In this document: positions 1 through 64,000 of the stretch, piece by piece
Position numbering within the stretch: position 1 is the first letter of the stretch
How the letters are laid out: each line of letters begins with the position of its first letter
Assembly (NCBI GenBank): GCA_025055675.1
Contig: JANWWT010000002.1
Location: forward strand, 186,001 to 250,000
DNA length: 64,000 nt
Reading direction: 5' to 3'
From: Pseudanabaenaceae cyanobacterium SKYG29
GTDB lineage: Bacteria; Cyanobacteriota; Cyanobacteriia; Pseudanabaenales; Pseudanabaenaceae
Notes under the pieces: model-generated
The model's database searches: none
What the model was told of the DNA's origin: nothing
What the model saw: only the letters and a program-made list of their open reading frames with translations
Position numbers and translations under genes: made by a program

Positions 1-1758
1 GGCATCAGTCAACTCAAAAGCCTGTTCTAACTGTAGATCGGGGAGTCCTTCCATCTCCATAATCCGACCAGCAAAAATATTCTTTTTATTTTGCTTTTCT
101 ACAGTGAGCAGCCCTTTTTGGATGGCAACGTAGGGAATAGCATGGACAATATCCCGCAGAGTTACCCCTGGTTGCAATTCCCCTATAAACCGCACCCGTA
201 CGGATTCTGGCATGTTCAAAGGCATAACCCCCAAAGCTGCTGCCAATGCCACCAACCCCGATCCGGCTGGGAAAGAAATCCCCAACGGAAACCGTGTGTG
301 GGAATCACCCCCTGTGCCCACTGTGTCTGGTAGTAACATCCGATTGAGCCAGGAATGGATAATGCCATCTCCTACCCGTAAAACCACACCGCCTCTGGTA
401 GCAAAAAAATCAGGTAACTCCTTGTGTACTTTGATGTCAGCAGGTTTGGGATAAGCCGCTGTATGACAGAAAGTTTGCAAAACTAAATCCGCATTGAAGC
501 CTAGACAAGCTAGTTCCTTCAACTCGTCCCTGGTCATCGGTCCCGTCGTGTCTTGGGAACCAACAGTAGTAATGATCGGCTCACAGTAAGTGCCAGGACG
601 TACTCCTGGTAAGCCGCAAGCCCTGCCCACCATCTTCTGTGCCAAGGTAAAACCTTTACCTGTATCTTGGGGAGGACGGGGACGGATGAATAATTCACTG
701 GGGGGTAATCCCATAACCTCCCGCGCCCGATCGGTCAAGCCTCTGCCAATCATCAAATTGATCCTGCCCCCAGCTCTTACTTCATCACTGATAGTTTCTG
801 GCTTCAACTGAAACCTGCTAATTACTTCCCCCCGATCGTTTTCGATTTCTCCGCGATAGGGATAGATGTGAATGACATCCCCCGTCTGCATTTTAGTTAC
901 ATCGCACTCAATGGGCAGTGCTCCTGCATCCTCAGCCGTATTGAAGAAAATAGGAGCGATCGTGCCACCTAAAATCACGCCGCCGCTGCGCTTATTGGGG
1001 ATATAGGGAATGTCATTACCAATGTGCCACAGGAGAGAATTAATTGCTGACTTACGCGAGGAGCCTGTACCAACCACGTCTCCCACAAAAGCAACGGGAT
1101 AACCCTTCTGTTTCAACTCCGCAATGGTCTGAAGAGCACCAGGGGCACGGGACTCCAACATGTAAAGAGCGTGCAAGGGAATATCAGGACGGGAAACTGC
1201 CTGGGGAGCAGGAGATAGGTCATCAGTGTTAATTTCCCCTGCTACTTTGAATACCGTTACCGTCAGTTTCTCTGCTAGGGGAGGACGATCGGTAAACCAC
1301 TCTCCCTCTGCCCAGGACTGCAAAACAGCACGGGCATTGGTATTGGTCTGTGCTAACTCCACCACTTGGTGAAAACTATCAAATACCAGCAGAATCCTGG
1401 ATAGGGCACGTGCCGCTCTTGTCCCCAAATGGACATCCTCCAGCAACTCAATCAAGGGCTGGACATTGTAACCGCCTACCATCGTGCCCAGCAAATCTAC
1501 TGCCAACTCTGGGGAAACGATCGGGGAGACCACTTCTCCCTTAGCCACTGCCGCCAAAAAACCCGCCTTCACATAGGCTGCCTGATCCACACCAGGTGGT
1601 ACACGCTCTTGCAACAGATAGAGGAGATATTCTGCTTCCCCAGGAGGAGGGCTTTGCAGTAATTCACACAACTGGGACGTTTGTTCTGGTGTTAGGGGCA
1701 GGGGCGGAATACCCAAGAGCGATCGTTGGGCAACCTGTTCGCGGTAGGCAGTTAACAT
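1..1758 (-). CDS. acnB: Aconitate hydratase B (3' part lies outside the window)
   Basis: The reverse strand reads open from an ATG at 1758 to the window edge (586 codons), so about two thirds of the usual ~860-residue AcnB is present and the C-terminus is missing. The N-terminus is the HEAT-like domain peculiar to AcnB ([20 protein letters not shown]). A swivel domain follows ([15 protein letters not shown], then [16 protein letters not shown]), and then the start of the catalytic domain with [17 protein letters not shown] and [20 protein letters not shown]. AcnB isomerises citrate to isocitrate in the cytoplasm using a [4Fe-4S] cluster; the cluster cysteines should lie partly in the missing portion. 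It is divergent from the degraded kinase remnant to its right. Family identity is secure. Confidence 0.95.
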
Positions 1759-1795
1759 GGCTTTATTGGCAAGTCAGTCAAGAACATTTTAAGTA

Positions 1796-1817
1796 TTACA
1801 CACTATTGACAGTGTAA
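1796..1817. promoter_or_regulatory. Inverted repeat upstream of acnB
   Basis: TTACAC and GTGTAA flank a 10-base spacer, about 40 bases upstream of the acnB start. The spacing would suit a dimeric DNA-binding regulator. No regulator is identified, and the repeat could be chance in this AT-rich leader. Confidence 0.3.
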
Positions 1818-1869
1818 CAAACGCAACTAGTTTTTAACGTTCTCTTAAGTTAGAGTTACTACAGTGGGT

Positions 1870-2281
1870 ACAAACCCTGCCCTGTTACAGGCATAAAGCC
1901 CAGTGACATATCCCAAAAAAGATGCTAACTGATTGGCGTAGAGCAGCTGACGTAAAAATTTCCAGTAAGTTTGGAGAGTGGTTGGACCCTATGCTTGATC
2001 CTATACCAGAAAGACGATCGGCAAGTTCGGCAGATGCTCTGTCTGTGCTCAAAGGGTCAAAGCCCAAGTATTTTCTGCTTAAATCCCCACCTCCACAATT
2101 GCCAGGTGAAACGTTGATCGTTGACAGAACAAGGAATAAGTTCTATGTCGATTTCAGAACTTCTCTGGAAAGGAACTTTCTCTTTCCTTCTCTTAGCTAT
2201 CGTAAGTTGATTGCAGTTCCTATGATTTTTACCTTATTTATCTGGTTAGTCTTGGCATATTTCTTCATCGAAGAATCTTAG
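1870..2281 (+). pseudogene. Remnant of a cyanobacterial Ser/Thr protein kinase
   Basis: An open frame of 119 codons from 1922 begins with DWRRAADVKISSKFGEWL and DPIPERRSASSADALSVL. This resembles the end of the kinase domain in cyanobacterial Ser/Thr kinases (a LSPxFAxWLxxxLxPxPExRxxSAxxAL pattern). A linker and one C-terminal membrane helix (about residues 92-115) follow. In another frame just upstream, the stretch CPVTGIKPSDISQK looks like the preceding LLTGxxPxDIxQ segment, so a frameshift near 1918 is likely. The ATP-binding and catalytic parts of the kinase are absent. I therefore read this as a 5'-truncated, frameshifted relic. The kinase resemblance is from motif reading only; the alternative is a small unrelated membrane protein starting at 1922. 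Confidence 0.45.
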
Positions 2282-4145
<1,864 letters not shown>

Positions 4146-4208
4146 TTCAGTGTCCTGACAGTGGAGGATGGGGTTTGTCGCCCTGTCTTTCTTTTCTAGG
4201 AGGAGGCT

Positions 4209-4997
4209 ATGACGGGGGAACAGTTAACAGTTGAACAGGCGATTGCTAACCTGGAGGGGCAGGATTTGGGAATGCGGCTCTACAGTGCCTGGTGGCTGGG
4301 ACGGTTCCGTGTGAAGGAGGAGAGGGCAATTCAAGCCTTAGTCAAGGCTCTGCAGGATAGAGACGATCGGACTCCCAACGGTGGCTATCCTCTGCGGCGG
4401 AATGCGGCACGGGCACTGGGTAAGTTGGGGGATAGGAATGTGGTACCCCATTTGATGGACTGTCTGTCCTGCGAGGATTTTTACGTGCGGGAGGCGGCAG
4501 CCCAATCTCTGGAAATGTTGCAAGACCCAGTCTGTATCCCCCATTTGATCAAGTTGCTGGCAGAGCCAGAATCCATACCCCATCCTGCGCCGGAATTGCC
4601 CTATCTAGCTCAGCCCTTTGATGCCATCATAGAAGCCCTCGGCACTTTGGGAGCGATCGAGGCGGTCGGTTTAATTGCCCCCTATCTGGAGCACGAGGTG
4701 CCTCGCATTCGTTTTGCCGCTGCCCGTGCTCTCTATCAACTCACTGATGACCGCAGTCGTTATGGTCAGATTTTAATTGATGGTCTCAATAGCCCCGATT
4801 TGCAACTACGGCGGGCAGTACTGGCAGACATTGGCGCGATCGGTTACCTGCAGGCAGCTCAACCTGTAGCGGATACGTTGGCGGAAAATAGCCTGAAATT
4901 GTTGGCTCTGAAAGGTATTCTGGAACAGAATTTACCCCCCGATTACTTGACGGCAGAAACGATCGCGGTCATGGATTTGATGGATTCTTTACTTTGA
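4209..4997 (+). CDS. cpcE: Phycocyanobilin lyase subunit CpcE-type (HEAT repeats)
   Basis: This is a 262-residue protein preceded by a good ribosome site (aggaggag, then ATG). Residues 25-35 read [10 protein letters not shown] and residues 60-75 read [20 protein letters not shown], followed by repeated HEAT-like units ([40 protein letters not shown]). The protein ends in MDLMDSLL. These features match CpcE, which with CpcF attaches phycocyanobilin to a cysteine of the phycocyanin alpha subunit. CpcF and the cpc structural genes are not in this window. Its position directly behind atpB, and convergent with accD by a 9-base overlap, is unusual. A related lyase subunit (PecE or an IaiH/NblB-type HEAT protein) is less likely given the CpcE-like ends. 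Confidence 0.85.
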
Positions 4998-5873
4998 CAG
5001 AGCAGGGCAATAGTTGTGCAACCGCAATAACTGTACCAGCGTCGATCGTAGTTTCAACCGTGGTACTACCATATCCACAAAACCATGTTCTAGGAGATAT
5101 TCCGAGGTTTGAAAGTTGTCGGGGATTTTTTGTTTGAGAGTTTGTTCAATCACTCTTCTTCCAGTAAAGCCAATCAGTGCCTTGGGTTCAGCAATGATGA
5201 TGTCCCCCAGCATAGCAAAACTGGCGGTTACTCCCCCTGTGGTGGGATTGGTCAAAATAGCAATGTAGAGTTGCCGTGCGCGTCGGTGCCGATCGAGGGC
5301 AGCCGCCGTCTTTGCCATCTGCATCAAACTTAAGATTCCTTCCTGCATCCTAGCCCCCCCAGACGCACAAACTAGTAGGAGGGGCAAAGCACTATCGGTG
5401 GCAGTTTCGGTCAGGCGGGCAATCTTTTCTCCTACTACCGACCCCATGCTCCCCCCCATAAAGCGAAAGTCCATCACCCCCAACGCCACAGGAATACCTT
5501 CCATCTTGCCCAATCCTGTTACTACGGCATCCTGTAACTCCGTTTTGCTGCGATATTCTTCTAACCGATCGGGATAGGGCTTGCGGTCACAGAAATTGAG
5601 GGGGTCAGTGGAGACAAGATGACCGTTGATTTCCCTCCAAGAGTCGGGGTCTAGGAGCTGGGCAATGCGATCGGGGGCAGGTACCTGGTTGTGGAAGTGG
5701 CAGTGGGGACAGACGAGTAAGTTATTCTGTAAATCCTTGATGTAGGTGAGGTGATTGCAGTTAGGGCACTTGTGCCAGAGACCATCAGGAATCTCCCGCT
5801 CTTGGTAGGCAGGGGGGGCAAGCTTTTCCTTCTTGCGGGAACGGGCTTCCGCAAACCAGTCAAAAATCGTCAT
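4989..5873 (-). CDS. accD: Acetyl-CoA carboxylase carboxyltransferase subunit beta
   Basis: This 294-residue subunit, with AccA, transfers the carboxyl group from carboxybiotin to acetyl-CoA in the first step of fatty acid synthesis. An N-terminal four-cysteine zinc ribbon is visible (CPNC near residue 36, CPHC near 55), followed by the crotonase-like carboxyltransferase domain with GGARMQEG and [18 protein letters not shown] chose the ATG at 5873 ([17 protein letters not shown]) because it is the conserved AccD start. It overlaps the glgA stop by 4 bases (ATGA). A longer reading to 5942 runs into glgA and is not supported. Confidence 0.95.
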
Positions 5874-7249
5874 GCCACTAACTCCGCTAGACTGGGAATC
5901 GATCGGTATAACTCTATATATCTTTCGGCGGCAGTATCCCAACTAAAGTCCATGGCCATACCCCGCTGCTGCAATTTGCGCCAGGTGTCGGGATAGCGAT
6001 AAGCTTCGTAGGCACAGACCAAAGCGGTGTACATATCCATCGGGTCGTAACGATCGAAACAATAGCCATTGCCTTTGCCTGCTACGGGATCATGGTGCTG
6101 CACAGTGTCGACTAAACCCCCTGTACTGCGGACAATTGGCACACAGCCATACTTGAGGGCAATCATCTGGCTAATGCCACAGGGTTCAAAGCGACTGGGC
6201 ATCAAAAACGCATCACAACCGCCATAGACCCGCTGGGACAAGGGGGAGCTAAATAAAATCTGGGCGGACATCTTGCCCGGAAAGCGAGCCGCTAACTGCC
6301 ATAACTGGGATTCGTAATATCTTTCTCCGGCACCAATCACGACAAACTGGGAGTTAGTAAAGGAGAGAAAGTTACCGATCGCTTGAATCACCAGATCAAT
6401 CCCCTTTTGCTCCACCAGACGGGTAACCATCCCCACCAAAAAAGCTTCACGGTTAATTTGTAAACCCACTTCCTGTTGCAGGGCTACCTTATTTTGCTGA
6501 CGTAATTCTAAAGTCTGACTATCGTAGTTTTTCACCAAGTAGGGATCAATGCGGGGGTCAAGTTTCTCGTCAATGCCATTCAAAATCCCCCAGGGCACCA
6601 ACTGGGCTAATAGACCTTCTAGTCCCTCTCCATAGGCGGGTGTGCAAATCTGCCGGGCGTAGGTGGGGGAAACTGTATTAACCCGATCGGCAAAAATAAT
6701 CGCCGCCGCCATGGTTGTATCGCCACGAAAGTACCAGGGCACCCAGGTTATCTGCTCTAAGCGCCAGCGCCAGGGACCTTGATACGCCAGATTGTGAATT
6801 GTGAACACAGTAGAAATATCAGGGGTCTGGTGCATCCACACGGGGATCATGCCCGTATGCCAGTCATGGCAATGGATAAGGTGGGGTTTCCAGTAATTCC
6901 AGGCGAACTCGGCACAGGCGTTGGCAAATAGGGTAAAGCGCCAGTCTTCGTCATCCCCATAGTAAATCCGATTCGCCATAAATGCCCCATGCCCCACTAG
7001 GTATAGCGGTACATCGGAGTCAGGCAGACGGGTTTCAAATACGTCAAAATTCTGGTACATACAGTGCCCCCGCCATACCAGTTCCACAGGGTCAGTGAGG
7101 CGATTGTTGACCACGCCGTAGTAGGGCAGGATGACACGGACATCAAACCCTTTTTTGTGCAGCACTTTGGGCAAACTACCCACCACGTCCGCCATACCCC
7201 CCACCTTGGCAATAGGGGCAGCTTCAGCAGCGGCAAATAAGATTTTCAT
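5870..7249 (-). CDS. glgA: Glycogen synthase (ADP-glucose type, GT5)
   Basis: This 459-residue protein transfers glucose from ADP-glucose to the growing alpha-1,4-glucan of glycogen. The N-terminal [16 protein letters not shown] contains the KxGGL/M ADP-glucose-binding loop. [11 protein letters not shown] lies near residue 125, the second Rossmann domain begins with [15 protein letters not shown], and the C-terminal nucleotide site reads [18 protein letters not shown] followed by STGGLVDTV. Cyanobacteria usually have two synthases; the sequence looks like the GlgA1 type, but I cannot prove the class. It is coupled to accD by a 4-base overlap and follows rpaA at a short distance on the same strand. 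Confidence 0.93.
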
Positions 7250-7264
7250 GGGGATGACTATCTA

Positions 7265-8020
7265 CTACTTCTGGTTATTTTCAACCGTCGGGGAAACTTT
7301 GGCAACTTCTGGTTCAGGGGGTGGCAGTTCTAAACAGTAGCCTGCGCCATAGACGGTTTTAATGTATTTGGGGTGGCGGGGGTCAGGCTCCATCTTGGTG
7401 CGCAGGTGACGGATGTGGACGCGGATGGTCTCTATATCATCGTCAGGCTCGTAGCCCCATACTTCCCGTAAAATTTCACTGGGGGAGACGGTCTGCCCAT
7501 GGCGCTGTAACAGACAGTGCAATAGCTCAAATTCTAGGTGGGTAAGCTTAATTTTTTCCCCCTGCCATACGGCTTCAAACCGCTCGGGAATGAGGGTGAG
7601 TGCTCCATAACTAAGGATTTCATTGTGCTTGGCAGCCTGGGGAATCCGATCGGTGCGGCGCAGGAGGGCACGGATACGGGCAAGCATTTCTTCCATCTCA
7701 AAGGGTTTGGTGAGGTAGTCATCTGCACCGGCGTTGAAACCCTCTACCTTATCCTGGGTCTGGCTCATGGCTGTCAGCATTAGAATTGGTATATCTTTTG
7801 TCCGTTCATCCCGGCGCAAGCGCTGACAAATGGTAGTCCCGAATACACCAGGCAGCATAAGGTCGAGAATGATCAAGTCAGGAAGTAGCTGAATTGCTAA
7901 TGCCTGCCCCCGAATGCCATCTTCTGCTTGCTCGACTTGGTAGCCTGCTAACTCTAGGTTTACCTTTACGACTTCGGCGATGGCACTGTCATCTTCTATT
8001 ACTAGTATGCGCGGCATCAT
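7265..8020 (-). CDS. rpaA: Circadian-output response regulator RpaA (OmpR class)
   Basis: The N-terminal receiver domain (about residues 1-125) has the acidic pair IEDD, the phospho-acceptor in [10 protein letters not shown] and the lysine in DDYLTKPF. The C-terminal OmpR winged helix (about 140-235) contains [40 protein letters not shown] and [15 protein letters not shown]. The near-verbatim stretches [19 protein letters not shown] and [16 protein letters not shown] are characteristic of RpaA, the master transcription factor phosphorylated by SasA under KaiC control, and distinguish it from RpaB. The start is MMPRIL or MPRIL. kaiABC lies about 54 kb away in the same window. The ~14-residue tail after the winged helix is rich in Pro and Glu. 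Confidence 0.9.
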
Positions 8021-8117
8021 TCCCCTCTGTCTTGAGTTAGCTGCAGTCTATTTGAATTTTAGTAAATTTCTCAGGGGCTGTCTTCATCTTCTGATACATT
8101 TTTTAATGGAAAAGGCG

Positions 8118-9053
8118 CTATAATTCCGCCCGGTCGTAAGCGGCAATGATTTTTTGTACTAAGGGATGACGTACTACATCGGCACGGGTGAACTCGACAA
8201 AGCCAATGCCTTCGACCTGACGGAGAATGTTGCGGGCAATGATTAAGCCTGATGTTTGGTGGGGTGGCAGGTCGGTTTGGGAAATGTCGCCGGTGACAAC
8301 CATTTTCGACTGGGAGCCGAGGCGGGTGAGTAGCATTTTCATCTGGGCAGGGGTGGTGTTCTGGGCTTCGTCCACAATTATGAAAGCCCGATTGAGAGTG
8401 CGTCCCCGCATATAGGCAAGGGGAGCAATTTCAATTATGCCTTTCTCAATTAGCTGGGGCACACGCTCTACTTCCATCAGTTCATAGAGGGCATCGTAGA
8501 GGGGACGGAGGTAGGGGCTAATTTTTTGTTGCATGTCTCCTGGTAGAAAGCCCAGTTTTTCTCCTGCTTCTACGGCGGGACGGGTCAAAATCAGACGGTC
8601 ATAGATATTTTCCTGCAGTGCTTTTACTGCTAATACAGCTGCTAGGAAGGTTTTTCCTGTCCCCGCCGGTCCAATGCCAAAGGTTAAATCGTGGGTTTGA
8701 ATGGTGTTGACGTAGTGCTGTTGTCGCCAGGTGCGGGTCTGGATAATCTGTCCCTGCCTAGTGCGGGCTAGGGGTGGTCGCCGTTTCCATTCCTCCAGTA
8801 AGGAACGATCGAGAGCAGTTTGAGCGCTGATTAAGTCTGCCTCCCCAATGGTATTGCCCTTACTCCAGAGGGGTTCTAGGGCTTCAATCAGTTTGAGGGC
8901 GCGGTGCGTGGCTTCCTCTTCTCCTTCAATCCAAAGTTCCTGTCCCCGCAATACAATTGTTGTCTGGGTGAAGGCTTGAATCTGTTCTAGGGCACGATCG
9001 AGGGTAAGGGCAGCAGTCAGACTGGGGATGGGGAATATGAGCCGATCGGTCAT
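8118..9053 (-). CDS. PhoH family ATPase (PhoH/YbeZ type)
   Basis: A 311-residue cytoplasmic P-loop protein. Walker A GPAGTGKTFLAAVLAV is near residue 130 and Walker B AFIIVDEAQNTTPAQMKM near 225, followed by MVVTGDISQTDLP. This order and length match the PhoH-like (YbeZ) family, which is linked to RNA metabolism and often sits next to ybeY. No ybeY neighbour is present here. The gene is 4 bases downstream of the cyclophilin gene on the same strand, so the two are probably cotranscribed. Confidence 0.9.
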   Translation of the reverse strand: MTDRLIFPIPSLTAALTLDRALEQIQAFTQTTIVLRGQELWIEGEEEATHRALKLIEALEPLWSKGNTIGEADLISAQTALDRSLLEEWKRRPPLARTRQGQIIQTRTWRQQHYVNTIQTHDLTFGIGPAGTGKTFLAAVLAVKALQENIYDRLILTRPAVEAGEKLGFLPGDMQQKISPYLRPLYDALYELMEVERVPQLIEKGIIEIAPLAYMRGRTLNRAFIIVDEAQNTTPAQMKMLLTRLGSQSKMVVTGDISQTDLPPHQTSGLIIARNILRQVEGIGFVEFTRADVVRHPLVQKIIAAYDRAEL

Positions 9054-9057
9054 CCAG

Positions 9058-10179
9058 TTAGAGGGGCGGGCTTTCTAGGGGTGTTAAACTGGGGGGGAGT
9101 TCCAGGTTTTCTTCTCCCTCTACTAACTTAGCATGAATAATTTTGTCCCCCAAGCGCAGGGAGCGTAATACTTCTTCTCCTTCGATCATATAGCCGAAGA
9201 CGGTGTAATTGCCGTCCATAAGATTCAAACCCGCGGGGGTGAGGTCGGATTCAAAGAGATAGAGGAAAAACTGGGAAGAGCCACCGTTGGGGTTGTCGTA
9301 GCTATGAGCCATTGCCAAAGTGCCATAGGCAGAAAAGGGCAGGACTGGTAAAACTCGATCGTAACCCGCCTCTGCCAGGGTCTTGCCGTAGATGGGTAGG
9401 GGCTGTCCTGGGAGCATAATTTCCATGGGGACGGTGCGCACCTTACCTGTGCGGGGGTCAACATAGCCATCTTCGGGACCAGGGGGGTCACCTGCTTGGA
9501 CATAAAAACCTTCATCGGCACGGTTGAACTCTAAACCATCGTAGAAACCCTGGCGCACTAGGTCAGCAAACTGTCCCGCATTTACAGGGGCATTATAGCC
9601 GTCCAATACTAGCTTGATTGTCCCTTTGTTGGTCTCTAGCTCCACCACTGCCCTACCCTTAAGCTGGGGTAAATGGCGATACTCCTGGGGTACAGTAAAG
9701 GGGAATTTTTGCACCATGTCCTCTTCAATGGTGGTCACATACTCCAGGGCTGTCTCTACCAAGGGGGGGACATCCAGACGCTTTTTCTTCTCGATCGCTT
9801 GCTCTAGTTGGGGCAAAAACGCTACTAGTTGCCCATAGGCTTGGGTCGCCTCCTCAAGCTGGCGGGGGTTGATGCTTGCTAAGATCGATTCCTGTTTTTC
9901 TGTGAGAGTTGCCTCTATTTCTTTAATCCCTTTGCGCAGACTGCTCCACCGCTTCATTTTGGCTTCCTTGGGCATGCCCTCTAGGGTATGTTGTACTAGG
10001 CGAATGTCGGGGTTATCGATCGGTAGGGCGTTGCGTAACAAAATACGGGGGTCTTTGATTGCCGTGGTGGAGGGGAGAGAAGCATAACTGATCTGGGGCA
10101 ACCATACTAACCACAGGAAAGAGCACAAAAAAGCAATAACCTGGCGCAGCATAGCTAGACAATAGGTGACCATTTGCAT
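9058..10179 (-). CDS. Cyclophilin-type peptidyl-prolyl isomerase, TLP40/CYP38-like
   Basis: A 373-residue protein. An N-terminal hydrophobic segment (AFLCSFLWLVWLPQISYA) suggests export to the thylakoid lumen or periplasm. A helical region of about 130 residues follows, and then a cyclophilin domain (about 180-355) with LETNKGTIKLVLDGYNAPV, EFNRADEGFYVQAGDP and LAMAHSYDNPNGGSSQFFLY. This two-part build is that of plant TLP40/CYP38 and its cyanobacterial homologues, connected with photosystem II assembly. The catalytic Arg of typical cyclophilins is replaced in this subfamily, so real isomerase activity is uncertain. Starts at 10179, 10173 or 10152 are possible; none has a clear ribosome site. 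Confidence 0.87.
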   Translation of the reverse strand: MQMVTYCLAMLRQVIAFLCSFLWLVWLPQISYASLPSTTAIKDPRILLRNALPIDNPDIRLVQHTLEGMPKEAKMKRWSSLRKGIKEIEATLTEKQESILASINPRQLEEATQAYGQLVAFLPQLEQAIEKKKRLDVPPLVETALEYVTTIEEDMVQKFPFTVPQEYRHLPQLKGRAVVELETNKGTIKLVLDGYNAPVNAGQFADLVRQGFYDGLEFNRADEGFYVQAGDPPGPEDGYVDPRTGKVRTVPMEIMLPGQPLPIYGKTLAEAGYDRVLPVLPFSAYGTLAMAHSYDNPNGGSSQFFLYLFESDLTPAGLNLMDGNYTVFGYMIEGEEVLRSLRLGDKIIHAKLVEGEENLELPPSLTPLESPPL

Positions 10180-10225
10180 TATCCCACACCCAGGGATTTT
10201 GCCGAAAAGTCTGCTACTGCCTTAG

Positions 10226-10417
10226 CTAGAGGAGTAAGGATGACAATGGCAGAGGCAGCTTCACGATCGTGGTCACCGGTCTAATCAGGTTATCACTGGC
10301 TTTTGGGTAGGTTTCTAGACGATCGTTTGACTTTTGTATCTCTACTTCTAACTTGTCAACTTTCTGTTGCAGGATGTTCAGGGCATCAAGGATTTTTTGT
10401 TCAGTTTCCGTACTCAT
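10226..10417 (-). CDS. Small coiled-coil protein of unknown function
   Basis: A 63-residue reading frame starting at MSTETEQKILDALNILQQKV. Residues 5-35 form a plausible heptad coiled coil (ILDALNILQQKVDKLEVEIQ); the rest is polar and then hydrophobic (KLPLPLSSLLL). It follows the 55-residue Cys-rich gene by 10 bases on the same strand, suggesting a two-gene unit. I do not recognise the family. The C-terminal end may be unreliable because it looks less protein-like than the coiled coil. Confidence 0.5.
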   Translation of the reverse strand: MSTETEQKILDALNILQQKVDKLEVEIQKSNDRLETYPKASDNLIRPVTTIVKLPLPLSSLLL

Positions 10418-10427
10418 GGGTATAGCA

Positions 10428-10595
10428 CTAAGTCTTGGGCTTGAACCGATCGGCGGCAATCTGAATCATACGATCGATAGATGTGTTTGCCAAAAATTTC
10501 CTAGTCTGTTCCAGGTAGGGTAGATGGGGGCACTTGTCACCCAAAACACAACCGTTGACGCAGGCTTCTTTGCAATTAATGGTAGTGGGGTTCAT
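10428..10595 (-). CDS. Small Cys-rich conserved-type protein (55 aa)
   Basis: An ATG at 10595 opens 55 codons ending in TAG at 10428. The N-terminal half holds four cysteines in CKEACVNGCVLGDKCPH (C-x3-C-x3-C-x5-C), a spacing suited to binding a metal or Fe-S cluster. The second half is a likely amphipathic helix (LEQTRKFLANTSIDRMIQIA). It resembles short cyanobacterial proteins of the form CKExCVNGCxLGxxCP followed by a helix, but I know no function. The gene is too short for standard ORF cut-offs. Confidence 0.6.
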   Translation of the reverse strand: MNPTTINCKEACVNGCVLGDKCPHLPYLEQTRKFLANTSIDRMIQIAADRFKPKT

Positions 10596-10649
10596 TGTTC
10601 TTCACAAAATAGACTTACTATAACTTAGTATTTTCTCACAGACTTCCCA

Positions 10650-11144
10650 GTGACAAAATTACTCACCAGGACGATCGTACCCTTCCTCAAGTTGTGGCTG
10701 CGCAGTCAAGTGGAGGGAGTAGCTCAGTTAGACATAGACATCGACAGTGGCGATGGGCAGCTGCTGCAGGGCAATATTCCCTACGCCCAAGTAACAGCAA
10801 GGGATGTGCGCTATCAGGGTTTAGAGGCTGCCTATGTCCGCCTAGTAGCCCAGGCTATTCATCTCAATTTGCCCCAAGTTCTGCAAGGACAGCCGCTGCA
10901 GCTACTAGACCCGATCGTTGTGCATGTCCACCTCAGTGCTACCCGTACCCAGTTACAGCAGGCTTTGCAATCCCCTCTGGTCACTGCGGCTTTGGGCTAT
11001 GGTGTCAATCCCCACATCCCAGCAGGGGAAATGCAGTCAGTTTTATCACACTTGCTGCAGTCTTTGGGAGTTCAGATTGACCACTTAGAAATTGATGCGG
11101 ACGGTATTTCCTGCCAAGTGCAACTGCAAATCAAAGCCACCTAG
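10650..11144 (+). CDS. DUF2993 (LmeA-like) lipid-binding-type protein
   Basis: This 164-residue protein starts at a GTG (10650) and has the DUF2993 pattern: [47 protein letters not shown], written here in outline, followed by a membrane- or lipid-binding beta fold and [19 protein letters not shown] at the end. Members of this family in actinobacteria bind phospholipids (LmeA); the cyanobacterial versions have no proven role. No signal peptide is obvious. The end overlaps the convergent ruvB stop by 4 bases. Confidence 0.75.
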
Positions 11145-12166
11145 TAACCCAGGTGTTGGTAAGCCAGGGGAGTAACAATTCTACCTCTGGCTGTGCGCTG
11201 GAGATAGCCAATTTGTAGTAAGTAAGGTTCGTAAACTGCCTCGATCGTTTGGGCATCTTCCCCAGTGATAGCAGCGATCGTCTCTAGCCCGACGGGTCCG
11301 CCCTGGAAATTTTCAATCATGGTGGTCAGAATCTTGCGGTCAATCCAGTCTAAGCCCATGGGGTCAACTTCAAATAAAGTCAGAGCTTCGACAGCAATCT
11401 GGGCAGTGATAGTGGCAGCGCCTTGCACCTGGGCATAGTCCCGCACGCGGCGGAGTAAACGGTTGGCAATTCTGGGCGTACCCCGCGATCGTTGGGCAAT
11501 AGCCTGGGCAGCGGCTGGGTCGATCTCTAGTTGGAGAATGTGGGCACTGCGCAGAACAATCTGGCTTAGTTCCGCCACTGTGTAAAAGCGCAAGTGATGG
11601 GTTAAACCAAACCGATCCCGTAGGGGTGAGGACAGGGCTGCTACTCGGGTTGTCGCTCCCACCAGGGTAAAAGGGGGCAAGGGTAAACTACGGGTACGGG
11701 CACTCTGACCTTTACCGATCGTTATATCCAGGCGGTAGTCTTCCATAGCAGCGTATAGAATTTCCTCTGTGACGCGGGGCAGGCGGTGAATTTCATCGAT
11801 AAAGAGAATGTCCCCCCTTTGTAAACTCACCAACAGACCAGCAATATCCCTGGGGCGTTCCAGGGCAGGGGCAGCAGTGATTTGGCACTTGGTCCCCATC
11901 TCAGCGGCAATAATTAGAGCCAGGGAAGTTTTTCCCAAGCCAGGCGGTCCGTACAGGAGCAGATGGTCTAGGGCATTGCCCCGTGCCTTGGCAGCTTGGA
12001 TGGCGATCGTCAGCTGGGCTTTTAATTCCTGTTGCCCTATGTATTCAGCCAGGGTTTGGGGACGGCTATGATCGATACTGACTTGCTCAGCGGAACTAGG
12101 CTGGGGAGCTACCACCCGCGAAGGCGTTGGCTTTTTCCCTTGGTCGAAGGAAGAGATGATTGCCAT
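11141..12166 (-). CDS. ruvB: Holliday junction branch-migration helicase RuvB
   Basis: This 341-residue AAA+ motor drives Holliday-junction branch migration with RuvA. Walker [16 protein letters not shown] is near residue 70, Walker [14 protein letters not shown] near 120, sensor 1 [18 protein letters not shown] near 170, and the C-terminal winged helix contains [21 protein letters not shown] and an R-G-R-I-V-T-P end. It is a single gene in this window with no ruvA or ruvC neighbour. Confidence 0.97.
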
Positions 12167-12229
12167 AGCTGGGTCTGGGGTGCTACTAAATTTAATCTAG
12201 GATAGTCTAATTGCAACCGAGGTCAGATT

Positions 12230-13162
12230 TTGCTCAGCCTGGAAACTGTTCAAGAAATTTATCACCGCCCCCTGTTGTCTCTGATTTTTACGGCCCAAGC
12301 GGTGCATAGGCAATACCATCCTGCCGATCGGGTGCAGCTGTGTACCCTTGCCAACATTAAATCGGGAAACTGCCCAGAGGACTGTAAGTATTGTCCCCAA
12401 AGTCGCCGTTATACCACAGGGATTGCTGTCTACCCTCTCCTGAGTGTGGCAGAAGTTTTACGACAGGCAGAAGTTGCCAAAGCTAATGGTTCCACCCGTT
12501 TTTGTATGGGGGCAGCCTGGCGGCAAGTGCCGGAGGGGCAAGAGTTTGCAGCTATTCTGGAGATGGTCAGGGGGGTACGCGCCCTGGGACTGGAAGCCTG
12601 TATGACTTTGGGAATGGTCAAACCCCACCAAGCCCAAGCCCTCGCCCAAGCGGGATTGACTGCTTACAATCATAACCTGGACACTTCAGCCACCTTTTAC
12701 CCCGAAATTATCACCACCCGCGCCTACAGCGATCGCCTGGAAACGATTAAACATATCGCCGCTGCTGGCATAGAGGTATGCTGTGGGGGCATCATCGGCA
12801 TGGGGGAAAGTCATGAAGACCGCATCATGTTGTTGCACACTTTGGCTAACCTGCAGCCTCCACCCCAATCTGTGCCCATTAATGCGCTGGTGCCTATCCC
12901 TGGTACTCCCCTGGGAGACCGCCCTCCTGTCTCAGCCTTGGAATTAGCCCGGGTGATTGCTACCGCTCGCCTCCTTATGCCCCAGGCAATGATTCGGCTC
13001 TCGGCGGGCAGAAAGCAGATGAGTGTTAGCGATCAGGCTCTATGCTTCCTGGCGGGGGCAAATTCTATCTTTACCGGGGAGAAACTGCTCACTACCCCTA
13101 ACCCTGGCACTGACTCCGATCGAGACCTCCTGGCGCAATTAGGGTTAACCCCTTTGTGCTAA
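12230..13162 (+). CDS. bioB: Biotin synthase
   Basis: This 310-residue radical-SAM enzyme inserts sulfur into dethiobiotin. The [4Fe-4S]/SAM motif C-x3-C-x2-C is in SGNCPEDCKYCPQS (near residue 50). Family blocks GLEACMTLGM, YNHNLDTSATFYPEIITTR, CCGGIIGMGES and IRLSAGRKQMS follow. The only start that fits is a TTG at 12230, since a stop lies close upstream in frame. It is slightly shorter at the N-terminus than E. coli BioB. The next gene begins about 10 bases behind, so cotranscription is likely. Confidence 0.95.
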   Translation: MLSLETVQEIYHRPLLSLIFTAQAVHRQYHPADRVQLCTLANIKSGNCPEDCKYCPQSRRYTTGIAVYPLLSVAEVLRQAEVAKANGSTRFCMGAAWRQVPEGQEFAAILEMVRGVRALGLEACMTLGMVKPHQAQALAQAGLTAYNHNLDTSATFYPEIITTRAYSDRLETIKHIAAAGIEVCCGGIIGMGESHEDRIMLLHTLANLQPPPQSVPINALVPIPGTPLGDRPPVSALELARVIATARLLMPQAMIRLSAGRKQMSVSDQALCFLAGANSIFTGEKLLTTPNPGTDSDRDLLAQLGLTPLC

Positions 13163-13172
13163 GTTGGTAGGA

Positions 13173-14456
13173 ATGCGGATGCGACGAAGAAGTTACTACT
13201 ACCGATCGGGTACACCGACCTGGCGGCGCATATTACTCCTGGTTTTGGGGGGCGGTTTTGTCCTTTTTTTGGCAGTGGAAATTCTTCTAAGGCTGGTGGG
13301 GGGACGATTTTTAACTACAAACCCTTCCCTCGCGGAATACTATCAGTTACGCCTAGCTACTTCCCAGGGGGAACCCATCGCTAACAGCTCCAACTATGGT
13401 CTAAAAGTAAAGTTTAGCTCTCCCCTCCCCTACACCCTCGTACCCAACCAAAGTAGTCCCCACTGGCACATCAATCCCCAGGGCATGCGGGACAAAGAAC
13501 CTCTACCCCAGGTCAAACCAGCTAATGAATTTCGCATCTTTCTGGTGGGAGGATCAGCAGCGTTTGGGCAATATGCCCCCGACAACGAGAGCACGATCGG
13601 TGAAATCCTAGAGCAAAAACTAAAAGAACGCGTCAAGCAACAGCGGCAATTCCCCCAAAATTTTCAGCCCCCTAGCCTCCCCTTCTTTGCTGAGCAGGTA
13701 GAAGCGGCGCTGGCTTTACCCCCCCGCATACCCGATCGGGAATATCGCGTTATCAACAGTGCTGTGCCCGGCTACACTTCCCAAGAGGAATTGACTCTCC
13801 TCGCCCACGAAATTTTAAGGCTCCAGCCTGACTACATCATTGTTTTGGATGGTTACGCTGATCTACTGCCCCCCCAACCCCTCTCCTACCAGTTAGACCT
13901 CTGGCTGCGCCAACCAGGTCTCCACTTTCGGCAAAGCCTGGGCTATCGCCTCCACCGCCTCTGGTCCCAATTAGCGATCGTGCGTTTGGGGAAAAGGTTG
14001 TCTACACCACCCCCCATACCTCAGAGACATTACAAGCTGGCTGCCAATTGGGCAGAGCGCTGGCAAAAGTATCGTTTTAATCTGAAGCAGATGGGCAAAT
14101 TAGCAGCAGGTAAACCCCTACTGGTCATTCTGCAGCCGGAAATCACTGGCAGTGGCAACCGATCGGACAGGCAAGAGCAGCAAATCTTAGGGCAACTAGA
14201 CCAAACCTATCAGGAAGTTATCCAACAATCCCTCGGTATGCTCACACCTGCAACACTGAAAATGGATTTACCAGGAGCAACCGTACGTAACTACTACCAA
14301 ATTTTCCGCCAATTCCCTCAAGCCGCCTTTGTTGACCCCATACACTTTACCGTAGCGGGCAATCAATATCTGGCAGAACAAATTCTCAATGAAGTAGTAC
14401 GTACTATTCAGCTTACCCCCAATGCTCCCCCACCTAATCCCTCCCTGGCAGAGTAA
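13173..14456 (+). CDS. Membrane-anchored SGNH-hydrolase-like protein
   Basis: About 427 residues. A basic N-terminus (RMRRRSYYYR) is followed by one membrane helix (RRILLLVLGGGFVLFLAVEI), so the bulk is probably periplasmic. The motif FLVGGSAAFGQYAPDNES (near residue 125) has the GxSxxxG block I nucleophile of SGNH/GDSL esterases. INSAVPGYTSQEE (near 190) matches block II Gly, YIIVLDGYADLL resembles block III (normally GxND), and DPIHFTVAGNQYLAEQ near the C-terminus is the Asp-x-x-His block V. This suggests esterase or acyl-transfer activity on an envelope glycan. The start could be the ATG at 13173 or 13179 (better spaced from GGA), or the TTG at 13164. Confidence 0.75.
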   Translation: MRMRRRSYYYRSGTPTWRRILLLVLGGGFVLFLAVEILLRLVGGRFLTTNPSLAEYYQLRLATSQGEPIANSSNYGLKVKFSSPLPYTLVPNQSSPHWHINPQGMRDKEPLPQVKPANEFRIFLVGGSAAFGQYAPDNESTIGEILEQKLKERVKQQRQFPQNFQPPSLPFFAEQVEAALALPPRIPDREYRVINSAVPGYTSQEELTLLAHEILRLQPDYIIVLDGYADLLPPQPLSYQLDLWLRQPGLHFRQSLGYRLHRLWSQLAIVRLGKRLSTPPPIPQRHYKLAANWAERWQKYRFNLKQMGKLAAGKPLLVILQPEITGSGNRSDRQEQQILGQLDQTYQEVIQQSLGMLTPATLKMDLPGATVRNYYQIFRQFPQAAFVDPIHFTVAGNQYLAEQILNEVVRTIQLTPNAPPPNPSLAE

Positions 14457-14484
14457 TTTGCCCCCGTAGGGAGGGTGTACCCAG

Positions 14485-15117
14485 CTAACCTAGGTGGATG
14501 TTGTCCAGGGTAAAAGTGACGGCGTTGCCCCCCTCATCCTCGATCGTTCTTTTGCACAAAATATAGTAGTCCCCTACTTTTTGGTATTCATCGGTGAAGT
14601 ATTGCCGCGGTTTGATTTGCTCACCGGTTTGGGGATTGTGGTAAATAGAAGTGTAGCGGTGGGAGAGATAGCCCGCCTCCGTGGGATGGACAGACAGGGT
14701 ATCGATCGTGACCACAGTGCCGTGAATGTGACGGTGTACCATTGTCACCACATTGTCTTTGACTTTATAACGGTCCCCAGCACTAGCACCACCTACTAGG
14801 ATTTCCTGGGCACCGTCCTCGTCCTTGCTGCCAAAGCTAAAAGTATTCTTACCATGGGTATCCTCGAAACTGCGGCGGACACGGTGAATCGTGATTTCCC
14901 AAATTTGCTCTTTGATAGCGTTTAAGACCTCTTCATTGTCAATGCCCGTGATTTCTGCCTTGAGTTTAGCATCTACTTTCACTTGACCGCTGTAAGATTG
15001 CCCCCCTTTGGTCATAGTGACATCAGCAGTAAAGCCAGGGAAATTGCTATCCCAGGTGTAACGGTTCTCATAGGCAGCGCGGAATAAATCTTGGGCACTA
15101 AGGGTTGCGGTAGTCAT
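14485..15117 (-). CDS. DUF3386 family protein
   Basis: A 210-residue soluble protein without a signal peptide. It has the sequence style of the cyanobacterial DUF3386 family: AAYENRYTWDSNFPGFTADV near the start, then GKNTFSFGSKDEDG, GDRYKVKDNVVTMVHRHIHG and a C-terminal beta-rich half ending in FTLDNIHLG. The function is unknown. It sits alone between a convergent SGNH gene and the GHL10 gene. Family assignment is from memory of the pattern. Confidence 0.75.
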   Translation of the reverse strand: MTTATLSAQDLFRAAYENRYTWDSNFPGFTADVTMTKGGQSYSGQVKVDAKLKAEITGIDNEEVLNAIKEQIWEITIHRVRRSFEDTHGKNTFSFGSKDEDGAQEILVGGASAGDRYKVKDNVVTMVHRHIHGTVVTIDTLSVHPTEAGYLSHRYTSIYHNPQTGEQIKPRQYFTDEYQKVGDYYILCKRTIEDEGGNAVTFTLDNIHLG

Positions 15118-15158
15118 AGGTGTTTCCTAATGCATTTTACTAGCAACAATATCCTAGC

Positions 15159-16499
15159 CTAGTTTGGCGGTGGGATCATGAATTTGCGTTCCCGATCGGA
15201 CTCAGGCTCGATCCAACCATAGACAAAGTGGCTCAGGCATTGAATTTGGGGTGTGCGTTTTTGAATTTCTGCCATTTGCACCTCTAGGGGGGCGTGCCCG
15301 TTGAAGGGTTTACCCCAGATACCGGCTAGAGCAGGACAGACCAGGGTTTGGGGGGGTGATTGCTGCAGCACTTGTGCCACTTCCTGGGCAACACATTTGC
15401 CATCTAAGCACAGCCCGTAGGTCATGGGGTGCCGTTGCCAGTGGGCAGGAAATCTGTGCCAGGGTTGCATTCTCGTATCTAACTTCTGTCCCTCTTGGCG
15501 GTTGCCCCCAGGGAAAAAGACTGTCCCGATCGCTATTGAGGCAGGAATGGGGCGGGTGATAGTTTGACTGAATTCTAATACCCCAGTGTAGGCGTGTTCG
15601 GTGACTTTCTCCCATAGATTGGGGTCATTGCCCCCCCGATCGAGATATTCCTCTAATTGTGCTCTCTCTTCACCATCCCTTGCTTTTGCCAATAACGCTT
15701 GGCGAGATGCCTCTCCGTATATCCATAGGTTTTCCACGCGGTCATTCATTCTGGGAGTGGTCAAAGGATAACGAATGTAATCAAACACTAGACCATCGGG
15801 CTTAGCCTTGACAAATTCCTGCACCACCCTCTGTAAGTCAGCCCTGGCTTGGGGATGGTAGGGGTCAACAAACAGATGTTCTGTCTCTGTCAAAGGCAGA
15901 TAAAAGGATTTGCCATCTTTCCCTTCCGCAGGAGTGAATTTCGCCCTGCTAATACTAGTCTCGCCTCTGCCATTGCGGGCAAGGACACCTAAACGATCCC
16001 TATTTTCCCCATAACCATAGCCAAAATTGAGAGTGAACAACCAACCATAGACCTTTAAGCCCCTCTCTTTGCCTTTTGTTACTGCCATTTGCCAGAGGTC
16101 TGTATCAGGGGTCAGTTTGCCTACTTGGACTGCCTCTAACGTGACCGATCGCCAGGGGCTTTGATTTTGACTGACAGGTAACAACACTCTGCCATCATAA
16201 AAAACTTCCACAAAGACTTGGTTATAGCCCAGGTCAACAATGCGATCAAAGACAGATTCCAGCACCCCTGGCAGGGCATCGGCAGGGTAGAGACGGAGCC
16301 AGATAGCCTGGGTGGGGGGAAAGTTTTTTTGCCGACAGCGCTGTAGTTCTGCTGCATCAGCCTGGACACGTTTTTGATAGGCAATGGGGTCTTGTAGCCT
16401 CAACCTCTGTTTTGTCTGACTAGCTGCTGGACTGACTTGACAGGTTGCCCCCACCGCTGTACAAGGTAAAAAAGCCAAGAGAATCCCTAGCCACTTCAT
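15159..16499 (-). CDS. GHL10-type glycoside hydrolase-like protein, secreted
   Basis: About 446 residues, starting at MKWLGILLAFLPCTAVGATC; this is a signal peptide with a possible cleavage after AVGA. The domain (about 70-430) reads AIWLRLYPADALPGVLESVF, VFVEVFYDGRVLLP, GLKVYGWLFTLNFGYGYGE, LFVDPYHPQARADLQRVV and PDGLVFDYIRYP. This is the TIM-barrel family called GHL10 or 'family 10-like glycosyl hydrolase'. The substrate is unknown; a cell-wall or exopolysaccharide glycan is plausible. The ATG at 16499 overlaps the sufD stop by one base (TGATG), so it is probably translated from the sufD transcript. Confidence 0.8.
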   Translation of the reverse strand: MKWLGILLAFLPCTAVGATCQVSPAASQTKQRLRLQDPIAYQKRVQADAAELQRCRQKNFPPTQAIWLRLYPADALPGVLESVFDRIVDLGYNQVFVEVFYDGRVLLPVSQNQSPWRSVTLEAVQVGKLTPDTDLWQMAVTKGKERGLKVYGWLFTLNFGYGYGENRDRLGVLARNGRGETSISRAKFTPAEGKDGKSFYLPLTETEHLFVDPYHPQARADLQRVVQEFVKAKPDGLVFDYIRYPLTTPRMNDRVENLWIYGEASRQALLAKARDGEERAQLEEYLDRGGNDPNLWEKVTEHAYTGVLEFSQTITRPIPASIAIGTVFFPGGNRQEGQKLDTRMQPWHRFPAHWQRHPMTYGLCLDGKCVAQEVAQVLQQSPPQTLVCPALAGIWGKPFNGHAPLEVQMAEIQKRTPQIQCLSHFVYGWIEPESDRERKFMIPPPN

Positions 16500-17701
16500 C
16501 AGACTACCCTGAGCCAATCCCGCATAGATGGGAGGGGAATATTTTTGATAATCTCCCCCGCAAAGGCATAGGTGAGTATATCAGTGGCAGTAGCCAGGTC
16601 AATCCCTCGACTTTGCAAATAAAATAGTTCGTCCCGATCGATTTGACTGACAGTAGCACCGTGAGCACACTTGACATTATCAGCGACAATTTCTAACTGG
16701 GGTTTTGTATCAATGCGGGCATGGGGAGAGAGTAAGAGATTGCGGCTGAGTTGACTAGCATCAGTTAATTGTCCTGTTTTTGCCACACAGATTCTACCAT
16801 TAAACACGCCGTGACTATGTTCTCGCAAAATGCACTTGTGCAATTGGTTACTCCGCCCCTGGGGATGACTGTGGATAATAGCCGAATGGGTATCAGCTAG
16901 TTGCGTCCCGGCGATAGAAACTAACCCCTGGACAATTGTCGTGGTGGCTTCCCCCTGCTGTTGGATATGCAGATTGTGACGGGACAAACGAGCACCTAGA
17001 TCGATCGTTTGCAACTGATAGAAACTCTGCTTTGCCTGTCTCACTCTGGTGGTTTTGGTATGAAACCCCAATCTTCCTTGCTTTTGCAGGATTACATGAT
17101 TTAGCTGGGCTTGCTCACCGATGTAGATTTCTGTAACAGGGTTAGACCAGTATTCTGCTTCTGTGCCTGTGTGGATTTCCACGATCCTCAAGCGGGTATG
17201 GGGAGATAGCACGATCAAACAGCGGGGATGACTGACGGTGTGGTGACCAGAGTTGAGAAAATGCAGACCGATCGTTGTTTCCTGTTGCCACTGACTAGGG
17301 GCATAGATAAGAGCGAGATCGTGACAGGCTTGACTATTCAGTTGCGTAAGATAATCCCCGTCATCTGTATATTGACCGAGATGGGCAAACAAAACATGAC
17401 CACACTGTTTGATGTCCCCTGCCACGGAGCCAAGCACACAGAGGTTATCTATACAGAAGAGCGATCGTTCCCTCTGGCAAATACCATTGTGGAAAACTAA
17501 CTGATAGTCCGCCTCGGGGAGGGAGCAAGGCTCGATCAGAGCATCTATTTGACCTGTCTGCCAGGGAATTTCCTTGATGGGGGTAAGGTCCGTATATTTC
17601 CAGTCCTCTTCTCCCACAGAGGGAAAATGTAACTGAGTTAGTCTTTCCGCTGCTTCTGTTCTAAGAGAATTAAGCAATCTCTCTACTTCTGGGTTCATCA
17701 T
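16499..17701 (-). CDS. sufD: Fe-S cluster assembly protein SufD
   Basis: About 400 residues. It is a scaffold partner of SufB and SufC in the SUF iron-sulfur assembly system, needed for photosystem I clusters. Family features are EEDWKYTDLTPI near residue 35 and a long right-handed beta helix (TTIVQGLVSIAGTQLADTHS, NQLHKCILREHSHGVFNGRI). The conserved end carries IVADNVKCAHGATVSQIDRDELFYLQSRGI, written here in outline. The start is MMNPEV or MNPEV (17701 or 17698), behind GAGGA. Read-through upstream enters the IS right end and is not part of the gene. Its usual neighbour sufC lies 1.5 kb away across an insertion sequence; sufB is not seen. Confidence 0.93.
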   Translation of the reverse strand: MMNPEVERLLNSLRTEAAERLTQLHFPSVGEEDWKYTDLTPIKEIPWQTGQIDALIEPCSLPEADYQLVFHNGICQRERSLFCIDNLCVLGSVAGDIKQCGHVLFAHLGQYTDDGDYLTQLNSQACHDLALIYAPSQWQQETTIGLHFLNSGHHTVSHPRCLIVLSPHTRLRIVEIHTGTEAEYWSNPVTEIYIGEQAQLNHVILQKQGRLGFHTKTTRVRQAKQSFYQLQTIDLGARLSRHNLHIQQQGEATTTIVQGLVSIAGTQLADTHSAIIHSHPQGRSNQLHKCILREHSHGVFNGRICVAKTGQLTDASQLSRNLLLSPHARIDTKPQLEIVADNVKCAHGATVSQIDRDELFYLQSRGIDLATATDILTYAFAGEIIKNIPLPSMRDWLRVV

Positions 17702-17735
17702 TCCTCTGTCAACCAATCTTGACATACTCCCCACC

Positions 17736-19136
17736 CTAAAGTGCGGGGATTCTGGTTCCTGCCTCAACGACAGCGCTTACCAGATGGGGTTCCCCTCCCT
17801 GGCAGTGGCGCACATCTCCACAGGCGTTCCCTCTTGCTCGGTCGACGTCGGTCGACGAGGCTCCCGAGTCGGAGGCGGTTCCCTTTTGCCCAAAGGTACC
17901 CTTTGCTCCTAGCATTGCCAACCCTTTCTTGAGAATGTTCATGGCCGCTGTCTGGTCACGGCAAGCAACAAAACCACAGTTGGGGCAGATATGAGTGCGA
18001 GTGCTTAGCGTCTTTGGTACCCGATACCCGCACTCAGGACAGTCTTGGCTTGTGTACTGAGGTGGCACCGCTATCACTACCTTATGCCATACCCTACCGT
18101 AGTAGTCTAGCCATTGAGTGAATTGCCCCCATGCCGCGTCATGAATTGACTTTGCTAGGTGCCTGTTCTTCACCATACCTTTTATGTTCAAGTTCTCATA
18201 CACCACGATGTCGTTGGACATCACGACGCACCGAGCGAGTTTAATCGCCCAGTCTCTACGCTGGCGTTGGACTTTGAGGTGAAGCCTTCCTACCCTCTGT
18301 CTTTGTTTGTGGTAGTTCTTACTTTGCGCCTTGCCCTTTCGGTCGACGTCGTTCGACGAGGCCGCTCGGTGAGACTCGCGAACCGCTCTCGAGTCGAAGC
18401 TCCCGAGTCGGCGGTATTTTCTGCTTAGTTTCCGCTGCTGTTGTTTTAATCGCTTCTCAGATTTGCGCAAAAACTGCGGACACTCTACCGTGTTCCCCTG
18501 TTGGTCTGCATAGAAATACTTTAATCCCAAATCTAAACCTATCACCTGCCCCGTATATGGGACTGATTCTTTCCTCTCGGCATCAAGGACAAACTGGGCG
18601 TAGTAGCCATCAGCACGGCGGATAATCCGTACTCTGTTTATCTTCAACCGCAAGATGTCTTGTCTTGCCTCTGCGTTGCAGTACAGAGAAAAACTGCCAG
18701 CCTTAAACCCATCAGTCAAGGTAAGGGTCCTGCCGTCAGGAGATAATTTCCACCCTGATTGCTTGTACTCCACGCTACGCGTATGTTTCTTAAATTTGGG
18801 ATAGCCCTTCTTTCCCTCCCCATTGCGACAGCGGTCATAAAACCGTGAGATAGCAAACCACGCCCGCTCTGCACTGGCTTGTCGGGCTTGGGAGTTTAGC
18901 TTCTTGGCAAACGCAAATTCTTGCGCTAATTCTTTGCACACCCTATACAACTGTGCTTTGTTCACGCTCGGTCGGTGTTCGGCGAGCTCACCAAAGCCGC
19001 GAGGCTCCCGCGTCACTTGATTGTCCATCCAGTACCGTAAACACTTGTTCCTGACAAACTGCGCCGTACGGATGGCTTCATCTAAAGCCTGATACTGGGA
19101 GGCTATCCCCTTGAGTTTGCATTCTCTCACTAGCAT
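17736..19136 (-). CDS. tnpB: RNA-guided nuclease TnpB with three in-frame repeat insertions
   Basis: This 466-residue protein is longer than usual (~370-410). It has the N-terminal helix-turn-helix with LDEAIRTAQFVRNKCLRYWM. The split RuvC nuclease keeps its acidic residues in VIGLDLGLKYFYADQQGN (Asp), VVYENLNIKGMVKN (Glu) and CRDQTAAMNILKKG (Asp). Between the last two is a four-Cys zinc ribbon (CPECG, CPNCG). The extra length is explained by three Ser/Arg/Asp-rich insertions at about residues 41-57, 242-265 and 419-433. These are encoded by GC-rich repeats that keep the frame. The catalytic core is intact, so activity as an RNA-guided nuclease is possible but unproven. Confidence 0.92.
   Translation of the reverse strand: MLVRECKLKGIASQYQALDEAIRTAQFVRNKCLRYWMDNQVTREPRGFGELAEHRPSVNKAQLYRVCKELAQEFAFAKKLNSQARQASAERAWFAISRFYDRCRNGEGKKGYPKFKKHTRSVEYKQSGWKLSPDGRTLTLTDGFKAGSFSLYCNAEARQDILRLKINRVRIIRRADGYYAQFVLDAERKESVPYTGQVIGLDLGLKYFYADQQGNTVECPQFLRKSEKRLKQQQRKLSRKYRRLGSFDSRAVRESHRAASSNDVDRKGKAQSKNYHKQRQRVGRLHLKVQRQRRDWAIKLARCVVMSNDIVVYENLNIKGMVKNRHLAKSIHDAAWGQFTQWLDYYGRVWHKVVIAVPPQYTSQDCPECGYRVPKTLSTRTHICPNCGFVACRDQTAAMNILKKGLAMLGAKGTFGQKGTASDSGASSTDVDRARGNACGDVRHCQGGEPHLVSAVVEAGTRIPAL
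17836..17880. repeat. GC-rich mini-element, copy A (in tnpB 3' part)
   Basis: On the tnpB strand this contains TCGGGAGCCTCGTCGACCGA followed by CGTCGACCGAGC. It matches copy D at all but about one base over 28. It encodes SDSGASSTDVDRA in the TnpB tail without disturbing the frame. The core GTCGACNNCGNTCGAC is nearly self-complementary. Confidence 0.8.
18338..18412. repeat. GC-rich mini-element, copy B (middle of tnpB)
   Basis: The longest copy combines two modules. One is the CCTCGTCGAACGACGTCGAC module shared with copies A and D. The other is AGCGGTTCGCGAGTCTCAC, which matches the dnaN copy with one mismatch. It encodes SFDSRAVRESHRAASSNDVD, inserted in the basic linker before the KNYHKQRQRVGRLHLKVQ segment of TnpB. 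Confidence 0.85.
18965..19015. repeat. GC-rich mini-element, copy C (5' part of tnpB)
   Basis: On the tnpB strand it reads GTGACGCGGGAGCCTCGCGG, then a GGTGAGCTCGCCGAACACCG block. It encodes VTREPRGFGELAEHRPS between WMDNQ and VNKAQLYRVCK, where TnpB homologues have a much shorter link. The GGTGAGCTCGCCGAA block relates it to the simpler TTCGGCAAGCTCACC repeats near 28.0 kb. Confidence 0.75.
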
Positions 19137-19177
19137 AGGAGCATCTTATCACAAAGTCTTATGGATAAAAAGCCGTC

Positions 19178-19240
19178 GTTCGGTGAGGTCGGTCGACGTC
19201 GCTCGACGAGGCTCCCGAGGCGCTCACGAGCTGCCCTAAA
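19178..19240. repeat. GC-rich mini-element, copy D (IS left end, non-coding)
   Basis: Lies between the left-end hairpin and the tnpB start. It contains GGTCGGTCGACGTCGCTCGA and CGAGGCTCCCGAGGCGCTCA. It is nearly identical to copy A over 28 bases and is the only well-matched copy here outside a coding frame. Confidence 0.8.
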
Positions 19241-19250
19241 AGGCGGGGCT

Positions 19251-20018
19251 TTAGACCCAATCAATTTCCTGGTAACCGCGGGATTCCAGTTCTAATGCCA
19301 GGTCTTTCCCCCCTGTTAACACAATTTTTCCCTCTTCCATGACGTGCACAAAATCAGGGACTATGTAGTTTAACAGTCTTTGGTAGTGGGTAATTACGAT
19401 CGTAGCGTTTTGGGCATTGCTGAGTTGATTGACCCCTGCCGCTACAATTTTGAGGGCATCAATATCCAACCCTGAGTCCGTTTCATCTAGGATAGCTAGC
19501 TCTGGCTCCATCACTGCCATCTGCACAATCTCATTTCTTTTTTTCTCACCGCCGGAAAAGCCTTCATTGACACTGCGCTGTAAAAAGGCAGGGTTCATCT
19601 CCACAATCTTTAGTTTCTCTTCTATAAAGTCACTAAAATCCAACAAATCCAACTCTGGCAAACCACGGTGCTTCCGTACAGCATTACAGGAGATGCGTAA
19701 AAACTCCGAATTGGTCACCCCTGGAATCTCTAGGGGATACTGAAAAGCGAGGAACAACCCTTCCCGCGCTCGGATTTCTGGCTCCCACTCTAGTAAGTTG
19801 TGTCCCTTAAAAGTGATACTGCCCCCTGTAACAGTGTAATCGGGATGTCCTGCCAGCACTTTAGAAAAGGTACTCTTTCCCGATCCGTTGGGGCCCATGA
19901 TGGCGTGAATTTCTCCCCGTTTCACTTCCAGGTTGACTCCCTTCAATATCTGGGTGCCATCTACTTCAGCAGTCAGGTCTTGCACAGATAACAATGTCTC
20001 TGCTTCAGGAATGATCAT
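19251..20018 (-). CDS. sufC: Fe-S cluster assembly ATPase SufC
   Basis: This 255-residue ABC-type ATPase energises the SufB-SufD scaffold. Walker [17 protein letters not shown] is near residue 40, the signature [15 protein letters not shown] near 150 and Walker [17 protein letters not shown] near 170, with H-loop [11 protein letters not shown] near 205. The family-specific GVTNSEFLR is present. The TAA stop abuts the left-end hairpin of the inserted element. Upstream is a beta-lactamase-like gene, not sufB, so the cyanobacterial sufBCDS order is broken on both sides. Confidence 0.96.
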
Positions 20019-20039
20019 GTCTTGCTACTTAACTTTGCC

Positions 20040-21086
20040 CTAGTTTAACACTTCGTTGGTGAGGGAGGTTGGGGGTAAGGGTGCCTTGCCGGACTGGAAG
20101 TAGTCGTACACCGTGGCGGAAATTTTGCGGATTAGTTCTTCTGCCGTGCCGTCTTCGGGGGGACGTTTCACCATCACCGTTAAAAAGTAGCGCTTGCCAT
20201 TGGGAGTATCAATCATAGCAGTATCCCCTACCAGAGTAGCGATCGTGCCGGTTTTGTGTCTAACGCGGCTAGTTTCCCCCAGGGGAGCAGCAATTAGATT
20301 ATTGTTTTTGGTCTGGAGCAGAATGTCCATAAACAAGTCACGACTGCGGAGAGACAGTAACTGGTTTTGTTCCACTTTGTTAAACAGTTCCACTAACTCC
20401 TTGGCAGTGGTGGTATTCGTCCCCTGGAGGTCTGGTAGGTAATTGCGCAACCGCGTCTGACTCATGCCCCATTGCTTAAACCGATCGTTGATTGGCTCAA
20501 TCCCCCCTAAACGCTTGATCAGCATATTGGTAGCAGTGTTATCGCTCTCCGTGATCATCAAGGTAGCCACTTCCAGGGCAGGTACTTTTGTCCCCAGCGG
20601 GCGGTCTTGCAGGATACCCGCTTCAGGAGCTTTCACATCCTCTGTCAGTTGCAGCGTTTCATCGAGGGCAATCCCTTGCCGGTCAACCTGTTCTAAAAAG
20701 GCAACCAGAATAGGTAGTTTAATCAAGCTAGCGGCAGCGGTGAGGGTACTGGCATTGATGTCCACATACCCCCCCTGGTCCGGTTCATAGAGCATAACAT
20801 AGAGGGTGAGTTTATCAGCTTCACTTTTGGGGACAAGCTCTTTGATAGCAGCAGCAAGAGTTGGGATTTCCTGTTTTAGGGGCAGGGGTGGAGGAGTAGG
20901 TGCAGTGGGCTGCTGGGCAGCGGGGGAAGGGGGAGCAGGACGATTGAAGAGGGCAGAAACAGTACCGATAATCAAACTGAGAGCCACGAGGGGCACAAGG
21001 ATGACAATCAGCAGGCGAGCCAACAGCAGCCAGAGGGGCATAGGCTTTCTCTGGGCACGACTACGACGCTGCCGCAATCTACGCAT
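20040..21086 (-). CDS. Class A beta-lactamase-like serine hydrolase, membrane-anchored
   Basis: A 348-residue protein with a very basic start (MRRLRQRRSRAQRKP), one membrane helix (about 18-45), a Pro/Ala-rich linker and a penicillin-binding-fold domain. Motifs are S-L-I-K near residue 120 (SxxK nucleophile), S-D-N near 175 (SDN) and H-K-T-G-T near 278 (KTG). In the omega loop, where class A enzymes have ExxLN, it reads LPDLQG. The general base Glu166 is therefore replaced by Asp at best, and deacylation of beta-lactams may be poor. Such proteins are common in cyanobacteria, and a peptidoglycan or peptide substrate is possible. It overlaps trmJ by 8 bases. Confidence 0.82.
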   Translation of the reverse strand: MRRLRQRRSRAQRKPMPLWLLLARLLIVILVPLVALSLIIGTVSALFNRPAPPSPAAQQPTAPTPPPLPLKQEIPTLAAAIKELVPKSEADKLTLYVMLYEPDQGGYVDINASTLTAAASLIKLPILVAFLEQVDRQGIALDETLQLTEDVKAPEAGILQDRPLGTKVPALEVATLMITESDNTATNMLIKRLGGIEPINDRFKQWGMSQTRLRNYLPDLQGTNTTTAKELVELFNKVEQNQLLSLRSRDLFMDILLQTKNNNLIAAPLGETSRVRHKTGTIATLVGDTAMIDTPNGKRYFLTVMVKRPPEDGTAEELIRKISATVYDYFQSGKAPLPPTSLTNEVLN

Positions 21087-21789
21087 GGGTTTTATTCCCC
21101 TCTACCGCCCACTGTACCTGACTGAGGATGCCCCTGAGCATCGTCACTTCCTCTTGGGTTAACTGCGCACGCTGCACCATTTTACGGAATTTTTGCATGC
21201 GGGCAAAAGCAGTATGGGGGTAAAGGTAGCCAATTTGCAATAAAACCCGTTCTAAGTGACTGAACAAGCCCTCGATCGCTTCCACGGGGGCAGGCACGAT
21301 CGGTGGGGGGGTGGGGTCATCTACCTGGGACAGCCGCCATTGGTAACAACAGATTGCCACTGCTTGGGCGAGATTGAGGGAAGGGTAGGCTGCCACCGTG
21401 GGAATGGTGATTACCCCTTGACAGTACTGTAGTTCCTCCTTGCTCAGTCCTCTGTCTTCTGCGCCAAACACGAGGGCACTTTCTCCTACTCCTTGCAACC
21501 AGGCTATACCCTGGGGGGGGCTGACACAGGTCAAACAATTGTTTGAGCGACCACAGGTACCTAATACCCGTTGGCAACCTGTAAGAGCTGCAGGCAGGGA
21601 GGGGAAAATCTGAGCCTTGGCGAGAACATCCTGGGCGTGGACTGCCATTTGCTTAGCTTCTGAGTCATAGGGACTGCACAGGGGATTGACCAGATGTAAC
21701 CGATCGAGTCCCATATTTTTCATCACTCTGGCAACAGCCCCTAAATTTAACGCGCCTTGGGTCTCTACCAGGACAATTCTTAAGGACAT
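21079..21789 (-). CDS. trmJ: TrmJ-type tRNA/rRNA 2'-O-methyltransferase (SPOUT)
   Basis: This 236-residue protein has the SPOUT/SpoU motifs. RIVLVETQGALNLGAVARVMKNMGL is at the N-terminus (motif 1, written in outline), LVFGAEDRGLSKEEL is near residue 105 (motif 2, knot), and IPTVAAYPSLNLAQAVAICCY is near 125 (motif 3). The C-terminal helical extension is as in TrmJ, which methylates the ribose at position 32 of tRNA. The substrate is inferred from family only. It ends 8 bases inside the following gene on the same strand. Confidence 0.85.
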   Translation of the reverse strand: MSLRIVLVETQGALNLGAVARVMKNMGLDRLHLVNPLCSPYDSEAKQMAVHAQDVLAKAQIFPSLPAALTGCQRVLGTCGRSNNCLTCVSPPQGIAWLQGVGESALVFGAEDRGLSKEELQYCQGVITIPTVAAYPSLNLAQAVAICCYQWRLSQVDDPTPPPIVPAPVEAIEGLFSHLERVLLQIGYLYPHTAFARMQKFRKMVQRAQLTQEEVTMLRGILSQVQWAVEGNKTHA

Positions 21790-21857
21790 ACTGCGCTTAT
21801 ATAACTAATAGTTTTATGCTACCTTAGGAGGGACAATTACTACTAGATAGGGGCAAA

Positions 21858-22919
21858 ATGGAGACTTGGTTGGTCACAGGGGGAGCGGGTTTTATTGGTG
21901 GTAACTTTGTGCTACTAGCCAGGCAGAAACAGTGGGCAAATATTGTCAATCTCGACAAACTAACCTATGCAGGTAATCTACAAACATTGCAGTCCTTGCG
22001 TAACGATCGGGGTCATCATTTCATCCAAGGGGACATCGGTAATCGGGAGTTAGTCAAATATATTCTGGAACAGTTTGCTATTACAAAAATTATCAATTTT
22101 GCAGCAGAAAGTCATGTCGATCGTTCTATTCTTGCCCCTGACAGCTTTATCCAGACAAACATTGTAGGCACTTTCCATCTGCTAGAGGTAGCAAAAAATT
22201 ACTGGCAAAATCTAACCCCAGCCGCACAGGACAATTTTCGCTTCCTGCATGTTTCCACGGATGAAGTCTATGGTAGTTTGAGCTTTACTGACCCCCCTTT
22301 TACGGAAGAAACACCCTATGCCCCCAATAGCCCCTACAGTGCTTCTAAAGCCGCTGCTGACCACCTCGTACGATCGTTTCACCACACCTATAAATTGCCT
22401 ACCCTCACCACTAACTGTTCTAACAACTATGGACCCTATCAATTCCCCGAAAAATTAATTCCCCTCACCATTCTCAATGCCTACGAAAATAAACCAATTC
22501 CTGTCTACGGCAAAGGGGAAAATGTGCGGGATTGGTTGTATGTAACTGACCACTGTGAAGCTATCTATCAAGTCCTCACCCAGGGTAGACCAGGGGAAAC
22601 CTACAATATCGGCGGCGAAAGTGAAAAACCCAACCTAGAAGTGGTGACAACAATCTGCACTATCTTAGATGAAATTGACCCCCAACCCACTAGCCGTACC
22701 TCCCTCATTACCTTTGTCAAAGACCGCCCTGGCCACGACCTACGCTATGCTATCAACTGCAGCAAAATCAAAACCCAATTGGGCTGGCAACCCCAGGAGA
22801 ATTTCGCCAGTGGCATCAGAAAAACGATCGAGTGGTACCTCAATAATTTAGCTTGGGTGAACGGCGTGCGATCGGGTGCCTATCGCCAGTGGCTAAAACA
22901 AAACTATGACGATCGCTAA
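21858..22919 (+). CDS. rfbB: dTDP-glucose 4,6-dehydratase
   Basis: This 353-residue extended SDR enzyme converts dTDP-glucose to dTDP-4-keto-6-deoxyglucose for rhamnose and other deoxysugars of surface polysaccharide. The NAD-binding GGAGFIGGNF is at residue 7, NFAAESHVDRSILAPDSFI near 80, the catalytic Thr-Asp-Glu in HVSTDEVYG near 130, Y-S-A-S-K near 165 and NCSNNYGPYQFPEKLIPL near 190. No other rfb genes adjoin it. Confidence 0.94.
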   Translation: METWLVTGGAGFIGGNFVLLARQKQWANIVNLDKLTYAGNLQTLQSLRNDRGHHFIQGDIGNRELVKYILEQFAITKIINFAAESHVDRSILAPDSFIQTNIVGTFHLLEVAKNYWQNLTPAAQDNFRFLHVSTDEVYGSLSFTDPPFTEETPYAPNSPYSASKAAADHLVRSFHHTYKLPTLTTNCSNNYGPYQFPEKLIPLTILNAYENKPIPVYGKGENVRDWLYVTDHCEAIYQVLTQGRPGETYNIGGESEKPNLEVVTTICTILDEIDPQPTSRTSLITFVKDRPGHDLRYAINCSKIKTQLGWQPQENFASGIRKTIEWYLNNLAWVNGVRSGAYRQWLKQNYDDR

Positions 22920-23002
22920 AGCTTTTGTTAAAAATCTCTGAGCAGGGAGTGCCCGATCGGTAAGAGGAGATTAAATTAAAAAGGAGCTAGGGCAACGCCA
23001 CT

Positions 23003-23617
23003 ATGAAACAACCACCTGTACAAGATTTTATTCCCCCTGGGCACCTCAACATTATGGGTTTGATCCACGAGTCGGCGGTGAATGGACCAGGGCGACGGGC
23101 GGTAGTGTGGGTACAGGGCTGTCAGCAAGCATGTCTCGGCTGTTTTAACCCCCAGTCCTGGGAGTTTGTCCCTAACCAGATTGTCCCTGCCCCTGACCTG
23201 GCAGCGCAAATTTTAGCTAATCCCCACAACGAAGGGGTAACATTTTCAGGGGGGGAACCCTTCTGGCAAGCAGAGGCACTGACGGAGTTAGCCAAGTTGT
23301 TGAGAGCTGAGGGCTTAAGTGTGATGTCCTTTACAGGCTTTACCCTGGAAGAATTGCGCTCCCCCCAGGCTCCCCCCTACAGCCAAGCCCTCCTAGACCA
23401 GTTGGACATATTGATCGATGGTCCCTATGTGCAATCCCTGGCGGTCAACTCCCCTGATTCCTTGGTTTCTTCCCGCAACCAAAGAGTCCACGTGTTTAAC
23501 CCTGCCTTTGCCGATCGACTAGATTGGGCTTCCGACCAGGCGGAAATTCACATCCTTAAGGACGGCACGCGTATTATTACTGGTTTTCTTGGCTCCCTCA
23601 ATCTGTCTGCCAACTAA
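23003..23617 (+). CDS. NrdG-like radical SAM activating enzyme
   Basis: A 204-residue protein of the 4Fe-4S single-cluster family. The cluster motif C-x3-C-x2-C is in VQGCQQACLGCFNPQSW near residue 40, the SAM-binding GGE in VTFSGGEPFWQ near 80, and LDILIDGPYVQSLA near 135. Related enzymes activate anaerobic ribonucleotide reductase (NrdD) or other glycyl radical enzymes. No glycyl radical enzyme is nearby, so its partner is unknown. It has a good ribosome site (aaggagc). Confidence 0.85.
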   Translation: MKQPPVQDFIPPGHLNIMGLIHESAVNGPGRRAVVWVQGCQQACLGCFNPQSWEFVPNQIVPAPDLAAQILANPHNEGVTFSGGEPFWQAEALTELAKLLRAEGLSVMSFTGFTLEELRSPQAPPYSQALLDQLDILIDGPYVQSLAVNSPDSLVSSRNQRVHVFNPAFADRLDWASDQAEIHILKDGTRIITGFLGSLNLSAN

Positions 23618-23668
23618 ATACCCCCCGCACCATCACGGAGGGCATCTAGGCAGTGGCTCATAGTCTAT

Positions 23669-23821
23669 CTAGCTAACGTAGGGTTTCCAAGTGTGATCCG
23701 CAGCTTCCTTAACGGTTAAGCCGACTTTGGCAGCAATGCGACCCAGTGCCTTTTCCTGGCGTTGTTGGTCTTGTACACGGTTGTTGATGGTGGCTTGGCG
23801 GAGTTGTTCTTTGATGTTCAT
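23669..23821 (-). CDS. Small protein of unknown function (50 aa)
   Basis: An ATG at 23821 preceded by AAGGAC opens 50 codons to a TAG at 23669. The product begins MNIKEQLRQATINNRVQDQQ and ends EAADHTWKPYVS; it is helical and polar, without cysteines or membrane segments. The Shine-Dalgarno match and even composition support a real gene. I do not recognise the family. Confidence 0.55.
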   Translation of the reverse strand: MNIKEQLRQATINNRVQDQQRQEKALGRIAAKVGLTVKEAADHTWKPYVS

Positions 23822-23911
23822 AACCTTGTCCTTTTTCTATCGACAATTACATTATACAGAAAATTCTGTAGCTTATGCTACCAAAATATCAAAATTTACA
23901 AAAATACATCT

Positions 23912-24514
23912 TTAGGCAGGGCGGTAGGTGGTGAGCCACTCCCAGAAGTTACGCCAGAGTTTGACCAGCCAGGCTTCCAGGCGGGCGACTAGCCGATCGA
24001 GCCAGAGCAGGAAGTTAATTAGGGGACTGTAGACGTAGCCGAGGGAGGTGGCAGGGGTATCAATCCAGGCTTGCAGGGGTGGTTCGGGGGGGTCTAGTTT
24101 AACGGAGGTGACTTCGAGGGGTAATTCAGGAGGGGGGAGGGGGGGCCAGGGTTCCGTGTCGTTCTCGTAGGCTTGTTGGGTGGGGGAGAGCCTAGGTCGA
24201 CGGAGGAAATAGTCCATGGCTTCTTCTAGGAGGGTGCGCCAACGGTGGAGTATGATCGCGCGGGGGCGGGGGGAGAGGGTGTTTGCAGGGGCAGTAGGAG
24301 AACTCAAGTCAGCGGGGGGAGGCGAGTAGAGGGGGGAGGTAGTTTTACCTCTTAGCAAGTGCGGTAGGGTGTCTTGGCAGAACTGAGCAACGGCTTGGAG
24401 GGTTTGCGGGGCTTTTGCTAGCCAGTGGTGGAGGGCATGGCGTAATTTTCTGCCCCATTGGAAGGGTAGTGACTGGTAAATCCAACGAAACAAACGGCTT
24501 TGGAAGGGAGGCAT
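23912..24514 (-). CDS. Proline-rich protein with amphipathic Trp-rich ends, unknown
   Basis: A 200-residue reading frame. The ends are rich in Trp, Leu and Arg (SRLFRWIYQSLPFQWGRKLR at the start; LVKLWRNFWEWLTTYRP at the end). The middle is Pro-rich (YSPPPADLSSPTAPANTLSP and PPLPPPELPLEV). No clear membrane helix is seen, although the ends could lie on a membrane surface. It is divergent from the CGLD27 gene, so a shared promoter region of about 50 bases is likely. I do not recognise the family. Confidence 0.6.
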   Translation of the reverse strand: MPPFQSRLFRWIYQSLPFQWGRKLRHALHHWLAKAPQTLQAVAQFCQDTLPHLLRGKTTSPLYSPPPADLSSPTAPANTLSPRPRAIILHRWRTLLEEAMDYFLRRPRLSPTQQAYENDTEPWPPLPPPELPLEVTSVKLDPPEPPLQAWIDTPATSLGYVYSPLINFLLWLDRLVARLEAWLVKLWRNFWEWLTTYRPA

Positions 24515-24566
24515 GGCAGTCGTGCTATCATCAGTCAGTAGGAGCTATTGTGCCATAGCGGGCATT

Positions 24567-25046
24567 ATGACTAATCCCGTTCCCCCCGAACAACAACCCT
24601 TGAACGAGTTTACGGCACTTAGTGAATCCTATTTTTTCGCTTGGGGCAAGGCGGAGGGTTGGCGGTTTTGGCGAGTAGTGCTCTGCATCTGGTTGGGCTG
24701 GTCGGTGGTGGCTATTCCCCTGGCAATGGCGAGTTTTGATCCCCATAAGCAATTGGGTAAGTTCCTCAGTGCCACGGGAGCAGGGGCATCGATCGGTCTA
24801 GCTTTTATTCTGCTGCGCCTCTTTCTGGGCTGGAGTTATGTCTATCACCGCCTAAATAGTGACACCATTCTCTATGAAGAAACAGGCTGGTACGATGGAC
24901 AAATCTGGCAAAAATCAGAGGTGGAACTGGCACAACATCGCCTAATTGCCAATTACCAAGTGTTGCCGATTTTGCGACGGATTCGTGCGGTGGGGTTAGT
25001 AGTGACAGTGGTGCTGGGGGTGAGTTTGGCAGGGGCGATTTTTTAG
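24567..25046 (+). CDS. Ycf36/CGLD27 (DUF1230) membrane protein
   Basis: About 159 residues from the ATG at 24567 (MTNPVPPEQQPLNEF). It has two membrane segments near residues 35-55 and 65-90, and a third at the C-terminus. The conserved blocks ESYFFAWG and ILYEETGWYDGQIWQKSEVEL are typical of DUF1230. This family is conserved in cyanobacteria, red plastids (ycf36) and plants (CGLD27, linked to iron homeostasis in chloroplasts). The longer reading to 24513 overlaps the divergent neighbour and lacks support. Confidence 0.8.
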   Translation: MTNPVPPEQQPLNEFTALSESYFFAWGKAEGWRFWRVVLCIWLGWSVVAIPLAMASFDPHKQLGKFLSATGAGASIGLAFILLRLFLGWSYVYHRLNSDTILYEETGWYDGQIWQKSEVELAQHRLIANYQVLPILRRIRAVGLVVTVVLGVSLAGAIF

Positions 25047-25120
25047 GAATGCTTGCCTTAACGGGGGGAAAGCGCTAAATTCTACGGCAGACCATTTCAC
25101 ATGACTTGAGGGAGGAGGGT

Positions 25121-25336
25121 GTGAATTCCCGATCGTTAAAAATAGACACCTCAATACTCCATGCGGCAAAGCAGGCTTACCGCTCCTACATGGATGCCTA
25201 CGACGACCAGTTGCCTCGTCCCCTGGGGATCGCTGTCAATCGCTATGACCTCACGGGCAAACTAGTGTTCCGTAAACCGATCCTCCTGCCCCAGGAAAGT
25301 TTTGTGCCGATCGAGGTGGTGGAATCCCACCGTTAG
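25121..25336 (+). CDS. Small conserved-type protein (71 aa), unknown
   Basis: Starts at a GTG with a strong ribosome site (ggaggagggt) and reads VNSRSLKIDTSILHAAKQAY at the N-terminus. AVNRYDLTGKLVFRKPILLP follows, and it ends VVESHR. No motifs are recognised. Its end overlaps the convergent DivIVA-like gene stop by 4 bases. Confidence 0.55.
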   Translation: MNSRSLKIDTSILHAAKQAYRSYMDAYDDQLPRPLGIAVNRYDLTGKLVFRKPILLPQESFVPIEVVESHR

Positions 25337-25941
25337 CTCAGTTCTTTGCGTCCGTTTTGTACTACTCTCAGCATCTCCAGCAGTTGGGCTTCCAGGTTGC
25401 TCAGGATTTTATCGGAATAGGCATCTGCCCCGCGTTGCATTTGCTCTACTTCCGCTGCCACCCGCTGCCGTAGGCTCTCTAATTCTTTTTGCGCTTGGTT
25501 GCGTCTCTGGGTTACTTCGTTAATGACCTCATTGCGCATAGCTTCGCATTCCCGTTGCGTTTGCTGCAGTAATTCCTGGGCTGCTGCCTCGGCTTGCCGC
25601 ATAATTGTTGACTCTTCCACTAGCCGTTCTGCCCGCTGTTGTGCCATCTCGATCGTGCGTTGGGCGTAGCGCTCTGATTCAGTGATAATCTGCTCGCGGT
25701 ATTGCAGGATTTCCTCTGCTTTGGCAATGGATTCGGGAATAGCTAGCCTCACCTGGTCGATTTGCTGACACAATTTCTCTTCGTCCAGGATTGCCTTGCC
25801 CATAAAGTGAATGCCTGTATCGATAACTAGCTCCTCTAATTTGTCCAGTTCCTGGTGCAGTTTCATGTAATATTTGACTTGGTCTTCGCTAATCTGCGTC
25901 AGTTCCTGGGGAGAAAGGGGAGACAAGTTTTCCGACAGCAT
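25333..25941 (-). CDS. Coiled-coil DivIVA-like protein
   Basis: About 202 residues from MLSENLSPLSPQELTQISED. The first 60 residues are mixed helix. From about residue 75 almost to the end it is a continuous charged coiled coil (YREQIITESERYAQRTIEMA, ERLVEESTIMRQAEAAAQEL, QAQKELESLRQRVAAEVEQM), as in cyanobacterial DivIVA-like or ATPase-subunit-b-like proteins. A role in cell-division or pole organisation is only family-level inference. A GTG at 25971 would lengthen it by ten residues into the coaD stop region. Confidence 0.65.
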   Translation of the reverse strand: MLSENLSPLSPQELTQISEDQVKYYMKLHQELDKLEELVIDTGIHFMGKAILDEEKLCQQIDQVRLAIPESIAKAEEILQYREQIITESERYAQRTIEMAQQRAERLVEESTIMRQAEAAAQELLQQTQRECEAMRNEVINEVTQRRNQAQKELESLRQRVAAEVEQMQRGADAYSDKILSNLEAQLLEMLRVVQNGRKELS

Positions 25942-25963
25942 CGTTTTTTCCCATGTGACAGGC

Positions 25964-26470
25964 TTAACCACTTATCATACCAGACTTGATGCCATAGCGG
26001 CACTCCAGGGCAGCCACGATCGGGGGGGGGACGAGATGATCGATTGCTCCCCCTAGACGGGCAATTTCTTTCACGACACTGCTGCTCAAAAAGCTGTACT
26101 CCGTTTTGGTAGTGAGAAAGACAGTTTCAATTTCTTTGGCGAGGGTCTTGTTGATATGCGCCATTTGTAGCTCTAACTCAAAATCCGACACCGCCCGTAG
26201 TCCCCGAATCAATACCCTAGCTCCCTGCAGGCGGGCATAGTTCACTGTCAAGCCTGTAAAACTATCAACCCTAACATTGGGTAGGTGTGCCACTACGTCC
26301 TTGATCTGCTCTACTCGTTCTTCTAGGGTAAATAGGGGGGTCTTCTGGGGATTGCGTACTACCGCTACGATCACCTGGTCAAACAAAACACTCGATCGGG
26401 TAATAATATCCAAGTGCCCGAAGGTGATGGGGTCAAAGCTACCAGGATAGACAGCAATCAGATTCATCAC
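25964..26470 (-). CDS. coaD: Phosphopantetheine adenylyltransferase
   Basis: This 168-residue enzyme makes dephospho-CoA from 4'-phosphopantetheine and ATP. The nucleotidyltransferase motif [15 protein letters not shown] is at residue 8, [21 protein letters not shown] near 90 (substrate site) and [18 protein letters not shown] near 125. Length is normal. The start is MMNL or MNL. Confidence 0.96.
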
Positions 26471-26747
26471 AGACTCCTAATTCCACCCCGACTAATCTCA
26501 AGGACTGGTCATGGGTGCTATTGCTACAATACTACCATCCTGATCAGGGGGTCGGTGGGAGTAGGTATACTTTTGTTCTCCACATGTTTTTAGAGATGCC
26601 CTTGAACCTCAGAAAGAATGACGAAAAACTACCTAATACCAGTACCTGAACAAAGGAATGTGACTAAATCTTGGTTGTATTGCGCCATCAAATTTCTTTA
26701 GTGCTTCTTCAAAAGATTACACGATTAACCTAGGCAAATCTCACAGG
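26471..26747. other. Intergenic region, nothing recognised
   Basis: About 280 bases upstream of coaD and downstream of the small 26.8 kb reading frames. It should contain the coaD promoter. I see no tRNA, repeat or convincing gene. Confidence 0.5.
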
Positions 26748-26938
26748 CTAGGAGTCTTTCTGCCAAAACTCCCGCTTCTTTATGTTTAACTCTTGCCATA
26801 TCTGTTTCTGTCTCTCGCTTAGTTCCCCACCCTCTTCAATATACTCCGCTAGCTGACCGTAGTTAAATTTGTCAATAAACATTTACTCAAACCCTCTTGG
26901 GTGGTCAGGGGAAAAATTTCTTTATCTTGATACTCCAT
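26748..26938 (-). pseudogene. Small gene, probably split by a frameshift
   Basis: An ATG at 26938 behind GAGGTG starts MEYQDKEIFPLTTQEGLSKC and ends after 29 codons. An overlapping frame from the ATG at 26882 reads MFIDKFNYGQLAEYIEEGGE, then LSERQKQIWQELNIKKREFW, and ends QKDS. Only the first has a good ribosome site and only the second has a sensible C-terminus. A one-base shift near 26880 would join them into one ~60-residue protein. Either this is a frameshifted gene or two overlapping tiny genes. The family is unknown. Confidence 0.45.
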
Positions 26939-27106
26939 ATAAGTCACCTCAGCTGTTAAATCTATTGTAGAAGAAGGTCTTTGCTAATCCTATAACTAGG
27001 AGGGGGGGAATTCTTCCACACTCAGCAGTAAGTGCGTTTGCTCCTGGAGGACGGTTCTTAGGAGGCAAATTTCTATGCCTTAATACCAGTAATAACCGAG
27101 CATCTT

Positions 27107-28024
27107 TCAGAGCCGATCGGTAGTTTGAATTGCTTTGGCATTGCGCCGCCATTGTTCTGGTTTGATGCGCTTTAGGGCTGAGCCATTAAATTTTTGCTCC
27201 CATTCTTGGTCTGTCATTTCTGCTAGTTCTGTAGGGTCAGGGTTGAGGTTGCCAGGATAGGGGTGGAATTCTGCCACTGTTGTCTCTTTGGCAAATTTGC
27301 GATTCCAGGGGCATACATCCTGGCAGATGTCACAGCCTGCTACCCAGTTCTGCAGGTTTTCCACGATGGCGGGGGGGAGGATAGGGGCGCGATTCTCGAT
27401 CGTGTGATAGGCAATACATTTACGGGCATCTACAACAAAAGGGGCAACGATCGCTTGGGTCGGACAGGCAACAATGCAGCGAATGCAGGTGCCGCAGTGT
27501 TCAGTGTGGGGACGATCGGGTTCTAGGTCTAGGGTGGTGAGGACTTCACCGAGGAATACCCAGGAGCCGTAGTCTTTGGTAATCAGGTTGCTGTGTTTGC
27601 CAATCCAACCAATGCCTGCCCGCTCTGCCCAGGCTTTTTCCATGATCGGTCCTGTGTCAACATAGTAGCGGGTTTGACATGGGGTTTGCGCTTCTATCCA
27701 CTGTGCCAGTTGTTTGAGTTTTTTGCCTAGTACTTTGTGGTAATCCTTGCCCCAGCCGTAACGGGAGATTTTCGCCCGATCGTTTCTGTGCTTGTGGGGA
27801 GTGTAGTAGTTGAGGGCAACGCTGATTACTGATTTCACACCGGGGAGTATTTGGTTGATGTCCTGTCGCTTGGGATTGCGCATCCACTCCATGTCGGCAT
27901 GATAACCCCGATCGAGCCAGGCTCGTAGTCTTTCTACTTCTTGTCCAGGGGTAGCAGGAGCGATTCCTACTTTCGTAAATCCTAGACTAAGGGCATAGTC
28001 TTTGACGGCTTGGGCAGTCAGCAT
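27107..28024 (-). CDS. queG: Epoxyqueuosine reductase
   Basis: About 305 residues from MLTAQAVKDYALSLGFTKVG. This cobalamin-dependent [4Fe-4S] enzyme performs the last step of queuosine synthesis in tRNA. Key parts are YYVDTGPIMEKAWAERAGIG near residue 130, then two ferredoxin-type clusters, CGTCIRCIVACPTQAI near 185 and CDICQDVCPWNRKF near 235, and a C-terminal helical region. The frame is open upstream to 28135 through four 15-base repeats that would add an LPNQS-type repetitive N-terminus. The homologous core begins at 28024, which I prefer although no clear ribosome site is visible. Its cobalamin need links it to the B12 operon at 37-42 kb. Confidence 0.92.
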   Translation of the reverse strand: MLTAQAVKDYALSLGFTKVGIAPATPGQEVERLRAWLDRGYHADMEWMRNPKRQDINQILPGVKSVISVALNYYTPHKHRNDRAKISRYGWGKDYHKVLGKKLKQLAQWIEAQTPCQTRYYVDTGPIMEKAWAERAGIGWIGKHSNLITKDYGSWVFLGEVLTTLDLEPDRPHTEHCGTCIRCIVACPTQAIVAPFVVDARKCIAYHTIENRAPILPPAIVENLQNWVAGCDICQDVCPWNRKFAKETTVAEFHPYPGNLNPDPTELAEMTDQEWEQKFNGSALKRIKPEQWRRNAKAIQTTDRL

Positions 28025-28026
28025 AA

Positions 28027-28094
28027 GGCTTCGGTTCGGCAAGCTCTGGTTCGACAGGCTCTGGTTCGGCAAGCTCTGGTTCGGCAAGCTCACC
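28027..28094. repeat. Four tandem 15-base repeats (TTCGGCAAGCTCTGG type)
   Basis: Consecutive units run TTCGGCAAGCTCTGG, TTCGACAGGCTCTGG, TTCGGCAAGCTCTGG, TTCGGCAAGCTCACC, preceded by a partial unit. The unit length keeps frame with queG upstream codons and reads LPNQS/LSNQS on that strand. It is related to the GAGCTCGCCGAA block of mini-element copy C. Confidence 0.85.
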
Positions 28095-28112
28095 AGGCGG
28101 GGGAGGGCTTGG

Positions 28113-29453
28113 TTAGGCATCGGTACTATTGCCAAAGAGGAATTGCAAGGTAGGTATGAAAGAGGGGTAGGAAACAGTCACGCAGTCAGCGTGTTCAATC
28201 TCGGTGGGATTTTTCTGTGCTACTAAACCAGCTATGGCAAAACTCATGGCGATGCGGTGGTCGTTGTAACTATCGATCGTTGTGCCCACTAGGGGTCTGC
28301 CACCAAAGATTTCCATGCCGTCGGGATGTTCAATGACCTCTGCTCCCATTGCCCTTAAGCCCTGGACGGTGGCAGCAATCCGATCGCTTTCTTTAACTCG
28401 CAGCTCTTCCGCATCTCTGATCACTGTCCTGCCTTCAGCACAGGCAGCAGCTATTGCTAACACAGGCAATTCATCAATCAAGCGGGGAATAATACTGCCG
28501 CCAATTTCACAGCCCTTCAAGGCAGCAGTTTTAACCCGTAAATCAGCGATCGGTTCCCCTGTGATTTCCCGTTCGTTTTCCAGGGTGAGGTTCGCTCCCA
28601 TCGCCCGCAAGACTTCCAAAACTCCTGTGCGGGTTGGGTTGACTCCTACATTTTTAATCACAATTTCTGAGTTGGGCACGATCGAGCCTGCCACTAACCA
28701 AAACGCTGCCGAACTAATATCCCCCGGTACGATTACTTCTTGACCGCGTAGGCGATTGCCCCCCTTGAGGATAACTGTGTGACTATCCCGATCGACGCGT
28801 ACATCGGCACCAAAGGCCTTTAACATCCGCTCGCTGTGGTCGCGGGACTGCTCCGGTTCCGTAACGATCGTTTCCCCACTGGTGAGGAGTCCTGCTAGCA
28901 AAATAGCCGACTTGACTTGGGCAGAGGCAATGGGGGAGATGTAGTGGATGGGGTGGAGTTTTTGCCCCATGACGGCTAGAGGAGCTTTTGCCCCGTTCTC
29001 CCGTCCCCAGATTGTTGCCCCCATCCGCCGCAGGGGATCGACTACCCGCATCATGGGACGCGCCCGCAGGGAATCATCGCCAGTAACAGCAAAGAATCGC
29101 CCCACGTGACTGGCTAGAATGCCCAACATTAACCGCAAAGTTGTGCCAGAGTTACCCGCATCAAGGATGTTACTAGGCTCCTGCAAATTCCCTAAACCTA
29201 TCCCTTTAATCCGCACCAAGTCACTATTGAGGGGGGAAATTTCTGCTCCCATGGCACTAAAACACTGGGCGGTACTGCGGGGGTCTTCCCCGAGCAGCAA
29301 TCCCCTAATAATTGTTTCCCCTTCTGCAATTGACCCTAACATGAGAGCACGATGGGAGATGGACTTGTCCCCTGGCACAGTGATTTCCTTGCCCTGGGTG
29401 GCATAGGGACGGGGATGTAACACCAGTTTGTGGTTTTGCAGAAGTTCGATCAC
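28113..29453 (-). CDS. aroA: 3-phosphoshikimate 1-carboxyvinyltransferase (EPSP synthase)
   Basis: This 446-residue enzyme joins shikimate 3-phosphate and PEP in aromatic amino acid synthesis. [20 protein letters not shown] is near residue 28, [18 protein letters not shown] near 97, [15 protein letters not shown] near 130, [15 protein letters not shown] near 240, and [20 protein letters not shown] near 345 with [16 protein letters not shown] near 395. Length and order are normal, class II-like in the glyphosate region. Confidence 0.96.
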
Positions 29454-29492
29454 GACAATGCGGGCACTGACACTTCCTATTAGCCTACCTGA

Positions 29493-31913
29493 TCATGGCA
29501 GCACGATCGCAATTACTCTTTCTCCTGCCGCCAGTTCCAGTAAGGGCACGCCCTGAGGACTACCATTCTCCACTGGTAAGGGCACAGTTACCAACCGCTC
29601 CCCTGGATTGAGCAGCAGAGTGACTTCCTGGCAATCAGAGGTTATAGTGGCTAAAACTGCTAGGTAATCGTCACTACTCTTAAACCCCATCCCCTGCACA
29701 CCCAAACTGCCCTTAGTTGCTACTCTAATTTGTCCCCGCTGTAACACCTTGCCGTAACCCTGGGCTGTGACCAAAAGTACCCGATCGGTTTCCCCTACCG
29801 CTATGCAACCCATCAAAATCTCATCGGGTTTGAGTTTGAAGCAGGGATTGCCCAAGGCCGATCGGGTTTGCAGGGGGATGAAATCATCCTGAACAGGAAG
29901 GCGGGTCATGCGCCCCTTGGCAGTGGCAATTACTAGGTCTGTCCCAGGGGGGAGATAACCTGCCCACAACAACCGATCGTTTTCCTTTAACTTAATGGCT
30001 AGGAGTCCCCGACTGGTAATATCAGCAAATTCTTGGGCTTCCAGTCGCTTTGCCCGTCCCTGGGCAGTGACTAGACCAATGGGGTGTACCTCAGGCAGAA
30101 TAACACTGACAATTTTTTCCACCTTCGCAGGGAGGAGGGGCAGGAGGGGAGTACCTTTACTGCGGGTGCGGGGCATGGGGGGAATCTCTGCCACAGGTAG
30201 GGGAAAAGCCACCCCCGTGGAGTCAAACAGCAACAGCTCCCGATCGTTGGCAGTAACTATTTTGGTTATGGGGGGGTCATCGGAGCGGGTGGGGGGTATC
30301 CCATCCCATTTACGCACGTAGCCGCGATAGGTAAATTCCAAAATGACTTTCCGATCGGTGGGGGCAGGGGGAGGAGCAGCCACAGCTAGGGCAAGGTCGG
30401 ATTTAGAAACAATGCGAGTACGACGACTGTCGCCAAATTCTGCTTTGAGGGCTTGCAATTCCTGCTTGAGAGACTCTAGTAAAGCCGATCGGTGGTTGAG
30501 GAGATGTTCCAGGCGTTGAATTTCTGTGACTAGGTTTGCTCTTTCTTCCTGTAATTTCTGTTGTTCCAGGTTGGTCAAGCGGCGTAGGGGCATAGCTAAG
30601 ATAGCTTCAGCCTGGGTAGGGGTAAGATTAAATTGCCTTTCTAACTGCGCACGGGCACTAGTAATTTCCGCCGCATCTCTGATGGTGGCAATCACAGCAT
30701 CGATCGCTTGGAGGGCAAGCAACAGACCTTCCGTTATGTGTAATTTAGCCCGACATTGGTCTAATTCATACCTATAGCGGCGGGTAAGAGTTTGCTCCCG
30801 AAACTGGAGAAATTCCTGCAACAATTGGCGCAGAGATAACTGACAGGGACGGCGATTGACTAATACCAACAGAATTGCCCCAAAATTAATTTGCAAAGTG
30901 GTAGTGCGATAAAGTTGGTCAATGATTTCCTCTGGATTAACCTCTTTTCTTAACTCCAGCACCACCCGCATCCCCGCTCGATCGCTTTCATCGCGAATAT
31001 CTACAATTCCTTCTAGTTTGCCCTGGTTGACTAATTCTGCCACTTTCTCGATCCATGCTGACTTATGTACCTGAAAGGGCAATTCTGTGACTACAATGGC
31101 AGTACGCTTACGGGTCTTACTGAGGCTAATTTCTTCCACGGTGGCTACGCCCCGCAAAGTGAAACTGCCGCGTCCCGATCGGTATAGCTCCTGCAAGTTG
31201 CCGTCCGCCACAATAATTCCCCCCGTGGGAAAGTCTGGTGCAGGAATCAAATCAAACAATTGTTCATCCGGTAATTGGGGGTCATCGATGAGAGCAATCA
31301 AACCATCCACCACTTCCCCTAGATTATGGGGCGGAATATTAGTCGCCATCCCCACCGCAATCCCTGTTGCCCCATTGAGGAGTACGATCGGTAGGCGGGC
31401 AGGCAAAACCGTAGGCTCTCGCTGGGACCCATCGAAATTATCTGTAAAGTCGACAATCTGTTCGTTAACATCCTGGAGCAGAGCATGGTAGCCCAGGGGA
31501 GCAAGCCGACATTCCGTATAGCGCATTGCCGCCGGCGGGTCATTATCGATCGAGCCAAAATTGCCATGCCCTGCCAGGAGGGGATAACGGCTAGAAAAAT
31601 CCTGCACCAAGCGCACCAAGGCATCGTAGACCGACTGATCCCCGTGGGGGTGATACTTACCCAGCACATCCCCTACTACCCTGGCACACTTGCGGAAAGG
31701 ACGATCGGGTAACAGACCCAATTCCTGCATAGCGTAGAGGATACGGCGGTGCACAGGTTTTAAGCCATCTCGCACATCCGGCAGCGCCCGCCCCACGATC
31801 ACACTCATGGCATACTCCAGGTAGGACTGCTGCATCTCCAAGTGCAAAGCCGTGGGGATAATCCCCCCCTCCTCCGTGGCACTATTAAGCAGATTTAGTT
31901 GTTCTGTCATCAC
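29493..31913 (-). CDS. Type IIA topoisomerase A subunit (GyrA/ParC-like)
   Basis: An 806-residue protein. The cleavage domain has [20 protein letters not shown] near residue 35, [20 protein letters not shown] near 85 and the active-site Tyr in [10 protein letters not shown] near 130. The coiled-coil arm follows (near 380-480). The C-terminal beta-pinwheel (about 530-800) has six repeats such as [18 protein letters not shown] and [18 protein letters not shown]. At the place of the GyrA box (QRGGKG/QRGGRG) it reads PRTRSKGTP, so DNA wrapping, and hence supercoiling, may be weak. Cyanobacteria often have two such A subunits, and this may be the ParC-like one. I leave the symbol open. Confidence 0.9.
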
Positions 31914-31922
31914 TCCCTCTCT

Positions 31923-31948
31923 TCGGCAAGCTTGGTCGAGCCGTGCGA
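31923..31948. repeat. Single GC-rich repeat unit upstream of the gyrA-like gene
   Basis: The sequence TTCGGCAAGCTTGGTCGAGC sits 10 bases upstream of the gyrA-like start. It matches the 15-base unit near 28.0 kb (TTCGGCAAGCTCTGG) over its first part and contains the same AAGCTT/AGCTC palindromic centre. Confidence 0.5.
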
Positions 31949-32090
31949 CTCCCTAGCCGTCCATTCCTATCAAAACACAAATCACCACTGCTTTTGTCAA
32001 GGGGGGGAGATTAAGTAATTTTGGGCACAAATTTTACCGTTTGGTCTTCCTAGATGGGAGTAAGCTAAAGAAGTTGTTAAGAAAATATGT

Positions 32091-33419
32091 ATGACCTGGT
32101 CACTGTTAGCCGTAGCGCAAGGGGAAGCAGTAGAGGAACCGATCGTGTTTGCTGGTGTCCTCCTAAGTTTGGTTGCTATCTACATTGCTAGCAAGATTGG
32201 TGGCGAAATATCCAACCGGCTGGGGTTCCCGCCTGTATTAGGGGAGCTAATCGGTGGTGTGCTCATTGGTATCTCCGCCCTGAAATTAGTGGTTTTCCCG
32301 GGGGAAGGGGTCAGCGCCCAAGATTCCCTGCTAATGCAACTATTACAATTTAGCGCTGGTCTTAGCCCTGCTGCTGTGGCACAACTTTTCCAAGAGGACA
32401 GTCAAGTAATTTCCGTTCTGTCGGAGTTAGGGGTATTCATTCTCCTGTTTGAAATCGGCTTGGAATCCAACCTCAGTGATTTGTTGAAGGTGGGGACGCA
32501 AGCAGTCCTGGTGGCAGTGGTGGGGGTAGTGGTTCCCTTTGCCGCGGGGACTTTGGGTTTGATGTACATCTTTCACCTGGATGCTATTCCGGCTGTGTTT
32601 GCGGGAGCAGCTCTGACAGCTACCAGTATTGGCATCACTTCTAGGGTACTAGCGGAACTAGGACAACTGACGACTAAAGAGGGACAAATCATTCTCGGGG
32701 CGGCTGTAGTGGATGATGTGTTGGGAATTATTGTGCTGGCAGTGGTCGCTAGTCTTGCCAGTACAGGGGAGGTGGACATCACAGAAGTAGGTTTAATTAT
32801 TGCCAGTGCTGTTGGCTTTCTTTTGGGTGTGTTGTTTGCTGGGGGTCTGATTAACTCAGCTTTTCTGAAAATGGCGGGCTTTTTCCAAACCAGGGGGGGA
32901 ATCATTGTCCCTGCTCTCATCCTGGCCTTTATTTTGGGTTATCTGGGCACCGTCTTGAAACTAGAAGCGATTTTGGGAGCTTTTGCGGCAGGGCTTGTCC
33001 TGGATGAAACTGACAAGAAAGAAGATTTGGAAAAACTCACCAAACCGATCGCCGATATTCTGGTGCCTGTCTTTTTTGTGGTGGTGGGGGCGCGTACAGA
33101 CTTAAACGTGCTCAATCCCGCTATTCCGGAAAATCGCACTGGTTTAATCATTGCTACCTTTTTGATCACAGTGGCAATTCTCGGTAAGATGGCAACAGGT
33201 TTAGCCGTATTTGGCAAAGATAAACTCAATCGCCTAGCGATCGGTGTGGGTATGATTCCGCGGGGGGAAGTAGGTCTAGTGTTTGCTGCTGTGGGTACAG
33301 CTAGTGGTACACTCACGCCTGCTCTGGATGTGGCCATAATTTTGATGGTTATCTTCACCACCTTTTTGGCACCACCTCTGTTGCGGTTTGTCTTTCCTAA
33401 ACAACCCGTAGGAGCATAA
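32091..33419 (+). CDS. CPA2-type Na+/H+ antiporter, NhaS3-like
   Basis: A 442-residue membrane protein with about 11-12 predicted helices. Features are LGFPPVLGELIGGVLIGISAL near residue 45 (written in outline), AALTATSIGITSRVLAELGQ near 185, the ion-binding VVDDVLGIIVLAVVAS near 210 (DD motif) and GMIPRGEVGLVFAAVGTASG near 390. An extra ~40-residue loop (QDSLLMQLLQFSAGLSPAAV) is typical of NhaS3, the essential thylakoid antiporter of Synechocystis that is under circadian influence. The exact ortholog is an inference. Confidence 0.85.
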   Translation: MTWSLLAVAQGEAVEEPIVFAGVLLSLVAIYIASKIGGEISNRLGFPPVLGELIGGVLIGISALKLVVFPGEGVSAQDSLLMQLLQFSAGLSPAAVAQLFQEDSQVISVLSELGVFILLFEIGLESNLSDLLKVGTQAVLVAVVGVVVPFAAGTLGLMYIFHLDAIPAVFAGAALTATSIGITSRVLAELGQLTTKEGQIILGAAVVDDVLGIIVLAVVASLASTGEVDITEVGLIIASAVGFLLGVLFAGGLINSAFLKMAGFFQTRGGIIVPALILAFILGYLGTVLKLEAILGAFAAGLVLDETDKKEDLEKLTKPIADILVPVFFVVVGARTDLNVLNPAIPENRTGLIIATFLITVAILGKMATGLAVFGKDKLNRLAIGVGMIPRGEVGLVFAAVGTASGTLTPALDVAIILMVIFTTFLAPPLLRFVFPKQPVGA

Positions 33420-33429
33420 TCTAAAAAGT

Positions 33430-34983
33430 ATGGTCAATGTCTTGCTGGTAGATAGCGATCGGTCTTTTCGGTTAGGTCTGCGGGCTTGGCTAGAAAAGTA
33501 CCCTGGCTGGCAAATCACGGGGGAAGCAGGTACTAAAGAAGAAGCTCTTGCTCTGATGCAGCGCCAATCTTTTGACCTATTGATTCTGGAACTGGCGATC
33601 GAGGGGGGGCTAGAACTCTGCCAGCAAGTCAAACAAAACTACTCCACGGTCAAGATTTTTCTGCTCACGGAGTTACCCCGATCGGTATTGGTGGAGGGTG
33701 CTCTGGCTTTAGGGGTGGAGGGTTATTCCCCCAAGGGGGTAAGCGGGCGGCGATTACTGCAGTCCCTCACAACGGTGGCAACAGGGCACAAATATCAGTG
33801 GAGTTCTCCCCTTTCCCCTTCTCTGTGGCGCTTGGTGCGGATGTATATGCGGGATACGGGTTTAGCAGAAATTGATCTAACCTTGTTTGCTGTCCATCAG
33901 CAGTTGTCCCGTCCCGGTTTAGCCCCTTTTGTTCGCTTGGTGTTAGAGGGGAGAAGAAGGGAACTAAGATGTGCCCGCTGGCTAGTGGAACGGCTCTGGC
34001 GGGTAGAGCAACCCTCAGAGGTGATCTTTGCTTCCCCCAAACAGGAATTGACCCTATCTTTACCCGATCGGTTACTAGCTAACATTCCCCCCAAATGGCA
34101 ACAGGGCATAGAAAATTTAACTGAGTTTCCCCTCGAAATTGACATACTACTGCCGGAAAAACGTCAGGAACTCTTAGCTATTACCCTGGCAGAATTTCGC
34201 CATACCCTAGCCCAATGCCAACGATCGCAAATAACTGCTGACCAACTGCAAACTCAGTGGTTAGAAATAGTCACCGACCTGTGGCAACGCACAGCGGAAT
34301 CTTTTTTTGGTAAATACACAGTCATTACCGATCGGGTTCTGCAAGACCGCCCATTGGTACAAAAAGCCATGCTGCAACCCCTGCCCCTGGTACCAGAACT
34401 ACTCTCCGCCTTACTGTTTGGCACACCCCTAACTTTGCTTGATGAAAATGCCAACCTCACTGCCGAAATGTATCTGCAGGATTTACTAGACAACCTCTGC
34501 ATTCAAGTAGCTAATGCCGTTGTACAACCCCTCCTCAACAACTTCGCCCAGGACGAAGGGGTACGTAAACGATTATTTCAGTACAAATCGACGCGGGAGA
34601 TAGAAAGATTCCGTAATGAACTGTCCTGGAAATATCGCTACAAAAACTGGTTTGGCGAACCCCGTCATATCTTTGAGAGCAAACAAGAACTACTAGTATT
34701 TACAGCAACAGGCATCGATCGGGTTTACATCAATCATTCCCGTTTGCAGGAACTAAAGTCTTTACGGGGCTGGCAACTGATATTTACCCTGGCTTTAGAA
34801 TTTCAGGATGCAGTAGCCCCCAGATTAAGGTCGATCGTTGATTTTTTGGGCAGAGCCTTGGTGTTTCTACTAACAGAAGTGATCGGGAGGGGGATTGGCT
34901 TGATTGGTAGGGGGATTTTACGGGGGATTGGTTATGCCTGGCAACCAGAGGGGAAGGTACGTCGTCCTAGCAATTACAACTAG
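33430..34983 (+). CDS. Pseudo-receiver protein with DUF3685 (Ycf55-like)
   Basis: A 517-residue protein. Residues 1-115 have a CheY-like fold (VNVLLVDSDRSFRLGLRAWL). The expected phospho-acceptor site reads FDLLILELAIEGG, with Glu instead of Asp, and the usual Lys lies in EGYSPKGVSG, so this is probably a non-phosphorylated or phosphomimetic receiver. The remaining ~400 residues match DUF3685, the cyanobacterial counterpart of plastid Ycf55, with LRCARWLVERLWRVEQP and a Gly/Ile-rich C-terminus (VIGRGIGLIGRGILRGIGYA). The function is unknown. It is 10 bases behind the antiporter and 8 bases before the SMI1 gene, so an operon is likely. Confidence 0.8.
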   Translation: MVNVLLVDSDRSFRLGLRAWLEKYPGWQITGEAGTKEEALALMQRQSFDLLILELAIEGGLELCQQVKQNYSTVKIFLLTELPRSVLVEGALALGVEGYSPKGVSGRRLLQSLTTVATGHKYQWSSPLSPSLWRLVRMYMRDTGLAEIDLTLFAVHQQLSRPGLAPFVRLVLEGRRRELRCARWLVERLWRVEQPSEVIFASPKQELTLSLPDRLLANIPPKWQQGIENLTEFPLEIDILLPEKRQELLAITLAEFRHTLAQCQRSQITADQLQTQWLEIVTDLWQRTAESFFGKYTVITDRVLQDRPLVQKAMLQPLPLVPELLSALLFGTPLTLLDENANLTAEMYLQDLLDNLCIQVANAVVQPLLNNFAQDEGVRKRLFQYKSTREIERFRNELSWKYRYKNWFGEPRHIFESKQELLVFTATGIDRVYINHSRLQELKSLRGWQLIFTLALEFQDAVAPRLRSIVDFLGRALVFLLTEVIGRGIGLIGRGILRGIGYAWQPEGKVRRPSNYN

Positions 34984-34991
34984 AGGGTTTT

Positions 34992-35507
34992 ATGTATGAT
35001 ATTGACTTAACTGACTTTTGGCTAGATAGTGACTACGCCCGCAATTTCTATGTATGTGAACCTCCGACAGAAGCAACCATAAAAATGGTCGAAGCAGAAT
35101 TAGGTTACAAACTGCCATTATCTTATATTGAACTGATGAAAACACAAAATGGGGGTTTCCCCCGAAGAAATTGTTTTCCTACCGCAGAAAGAACTTCCTG
35201 GGCAAGTAATCACATTGCCATAGAGGGTATTTTTGGTATTGGCAAAGATAAAACTTACTCCCTATGTGGGGGTATGGGCAGCCAATTTTGGATTACGAAT
35301 TGGGGCTATCCACCCATCGGTATCTACTTTGCTGACTGTCCCTCTGCTGGTCATGACATGGTTTGTCTGGATTATAGACGAAATGGTAGGCAAGGAGAGC
35401 CAGAAATTGTGCACGTCGACCAAGAATTTGACTATAAAATTACCTTCCTCGCTCCTGACTTTGCCGCATTCATCAAGGGATTAGTAGATGAAAGTGAGTT
35501 TGATTAA
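34992..35507 (+). CDS. SMI1/KNR4 (SUKH) family protein
   Basis: A 171-residue protein with the SUKH pattern: PPTEATIKMVEAELGYKLPL, SYIELMKTQNGGFPRRN, IEGIFGIGKD, and further on YFADCPSAGHDMVCLDYR with HVDQEFDYKITFLAPDFAAF near the C-terminus. SUKH proteins are often immunity proteins of contact-dependent or polymorphic toxins, but many are housekeeping. No toxin is seen beside it. It is 8 bases behind the DUF3685 gene. Confidence 0.85.
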   Translation: MYDIDLTDFWLDSDYARNFYVCEPPTEATIKMVEAELGYKLPLSYIELMKTQNGGFPRRNCFPTAERTSWASNHIAIEGIFGIGKDKTYSLCGGMGSQFWITNWGYPPIGIYFADCPSAGHDMVCLDYRRNGRQGEPEIVHVDQEFDYKITFLAPDFAAFIKGLVDESEFD

Positions 35508-35652
35508 TGCAGAAACTATTGATCCTATGCTTGCAATAAGACAAAAGATTTGACAACAGGATTTTCCTTCAGAAAGTTGGGTACCTTAAATCCCTGTCTA
35601 GGCAGGGAGCAAGACCTAGCCATCTCACCCCCGCCTATAAACCTGAACAGTG

Positions 35653-36885
35653 TCAGTGCATCAATACCTTGGCAATCCGTTCCAAAGCCCAATCCAGTTC
35701 CGATCGGCTAATTACCAAGGGAGGAGCGAAGCGAATAACATGTTCACGAGTTTCCTTCGCTAGGATGCCTTCCTTCATCAGCGCCTTGCAGAAGCGGCGT
35801 GCCCCACCCGCCTCAGGTTTTAGCTCCAACCCAATCAACAGCCCCCGTCCCCGTACTTCTTGGATATAGGGACTCTCGATCGCCTGCAGTCCCGTCATAA
35901 AATAAGCCCCTAGCTCAGCTGCCCGATCGGGTAACTGCTCTTCCACAATCACATCCAACGCTGCTATACCGACAGCCGCTGCCAGCGGATTGCCCCCAAA
36001 GGTACTACCGTGATCCCCTGGATTGAAGACCGACATCACCTCTTGGGTACTGACAAAAGCAGAAATCGGATAAAACCCCCCCGACAGAGCTTTACCAATT
36101 GTGATCCCGTCAGGCTTGACTCCCTCATGTTCAAAGGCAAACATCTTGCCCGTACGACCCAAACCCGTCTGAATTTCATCCACAATGAGCAACACATTGT
36201 TCTGCCGACAGATGCGCTCCGCTGCCCGCAGGTAACCATCTGGTGGTATGATGATTCCCCCTTCCCCTTGGATAGGCTCCAAAAAGAAAGCCGCTGTATT
36301 CTGAGTGATTGCTGCTTCCAAAGCAGAAACATCCCCATAGGGAATCACCTTGAATCCTGGGGTAAAGGGAGCAAACCCATCCCGATACTGCTCCTCTGTG
36401 GAAAAACTAATAATACTGATAGTGCGACCAGCAAAATTGTTTGTGCAGACAATAATTTCTGCTTGACCAGCAGGCACGCCCTTGACTTTGTAAGCCCACT
36501 TGCGCACAGCTTTGAGAGCTGTTTCTACCGCTTCTGCGCCTGAATTCATGGGTAAAACTTTGGGCAAGCCAACAATACGGCACAACTTTTCATAGAACCG
36601 ACCCAATTGATCATTGCGGAAGGCGCGGGAAGTCAAAGTAACCTTAGTAGCCTGCTCGATGAGGGCACGGAAGATACGGGGATGACAATGCCCTTGATTC
36701 AAGGCAGAATAGGCGCTTAAACAATCGAGGTAACGATTGCCATCAGTGTCCCAAACCCATACGCCTTGCCCCCTAGTGATTACCACATCCAAAGGATGAT
36801 AATTGTGAGCACCGTAAATAGTTTCCAGGTCGATGTACTCTTGGGTCGTTAATTTGCTACCTAAGTCAGACAATGTTACTTGCAT
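35653..36885 (-). CDS. rocD: Ornithine aminotransferase (PLP, class III)
   Basis: A 410-residue protein. [20 protein letters not shown] near residue 20, [19 protein letters not shown] near 60, [20 protein letters not shown] near 112 and [20 protein letters not shown] near 230 are present. The PLP-binding Lys lies in [17 protein letters not shown] near 257 and [16 protein letters not shown] near 287. These blocks match ornithine-oxo-acid transaminases, linking ornithine to glutamate semialdehyde and proline. Other acetylornithine-type aminotransferases are less likely given the N-terminus. Confidence 0.92.
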
Positions 36886-37210
36886 ACTTTTCCTATCAAT
36901 CCCAAATTATGTGAACTGAAAATAGATAACCAAGCCTCTTACTAGGCTCATGGACAACTGTGAATAAAAGATATAAGGAAGTACTGAACAGACTGTTAGT
37001 CAGGTAGTCTCAGCTTGTGAATCCCGTTGCCCACTCCACCTGCACATGGAAGCTAGGCAAAATTACATACTGCTGCATGGGCTTCTCTAGCAATGACACA
37101 ATACTTACAAATGACAAACATAATTTTACATAACCCAAAGGTTACAAAAGGGTTTGTAACAAAAATCACAAAAATGTATAAAATTTGTCATAAACCTGGG
37201 GAGATAAAGA
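36886..37210. other. Intergenic region between rocD start and btuC end
   Basis: About 325 AT-rich bases. The left part must carry the rocD promoter on the minus strand; the right part follows the end of the B12 operon. No gene or tRNA is visible. The one clear structure is a palindrome at 37141-37160. Confidence 0.6.
37141..37160. promoter_or_regulatory. Perfect 8-base inverted repeat (operator or weak terminator)
   Basis: GTTACAAA-AGGG-TTTGTAAC is a perfect hairpin with a 4-base loop, 50 bases past the btuC stop. No T tract follows on either strand, so it is a poor intrinsic terminator and could be an operator for rocD. Assignment is open. Confidence 0.4.
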
Positions 37211-38203
37211 CTAGAGTTTGTTATGGCGGAGAATCAACAAAACCACTGGTGCCCCTAACAAGGTAGTGACAGTATTGAGGGGCAGCATGACGGGCGGCAG
37301 TTGAGTGAGGAGATCAGCAGCTATTGCCAGCAAAGCGCCAACAACTACGGTAGTTGGGCACAACCAACTGTGATCACTGGTAGACCATGCCAGGCGGCAA
37401 ATGTGGGGTACGATTATTCCCAGGAAGCTAATTGGGCCACAGTAGGCTGTGACAGTGCCTGACATGAGAGAACTACTCAGGACGAGGAGTAAACGCACTT
37501 TGGGTAGGGATACTCCCAGACTGACGGCATATTCTTCCCCCAGTAACAGGATATTGAGGGCAGAAATCAGACCAAAGGCAATACCCAAACTAACTGTAAT
37601 CAGCACAGAAAAATATCCTAATTCTGCCAGACTCACCCCCCGAAAACTACCCGTCGACCAGGATAGAAACTGTTGTATCCGATCGGTAGGGGCAAAATAG
37701 ACAAGCAAAGAGGCAAGGGCACTGAAAATATAACTGAGCAGCAGACCAAGAATTAACAGACTGCGGCTATCTGTTAGACGGGCACTGACCAACAGTAAAA
37801 GCAATAGGACTGCTGTAGCCCCCAAGCAAGCTCCACCGACAAAACTCAGATCAGGCAGGGGAAAAGGCAATATGCCTTCGGCCAACACTACGATCGCTAC
37901 ACCCAGGCTGGCACCACCACTAATGCCCAGGACAAAGGGTTCTGCCAAAGGGTTGCGAAAGAGAGTCTGTAATTGCAAACCACTTACGCCCAAACCACCA
38001 CCTGCCAAAATCGCCGTAATTAATTTGGGTATCCTGAATTGCCACAATAGTTGACTTGGGGTAGAGTCAGTCATACCACCCAGAACCATCGACAACACCT
38101 GCCCTGGCGATAGAAAAACCCTACCGACACACAGGCTGACTAAAGACAAAATCAACAATAAAATACTTGTTACCATGAGTAGTAATGACCGTTTTTTATT
38201 CAT
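37211..38203 (-). CDS. btuC: FecCD/BtuC-type ABC permease, cobalamin uptake
   Basis: This 330-residue inner-membrane permease has about 9-10 helices. FecCD signatures are PSQLLWQFRIPKLITAILAG near residue 50, LQTLFRNPLAEPFVLGISGG near 80, and GPISFLGIIVPHICRLAWST near 255, followed by LTQLPPVMLPLNTVTTLLGA. The cobalamin role is inferred from the operon: it lies 4 bases into btuF and ultimately under the cobalamin riboswitch at 42.4 kb. The ATPase (btuD) that normally completes the transporter is not next to it. Confidence 0.88.
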   Translation of the reverse strand: MNKKRSLLLMVTSILLLILSLVSLCVGRVFLSPGQVLSMVLGGMTDSTPSQLLWQFRIPKLITAILAGGGLGVSGLQLQTLFRNPLAEPFVLGISGGASLGVAIVVLAEGILPFPLPDLSFVGGACLGATAVLLLLLLVSARLTDSRSLLILGLLLSYIFSALASLLVYFAPTDRIQQFLSWSTGSFRGVSLAELGYFSVLITVSLGIAFGLISALNILLLGEEYAVSLGVSLPKVRLLLVLSSSLMSGTVTAYCGPISFLGIIVPHICRLAWSTSDHSWLCPTTVVVGALLAIAADLLTQLPPVMLPLNTVTTLLGAPVVLLILRHNKL

Positions 38204-39390
38204 GGCTGAATTTTTTGGTAATAGACCAATTCATGATCAGGAAGGAGTTGGGGATGAAAAATTTTAATTAAGTCCGCCAAGATAAGATGGGGATTGGCTA
38301 CACCACTTTCCCAAAAGTCATTCGCCCCTTTCTCATGCAAACGCTTATTAGCTAGATAAACATTCCTATTTTGCACAGCCCGAAATTGACTGTAACGATC
38401 GTCTGTTTTGAGAATATCCTTAACTGTTCGCCAAGTCTGATCACCATTGACCCAATATTCAGCCTGCTGTCCCTTGAGCAAGACATCCTCAAAAGATAGT
38501 TGTAAACTCTCCTTGGAAGCATCATTTGCCCACAGATAGTTAGCCCCTGCATCTGCCAATAACTGGGCAGGATAGGTTTTACCCCCTGGTACATACCAAA
38601 CCCCTTGATAACTAAAACCCGCCATCACTGTGGGTCTCTTTTTGACATTCTGCGTCAGTTGCTTTAACTGTTGATACCTTTTTTCCACCTGATGGAAGTA
38701 CCGATCGGCTTTTTCTTCAGCGTTAAAAAACAGGGCTAGAAACTTAATCCATTCCGTTCTTGCCAAAGGTGAAGGCTCACGGTATTCTGCCACGATCGCT
38801 ACTGGTAAATTACCTTTGCGCAACACTGGCAAAACATCGGTATTAGGATTACCCGTCCCATAGGTGAAAACAACATCAGGTTTTAATAAAAAAAGTGCCT
38901 CTTGATTGAGAGTAGACCCCTGTCCTAGGGCAATAGTTTTACCCGCGGCAATCTGGTTATGGATTCGTTGTGAATATACGTAATGGGCTAAACCAATACC
39001 CTTGATTTTATCAACTACACCCAAATTTTCTAAGTGCGTCAAATAGGTAGTAGAAAGAGCCACGATCGATCGGGCAGGAATTGTAAATACCTGGTCATAG
39101 CCCGAAGGCACAGGTGCACCACACATAACTAATGCATACCGCAATTGCTTTCCACCCTTCCAGGGGCTATTAATTGTAACCAGTTTGTAGTATTTGTGAT
39201 AGGTGACTGTAAATCTTTGGGCATGTTTAACTTGCGTTTTAACAGGAAAATAGTCCTTTTGGGAGTCAAAGTTTCGGATACATTCCCTTGACTCAAACTT
39301 AGGGGGCAAAGATTTGTTTAATCCATAGGCAGTAAGCCACGGTACAGAGAATAAAAAGAGCAAGCCCAGACCTAACCTAAATTTCCCCAT
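38200..39390 (-). CDS. btuF: Periplasmic substrate-binding protein of the B12 transporter
   Basis: About 396 residues. A signal segment (FRLGLGLLFLFSVPWLTAYG) is followed by a FecB/BtuF-type domain with GYDQVFTIPARSIVALSTTY, LENLGVVDKIKGIGLAHYVY, LFLLKPDVVFTYGTGNPNTD and YLWANDASKESLQLSFEDVL. It is longer than E. coli BtuF because of a ~70-residue N-terminal insert (RECIRNFDSQKDYFPVKTQV) before the domain. By fold alone the substrate could be a siderophore; the riboswitch argues for cobalamin. The start is 39390 or 39399; both overlap the preceding gene. Confidence 0.85.
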   Translation of the reverse strand: MGKFRLGLGLLFLFSVPWLTAYGLNKSLPPKFESRECIRNFDSQKDYFPVKTQVKHAQRFTVTYHKYYKLVTINSPWKGGKQLRYALVMCGAPVPSGYDQVFTIPARSIVALSTTYLTHLENLGVVDKIKGIGLAHYVYSQRIHNQIAAGKTIALGQGSTLNQEALFLLKPDVVFTYGTGNPNTDVLPVLRKGNLPVAIVAEYREPSPLARTEWIKFLALFFNAEEKADRYFHQVEKRYQQLKQLTQNVKKRPTVMAGFSYQGVWYVPGGKTYPAQLLADAGANYLWANDASKESLQLSFEDVLLKGQQAEYWVNGDQTWRTVKDILKTDDRYSQFRAVQNRNVYLANKRLHEKGANDFWESGVANPHLILADLIKIFHPQLLPDHELVYYQKIQP

Positions 39391-40243
39391 GACTGGCATA
39401 CAAATAGCGTTCTACCTTTTGACCATTGACCAGATGGTCTCTGACAATTTGCCTGGCTACTTCGGGAGTAACACGACAATACCAAGTCCGATCGGCAGAA
39501 TAGAAAACAACAGGTCCCATCTTGCACACCTCTAAACAACCAGAATCTCCTACCCGTACATCCAAACCTTGTTTTTCTACTTCTTCTTTCAGGGCTTGAT
39601 AAATTGGTTGCCACTCCCGCGACGGCAGACAACGACCCGATCGGCAGACAGAAATATAAGGCTTTTTCAGGGGATTAGCAGGGAAAGGAATCGGGTCTAA
39701 GCCCAAAACATAAATACGGCGTAGAGATTCATACAGGCTGAGTTTTGCCAAGTTAGGTTGATGTTCTGGTAACAGGGACTCATCCTCTGCCACAAAGGGA
39801 TTAGGCAAAAACAAAGTCATCATCTTTTCTGCCTTACCATTCCAAAACTGAATTCCCCAACTGCGGGGTTGCCCCTGCTGATTAAACCGTCGATAAAAAG
39901 CACCCTTGCTGACCAGACGGTGTTGTTGCAATTCCTTGGATGTCCGATCGTGGGGACCGCCTCGATGTTCCTCAACGCACAGATGTAAATGCCAACTGTC
40001 AGTGACCACAGTTAAATAACCATCGTAAATTACATTGATTTTGGGTGGGGCATTAAACTCTAGTTCCAAAACACTGCCCTCTACCACATGACCTACCTGC
40101 ACCGATCGCCAATTTTCCTCAAACAGAGTGAACAACAGAGGACCCAAAACATCGATCGTGACAGGAAAGAACTCATATTCAATTTGTCCACCATTGGGTG
40201 TATTTTCCACAAGAGTTTGCCCCAGGGGTGTGACATAACGCAT
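39377..40243 (-). CDS. Two-domain protein with C-terminal thioredoxin-like [2Fe-2S] ferredoxin
   Basis: A 288-residue cytoplasmic protein. The N-terminal ~180 residues (IEYEFFPVTIDVLGPLLFTL, LHLCVEEHRGGPHDRTSKEL) form a domain I do not recognise. The C-terminal ~85 residues are a thioredoxin-like ferredoxin: YISVCRSGRCLPSREW, then GLDVRVGDSGCLEVCKMGP, giving cysteines C-x4-C and C-x3-C, and PEVARQIVRDHLVNG. Lying between btuB and btuF under a cobalamin riboswitch, it is a candidate for reducing or processing imported cobalamin. That role is inference from context only. Confidence 0.75.
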   Translation of the reverse strand: MRYVTPLGQTLVENTPNGGQIEYEFFPVTIDVLGPLLFTLFEENWRSVQVGHVVEGSVLELEFNAPPKINVIYDGYLTVVTDSWHLHLCVEEHRGGPHDRTSKELQQHRLVSKGAFYRRFNQQGQPRSWGIQFWNGKAEKMMTLFLPNPFVAEDESLLPEHQPNLAKLSLYESLRRIYVLGLDPIPFPANPLKKPYISVCRSGRCLPSREWQPIYQALKEEVEKQGLDVRVGDSGCLEVCKMGPVVFYSADRTWYCRVTPEVARQIVRDHLVNGQKVERYLYASHGEI

Positions 40244-40255
40244 AGTTATTTTCTC

Positions 40256-42313
40256 CTACAAAAAGCTTGCAGTTAAACCTAGGCGATAGGTACGTCCCGC
40301 ATCAGGAAAGCCAGGAAACAATTCAAACCGTTGGTCAAAAATATTTTCTACTCCCCCTGTCAGTTGCCATCCTTCTCCCAGAGGTAAGCGAAACCGCAGA
40401 TCAAAAGTAGTATAGCCATTGAGAAATTCCCGATTCAAGTTGTCTGTAGGATAGCCAGATAGGGAGTGCATAAGCAGACCAACGTAAGTACCTTTACGGT
40501 CATCAAAAGCCAGCCCTAAATTCAATGAATCAGCACCAGCAAAGCGTAACTCTTTACCGATTACAGCGGGATTAGCATCATCTAAAATAATTGGGTTATT
40601 ATTGGTGTAATTAGCTTGCAGGAATAGATTAGGTGCCAGTTGCAAGTTTAAACTAGTTTCTACACCCGTAGAGCGGACAAAACCAATATTTGTAAAGGTA
40701 CCACTGATGCCATCCCTAGGGGGAATAACCCTCGTAAAAGCTACAACATTGCTGATATTATTGATGTAGTAAGTGAACCGCAATAGACCTATATCCCCTA
40801 ATTTTTGATCGAAACCAAAATCGTAACTATCCCCTGTTTCTGGCAGTAGGTTGGGGTTACCAATAAAAGTGGGATTGGCTGAGAACAAGTTAGAGATAGT
40901 CGGCAAACGGAAATTGCGCACATAGTTAGCCCGCACAATTGTGTCGCCAAAACCAAATTTAGTCCCTACGGCAGGAGTAGTTACAGAACCCTTCGCTAAG
41001 CTACTAAACTCCTGTCTTAGTCCAGCAGTGACAGCCATAGATGGACTGACATCAACAACATATTGAGCAAAGATAGCCCCCTGGGATACACCTGCATCAT
41101 AGCCCAATCTGACTTCTTCTGTCGCTAGATTTTGCGTAGTGTTCCTCACAGCGACATCGCGGTAGTCCAGCCCATAGGTAAGAGTTTGATTGGGGGCAAA
41201 CTGCCAGCGGTGTTGTATCTGGGTTCCCCAAGAACGCTGCCTTGTCTCAAATCTCTGTTGTGTTTGTGGTCTTCTACTTTTCACAGTCCGCCCAGCAGTG
41301 TCAACACTCAGGGTTTCGGCAAAAGCAGTGCGATTATCAAAGCGCGTGTTGAGAAAGTCGGCAAAAATCCGAGCTGTTAGCAGAGAATCTGTTCCTGCTC
41401 CCAACTGCTGCTGCCAGGATACATCGGTGAGAATCTGGTCAGTATACTTGCGATTGTTATCGGTGAGAGAATTAAAAAACCCCTGTCCAAACTGTGGTTC
41501 AGGAATCGGTACTCCCCCTGGTACGCCCTGTTCTTTCGGTAAGTAAAAGGCAGACAAACTCAGTTTAGTCCGATCGGTTGGCTCATAGTTAAACTTTATG
41601 CCCAGGTTATTGTAGATGGTGTCATTGTTGACACGGAAGGCAGACACATCAGCGATCGAAAAGAAGTAGTTGTTCTGGGCTTGGGTACGATTGTAGTTTA
41701 ACAAAAGCGAAAAATCTCCCTCCCTGGTATTCAGGGAAAACTGTTGGCTATTAAAACCCAAATTCCCCAGCTCAGTAGTTAAGCGATAGACTCTGCCCTC
41801 CTCTGGACTAGTTGTGATAATGTTGACAATCCCACCAATCGCATCCGAACCATAGAGGGTAGAACCGCCACCAGGCAAAACCTCAATCCTTTCAATGATG
41901 TCGGTGGTCAGTTCGGAGAGGTCAAAAGCACCCGCTCCCAGATTGTTGATTGGTCTGCCATCTAATAAAATCAACACCTGTGCCGAATTAGAACCCCTAA
42001 TGAACTGCCCCGACAGGGCGTTGACCTCTGTACCAACCGTGCCATCAGGCAAAATGCCTGGCAAAAAGCGCAAAGCTTCTCTAACTGTTCTCGCCCCCTG
42101 GGCTTCTATCTCTTGTCTTTCGATCGTGTAAGCAGGTCGAGTCGTATCCCTAAGGGTACCTTCACTGCGGAAAGGAGTAGCCAGGGGTCGCCGTAGCAGT
42201 TGCTCTGTAACCGTCAGTTCAATGTCATCCTTGGTTTGAGCTAAAGCCCAACCACCAACCAAAGAAACATAAACAAGACTGCCCCAGGACAGCCGCAATA
42301 GTAGTTTAGCCAT
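40256..42313 (-). CDS. btuB: TonB-dependent outer-membrane receptor, BtuB-like
   Basis: About 685 residues starting at MAKLLLRLSWGSLVYVSLVG (ribosome site GAGGT); cleavage is likely after WALA-Q. The TonB box is near DDIELTVTEQLL. The plug domain has TIERQEIEAQGARTVREALR, FIRGSNSAQVLILLDGRPIN, and RIEVLPGGGSTLYGSDAIGG, and a 22-strand barrel follows, ending in the aromatic YRLGLTASFL. The BtuB assignment rests on the cobalamin riboswitch in its leader and on the btuF/btuC genes behind it. An upstream reading to 42346 only covers the leader. Confidence 0.9.
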   Translation of the reverse strand: MAKLLLRLSWGSLVYVSLVGGWALAQTKDDIELTVTEQLLRRPLATPFRSEGTLRDTTRPAYTIERQEIEAQGARTVREALRFLPGILPDGTVGTEVNALSGQFIRGSNSAQVLILLDGRPINNLGAGAFDLSELTTDIIERIEVLPGGGSTLYGSDAIGGIVNIITTSPEEGRVYRLTTELGNLGFNSQQFSLNTREGDFSLLLNYNRTQAQNNYFFSIADVSAFRVNNDTIYNNLGIKFNYEPTDRTKLSLSAFYLPKEQGVPGGVPIPEPQFGQGFFNSLTDNNRKYTDQILTDVSWQQQLGAGTDSLLTARIFADFLNTRFDNRTAFAETLSVDTAGRTVKSRRPQTQQRFETRQRSWGTQIQHRWQFAPNQTLTYGLDYRDVAVRNTTQNLATEEVRLGYDAGVSQGAIFAQYVVDVSPSMAVTAGLRQEFSSLAKGSVTTPAVGTKFGFGDTIVRANYVRNFRLPTISNLFSANPTFIGNPNLLPETGDSYDFGFDQKLGDIGLLRFTYYINNISNVVAFTRVIPPRDGISGTFTNIGFVRSTGVETSLNLQLAPNLFLQANYTNNNPIILDDANPAVIGKELRFAGADSLNLGLAFDDRKGTYVGLLMHSLSGYPTDNLNREFLNGYTTFDLRFRLPLGEGWQLTGGVENIFDQRFELFPGFPDAGRTYRLGLTASFL

Positions 42314-42350
42314 TTTCTGTACCTCGCAGAAAAAAGGGAATAGCAAGACA

Positions 42351-42485
42351 CCTGGCGGGCATTCTGACTGAGGAAGATACTTCCATCACAGCTGCGGGAC
42401 AGCGTTGGATTCACACCAAACTTTCCCCGTTACCTCTAGGGGCTGCTCCCCCCCAGAACCAAGTCACCTTACCCTAGCACCATCT
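42351..42485 (-). ncRNA. Cobalamin riboswitch
   Basis: Read on the minus strand, the leader of btuB contains GGGGAAAGTTTGGTGTGAAT, then CCAACGCTGTCCCGCAGCTG, TGATGGAAG and AGTCAGAATGCCCGCCAGG. These are the conserved core elements of the cobalamin riboswitch (GGGAA, GGTGxxAATCC, CCCGCxxCTGT and the closing GTCAG..GCC). It ends about 38 bases before the btuB start, so binding probably blocks translation or continued transcription of btuB. The 5' boundary is approximate. Confidence 0.93.
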
Positions 42486-42543
42486 CCCACCACCGTCAAT
42501 CTCTGCCACCTACCTCCCAACCTAGTTGTAAAAAATTTCGAAT

Positions 42544-42563
42544 AAATTTATTGCAATAAATTT
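42544..42563. promoter_or_regulatory. Perfect 20-base AT-rich palindrome between btuB and isiA
   Basis: AAATTTATTGCAATAAATTT is perfectly self-complementary. It lies about 60 bases upstream of the riboswitch and 215 bases upstream of isiA, in the divergent promoter region. Such AT-rich palindromes suit a Fur-type iron box, which would fit iron-stress genes, but the match to a Fur consensus is not clear. Confidence 0.5.
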
Positions 42564-42715
42564 GCAGCTATGTTAGACTAACCCTAGTCAAGTGAGACAT
42601 GACTGTTCCTCTCATAGAGTAGGCTAGCTAGGTAGACAGGGGGTTCTACCTGGCTTTTTCCCTGTAAATCTTTCTGTCAAAACGTTTCTTAATACAAATT
42701 TAATAGTAAAAACTC

Positions 42716-42744
42716 TTGATAAACTTGGAACTAGGCAGTAATAT
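42716..42744 (+). promoter_or_regulatory. Sigma-70-type promoter of the isi cluster
   Basis: TTGATA at 42716-42721 and TAATAT at 42739-42744 are separated by 17 bases, the ideal spacing. They lie 36 bases upstream of the isiA ATG. This is the best promoter match in the intergenic region. A start site close to the ATG would give a short leader. Confidence 0.6.
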
Positions 42745-42779
42745 TTATCCTAGTTACTGAGTTTGAATATCAATAAGCT

Positions 42780-43814
42780 ATGGAAATAGAACAACGTATG
42801 CAGGAGACTGGGGATGACAATATCCCTTGGTGGGCAGGCAATGCTCGGCTGACCAACTTATCGGGTCAACTGTTGGGTGCTCATGTTGCCCATGCGGGGT
42901 TAATTGTGTTGTGGGCAGGACTGATGACTTTGTTTGAAATTGCCCATTTCGATCCCAGTCGACCAATGTATGAACAGGGATTGATTCTTTTACCCCATTT
43001 AGCTAGCCAAGGTTGGGGGATAGGTGCAGATGGAGTTGTAGTCTCCACTTATCCCTTTTATGTTATTGGGGTTTTGCACTTGATTTCTTCAGGAGTGCTT
43101 AGTTTTGGTGGTGTCTTCCATGCTCTGCGGGGACCTAAGTCTTTGTTAAATTTGCCATTCTATGGTTACACCTGGGCAGACACTAACAAGATGACTAACA
43201 TTATTGGCTTCCATATAATTGTATTAGGATTAGGAGCCTTGTTATTGGTGACAAAAGCTATGTTTTGGGGTGGTTTGTACGACCCGATCGCTAGAACTGT
43301 GCGTCTGGTTACTAATCCTACCCTCGATCCAGGGATTATTTTTGGTTACTTGTTTGGTGCAATTGGCAAGAATTGGCTTGCCAGCGTGGATAATCTAGAA
43401 GATGTGGTAGGTGGTCACATTTGGATTGGGTTAATTTGTATTGGTGGTGGCATCTTTCACCTGCTAACTAAACCGTACAGTTGGACAGAGAGGCTATTTA
43501 TTTGGTCAGGAGAGGCCTACCTGTCTTACAGCCTAGGTGCCCTAGCTTTGATGGCATTTGTAGCCACATATTTTGTATCCGTCAATACTACAGTATACCC
43601 GATCGTTTTCTATGGTGAACCGCTATCGATCAAGATGGGGATTGTCCCCTACTTTGCTACCTTTGACGGCAGTCTAACCAATAGAGTGTGGTTAGCTAAC
43701 GCTCATTTCTGGTTAGGTTTCTTCTTTTTGCAGGGACATATTTTCCACGCGCTGCAGGCTTGGGGCTTTAACTTTAGAACAGGTAGAGTCGAATCAGTTG
43801 TAGCACAGGTATAG
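42780..43814 (+). CDS. isiA: Iron-stress chlorophyll-binding antenna IsiA (CP43')
   Basis: A 344-residue thylakoid protein with six helices of the PsbC/Pcb family. It lacks the large lumenal loop of true PsbC. Residues [21 protein letters not shown] (written in outline), [48 protein letters not shown] and [20 protein letters not shown] contain the His ligands for chlorophyll. Under iron starvation IsiA forms rings around photosystem I and quenches excess energy. isiB follows by 10 bases. Confidence 0.96.
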
Positions 43815-43824
43815 GGAGGAAGAG

Positions 43825-44334
43825 ATGACTAAGATTGGTGTATTTTTTGGGACAACAACAGGTAAAACAGAGGGAATTGCTGACTTAATTGTGGATGAAC
43901 TGGATGGTCTGCCTGTAGTTTGCAAAGATATTGCCAAAACCCAGTTGGAAGAACTCACCCAGTATGATGTTTTAATCATTGGTTGTCCTACTTGGGATAT
44001 TGGGCAATTGCAGTCTGATTGGGAAGCTATTTATGATGACCTAGACAAGCTAGATTTTTCTGGCAAAAAAGTTGCCTACTTTGGTACAGGGGATCAGTAT
44101 GGTTATGCTGATAACTTCATGGATGCGATCGGTATTTTAGAAGAGAAAATCAGCAGTCGGGGCGGTCAAACTGTTGGATACTGGTCAACAGACGGCTATG
44201 AGTTTAATCAATCTCGGGCAGTACGCAATGGCAAGTTTGTCGGTCTAGCGATTGATGAAGACAATCAGCCAGAGTTGACAGAAGAGCGTGTCAAACGTTG
44301 GACAGCCCAACTGAAGCAGGAGCTAGGTCTGTAG
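43825..44334 (+). CDS. isiB: Flavodoxin
   Basis: This 169-residue long-chain flavodoxin replaces ferredoxin as electron carrier from photosystem I in low iron. The FMN phosphate loop FFGTTTGKTEGIA is at residue 8, CPTWDIGQLQSDWEAIYDDL near 54, VAYFGTGDQYGYADNFMDAI near 88 and the long-chain insertion GYEFNQSRAVRNGKFVGLAI near 130. It has a strong ribosome site (gggaggaagag). It is second in the isi cluster. Confidence 0.97.
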   Translation: MTKIGVFFGTTTGKTEGIADLIVDELDGLPVVCKDIAKTQLEELTQYDVLIIGCPTWDIGQLQSDWEAIYDDLDKLDFSGKKVAYFGTGDQYGYADNFMDAIGILEEKISSRGGQTVGYWSTDGYEFNQSRAVRNGKFVGLAIDEDNQPELTEERVKRWTAQLKQELGL

Positions 44335-44367
44335 TCTTTCATTTCACTGTGCAGAAAAGGAGCGAAC

Positions 44368-45864
44368 ATGACAGCTACAATTACTTACGAACGACAACCA
44401 CAACAGTTTGGTTGGTGGGCAGGCAATGCTCGTCTAACAGAACTATCGGGGAAACTCCTGGGTGCCCATGTTGCCCATGCGGGTTTGATTGTTCTATGGG
44501 CAGGGGCTATGACTCTCTTTGAGTTATCCAGGTACGATGCGTCCCGACCAATTTATGAGCAGGGTTTAATTCTTTTACCCCACATTGCCAGTTTGGGTGT
44601 GGGAGTAGCCAAGGGAGGAGTGATTGTTGACACCTATCCCTACTTTGTGATTGCGGTTTTACACTTAGTTTCCTCAGCTGTTCTAGGGGCTGGGGGTATT
44701 TTCCACTCTCTGCTACAGGCAGACAGATTGCCTATGTCCAACACATTTAGCGGTTTCTTTGGCTACGAGTGGGAAGACGGCGATAAAATGACGACCATCA
44801 TCGGTATTCACCTTTTACTCTTGGGGGGAGGAGCATTACTACTAGTAGCTAAAGCTCTATTTTGGGGTGGTTTGTATGACCCAAGAGTAGAGGATGTACG
44901 GGTAATTACTAATCCCACTCTCAATCCATTTGTCATCTTTGGCTACTTGTTGGGCATCGTTGGCAACGGTAGAGGTATGGCAGCTGTAAATAATCTGGAA
45001 GATGTGGTCGGTGGTCATATCTATGTTGGTCTTTTGTGTATTGGTGGTGGTGTCTTTCACATCCTGACCAAGCCGTTTGCCTGGGCACGATCGGTTCTCA
45101 TCTATTCTGGGGAAGCTTATCTTTCCTATAGCTTGGGTGCTCTTGCTTACATGGGTGCTCTAGCAGCTTACTTTGTTACCTTCAACAACACTGTTTATCC
45201 AGAAGTTTTTTACGGGCCTGTAGATACTTGGCAAACGACAGCAGGAGTGGTGACAACTAGGGGATGGCTGGCTTCTTTCCACTATGTTTTGGCAGGATTG
45301 TTTCTTGCAGGTCATCTGTGGCATGCCATCCGTGCTCGTGCAAAGGCAAAGGGGTTTGATCTCAGTAAAGGGGATTTGGTCCGCCCCTTCGACAATGATC
45401 CCCAGGTGGGCAATCTGGCTACACCTGTCAACTCTTCTGACTTTACTCTGAACTTTCTGCGCGGTTTACCAATCTATCGGGCTGGTCTTTCGCCTTTTGC
45501 CAGAGGTTTGGAAATCGGTATGGCCCATGGCTACTGGCTGATTGGACCTTTCATTAAACTCAATCCTGCCCGTGATACGGACTTTGCTTATACTTCGGGG
45601 CTGTTGGCAACTCTAGCGTTGTTGCTGGTGATGACGATCGCTTTGTCTACCTATGGTACCGTTTCCTTTCAGAAGCAGCTAGTGACAGTACCCCGTCCTG
45701 CCTTTGCCCGTACCATACCCAATGTCCCAGAAACCCTCGTCACTATCGAAGGATGGAGTCAGTTTACGGCGGCATTCTTTGTGGGCGGTTGTGGGGGGGC
45801 AGTGTTTGCCTATCAGCTGCTGTTGAACTGGGGACGGATTCAAAATTTGTTTCCCTTGAGTTAG
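44368..45864 (+). CDS. CP43'-type antenna fused to a PsaL-like domain
   Basis: A 498-residue protein. Residues 1-335 are an IsiA-like six-helix antenna ([55 protein letters not shown]). From about 345 it changes to a photosystem I subunit XI (PsaL)-like domain: [56 protein letters not shown] and two to three further helices ending at [14 protein letters not shown]. Such fusions are known in several cyanobacteria and could dock antenna at the PsaL site of photosystem I. Its place behind isiAB supports an iron-stress role. Confidence 0.93.
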
Positions 45865-45875
45865 GATAAAAAGTT

Positions 45876-45980
45876 ATGATGCACTACGAAAGCAAAGCAG
45901 CAATTATCTTTCTGCTGGGTGCGTTGTGGGCGTACACGATGGTTGCTAGTCTCAATGCCATTCATCTGATGTTTACTTAA
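45876..45980 (+). CDS. 34-residue single-helix membrane protein in the isi cluster
   Basis: An ATG 12 bases behind the fusion gene opens 34 codons: MMHYESKAAIIFLLGALWAY at the start, ending TMVASLNAIHLMFT. Residues 7-32 form one hydrophobic helix. A ribosome-site-like AGGA lies before it, and a terminator follows 6 bases after the stop, so it is the last gene of that transcript. Size and shape are those of small photosystem subunits (PsaI, PsaM, PsaJ types), but I see no match to a named one. Confidence 0.65.
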   Translation: MMHYESKAAIIFLLGALWAYTMVASLNAIHLMFT

Positions 45981-45985
45981 CTTGG

Positions 45986-46013
45986 TGGGGGGAGTGCTGC
46001 TCTCCCTTTTTTT
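45986..46013 (+). terminator. Rho-independent terminator after the isi antenna genes
   Basis: GGGAG-TGCTGCT-CTCCC is followed by TTTTTTT. It lies directly behind the 34-codon gene and would end or attenuate the isiA transcript before the downstream isiC group. Confidence 0.75.
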
Positions 46014-46038
46014 GGGTTTATGAGGAGAAGAATGACAG

Positions 46039-46281
46039 ATGCTTTGGATTATTGCTTACAATCTTGCCTTTTGGTCGATTGTCGCCACAGTTCTCTATGG
46101 CTATTGGCGGTCTCTACGATCGAGTTGGCAGTGGGTTAGAGAACACCATCGCATTCCCTGTAGTCGGTGTGTCTATTTCACAGGTAATTATCGTCTGAAG
46201 TGTACTGTCCATCCCTGTTCTGCTCTTTCTCCCCAAGCAATCAATTGTCCTGACTTTGAGCCAAGGCTTTATGAAAGATAA
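46039..46281 (+). CDS. Small membrane protein with Cys motif, isi-linked
   Basis: An 80-residue protein. An N-terminal membrane helix (LWIIAYNLAFWSIVATVLYG) is followed by a cytoplasmic or lumenal tail with CSRCVYFTGNYRLKCTVHPC and INCPDFEP, five cysteines in all. Similar small proteins accompany isiABC in other cyanobacteria (from memory, ssl0461 of Synechocystis). A metal or Fe-S role is possible. The end overlaps isiC by 11 bases. Confidence 0.7.
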   Translation: MLWIIAYNLAFWSIVATVLYGYWRSLRSSWQWVREHHRIPCSRCVYFTGNYRLKCTVHPCSALSPQAINCPDFEPRLYER

Positions 46282-46978
46282 ACTAGAAGCGGTCATCATC
46301 AGCACTAGTCCCAGCAACGATCGTTTAGATGTCAGCTTAGCTCGCTATTTGGGTAAACACTATTCTGTTGCCCAATGGATTTACAGTCATTCTCAGTTAG
46401 ATGCGGCTATTTCGACAACCGAGATTTTAGGCAATTTGCAAAACTACCTTGCTCCCTTTCCTCCCGTGCATCTAATCGGACACAGCCTGAACGGAATGTT
46501 AGCCTTTTTGTATGCGCAAAAGTTTCCCGATCGAGTGTTATCTTTAACTTTGTTAGCAGTAGGCAAAAATATGGCAATGAATTGGATTGCTCAATATTAT
46601 TTTAATTTACACTTCCTACCAATCTGTCGTAATTGCCTCCTGGAACAAATGGCGATCAATCTATTCGGTTATCGTTCTCCCTCCGAACTATACTTCTATG
46701 TCCAGTTATTGGAGCAAGACCTGACCTACGGCTTTTCTCCCCACAGTCCCTTTCAGTTAGCTTGTCAGAAAAACGAACCGATTCCTGTCCCTCTCTGCGT
46801 CTGTGGTAGTGAAGATGATTTCATCTGTGACCCCGATACTCTATCTACTTGGCAACCTCTGTTGAAAGATGATGACCAGTTTTATCTTCTGCCGGCAGGC
46901 AAACACTACTTCCATCATTTTCAGGTAGAAACAGTGAGCAGTTTGATTCAAGACTTCTGGCAAGCTACTCAGACATAG
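46271..46978 (+). CDS. isiC: Alpha/beta hydrolase, IsiC-like
   Basis: About 235 residues from MKDKLEAVIISTSPSNDRLD. The nucleophile elbow VHLIGHSLNGMLAFLYAQKF is near residue 75 (Ser in GHSLNG), the acid is probably in VCGSEDDFICDP near 180, and the catalytic His in GKHYFHHF near 215. IsiC, the third gene of the Synechocystis isi operon, is a hydrolase-like protein of unknown substrate; gene order here supports the name. A longer reading from a TTG at 46256 is possible. Confidence 0.75.
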   Translation: MKDKLEAVIISTSPSNDRLDVSLARYLGKHYSVAQWIYSHSQLDAAISTTEILGNLQNYLAPFPPVHLIGHSLNGMLAFLYAQKFPDRVLSLTLLAVGKNMAMNWIAQYYFNLHFLPICRNCLLEQMAINLFGYRSPSELYFYVQLLEQDLTYGFSPHSPFQLACQKNEPIPVPLCVCGSEDDFICDPDTLSTWQPLLKDDDQFYLLPAGKHYFHHFQVETVSSLIQDFWQATQT

Positions 46979-47195
46979 CTAACTCTGACCAGGGAATAAA
47001 AAACTACAGAGCAAACAGATTAACCAGAGCGGCAAAAACGCCACTGTCCTCATGCGTAAAAATACCTTCTCGATCGACTGGTTCGGGTCGAGAGTCTTGC
47101 CAACCGACGGCTTACAACTGACCACAGAGTTTTAAACAGGGGCGGCAGAATCTTTACGGAGTTGTTACCAGATTGTAAATTTTTATGAATTCTTG
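46979..47195. other. Spacer between isiC and the origin
   Basis: About 215 bases without a gene I can support. A reading frame on the minus strand across 47050-47427 is made of the DnaA-box repeats themselves and is not a gene. Confidence 0.5.
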
Positions 47196-47217
47196 GCACG
47201 GCTGGGGTGGGGAAACC

Positions 47218-47342
47218 TGTGGAAAACCTGTGGAAAACTCGGCAAAATCTGTGGAAAACCTGTGGAAAACTTCGCCCTTTCTGTGGAAAAAAAAGGCGTT
47301 CCTGTGGAAAACTTTGACTAGGTATTTGTACCCTGTGGAAAA
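47218..47342 (-). repeat. Seven DnaA boxes (minus orientation)
   Basis: TGTGGAAAA occurs at 47218, 47229, 47250, 47261, 47282, 47303 and 47334. Spacings of 11, 21, 11, 21, 21 and 31 bases lie near multiples of one helical turn, so the boxes lie on about the same face of the DNA. Confidence 0.92.
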
Positions 47343-47352
47343 CTAGGGGGGT

Positions 47353-47435
47353 TTTTCCACAACTTTTTCCACAGGCTGCGATCGCTGAAACCCTATCTAC
47401 TAAGGGATTTTTTTTAGTTTTCCACAATTTCCACA
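47353..47435 (+). repeat. Three perfect and one imperfect DnaA boxes (plus orientation)
   Basis: TTTTCCACA occurs at 47353, 47365 and 47418; ATTTCCACA follows at 47427 directly after the last. The pair at 47418-47435 abuts the GGCCC clamp and the TAC-triplet array and would load DnaA for duplex opening. Confidence 0.92.
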
Positions 47436-47487
47436 GGCCCTACTACTACTAAATTAAATATTTAGATCTAGTAGGAGTAGTAGTTGC
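47436..47487. promoter_or_regulatory. Candidate duplex-unwinding element with DnaA-trios
   Basis: After the box come GGCCC and TACTACTACTA, then the AT-rich AATTAAATATTTAGATC, then TAGTAGGAGTAGTAG. The first triplet run matches the DnaA-trio arrangement described in Bacillus subtilis, where the trios read 3'-GAT-5' on one strand. The second run repeats the triplets in opposite orientation. Confidence 0.7.
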
Positions 47488-47544
47488 AACAAGGTGCGCT
47501 TACTGAAAATGCTATAGTGGTCTAGGATGTGATTTAATGGGTCA

Positions 47545-48738
47545 ATGTATTTTTCCTGTCCGCAAAATGTTTTAGCAACGAATCTCAGCTTGGTGAGTCG
47601 TGCGGTTGCTTCACGGCCTAGCCATCCCATCTTGGCAAACATTTTGTTGGAAACAGACCAGGCATCTGGTAATATATCCCTAACGGCGTTTGATCTGAAT
47701 TTAGGCATTCAAGTAAAGTTTCCCGCCAATATTGAGCAGGAAGGCAGTATTACTTTGCCATCCCGTTTACTGAACGATATTGTTTCCCGATTGCCGGAGG
47801 CGGAAGTCATACTCCAGTGCGACAAAGAGACGAGTACTGCTAGTCTGTTGTGTGGGTCAGGACGCTATGAGTTACGGGGCTTGCCAGCGGACGACTTTCC
47901 CCAGTTGCCCCAGATCAGCGGTTCGCGAGCCTCACGGCTCGAGGGAGCTCGCCGACCTCCGAGCGACCAGGGGCAAATTTCCTACCTGCCTGTGGAGGCA
48001 ATTTTAGCAGGGGTGAGTGGGTCTTTGTTTGCTGCCTCCAATGATGAGACAAAACGGGTGCTAACGGGTGTACATGTGAAAGTGCAACCCCAGGGGTTGG
48101 AGTTTGCCGCAACTGATGGACATCGCTTAGCAATGGTGGAAATTCCCTATTCCGAGGAGGAGACTGCTTTGCCCCCCCAAGCTGTGACTAGTTTAGAGGT
48201 GACGGTACCAGCCCGGGCGCTGCGGGAATTGGAGCGGATGTTACAGCACTACACGGAGGGCATGATTGCGGTGCAGTTCGATGAAACTCAGATGGTCTTC
48301 CAAGGCATACAACAAATGCTGACAGCTCGGCTCCTCGATGGGGTATATCCCGATTACCATCGCTTAATTCCCCAGCAGTTTAAGTACCAGGTTACAGTTG
48401 AACGCAAAACTCTAGTCAGTGCCCTAGAGCGGGTGGCAGTGCTGGCTGATCAAAAAAACAACATTGTCAAGGTTACGATTGATGAGCTTAACCAGGAAAT
48501 AGCCCTCGCTGTGGATACACCAGAGGTGGCAGCAGGAAAGGAGTCTTTGCCAGCCCAAGTAGCGGGGGGAAATTTGGAAGTTGCTTTCAATGTCAAATAT
48601 CTCCTAGATGGACTGAAGTCAGTCAATAGTACGGATGTTACTTTACAGATGAATACTCCCACTAGCCCTGCCGTCCTCAAACCGATCGGAGGAACAAAGG
48701 TCACATACTTGGTTATGCCTGTGCAAATTAGGGGCTAG
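47545..48738 (+). CDS. dnaN: DNA polymerase III sliding clamp (beta) with an in-frame repeat insertion
   Basis: A 397-residue clamp holding polymerase on DNA. Typical parts are ATNLSLVSRAVASRPSHPIL near the start, YELRGLPADDFPQLPQ near residue 110, DETKRVLTGVHVKVQPQGLE near 165, ATDGHRLAMVEIP near 187 and the C-terminal TYLVMPVQIRG. About 17 residues (GSRASRLEGARRPPSDQ, near 126-142) are inserted between the first and second domains, where homologues pass directly to the xISLPVEAL segment. The insertion is encoded by a GC-rich repeat also found in tnpB. The reading frame is intact. Confidence 0.95.
   Translation: MYFSCPQNVLATNLSLVSRAVASRPSHPILANILLETDQASGNISLTAFDLNLGIQVKFPANIEQEGSITLPSRLLNDIVSRLPEAEVILQCDKETSTASLLCGSGRYELRGLPADDFPQLPQISGSRASRLEGARRPPSDQGQISYLPVEAILAGVSGSLFAASNDETKRVLTGVHVKVQPQGLEFAATDGHRLAMVEIPYSEEETALPPQAVTSLEVTVPARALRELERMLQHYTEGMIAVQFDETQMVFQGIQQMLTARLLDGVYPDYHRLIPQQFKYQVTVERKTLVSALERVAVLADQKNNIVKVTIDELNQEIALAVDTPEVAAGKESLPAQVAGGNLEVAFNVKYLLDGLKSVNSTDVTLQMNTPTSPAVLKPIGGTKVTYLVMPVQIRG
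47917..47971. repeat. GC-rich mini-element, copy E (inside dnaN)
   Basis: AGCGGTTCGCGAGCCTCACG is the same as copy B in tnpB except for one base over its first 19. It is followed by GGCTCGAGGGAGCTCGCCGA, which shares GAGCTCGCCGA with copy C. The whole segment encodes the extra dnaN peptide and is a multiple of three. Confidence 0.85.
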
Positions 48739-49008
48739 TTAACAGTGGCAAAGTCCAGGAGTGCTGCCGCTCTTCTAATACTGACCGATCGAGGTGTAAA
48801 GACTACCTGAGGCGAGGAGATTAGCTTTGACAACATAGCTCTTGTAAATAAGATTGGGACACTGCCTTGTGCAATGGTTGCAGATTATTGCATCAAAGGT
48901 AGCTGCAAGAACATACATCTTTGCCAACCTTTTTCAGCCGCTTCTTACAAAGCAGTTAGGCATTGAGTGACAACCTCATGGAAGTGATTACCGGAAAAGC
49001 TTATTTTT
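48739..49008. other. Intergenic region behind dnaN
   Basis: About 270 bases with no gene I can support. It is probably decayed sequence related to the VWA duplication that begins just to the right. No tRNA or hairpin terminator is evident. Confidence 0.4.
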
Positions 49009-49065
49009 GATGAGATAGGGGACATGACAATTGCGGCAGTGTTAACCAATGCTATCATTGACTAA
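49009..49065 (+). pseudogene. 3' remnant of a VWA-domain paralog
   Basis: The frame GDMTIAAVLTNAIID ends in TAA at 49065. The intact VWA gene next door ends EDMTITEVLTNAIAD. Just upstream, KLIFDEIG resembles AKFDVVDTV with a deletion. The rest of the copy is missing. This points to a tandem duplication of which only the tail survives, about 45 bases before the intact gene. Confidence 0.65.
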
Positions 49066-49109
49066 GAGGGCGGGTTATAGTAGTCTGCAAACAGTGCATT
49101 GAGGGCCAA

Positions 49110-49700
49110 ATGTTGTCTAACCGCGATTACACCCTGATTATTGATAAGAGTGGCAGTATGGCAACCAAAGACCAACCCGGGGGTAAGTCCCGCTGGGAGG
49201 CAATCAAGGAATCAACAATGGCAGTGGCAAGCCGCTGTGAAGAGCTTGACCCCGATGGGATTACAGTCTATTTGTTTGCAGGAAAATTCAAACGCTATGA
49301 CAAAGTGACTTCCGCTAAAGTAGAGCAAATCTTTCAGGAAAATGAGCCAGCAGGGAGCACGAACTTGACTGCCGTTTTGCGGGATGCCCTCGATCACCAT
49401 TTCAGTAAACCAGATAAGCGCCCCACCACAATCTTGGTTGTGACAGATGGAGAGCCAGACGACCGCAAATCAGTGTTTGAAGTAATCATTCAGGCAACCC
49501 AAAGGATGACTAGTGATGAAGAGTTAGCTATTTCTTTCTTGCAAATTGGCAATGACCCCCAAGCTACGCAATTCCTGAAGTCCTTGGATGACAAGCTAAC
49601 AGGGGTGGGAGCTAAGTTTGATGTAGTTGATACTGTCACCTTCGCCGATATGGAAGACATGACAATCACTGAAGTTCTGACCAACGCTATTGCTGACTAG
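49110..49700 (+). CDS. VWA-domain protein
   Basis: A 196-residue protein that is one von Willebrand A domain. The metal site MIDAS is visible: DKSGSMATKD (DxSxS) near residue 13, the Thr in PAGSTNLTAVL near 90 and the Asp in LVVTDGEPDD near 112. No signal peptide or membrane helix is seen, so it is cytoplasmic. The following 116-residue gene begins 5 bases on, suggesting a two-protein unit. The function is unknown; in bacteria such VWA proteins often pair with AAA+ ATPases or stress proteins. Confidence 0.88.
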   Translation: MLSNRDYTLIIDKSGSMATKDQPGGKSRWEAIKESTMAVASRCEELDPDGITVYLFAGKFKRYDKVTSAKVEQIFQENEPAGSTNLTAVLRDALDHHFSKPDKRPTTILVVTDGEPDDRKSVFEVIIQATQRMTSDEELAISFLQIGNDPQATQFLKSLDDKLTGVGAKFDVVDTVTFADMEDMTITEVLTNAIAD

Positions 49701-49704
49701 GACT

Positions 49705-50055
49705 ATGCAGGGAGAATCGATCGAGGACATTCTAGCGCAACTCAAGCAACAGCCTGACCCCCTAGACAAGCTATTAGCGGAGTTAGATAAACCTGCCCAG
49801 CCAGAGACAAAGCCAAGGAACGCTAAAGAAACTACCAGCAAGCCAGATTCTCCCTTCCAATCCCCCACGGACAGACCAATACCTGAACTAGAAGCTGTAC
49901 AAGCGGATTTACAGAAACAAAAGGCGGAGAAAGCAAAAGCCTGGCTAAAAAATTTAGACCGCCCATCGGAGGACGGTATCTGGTTTGAGGAATTTGCTAA
50001 GCATTACAGTTCCGAGCTAGAAGCAGCGATCGCTTTCCTGGAAGGTAAATTATAA
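49705..50055 (+). CDS. Partner protein of the VWA gene, unknown
   Basis: 116 residues from MQGESIEDILAQLKQQPDPL. The first 30 residues are helical, followed by a Pro/Lys/Thr-rich linker (PETKPRNAKETTSKPDSPFQ). A helical C-terminal part follows, with AVQADLQKQKAEKAKAWLKN and WFEEFAKHYSSELEAAIAFL. No motif is recognised. Tight spacing suggests it acts with the VWA protein. Its end overlaps the convergent IMPase gene by 6 bases. Confidence 0.65.
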   Translation: MQGESIEDILAQLKQQPDPLDKLLAELDKPAQPETKPRNAKETTSKPDSPFQSPTDRPIPELEAVQADLQKQKAEKAKAWLKNLDRPSEDGIWFEEFAKHYSSELEAAIAFLEGKL

Positions 50056-50868
50056 AGTCAGCACCTTTTGCAGTTGGGGTAAATAGCACTCAATCACGTC
50101 AGCCCAGCCGATAATGACAACTTGCAAATGGGCAAGGGTTTGGGGGTGGACATCATTGTAATTGAGGGGCTTACCACTTAAATCACAGCAGACGAGACCC
50201 GCAATTTCTGCCAGAGCCAAGGGAGCAACTGTATCCCACACTTTGACGCGGCGATTCAAATATAAATAGATAGAGGATTTGCCCAAGATCACTTCCATAA
50301 TTTTTAAGCCAAAACTACCCATGCTATAGAATTGGGCATCCCTGAATACTTGGCGAATTTGTTGACCGTATTTCCGATCGTCTTTATCGCTCAGAATCAC
50401 CTGCATTTGTAGTTGGGGGGGCGGTGTAATTATGATTTCTTCTGTCAGGTCACCGATCGTGCGATAAATCTTCCCCGTTGTTTTGTCACCGAAATACAAC
50501 ACATCAATTCCTGGGGCATAAATCCAGCCCGCCATTGGCTCCTTTTTGTCCAATAAACCTACCATCACCGCATAGCCGAGCTTGCCCGCAATCAGGTCAG
50601 AGGTACCATCGATGGGGTCAATACACCAGAGACGATCGTAACCCCGATACCACCAATCGTACACTTGGGGGTCTTCCTCTGCCAAAATGCCATCGGCGGG
50701 AAACCACTCCCTGATTTTTTCTACTAAAGCTTCATTCAGACGTAGATCGATCGTCGTCACATAATCCCCTGGGGTTTTCTCTTTGATGGCAAAGTCTCCT
50801 GCCTGCCGCCACTCGTAAGCTCGCTGCCCCCACTGGCGTACTAGGGTGTTGATCGCTTGATAGGTCAT
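50050..50868 (-). CDS. Inositol monophosphatase family phosphatase (CysQ-like)
   Basis: A 272-residue Mg-dependent phosphatase. The metal-binding motifs are ILAEEDPQ near residue 62, LWCIDPIDGTSDLIAG near 80 and VKVWDTVAPLALAEIAG near 210. Members act on inositol phosphate, fructose-1,6-bisphosphate or 3'-phosphoadenosine 5'-phosphate; which applies here is not decided by the motifs. It overlaps the upstream desaturase/SDR gene by 4 bases on the same strand. Confidence 0.87.
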   Translation of the reverse strand: MTYQAINTLVRQWGQRAYEWRQAGDFAIKEKTPGDYVTTIDLRLNEALVEKIREWFPADGILAEEDPQVYDWWYRGYDRLWCIDPIDGTSDLIAGKLGYAVMVGLLDKKEPMAGWIYAPGIDVLYFGDKTTGKIYRTIGDLTEEIIITPPPQLQMQVILSDKDDRKYGQQIRQVFRDAQFYSMGSFGLKIMEVILGKSSIYLYLNRRVKVWDTVAPLALAEIAGLVCCDLSGKPLNYNDVHPQTLAHLQVVIIGWADVIECYLPQLQKVLTL

Positions 50869-52022
50869 TCTTTTCTGGTGAATAAACGAAAGTATAGAGA
50901 GCGACTCATTTCTTTCAAGGGAAAGAAGATATAAGTCAAGGGGTTGATAGTAACGATAATATCCCGAAAGTCTCGCTTAGCTAAAGCCACGATCGCCCAG
51001 GCTACCCACCGGGCCGACATGACACCGTAGGGATTGAGCTTGCTCTTAAAGGGACCGAGAATAATTTTGCGCACAATACAGGGGGCATCTAAGCGGCGTA
51101 GGGTAATTATATCGCCAATCCAGCGCTTGGACAGTTCATAGAGGGGACTAAAGGCAGGACTCACCTCTGCCTCTGAGGTGTTCACCCATACTTCCTTGAT
51201 TGCCCGATCGCGATTACTCTCTACAGTGGCAAAGAACAACTCCAGCCACCGCCACACGGAGTAAGCATTCACCTCGTAGGAAGTAGTAATTGCCTCAGGC
51301 GATCGTGCCCCGTAGACATTGACCCCATGATTGAGAATGAGAATATCTACTCCCGCCAGTAATTCCCTGTGCTCTGCTTCCGCCCCTAGTTGCCACCGTA
51401 CTCCCTCTGTGCCACTAGCAGTGAGGGGGATCACCCGCGCTCCCTGTTTTTCCAGTTCCGCTCTCAGCGCTTGCCCCATTGTGCCAGAGGCGCCTGTAAT
51501 AGCAACGGTCTTACCCTTGAGGGAGAGAGCTGTGCCCAAAAGTTTGTCCATGAGGGCTATGGTACCACTGAAATAGGCTCGACCATTGTCAAAATGATGC
51601 CGCCAATGATAAGTGCGATTGACTAGCCATTCCCCTGGCAACGCAGTAAATGCCCCTGGCTTGTGGGTAAAATCTGTTTGCAGCAGGAAACCCTGGGAAC
51701 GTGCCAACGCCGCTGCCAAAAATCCCCCTGAGTAGACTGCCCCTAACAGTAGGCTTGGCAGATGGTATAAGTAACCCCCTATCCCCACTATTAAACTCAT
51801 AGTCACCATGAAGATAGCCTCTGGTACATCGTTCAATAGCTCCGCTTGTTGATACAGTTGCCAGTCATTGACTTCCAAATCTGCCGTGAATACCCGATGG
51901 TGCAAATTGTGCCACCGCTGGAGAGGTTTCCAGTAATGACCTGCTAGGTGATAAATGTCGCGGCATATTTCCGCAAAAACAATAGACAGCAGAGCAAATA
52001 TAAATGTGGCTATCTCCATCAC
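50865..52022 (-). CDS. Sterol-desaturase-like / short-chain dehydrogenase fusion
   Basis: A 385-residue protein. Residues 1-165 are a membrane part of the fatty acid hydroxylase superfamily with His motifs HNLHH near 39 and HWRHH near 140 (plus H46 and H116 regions). Residues 170-385 are a Rossmann SDR domain: KTVAITGASGTMGQALRAEL, ILILNHGVNVYGARSPEAIT, VNTSEAEVSPAFSPLYELSK (Tyr-x-x-x-Lys), and a C-terminal helix. The architecture recalls plant CER1/CER3-type proteins and is annotated in cyanobacteria as a bifunctional enzyme of unknown substrate. The start is MMEI or MEI. Confidence 0.85.
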   Translation of the reverse strand: MMEIATFIFALLSIVFAEICRDIYHLAGHYWKPLQRWHNLHHRVFTADLEVNDWQLYQQAELLNDVPEAIFMVTMSLIVGIGGYLYHLPSLLLGAVYSGGFLAAALARSQGFLLQTDFTHKPGAFTALPGEWLVNRTYHWRHHFDNGRAYFSGTIALMDKLLGTALSLKGKTVAITGASGTMGQALRAELEKQGARVIPLTASGTEGVRWQLGAEAEHRELLAGVDILILNHGVNVYGARSPEAITTSYEVNAYSVWRWLELFFATVESNRDRAIKEVWVNTSEAEVSPAFSPLYELSKRWIGDIITLRRLDAPCIVRKIILGPFKSKLNPYGVMSARWVAWAIVALAKRDFRDIIVTINPLTYIFFPLKEMSRSLYFRLFTRKE

Positions 52023-52074
52023 CTTAGGGTAAACGTCCTAAAATTTAACCAAATTGTAATGGATCGGTAAGTAT

Positions 52075-52695
52075 ATGTTCACTGGTTTAATCAGAAGTTT
52101 AGGAGTTGTGCAAAATATAAACGATCGGCAGTTGGAAGTAGTTGGCGTCAACTTCCCCTTTGCCCTTGGGGACAGTATCGCTGTCAATGGGGTCTGCTTG
52201 ACAGTCTCTTACCTAATTGAGGGGGGCTTTGGGACAGATGTCTCACCCGAAACCCGAAGGCGCACAAATCTTGGTTACCTAAAGGCGGGCAACCGTGTCA
52301 ATTTGGAACCTTCCCTGGCAGTGGGGGATAAAATTGGTGGTCATTTTGTCACAGGGCATGTGGATGGCTTGGGTACACTGCGGTCTATGACCCTACAGGG
52401 CAATTCCTGGTGGCTGGATTTTGCTGTTCCCCCCCATCTGCAAAAGTATCTGGCAGAGAAAGGTAGCATAGCAGTCAATGGGGTGAGCTTAACGATCGCC
52501 ACTTGCCATGATGGATTTCAGGTAGCCGTTATCCCCCACACCTTTTATCATACCAATTTGCAACACGTTAATAATAATGTCCCCGTCAACCTAGAGATGG
52601 ATATACTGGCAAAGTATGTTGAGAGTCTCCTGAAATTTAAGCAACCCACTGCCTCCCTCACCACAGAATTCCTGCAGGAGCACGGCTATCTCTAG
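52075..52695 (+). CDS. ribE: Riboflavin synthase alpha chain
   Basis: A 206-residue protein with two lumazine-binding repeats. The first begins MFTGLIRSLGVV with GDSIAVNGVCLTVSYL near residue 35. The second is near 95-190 with GHFVTGHVDGLGTLRSMTLQ, KGSIAVNGVSLTIATCHDGF and VIPHTFYHTNLQHVNNNVPV. It dismutates two lumazines to riboflavin. The end overlaps the convergent gene by 4 bases. Confidence 0.96.
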   Translation: MFTGLIRSLGVVQNINDRQLEVVGVNFPFALGDSIAVNGVCLTVSYLIEGGFGTDVSPETRRRTNLGYLKAGNRVNLEPSLAVGDKIGGHFVTGHVDGLGTLRSMTLQGNSWWLDFAVPPHLQKYLAEKGSIAVNGVSLTIATCHDGFQVAVIPHTFYHTNLQHVNNNVPVNLEMDILAKYVESLLKFKQPTASLTTEFLQEHGYL

Positions 52696-53432
52696 CCTAC
52701 GGCTGCCCAAATCCTTTCTAGCTCCTCGCTTAATTGCGGGAAATCGAGTTCCTCGGGTTTCGCTAGAATCCAAATTACAGCCCGTTGGGCAAAGAAATCC
52801 CGCAGGAAAGACTGGTCGGTGTCAGCATAATCAATCACGATCGTTATAGTTTTATTGTCATTCTCATAGAGGCATTGGGGAGTGTAGGTGCTCTCCAGAC
52901 CAGGGACAACCATATTGGGTAAATACCACCAACTCCCACCCTGCCTTTGCTCTTTCAGTCTGTGTAGCCAAGGGGGGAGAGGGAAATTGCTAGGGGTGAA
53001 AGTAACGCGATCGACTTTTTGCCGCAGTTCATCTAGTTGTTGTTGACGATAAGCCAACACCTTCTGGGGGGTACGTTCTCTACTGACTTTCTCCTGGTGG
53101 GCTTTTTCTGCTTGGGCATAGATAGCTAGAGCTTGGATATATTCTTCTTCTTTGCGGCGATTGGGTTGGAGTTGTTGTCTCAGTTTGACCATAACTTGGA
53201 TGACGATTGCTGCCAAACCGATAATTAACAATACACCCCCCAGCCACCGATTAAGACCTAAAATCAACCCACAGACCATAAACACAGCAAATATTTGGAC
53301 AAATACTATAACCAAGTTGAGGGGGCGAGGAGGAGGGGGAGGAACAGGGGGAGTGAGAGTTAAAGGTTCAACAGGAGGATAGGCTTGCATGATGCGGCGG
53401 ATAGCAGGGGGAATAATTACTTGCATAGCCAA
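52692..53432 (-). CDS. Two-helix membrane protein with coiled coil, unknown
   Basis: A 246-residue protein. A Pro-rich N-terminus (TLTPPVPPPPPRPLN) is followed by two membrane helices near residues 37-58 and 63-85. A coiled-coil stretch near 95-145 (EEEYIQALAIYAQAEKAHQE, LAYRQQQLDELRQKVDRV) and a soluble C-terminal domain with TITIVIDYADTDQSFLRDFF complete it. The family is not recognised. The start is MAMQ or MQV. Confidence 0.65.
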   Translation of the reverse strand: MAMQVIIPPAIRRIMQAYPPVEPLTLTPPVPPPPPRPLNLVIVFVQIFAVFMVCGLILGLNRWLGGVLLIIGLAAIVIQVMVKLRQQLQPNRRKEEEYIQALAIYAQAEKAHQEKVSRERTPQKVLAYRQQQLDELRQKVDRVTFTPSNFPLPPWLHRLKEQRQGGSWWYLPNMVVPGLESTYTPQCLYENDNKTITIVIDYADTDQSFLRDFFAQRAVIWILAKPEELDFPQLSEELERIWAAVG

Positions 53433-53482
53433 CGATCGCTAACCTAAAGTATCATAGCGTCATTGCCCAGAAAAGTTTAGCT

Positions 53483-53842
53483 ATGCAGGAAGCAAAGAAC
53501 GTTTTAGGTGGTCCGTTGCAAGTTTGTTGCACCAATCCCATGACAGGTTACTACCGCGATGGCTACTGCCGTGTGGAAGGGGATTACGGCGTGCACGGAG
53601 TCTGTTGTCAGGTGACAGCGGAATTTTTGGCATTTTCCAAGACCGTAGGCAATGACCTCTCTACCCCTGTACCCGAATACAGATTCCCCGGACTCAAGCC
53701 TGGCGATCGCTGGTGTGTATGCGCTAGTCGGTGGGTGGAAGCTTATGAGGCAGGAGTGGCTCCCCCCGTTATCCTGGAAGCTACCCATATCCGTATGCTG
53801 GAGTATGCCAGCCTTGAGGAACTGAAAAAATTTGCCCTCTAA
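53483..53842 (+). CDS. DUF2237 family protein
   Basis: A 119-residue protein with the DUF2237 pattern: NVLGGPLQVCCTNPMTGYYR, DGYCRVEGDYGVHGVCCQVT, FSKTVGNDLSTPVPEYRFPG and LKPGDRWCVCASRWVEAYEA, ending in HIRMLEYASLEELKKFAL. The function is unknown. The many Cys residues are conserved in the family. Confidence 0.88.
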   Translation: MQEAKNVLGGPLQVCCTNPMTGYYRDGYCRVEGDYGVHGVCCQVTAEFLAFSKTVGNDLSTPVPEYRFPGLKPGDRWCVCASRWVEAYEAGVAPPVILEATHIRMLEYASLEELKKFAL

Positions 53843-53860
53843 AGCTAACTGGGGGAGGGT

Positions 53861-54478
53861 ATGACAGCCATCACAGACAGATTGGGGGATTTGCTGGACA
53901 CAATTACCAGTCAGGGTTATGACCTAAGCCGTGACCTCAATCCGGGGCTAGACCGATCGGAGATTCTCTCCCTAGCCAACTTTTTCCCCTGCGCTCTAGC
54001 GGAAGAGCTGATCGAGTTATATCAGTGGCGGAACGGACAGATCATGGGCGAGTGGTTTGATAACGGCATCAATGTCAGTGGCATTCCTCTTTTTCGGGAT
54101 AACTATTTTATTCCCCTGCACAGGACAAAGGAATACTACCTGATTATGCTGGACATCATGGAAGAAGAAGAGGACTGGGAGTTTTTACGCTATGCCTTCC
54201 CCTTTGCCACCTATGAAGGGAGCATTTGGGTCATGTGCTGTGGTGCTCAACCACTCCAACCCCAATTAAAACACCCGATCGTTTCTATCTTTGAAGGCAT
54301 AGAAGTTTATTTCTGTGATATGTTGTCCATGCTGGACACAATTATTGCCTGGTACAGGGAAGGAGCCTACAGAATCAGACCCGATCGCCGTGGTAATTAT
54401 GCACCCCTCTTAGATTACAATGAAAGACTAGAAAGACAGATATGGCAAAGGTTGAATCCTGACATTATGATATGGTAA
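53861..54478 (+). CDS. SMI1/KNR4-like protein upstream of gun4
   Basis: A 205-residue protein. The N-terminus LDTITSQGYDLSRDLNPGLD leads to FFPCALAEELIELYQWRNGQ, IPLFRDNYFIPLHRTKEYYL, ATYEGSIWVMCCGAQPLQPQ and FEGIEVYFCDMLSMLDTIIA, as in SUKH-type proteins of cyanobacteria. The last bases overlap gun4 by 7 bases, so the two are likely translated together. The function is unknown. Confidence 0.75.
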   Translation: MTAITDRLGDLLDTITSQGYDLSRDLNPGLDRSEILSLANFFPCALAEELIELYQWRNGQIMGEWFDNGINVSGIPLFRDNYFIPLHRTKEYYLIMLDIMEEEEDWEFLRYAFPFATYEGSIWVMCCGAQPLQPQLKHPIVSIFEGIEVYFCDMLSMLDTIIAWYREGAYRIRPDRRGNYAPLLDYNERLERQIWQRLNPDIMIW

Positions 54479-55152
54479 GCAGGGAAGAAATTAAAGGCAA
54501 AATTAATGCCGCAGACACAAAGGAATGTCTAAGCGGGATTAGGGCAGCAGGGAGTTTAGCAGAGGAGGGAATTACTTTACTGATTGACCTATTTCACACA
54601 AGAAGAAAGCAGAACTTGCCCATCGACTTTATTGACGGGACAACTTACCAAGTCCTACGGCAAATGAATGATCAAAGTTTACAAATTCCCATGATAGAGG
54701 GTTTGCGTTTACAGGAGCGGCAGATTGACTATCGGGAATTGTTTGATCTATTGAGCTTAGGCGCATACCAACAGGCAGATGCCTTAACTAACAAAAAAAT
54801 GTGTGAGGCGGCAGGGGAAGGGGCACTGACACGAGGGTGGTTATACTTTACCGATGTAGAGCGGATAGATTTGGCGGATTTGTTAACGATCGATCGTTTA
54901 TGGTTAATATTTTCCGAGGGCAAATTTGGCTATTCTGTGCAGCGGCGGATTTGGCTTAATCTGGGTAAAAATTGGGAAAAACTCTGGCAGCAAATTCGCT
55001 GGAAGCAAGATGGTAGTTTTGCCCGCTATCCCAGCGGCTTCATCTGGAGTTTAGAGGCACCCCGGGGACATTTGCCCCTGTCCAATCAGATACGGGGGAA
55101 CAAAACCCTAGAGGCAATCTTTAATGTGTTAGAACGGGCTGATAGAGCTTAA
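54472..55152 (+). CDS. gun4: GUN4, porphyrin-binding regulator of Mg-chelatase
   Basis: A 226-residue protein. The N-terminal ~75 residues form a helical bundle (GIRAAGSLAEEGITLLIDLF). The GUN4 core (about 80-225) reads IDYRELFDLLSLGAYQQADA, LTNKKMCEAAGEGALTRGWL, DLADLLTIDRLWLIFSEGKF, GYSVQRRIWLNLGKNW and LEAPRGHLPLSNQIRG. It binds protoporphyrin IX and Mg-protoporphyrin and stimulates Mg-chelatase (ChlH) for chlorophyll synthesis. Length matches Synechocystis Gun4. Confidence 0.93.
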   Translation: MVSREEIKGKINAADTKECLSGIRAAGSLAEEGITLLIDLFHTRRKQNLPIDFIDGTTYQVLRQMNDQSLQIPMIEGLRLQERQIDYRELFDLLSLGAYQQADALTNKKMCEAAGEGALTRGWLYFTDVERIDLADLLTIDRLWLIFSEGKFGYSVQRRIWLNLGKNWEKLWQQIRWKQDGSFARYPSGFIWSLEAPRGHLPLSNQIRGNKTLEAIFNVLERADRA

Positions 55153-55208
55153 CGCCAACTCCAAAGATTGTTACACTGGGATTGTGTATTTACAACCCCA
55201 ATTTTTGT

Positions 55209-56042
55209 ATGGCTGTTAAAATCCCAAATGCGACTGCAGTCACGATCGTTACGATTGCTCTCAACATTGTCCGATCGGAGCCGAAAGTCTATTTTGGGCT
55301 AGGTCTAGTGTCAGTTCTGTGGTCAATAGTACCAGTTTATGGCTGGGCGAATTCTAGCAAAGTCCTGGCAGTAATCAGTACAAAAGCCTATCAGAAATTA
55401 TTGGGTGTGGAAGAGACAACTGCCCAGATACAACAAAGATTGAATCGCAAGTTCTGGAGTTTTTGGGGGCTAACAATCCTAGGGGGCATTTACATTGTTA
55501 TACTCATCTGTTTCTGTGCAATACCCTTCTTTGCTTTTACTTTTGTCTACCTGCAAATCATTGAGTATTACTATTTGTTAGCTCTTGTAGGTTATTCTAA
55601 TTCTACTGTTCTTTTTGTTGTAACTATCTTTGGTAACATAGTTTACATTGGACTTCTTCTATTCCTTGGCAGTCTCTTTTTCTACCTCTATGGCAGAGTC
55701 AGCTTTGCCGAATTACCCTTAGCAGTAGAACCCCAGCAATCCATATTTGGCAGTTTAGCCCGAGCGTTTGCTTTGAGTGCTGGTCAGGCTCGCAAGATTC
55801 AAATGGTTTTTTCTATTAGTTCTTTGATTTTACTTAATACCTGGTTCACTCTGCCTTATCTAGTTGTATCAGGCTTAATTGTTCTGTTGGGGGGTAGCTT
55901 CATCGTTCTGTTGGGGGGTATCTTCCTCTTTTTGGTAGTGACCTATGCAATCCTGAACACAATTCTGCAAGTGACAAAAGCAGTAATTTACTATGACCTA
56001 CTGTGTTTTAGGGAAGGAGTTGACCTCAATATTGAAATGTAG
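55209..56042 (+). CDS. Multi-helix membrane protein, unknown
   Basis: About 277 residues from MAVKIPNATAVTIVTIALNI. Around 5-6 membrane helices with amphipathic stretches (RSEPKVYFGLGLVSVLWSIV; GGIYIVILICFCAIPFFAFT; LVVSGLIVLLGGSFIVLLGG) recall the bacterial YciC/DUF975-like membrane proteins. No catalytic motifs are seen. A short 24-base-spaced repeat lies at 55881-55920 within it. Confidence 0.6.
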   Translation: MAVKIPNATAVTIVTIALNIVRSEPKVYFGLGLVSVLWSIVPVYGWANSSKVLAVISTKAYQKLLGVEETTAQIQQRLNRKFWSFWGLTILGGIYIVILICFCAIPFFAFTFVYLQIIEYYYLLALVGYSNSTVLFVVTIFGNIVYIGLLLFLGSLFFYLYGRVSFAELPLAVEPQQSIFGSLARAFALSAGQARKIQMVFSISSLILLNTWFTLPYLVVSGLIVLLGGSFIVLLGGIFLFLVVTYAILNTILQVTKAVIYYDLLCFREGVDLNIEM

Positions 56043-56063
56043 TTATGGACTTATGTCTGCAAA

Positions 56064-56551
56064 TTAGTTGATCTGTTGCCACAAAGAGTTGATGATCCGT
56101 AATACCATCAGGGTACAGCACAATAGCAAGAAGACAAAAAACAGCTTGCCCATCGTATCGTAATAGCTTCAGTGTAGGAAAACTCTGATGTATTAGAGGC
56201 AATATATCTCCTTAACCGTTGAGCTAACCCACTCAAATTAATTCCCCTATCAAATGCCGCCAGTTTTTCACCATCCCTGCCCACCAATAGAAGTCTCTCA
56301 CCTGTCCTATAACCATCCTCACTAAAAATGATTTCATGTTCAACATCAACAATGTTAAAGTATTTACGCGGTGGATGAATCTGCCATTCTGCTCTAGTTT
56401 GACAATTATACATATTTTGCCCAACCCTCTGGCAACTCAAAGTTACATCCCCAGCCCTGTAATGGCTAAACACAAAGATTGCTAGCGAGATAAACAAGAT
56501 TACTCCCAAAAGTTTGACCAGATTTTTTAAGGTAAGTATTTGCCGCTTCAT
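56064..56551 (-). pseudogene. Frameshifted paralog of the neighbouring membrane-anchored protein
   Basis: The frame from 56551 (MKRQILTLKNLVKLLGVILF) stops at 56108 with the tail TIRWASCFLSSCYCAVP. Shifting one base near 56161 restores DTMGKLFFVFLLLCCTLMVL and RIINSLWQQIN, ending at 56064. This matches the paralog's EDTQGKVFFVVRLVVLACIF, so one base (probably a T in ATTTAC) was lost. The shared first half contains an N-terminal membrane helix and CQRVGQNMYNCQTRAEWQ. The C-terminal membrane helix is removed by the frameshift. Confidence 0.7.
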
Positions 56552-56599
56552 TTTTTCTCGATCCCAGATTTAAGCTTGTTTCCCTAGCATAGAAAATCA

Positions 56600-57121
56600 C
56601 TAAGTGTCTCTGACTGACCAAATGTGATTACAGAGAGACACTAATGCGTGCAGAAAAATGCATGCAAGTACCACGAGACGGACAACAAAAAATACTTTGC
56701 CCTGAGTATCCTCAAAGTAAATAGTGCGGTAAAATGTCCACTCATCTGAATCGATAAATTTTTGTAAATCATAATGTAACTGGCGCACTTCATCACTGTA
56801 TGTGTAATCAGTAGTCAGGGATTCAAACTTTTCTCCCTTTTTGTTTACCAAGTATAATCTGTGATACCTTGCTTCTATATCGGTATCATACTCAGTGATG
56901 ATTACACTTTTATACTTTTTCCCTGCACCAACACCAAGTTGCCATTCCGAATCAAATCTACAATTTACTACCTTGCTGCTCTCCCTACTGCACTTTACAT
57001 AGATATCACCTGCACCGTCATGCATAGCAGTCTTAATCCAAAGCCAACTAGATAAAAACATCAGTGTACTTGTCCAAGTGAAAGTCCAAAGGCTACTCAA
57101 GGATAATAAACGTTTAGTCAT
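56600..57121 (-). CDS. Membrane-anchored protein of a tandem paralog pair
   Basis: About 173 residues from MTKRLLSLSSLWTFTWTSTL. An N-terminal membrane helix leads to an external domain with KCSRESSKVVNCRFDSEWQL, VIITEYDTDIEARYHRLYLV and HYDLQKFIDSDEWTFYRTIY. A C-terminal membrane helix (VFFVVRLVVLACIFLHALVS) follows. The two Cys in the CxRxxxxxVNC block could form a disulfide. The family is unknown; the left neighbour is a frameshifted copy. Confidence 0.7.
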   Translation of the reverse strand: MTKRLLSLSSLWTFTWTSTLMFLSSWLWIKTAMHDGAGDIYVKCSRESSKVVNCRFDSEWQLGVGAGKKYKSVIITEYDTDIEARYHRLYLVNKKGEKFESLTTDYTYSDEVRQLHYDLQKFIDSDEWTFYRTIYFEDTQGKVFFVVRLVVLACIFLHALVSLCNHIWSVRDT

Positions 57122-57149
57122 CCTTGCCCCCTCCCAGCACATATACAGT

Positions 57150-59270
57150 CTAGCCTATTTCTCTCACAGTATTGGCAATATGGTTTTGGAGAGTAGGGCT
57201 ATAGATGCGTAGATAGTTCCAGTAGTTAGCAAATACTTTCTTCACATAATCGCGGGTTTCACGGTAGGGAATGCGTTCCACAAACTCATCTACATCTCCC
57301 ACTCCCCCCTGCACCCAATTAGCCACTGCCCCTGGTCCGGCATTGTAACTAGCCACCGCTAGCATGGTGTTATTTTGATAGCGACTGTGGGTGTAACGGA
57401 GATACCATGTGCCAAATTCCACATTGTCCTGGGGATTAGTCATACTGTAGTTTTTTCGCCCTAATTTGCTGGCAATCCAAGCCGCAGTTTCAGGAATAAT
57501 TTGCATCAGACCCACGGCATCAGCACTCGATCGAATTCCCTTTTCAAACCGTGATTCCTGTCGAATTAAGCCGAAAACTAGAGCTGGGTGCAGATTCCGT
57601 TCTGTAGCCCTGGTTTGCACAATTTCCTGATAGGCAAGGGGATAGAGAAAGGGCAACCGATCGGGATGTTTTTTCAATTCGGGAATCTGACTGGCTTCCT
57701 GGGGACTGACATCAATCCAATCTAAACTGTCAATCTGTTTGATGCCTAGCAAATAATCTCCCGCCAACACCCGCATAATACCATCGGTGAAAATCTCTCT
57801 GACGTTCAAAACTCGCTTGCCCCTTGTGGTAAATTGCCATAGCTCCGTTGCGTCCTGGTCTTCTCCCAGTAAGTACAATTCCTGTAAAACTGGTGATCCT
57901 GTAGGTAGGGGGGCACGGGTAGCGATCGGTTGTAAGTCATATCTCACTTGCTCTACTCCTCCCAGACTGCCCACGGGCATGCCCAAAGCTGTAGCCGAGC
58001 GCCAAGCATAGTAGGACTCAGGATGATGACGGAGGACATGGCGATAGAGTTGCTGCGCCCCCGATCGGTCACCAATTTTTTCTGACCACTTCCCTGCCCA
58101 AAAGCCCGCTTCTGCTGCTGCTTCACTGGTTTGGTTCTGCAGTTGCAACTGACGGACGGTAGCGATGGCATCAAGGAATTGCCCCGATCGAGCTTGCTCT
58201 TTTGCTCTTTCTAATAGGAGTTGCGCCGCACTATCACTCTGGGGAAATTTTTGGATGAGGGTCTTGAAAGTCAACTGGGGATTTGTTTTCAATAAGTCCC
58301 GCTCGATGTAAAACTTGGCTAAAAGGGCTTCTGCCCCCGCACTGGGATAGCGCTCCACAATCCGATCGGCAATAGCTACAGCCTGTTCAGGGGGTAATAG
58401 CTGCACCAACCGCAGGAGAGCACGGGGGGCTTCCGGACTTTGGGGATAGCGCTCGACTACACCCCTGTAGGCACTGATGGCGCTGTCATGGCGATCGGCA
58501 CGGTGGTAACTGCGGGCAAGACGATAGGCAGTTATGGCGTTGGGGGTAGCTTTGCTGTAAGCATCTGCAGCTTTAGTGAACACAAACTGGTCGTAATACC
58601 CATCGGCAACCGCCCACCACTGGTCAGGGGTAAGACGCAAGCGACTAGCCCGATCGAGGTAAGGCAGAATATCCACATCATCGGGGAAATAGGTGACCAA
58701 GCTAACCAACAGATCAGGGTTGGCTAAAGACCGTTCCTTAAGATACTTTTTCGCCAGGGGATGGGCAGGATAGCGTCTGATAAGAGTGTCAATCTCTTGT
58801 CGATCGTGGGTAACTGTTGCCGCCACCGCCGTACTGGGAAAGCGGTTAAGGATATTGGCTTGTAGGGTTGCCGCTTCTTCCTTGCGCCCCAGTTGTAGCA
58901 GAGCTTGGGAACGTTTCAGCCAAATATATTCCGTGAGCAGGGGGTAGGATTTCTCTAAGTCTGCCAGAAGAGCAAGGGCTTGTTCTGGTTGACCTTGGCG
59001 CAGGTAGAGATTAGCTAGCACATAACGGTGGCGATGGGCTTGGGCACTATCGGTCTTGACCTGTTGAGCATGGTAGCTAATTTGCTCAGTGACAGAGAGA
59101 GCAACGGAACGGACAAAAGGAGTGGGGCTAGGTAAATCAGTTAGTTTAGTCACACTGGGGGCAACGATTTTTTCCCCCTGCTTCGCCATGAGAGTGAGAT
59201 TATAGAAGTTCAAACCTGCTATCCCCAAGCTACCCAGTAAGAGAACCCAGCTAAACCACCACTTTTGCAT
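57150..59270 (-). CDS. Lytic murein transglycosylase with TPR repeats (Slt-like)
   Basis: A 706-residue periplasmic enzyme. An N-terminal membrane helix (WWFSWVLLLGSLGIAGLNFY) precedes about 450 residues of TPR-like helical repeats (LYLRQGQPEQALALLADLEK, YRLARSYHRADRHDSAISAY). The C-terminal SLT domain follows, with LVFGLIRQESRFEKGIRSSA (catalytic Glu), VGLMQIIPETAAWIA and LAVASYNAGPGAVANWVQGG. It cleaves peptidoglycan glycan strands to anhydromuramic ends, as Slt70 does. Confidence 0.92.
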   Translation of the reverse strand: MQKWWFSWVLLLGSLGIAGLNFYNLTLMAKQGEKIVAPSVTKLTDLPSPTPFVRSVALSVTEQISYHAQQVKTDSAQAHRHRYVLANLYLRQGQPEQALALLADLEKSYPLLTEYIWLKRSQALLQLGRKEEAATLQANILNRFPSTAVAATVTHDRQEIDTLIRRYPAHPLAKKYLKERSLANPDLLVSLVTYFPDDVDILPYLDRASRLRLTPDQWWAVADGYYDQFVFTKAADAYSKATPNAITAYRLARSYHRADRHDSAISAYRGVVERYPQSPEAPRALLRLVQLLPPEQAVAIADRIVERYPSAGAEALLAKFYIERDLLKTNPQLTFKTLIQKFPQSDSAAQLLLERAKEQARSGQFLDAIATVRQLQLQNQTSEAAAEAGFWAGKWSEKIGDRSGAQQLYRHVLRHHPESYYAWRSATALGMPVGSLGGVEQVRYDLQPIATRAPLPTGSPVLQELYLLGEDQDATELWQFTTRGKRVLNVREIFTDGIMRVLAGDYLLGIKQIDSLDWIDVSPQEASQIPELKKHPDRLPFLYPLAYQEIVQTRATERNLHPALVFGLIRQESRFEKGIRSSADAVGLMQIIPETAAWIASKLGRKNYSMTNPQDNVEFGTWYLRYTHSRYQNNTMLAVASYNAGPGAVANWVQGGVGDVDEFVERIPYRETRDYVKKVFANYWNYLRIYSPTLQNHIANTVREIG

Positions 59271-59330
59271 AGCATTCCTTCACACTCTGACAAGGCTGAC
59301 ACCAGTCAAACGCCTGGCATCCTAGCATAG

Positions 59331-60980
59331 CTATTGGGAATTGAACAGGGTAAAAGGTAACACACTCGCTACAACCTGGGGAATTACCCCCCAAGAAAAC
59401 TTAAACTCTGGTTTGATTAACTCCCACAGCCGCAGCACTTCTTTTACATGGAGACGATTATCTTCCGTCAAAGCCAACAAAATGCGATTGCGAATATACT
59501 TACCTTCCTCCGATAGCAAGTAACGCAAGCCACTATGGGCAGTGGGGATAATATTGAGGTCACCTTCCGATCGGGCAATGCGCAACAAATTTTCCAAACG
59601 ATGCCACTGGAAACGATTATCCTTAAACAGCACTTCTAACAACCGCCGCCGCAAACTTTCCGATTCATCTGTCAACAAGCGTTTAGCAACGTAGGGATAG
59701 GCAATCTGTACAATTCTAAAGTCAGGATTGAGAGTTAATGCCACACCCTCCTGCGTAATCACTGAGCGGATAATCAAAGCAAATTTGGCAGGTAGACAGA
59801 AAGGGTAATCATACATTACCTTAGCAAACCGATCGGTTACCACCTTGAAATTAAAGTCCCTCACCCGCTCATTCATAATATCGGCAAAGACCGCCTCTAA
59901 AGCCGCTACGATCGGTCTCAGGTCTGTATCGGGTCGCAGAAAACCCAGCTTAACATAAACTTCCCCTAACTTTTCGTAGTCCTTGTTAATCAAATGGACA
60001 ACAGAATCAACTAGCAGCTCTTTTGTCTGTAAATCCAGTTGGTCCATCATGCCAAAGTCAATATAAGCCATCCGACCATCGTAGGTGGCAAACAAATTAC
60101 CAGGGTGGGGGTCAGCATGGAAAAAGCCAAATTCTAGTAACTGCCGCAGCCCCGACATCACCCCAATTCTAATTAACTGATCCCGATCGAGACCCGCCGC
60201 CTTGATTGTCTCCACATCGGTTAACTTAATGCCATGAATCCATTCCAAAGTCAGCACCCGTTTAGTAGTGTAACGCCAGTAAATTTTGGGCACTTTTACA
60301 TGGGGGTCATCCTGGAAATACCTACTAAATTGTTCCGCGTTTCTTGCTTCCTGTAGGTAATTAATTTCCTCAAATAACTTTGTACCAAACTCATCCACAA
60401 TTGCTTCTAAGCTGTTCCCCAAATTGAGGGGTAAATAAGGACCAAACCAGCGGGCAAATAAACGAATGATATACAAATCAAGGGTGAGAATGGGAATCAA
60501 AAACGGTCTCTGTACCTTAATGGCTACATCTTCCCCTGTATGCAACTGTGCCTTATAAACCTGCCCCAAACTAGCCGCTGCCACGGGTTCAGGGGAAATC
60601 GCTCGGTAAATCTCCTGGGGACTTTTGCCCAAATCCTCCTGGATAATCCGAAAGGCAATTTCGTTACTGAAAGCAGGCAGCTGATCCTGTAACTTCGCCA
60701 GTTCTGTCACAAAATCAGGGGGCACTAAATCGGGACGGGTAGATAGAGCTTGCCCCACCTTAATATAAGTGGGACCTAACTCCGTGATAATTTGGCGCAA
60801 CTGTTCAGCCCTAGCGATCGGTGATTGCCTCGTCAGCTTGTCCCATAGCAACCCAACCACAAAGGACAGAAATGCCCCCATCGTCTGTAGTACCCGTCCC
60901 ACCACCAGCAGAGGACGCTGGGAGTAGTAAGCAGAAATAACCTGGGGATCGTAAACTTCTAACTCCGTCAGTCTCGTCAC
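59331..60980 (-). CDS. ABC1/AarF (UbiB) family atypical kinase
   Basis: A 549-residue protein. KxGQ motif GPTYIKVGQALSTRPDLVPP is near residue 72, the Ala-rich loop AAASLGQVYKAQL near 135, VAIKVQRP near 150, the catalytic ADPHPGNLF near 300 and YIDFGMMDQLD near 318. A C-terminal region with one hydrophobic helix (VIPQVVASVLPFTLF) follows. Cyanobacterial members relate to plastid ABC1K proteins controlling prenyl-quinone and lipid metabolism. The substrate is unknown. It is divergent from kaiA. Confidence 0.92.
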   Translation of the reverse strand: MTRLTELEVYDPQVISAYYSQRPLLVVGRVLQTMGAFLSFVVGLLWDKLTRQSPIARAEQLRQIITELGPTYIKVGQALSTRPDLVPPDFVTELAKLQDQLPAFSNEIAFRIIQEDLGKSPQEIYRAISPEPVAAASLGQVYKAQLHTGEDVAIKVQRPFLIPILTLDLYIIRLFARWFGPYLPLNLGNSLEAIVDEFGTKLFEEINYLQEARNAEQFSRYFQDDPHVKVPKIYWRYTTKRVLTLEWIHGIKLTDVETIKAAGLDRDQLIRIGVMSGLRQLLEFGFFHADPHPGNLFATYDGRMAYIDFGMMDQLDLQTKELLVDSVVHLINKDYEKLGEVYVKLGFLRPDTDLRPIVAALEAVFADIMNERVRDFNFKVVTDRFAKVMYDYPFCLPAKFALIIRSVITQEGVALTLNPDFRIVQIAYPYVAKRLLTDESESLRRRLLEVLFKDNRFQWHRLENLLRIARSEGDLNIIPTAHSGLRYLLSEEGKYIRNRILLALTEDNRLHVKEVLRLWELIKPEFKFSWGVIPQVVASVLPFTLFNSQ

Positions 60981-61070
60981 AGCTGTTGTTAAATACTTTT
61001 GCTAAAAATGTACCACTTGCAACATTTCTGCTGCTTGACTTAATCTAATTTAACATACTTAGGGAGGACT

Positions 61071-61115
61071 ATGCCCAATGGTCGACTGCGAAAAAGCATA
61101 AACAGCTTATCATAA
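61071..61115 (+). CDS. Short leader reading frame upstream of kaiA
   Basis: An ATG directly behind a strong ribosome site (agggaggact) opens 14 codons, MPNGRLRKSINSLS, ending in TAA 18 bases before the kaiA start. It has no likeness to a protein family. It may be a translated leader controlling kaiA, or an accidental site; kaiA itself has only an AAGG and a TTG start. Confidence 0.4.
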   Translation: MPNGRLRKSINSLS

Positions 61116-61133
61116 CACTAAGGTACGAAGGTT

Positions 61134-61868
61134 TTGTTGTCACCTGTGTCACTCCACATCGGCTACGTCCCTGGGGCAAATACCCCCCCCAACCTCCACG
61201 AGTTGCTACCCGCCGATCGGTATAAGCTCGTGCCGGTTAACTATTTGACGGAAGATACAAATCTAGATTGCCTGCTAGTTTTTGATGAAGAGATTCCCAC
61301 CCTGCACTTGCCGATCGTGGTGATCAGTGAAAAAATTATTGACCCCCAAGTTGTCCATGTTCCCCCCAACCATGTTACCAATTTACCCCATTATATTGAA
61401 CAGTCCATCAGGCAATTTTTACACCGTCTCGATCGTTCCCAGGTTATCAGCGAGCAGCAGCGCAAACTAGCGGAGAAGCTAAAAGAAAGGCTAGGTTATT
61501 TAGGCGTATATTACAAACGTGACCCCAACCAATTCCTGCGAGCCATGACCCCCGACGATCGGCGCGCCTACCTGGCTAAGTTGACAGAAATCTACAAGGG
61601 GATTATTTTGGAGTACTTCAAAGAAAGCCCTGACCACCTCAATCAAAAGATCGATGAATTTACGAATATGGCATTTTTAGCAGATGTATCTGTTTCCCAA
61701 ATCCTAGAAATTCACATGAATTTGATGGAACAATTGAGTAAACAACTGCGGATCGAAGGTCACAAAGATGAAATTCTGCTAGATTATAGAATTACCCTTA
61801 TAGATGTGATTGCCCATCTCTGTGAAATGTATCGTCGTTCTATTCCGCCAAAGGCAGGTAACCTATGA
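61134..61868 (+). CDS. kaiA: Circadian clock protein KaiA
   Basis: A 244-residue protein, shorter than Synechococcus KaiA (284). The N-terminal pseudo-receiver is reduced to about 105 residues ([40 protein letters not shown]). The C-terminal KaiC-binding helical domain is well conserved: [80 protein letters not shown], and RRSIPPK. It promotes KaiC autophosphorylation. No ATG is available; TTG at 61134 aligns with the MLS start of other KaiA. It overlaps kaiB by 4 bases. Confidence 0.95.
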
Positions 61869-62170
61869 CTCCTCTCCGCAAAGCCTACGTCCTCAAACTC
61901 TATGTGGCGGGCAATACAATTAACTCCCTGCGGGCATTGAAGACCCTCAACGAAATTTTAGAGAAGGACTTCCAAGGTATTTACACCCTTAAGGTAATTG
62001 ATGTCCTGAAAAACCCCCAGCTAGCAGAGGAGGATAAAATTTTGGCTACCCCCACTTTAGCGAAAGTTTTACCCCCACCTTTGCGTAAAATTATTGGGGA
62101 CTTATCCGATCGTGAGAAAGTATTAGTTGGATTGGATTTACTTTACGAGGACCTACAGGAGCATGAGTAA
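61865..62170 (+). CDS. kaiB: Circadian clock protein KaiB
   Basis: A 101-residue fold-switching protein that binds phosphorylated KaiC and sequesters KaiA. The thioredoxin-like start [60 protein letters not shown] and the acidic tail match KaiB. It starts within the kaiA stop (ATGA) and its end overlaps kaiC by 8 bases. Confidence 0.97.
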
Positions 62171-63698
62171 TTTCGACCAGCAGGAGCGGGGTATCAAGAA
62201 GCTGCGCACGATGATCGAGGGCTTGGATGACATCACCCACGGCGGCTTACCCATGGGTAGGGCAACGTTAGTCAGTGGTACGGCAGGTACAGGTAAGACT
62301 CTCTTGGCGCTGCAGTTTCTCCACAATGGCATTGTCCACCTCGATGAACCTGGTGTATTCGTGACTTTTGAGGAGTCCCCAGAAGACATTATTAAAAATG
62401 CCTACAGTTTTAATTGGGATTTGCCTAAATTGATCGCCCAGGGGAAGTTATTTATTCTCGATGCCTCCCCTGACCCGGAAGGGCAAGAAATTGTGGGGGA
62501 ATTTGACCTGTCTGCCCTCATTGAGCGGATCCATTACGCCGTCGTGAAGTACAAAGCTAAGCGGGTAGCGATCGATTCCATTAGTGCCATTTTCCAACAG
62601 TATGACTCCATTTCCCTGGTGCGGCGGGAGATGTTTCGGTTGGTGGTAAGATTGAAATCCCTGGGGGCAACCACAGTCATGACAGCCGAACGGGTGGATG
62701 AGTACGGTCCCGTGGCACGCTTTGGTGTAGAAGAATTTGTCTCCGATAATGTGATTATTTTGCGCAATGTTTTGGAGGGAGAGAGGCGGCACAGGACAGC
62801 GGAAATTTTGAAGTTGCGAGGGACAACCCATATGAAGGGGGAATTTCCTTTTACTATGACCAACCAGGGCATCAATATCTTTCCTTTGGGCGCCATGCGC
62901 TTGACGCAAAAGTCCTCCAATGTGCGGGTTTCTTCAGGAATTAAAACCCTGGATGAGATGTGCGGTGGTGGCTACTTTAAGGACTCCATTATCTTGATTA
63001 CGGGGGCAACGGGTACGGGTAAAACCCTGATGGTGACCAAATTTTTGGAGGATGGCTGTAAGAATGGGGAAAAAGCTATTTTGTTTGCCTATGAGGAGTC
63101 GCGGGCCCAACTGTCCCGTAATGCTTCTTCTTGGGGCACGGACCTGGAAAAGTTAGAAAATAGCGGTGTTCTCCGTATTATTTGCACTTACCCCGAAGCC
63201 ACGGGTTTGGAAGACCACCTCCAACAAATCAAGACGGAAATTGATAATTTCAAGCCCACTAGAATAGCGATCGATTCTCTCTCGGCTTTGGCGCGGGGGG
63301 TGAGCAACAACACATTCCGTCAATTTGTGATTGGTCTAACAGGCTTTGTCAAGCAGGAAGAAATTACAGGGCTATTTACCAACACCACAGATCAATTCAT
63401 GGGGTCCCATTCCATTACGGAATCCCATATTTCCACAATTACGGACACCATCATTCTCCTGCAGTATGTGGAAATTCGCGGCGAGATGTCCAGGGCAGTG
63501 AATGTGTTTAAGATGCGGGGTTCTTGGCACGACAGCCGCATTCGCGAGTATGTGATTACTGACCAGGGGGCACAGATCAAAGATTCCTTCCAGGGGTTTG
63601 AACGCATTCTCAGTGGTTCGCCCACGCGGGTGTCCATTGATGAGAAGACGGAACTATCGCGGATTATGCGGGGGGTACAGTCTGACCCTGACCTATGA
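62163..63698 (+). CDS. kaiC: Circadian clock ATPase/kinase KaiC
   Basis: A 511-residue double RecA-type protein from [22 protein letters not shown] has Walker [16 protein letters not shown] near residue 40 and the catalytic Glu pair in [10 protein letters not shown] near 75. CII has [14 protein letters not shown] near 280, [11 protein letters not shown] near 315 and the dual phosphorylation site Ser-Thr in [20 protein letters not shown] near 425. The A-loop region [18 protein letters not shown] is near 480. It drives the clock with KaiA and KaiB and signals to RpaA. Confidence 0.98.
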
Positions 63699-64000
63699 CC
63701 AGGATTTTCCGCAAGATAGCGGGGTTGCGCTGTTGGCGACGATCGGTAGTAGGGGATGTGGGGTTTGTCCCCACGATGGGTGCTCTCCACCCGGGGCATG
63801 GCAGTTTAATTGAGCGGGCGCGGCGGGAGAATCGCCATGTGGTGGTCAGCATTTTCGTCAACCCTATCCAGTTCGGTCCCCAGGAGGATTTCCAGCGCTA
63901 TCCCCGTACTTGGGGGGAGGATGTGCAGCTCTGCGAAAGTTTGGGGGTGGATGTCATCTTTGCGCCTACGGCAGAGGAGGTAGTGCCTAGTTTTCGGGTC
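63695..64000 (+). CDS. panC: Pantothenate synthetase (5' part; continues past the window)
   Basis: The ATG overlaps the kaiC stop by 4 bases (ATGA), and the frame stays open to the window edge (102 codons). [20 protein letters not shown] near residue 22 carries the HxGH nucleotidyl motif, and [20 protein letters not shown] near 52 and [13 protein letters not shown] follow. PanC joins pantoate and beta-alanine. In cyanobacteria it is commonly fused to cytidylate kinase, which would lie beyond the window. Confidence 0.93.

Follow-up and report, generated by a model that had tools for sequence, protein, structure and literature searches.

What might a protein that joins an uncharacterized domain to a ferredoxin do in a B12 import operon? 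The question was raised by a gene in a 64,000-nucleotide stretch of the Pseudanabaenaceae cyanobacterium SKYG29 genome (assembly GCA_025055675.1, contig JANWWT010000002.1, positions 186,001 to 250,000 of the forward strand), which we refer to as the window. An initial annotation, made from the DNA alone, had described an open reading frame (ORF) at positions 39377 to 40243 and suggested that its product may reduce, decyanate, or otherwise process imported corrinoid. We recovered this ORF with exactly these coordinates and located it on the minus strand, which the annotation had not given. The chance expectation of a 288-codon open frame at the given GC content is ∼1e-7, and homologs are 60 to 67% identical to the fusion protein over its full length. 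The gene, its parts, and its neighbors are as follows:

42337 to 42478, minus strand: cobalamin riboswitch aptamer (RF00174; 56.4 bits; cut-off, 31.5)
40256 to 42313, minus strand: TonB-dependent receptor, BtuB-like, with signal peptide (Plug and TonB beta-barrel)
39377 to 40243, minus strand: DUF7676-thioredoxin-like [2Fe-2S] ferredoxin fusion gene (DUF7676-Fd; 288 amino acids)
39710 to 40207, minus strand: DUF7676 domain (residues 13 to 178; PF24724; predicted HutX/ChuX/HemS-type fold)
39977 to 39991, minus strand: H85-x-H87-x-C89 motif, invariant in 47 of 47 aligned family sequences
39395 to 39664, minus strand: thioredoxin-like [2Fe-2S] ferredoxin domain (residues 194 to 283; cysteines 200, 205, 236, and 240)
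38200 to 39399, minus strand: BtuF-like substrate-binding protein (Peripla_BP_2, 112 bits)
37211 to 38203, minus strand: BtuC-like permease (FecCD, 243 bits)

The fusion gene lies in a B12 uptake operon

On the minus strand, the order is cobalamin riboswitch, TonB receptor, DUF7676-Fd gene, BtuF-like gene, and BtuC-like gene. The riboswitch ends ∼24 nucleotides before the receptor's likely start codon (ATG at 42313; the mechanical ORF begins with TTG at 42346), and the start of the BtuF-like gene overlaps the end of the DUF7676-Fd gene by 23 bp. The best NCBIfam models for the receptor and the permease were TonB-B12 (TIGR01779; 1.6e-48) and BtuC (5.6e-57), respectively, both below cut-off. No BtuD ATPase gene was found after the BtuC-like gene, and a BtuD-like ATPase gene is present elsewhere in the same genome. 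By its riboswitch, its BtuB-like receptor, and its BtuF- and BtuC-like genes, this is a B12 uptake (Btu) operon. The B12 setting assigned by the initial annotation was therefore correct, with RF00174 lying ahead of the receptor gene in the same orientation.

The genome contains three cobalamin riboswitches in total, two besides the operon's own. It also encodes CobQ, a CobA/BtuR adenosyltransferase, and B12-dependent MetH, and because of CobQ a cobamide is probably made. A separate ChuX_HutX-family gene is present as well. Elsewhere in the window, two matches to the IsrR antisense RNA (43173 to 43350 and 44770 to 44947, minus strand) each lie opposite one of two isiA/Pcb-like genes, and this pair flanks a flavodoxin-like gene.

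Domains and conserved residues

Residues 13 to 178 of the protein matched the Pfam family PF24724 (DUF7676) with 216.7 bits (E value, 1.7e-64; cut-off, 27), covering positions 3 to 166 of the 166 in the profile. The N-terminal 180 residues, which had been reported to match nothing familiar, thus belong to a known family, one of uncharacterized function; our search of open-access papers found DUF7676 named in none. When solved relatives of DUF7676 were sought by sequence with phmmer, matches were confined to the ferredoxin part, as they were in the phage search, and a PHROGs search gave no match. The profile search returned only lysyl-tRNA ligase (E value, 0.18), a match attributable to chance.

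The C-terminal part matched the ferredoxin portion of NiFe-hydrogenase subunit B (E value, 1e-14) and the Aquifex ferredoxin 1f37 (E value, 6e-10) by phmmer, and the predicted ferredoxin domain matched 1m2a by Foldseek (E value, 3.4e-7). The cluster cysteines C200, C205, C236, and C240 are invariant among 10 relatives. By fold and cysteines, this domain is a thioredoxin-like [2Fe-2S] ferredoxin outside the curated PF01257 and NF041612 subfamilies, whose cut-offs it missed (17.7 bits versus 24.8 and 38.4 versus 150, respectively). Sequence, predicted fold, and all four cysteines agree here with what had been read from the ORF initially. No signal peptide was seen in the 288-residue protein, which should therefore be cytoplasmic.

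Residues conserved in the DUF7676 domain across 47 aligned sequences, which represent three phyla, include W45, G56, E60, P67, D74-G-Y76, R109, R118, W129-G130, N135, P147, and P149. To these is added H85-x-H87-x-C89, which, judging from the alignment, we treat as a candidate ligand motif.

A predicted heme-carrier fold

We modeled both the full-length protein (pLDDT, 80; pTM, 0.77) and the DUF7676 domain alone (pLDDT, 80; pTM, 0.79) with AlphaFold, using 10 close sequences and leaving out the distant noncyanobacterial members; a pLDDT of 80 is that of the best of five models, the weakest of which reached 36 to 42. In a Foldseek comparison of the domain model with the PDB, the 14 best matches (E value ≤0.033) were all of the HutX/HemS type. 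These matches included HutX (E value, 1.3e-4), the Leptospirillum structure 3na2, HemS, PhuS, ChuS, and the Anabaena HemS-like structure 3fm2, and the other matches listed had probabilities below 0.2, except for one more PhuS chain. The full-length model likewise matched HutX (E value, 2.3e-5) and ChuX (E value, 4.1e-5). The TM-scores of the models to HutX were only about 0.46 to 0.52. With these two moderate-confidence models, HutX/ChuX/HemS was the only superfamily matched by the DUF7676 domain with meaningful Foldseek scores, and DUF7676 is predicted to have the fold of the cytoplasmic heme carriers HutX, ChuX, HemS, ChuS, and PhuS.

Searches for the same relationship at the level of sequence gave weak matches or none. 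PF22684 (LFE_1968-like), the family to which 3na2 probably belongs as judged by its title, matched DUF7676 weakly over most of the domain (E value, 0.0047), and an hhalign comparison with cyanobacterial HutX-like proteins was also weak (pairwise E value, 0.007; probability, 5%). None of 13 DUF7676 members matched the ChuX_HutX or HemS carrier Pfam families at E values up to 10. The hhalign comparison pairs H87 with the histidine that is invariant among the HutX-like proteins, a correspondence that is suggestive only.

DUF7676 is linked to cobalamin riboswitches across phyla

In 31 of 40 distinct cyanobacterial loci, a same-strand cobalamin riboswitch lies no more than 4 kb upstream of the gene. 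Four of the remaining nine (L029, L034, L035, and L070) are incomplete on the upstream side, two have a riboswitch farther away (4.4 kb in L032 and 6.8 kb in L033), and in three (L036, L069, and L072) none was detected, nor did a permissive scan recover one in L069. In L027 and L028, the DUF7676 gene is the first gene behind the riboswitch. The noncyanobacterial members, which were drawn from plasmid records, are stand-alone DUF7676 proteins of ∼190 residues, and five of their six distant loci (all four proteobacterial loci and that of Rhodococcus) have a riboswitch upstream in the same orientation. In Azospirillum, Methylocella, Diaphorobacter, and Paracoccus, the riboswitch is followed by a TonB receptor, DUF7676, and an inner-membrane importer or its candidate replacement; this position between receptor and importer (or candidate replacement) is found in all four proteobacterial loci and in almost every complete cyanobacterial locus. 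The Rhodococcus run consists of the riboswitch, BtuFCD, an FhuF_C protein, and DUF7676 as the last gene. On a Streptomyces plasmid, DUF7676 also has an FhuF_C-type neighbor, and no riboswitch was detected at that locus.

The survey strongly supports the link to B12. The corrinoid reading of the initial annotation would have been refuted if most homologs had siderophore or unrelated genes as neighbors; instead, riboswitches lie upstream across phyla. The gene itself is patchily distributed, being present in 26 of the 386 cyanobacterial genomes, and DUF7676 is therefore no prerequisite for B12 use.

Several other genes recur in these neighborhoods. A metallophosphoesterase gene lies between the BtuF-like and BtuC-like genes in L037 (11149 to 11928), L049, L050, L051, L053, and L055. 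In loci of the marine Trichodesmium and Hydrocoleum, metE, encoding cobalamin-independent methionine synthase, lies upstream of DUF7676 (L033/L058, 3442 to 5676; L029), with a TENA-like gene between the two in L033 and a cobalamin riboswitch further upstream in L058.

Part of this context has been published. The Anabaena sp. PCC 7120 operon alr4027-btuB2-alr4030-btuF-btuC-btuD has a cobalamin riboswitch ahead of it, is induced when cells are starved of cobalt, and is needed for cyanocobalamin uptake, with less cobalamin taken up by btuB2 and btuD mutants (Graf et al. 2024, PMC10878165). It is thus already known as a B12 uptake operon, and alr4030 was only called ferredoxin-like in that study, without a name or a functional test (PMC10878165). 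The published btuB2 primer matches exactly the receptor gene adjoining the DUF7676-Fd gene in L039, L065, and L071, and alr4030 is therefore an apparent ortholog, as judged from its neighbor gene rather than from its own sequence. The predicted fold, the association with riboswitches across phyla, and the recurrence of Fe-S partners described below appear to be new in that we found them in no open-access paper, which does not prove novelty.

A probable exchange of the importer around DUF7676

Loci without BtuF and BtuC encode a hydrophobic protein of ∼200 residues directly downstream of DUF7676 (12 distinct loci, including Methylocella), and in no locus do this protein and BtuF/BtuC occur together. 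The small membrane protein replaces BtuFC in about one-fourth of loci, for instance:

L027, 11000 to 11617: hydrophobic ∼200-residue protein
L032, 11338 to 11943: hydrophobic ∼200-residue protein
L036, 9917 to 10504: hydrophobic ∼200-residue protein
L044, 9592 to 10161: hydrophobic ∼200-residue protein
Eight more loci: hydrophobic ∼200-residue protein

We found no significant match to it in Pfam, NCBIfam, or the PDB and regard it as a candidate for a new permease that brings B12 across the inner membrane. Mapping the BtuFC and hydrophobic-protein states onto the DUF7676 tree requires four changes, two of which are forced by well-supported branches, so the DUF7676 gene stays while the importer is exchanged. 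Such an exchange around a constant DUF7676 is expected if DUF7676 acts on the substrate. BtuM was also considered as the identity of the hydrophobic protein and was rejected, as there was no match to a solved structure in the PDB and no invariant cobalt-ligating cysteine in the alignment.

DUF7676 is repeatedly paired with Fe-S proteins

Three different Fe-S-type partners of DUF7676 were found: the fused ferredoxin, an FhuF-type [2Fe-2S] protein, and DUF1636. Actinobacterial DUF7676 is preceded by an FhuF_C [2Fe-2S] domain protein with the motif CC-x10-CxxC, and the cysteine-rich DUF1636 is encoded close to DUF7676 in 15 loci. One of the four proteobacterial loci (Azospirillum, with DUF1636) has a visible Fe-S-type neighbor. 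From this repeated pairing with different redox proteins we infer reduction rather than simple carriage, and this is our main argument.

A related arrangement was observed on a Rhodococcus plasmid (L043, 9637 to 10323), where a second importer operon under riboswitch control encodes a weakly CbiX-like domain joined to a thioredoxin-like [2Fe-2S] ferredoxin. The ferredoxin is of the same type as that of the window fusion and is attached to another corrinoid-related domain.

Proposed role and alternative explanations

We propose, with a probability of roughly one-half, that DUF7676-Fd is a cytoplasmic corrinoid-receiving reductase of the B12 import operon; its predicted heme-carrier shape and its fused electron-carrying Fe-S domain suggest that it probably accepts incoming B12 and reduces it. 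Once BtuB and BtuFC (or the alternative permease) had brought a corrinoid into the cell, DUF7676 would hold it in the counterpart of its relatives' heme pocket, and the invariant H85-x-H87-x-C89 motif would lie close to the cobalt. An electron from the fused [2Fe-2S] domain may then reduce Co(III) to Co(II), so that cyanide or another upper ligand is lost and the corrinoid can be passed to the adenosyltransferase or methionine synthase encoded in the genome. For DUF7676 proteins without a fused ferredoxin, an FhuF-type or DUF1636 Fe-S protein would serve instead. The earlier suggestion of corrinoid processing is thus supported in its context and made more specific in its mechanism by the predicted fold and the recurring Fe-S partners, while binding, reduction, and decyanation stay at the level of proposal.

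A noncatalytic corrinoid carrier or chaperone, which would bind imported corrinoid and hand it over as HutX and PhuS do heme and in which the Fe-S domain is a structural, docking, or sensing module, would share both operon position and predicted fold with the heme carriers and would fit the three proteobacterial loci that show no Fe-S partner nearby. We consider it rather unlikely, as the invariant cluster cysteines and the three recurring Fe-S types point to electron transfer. The induction of the Anabaena operon by cobalt starvation (PMC10878165) and the degradation of heme by some relatives of the fold (PMC12670364) are what one would expect of a cobalt-recovery enzyme that starts corrinoid breakdown to free cobalt, as the ChuS/HutZ pathways do for heme iron. 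Riboswitch control, however, senses the cofactor, and the genome has an adenosyltransferase and B12-dependent MetH. As we know of no corrin-opening enzyme with a HutX/HemS-type fold, we find cobalt recovery quite improbable.

In 14 cyanobacterial operons, a one-mismatch Zur-type box (TGATAATnATTATCA; 0 of 100 shuffles as good; e.g., L039, L065, L066, L037, and L030) lies 110 to 270 bp before the receptor gene, and Alr4028-4029 (BtuB2) accumulates in a zur mutant and has been called a Zur target (PMC10957091). A DUF7676 operon copy on a Gloeocapsopsis dulcis plasmid (L036, 4899 to 17369), for which no cobalamin riboswitch was detected, also lies among zinc-stress-type genes (thrS, CobW-like, folE, hisI, and cysS), and a box-like sequence at position 4872 lies ahead of this set. 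The operon might then serve zinc or a zincophore, with DUF7676 handling a zinc complex. Yet the box scan found no Zur-type box in the window operon (the best has 4 mismatches, with 52 of 100 shuffles as good) or in the proteobacterial operons, and zinc control therefore looks like an addition specific to certain lineages. Nearly all of the operons have a cobalamin riboswitch, as do most of those with a Zur-type box, and cobalamin uptake is lowered in btuB2 and btuD mutants (PMC10878165). We rejected zinc as the main substrate because the boxes, common in cyanobacteria, are absent from the window and outside cyanobacteria, and we judge zinc handling by DUF7676 very improbable. The predicted fold, which is that of heme carriers, could also bind heme, and the gene could then link iron or heme status to B12 import; with no heme-uptake genes alongside in the annotated loci and a separate ChuX_HutX-family gene in the genome, this is the least probable of the readings weighed here.

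Returning to the corrinoid-receiving reductase, its interest would lie in a step that is poorly defined in bacteria, namely, the fate of B12 after it leaves the inner-membrane importer and before it reaches the adenosyltransferase. We suggest tentatively, as a possibility short of even odds, that DUF7676 represents a branch of the heme-carrier superfamily specialized for corrinoids and that, with its [2Fe-2S] partners, it forms a missing bacterial cytosolic Co(III)-corrinoid reductase/decyanase. If this is right, cells have reused the heme-carrier design for corrinoids. An uncharacterized Pfam family can now be assigned a location and a predicted fold, together with a few invariant residues and a redox partner, and there is a specific reason to look at alr4030, which the 2024 study passed over. 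The result also bears on why the Anabaena operon answers to both B12 and zinc.

Comparison with known systems

The window operon resembles the Anabaena operon in gene order and in its cobalamin riboswitch but is without alr4027 (DUF1636) and btuD alongside. With the ferric-siderophore reductase FhuF, DUF7676 shares the logic of reducing an imported metal complex, and an FhuF_C-type [2Fe-2S] protein is its actinobacterial partner; DUF7676 is nevertheless another family, in a corrinoid operon. Like CblC (MMACHC), it would process imported cobalamin reductively. CblC reduction uses flavin, whereas the electron source for DUF7676 would be a [2Fe-2S] cluster; if the reductase/decyanase reading is true, DUF7676 would be a functional counterpart of human CblC with a different fold and Fe-S rather than flavin electrons. 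BtuM, which processes cobalamin with a cysteine (PMC6072759), differs in the same respect, and none of the searches revealed a resemblance to CblC or BtuM in sequence or fold.

Another parallel is with the heme carriers HutX, ChuX, HemS, ChuS, and PhuS, which are alike in predicted fold, in having no signal peptide, and in being encoded next to a TonB receptor and an ABC importer of a tetrapyrrole. DUF7676 differs from them in being without a significant Pfam match to their families, in its corrinoid rather than heme context, and in its invariant HxHxC motif and fused ferredoxin. HutX and PhuS hand imported heme to degrading enzymes (PMC12670364), and the place they take in heme operons is the place that DUF7676 takes in corrinoid operons.
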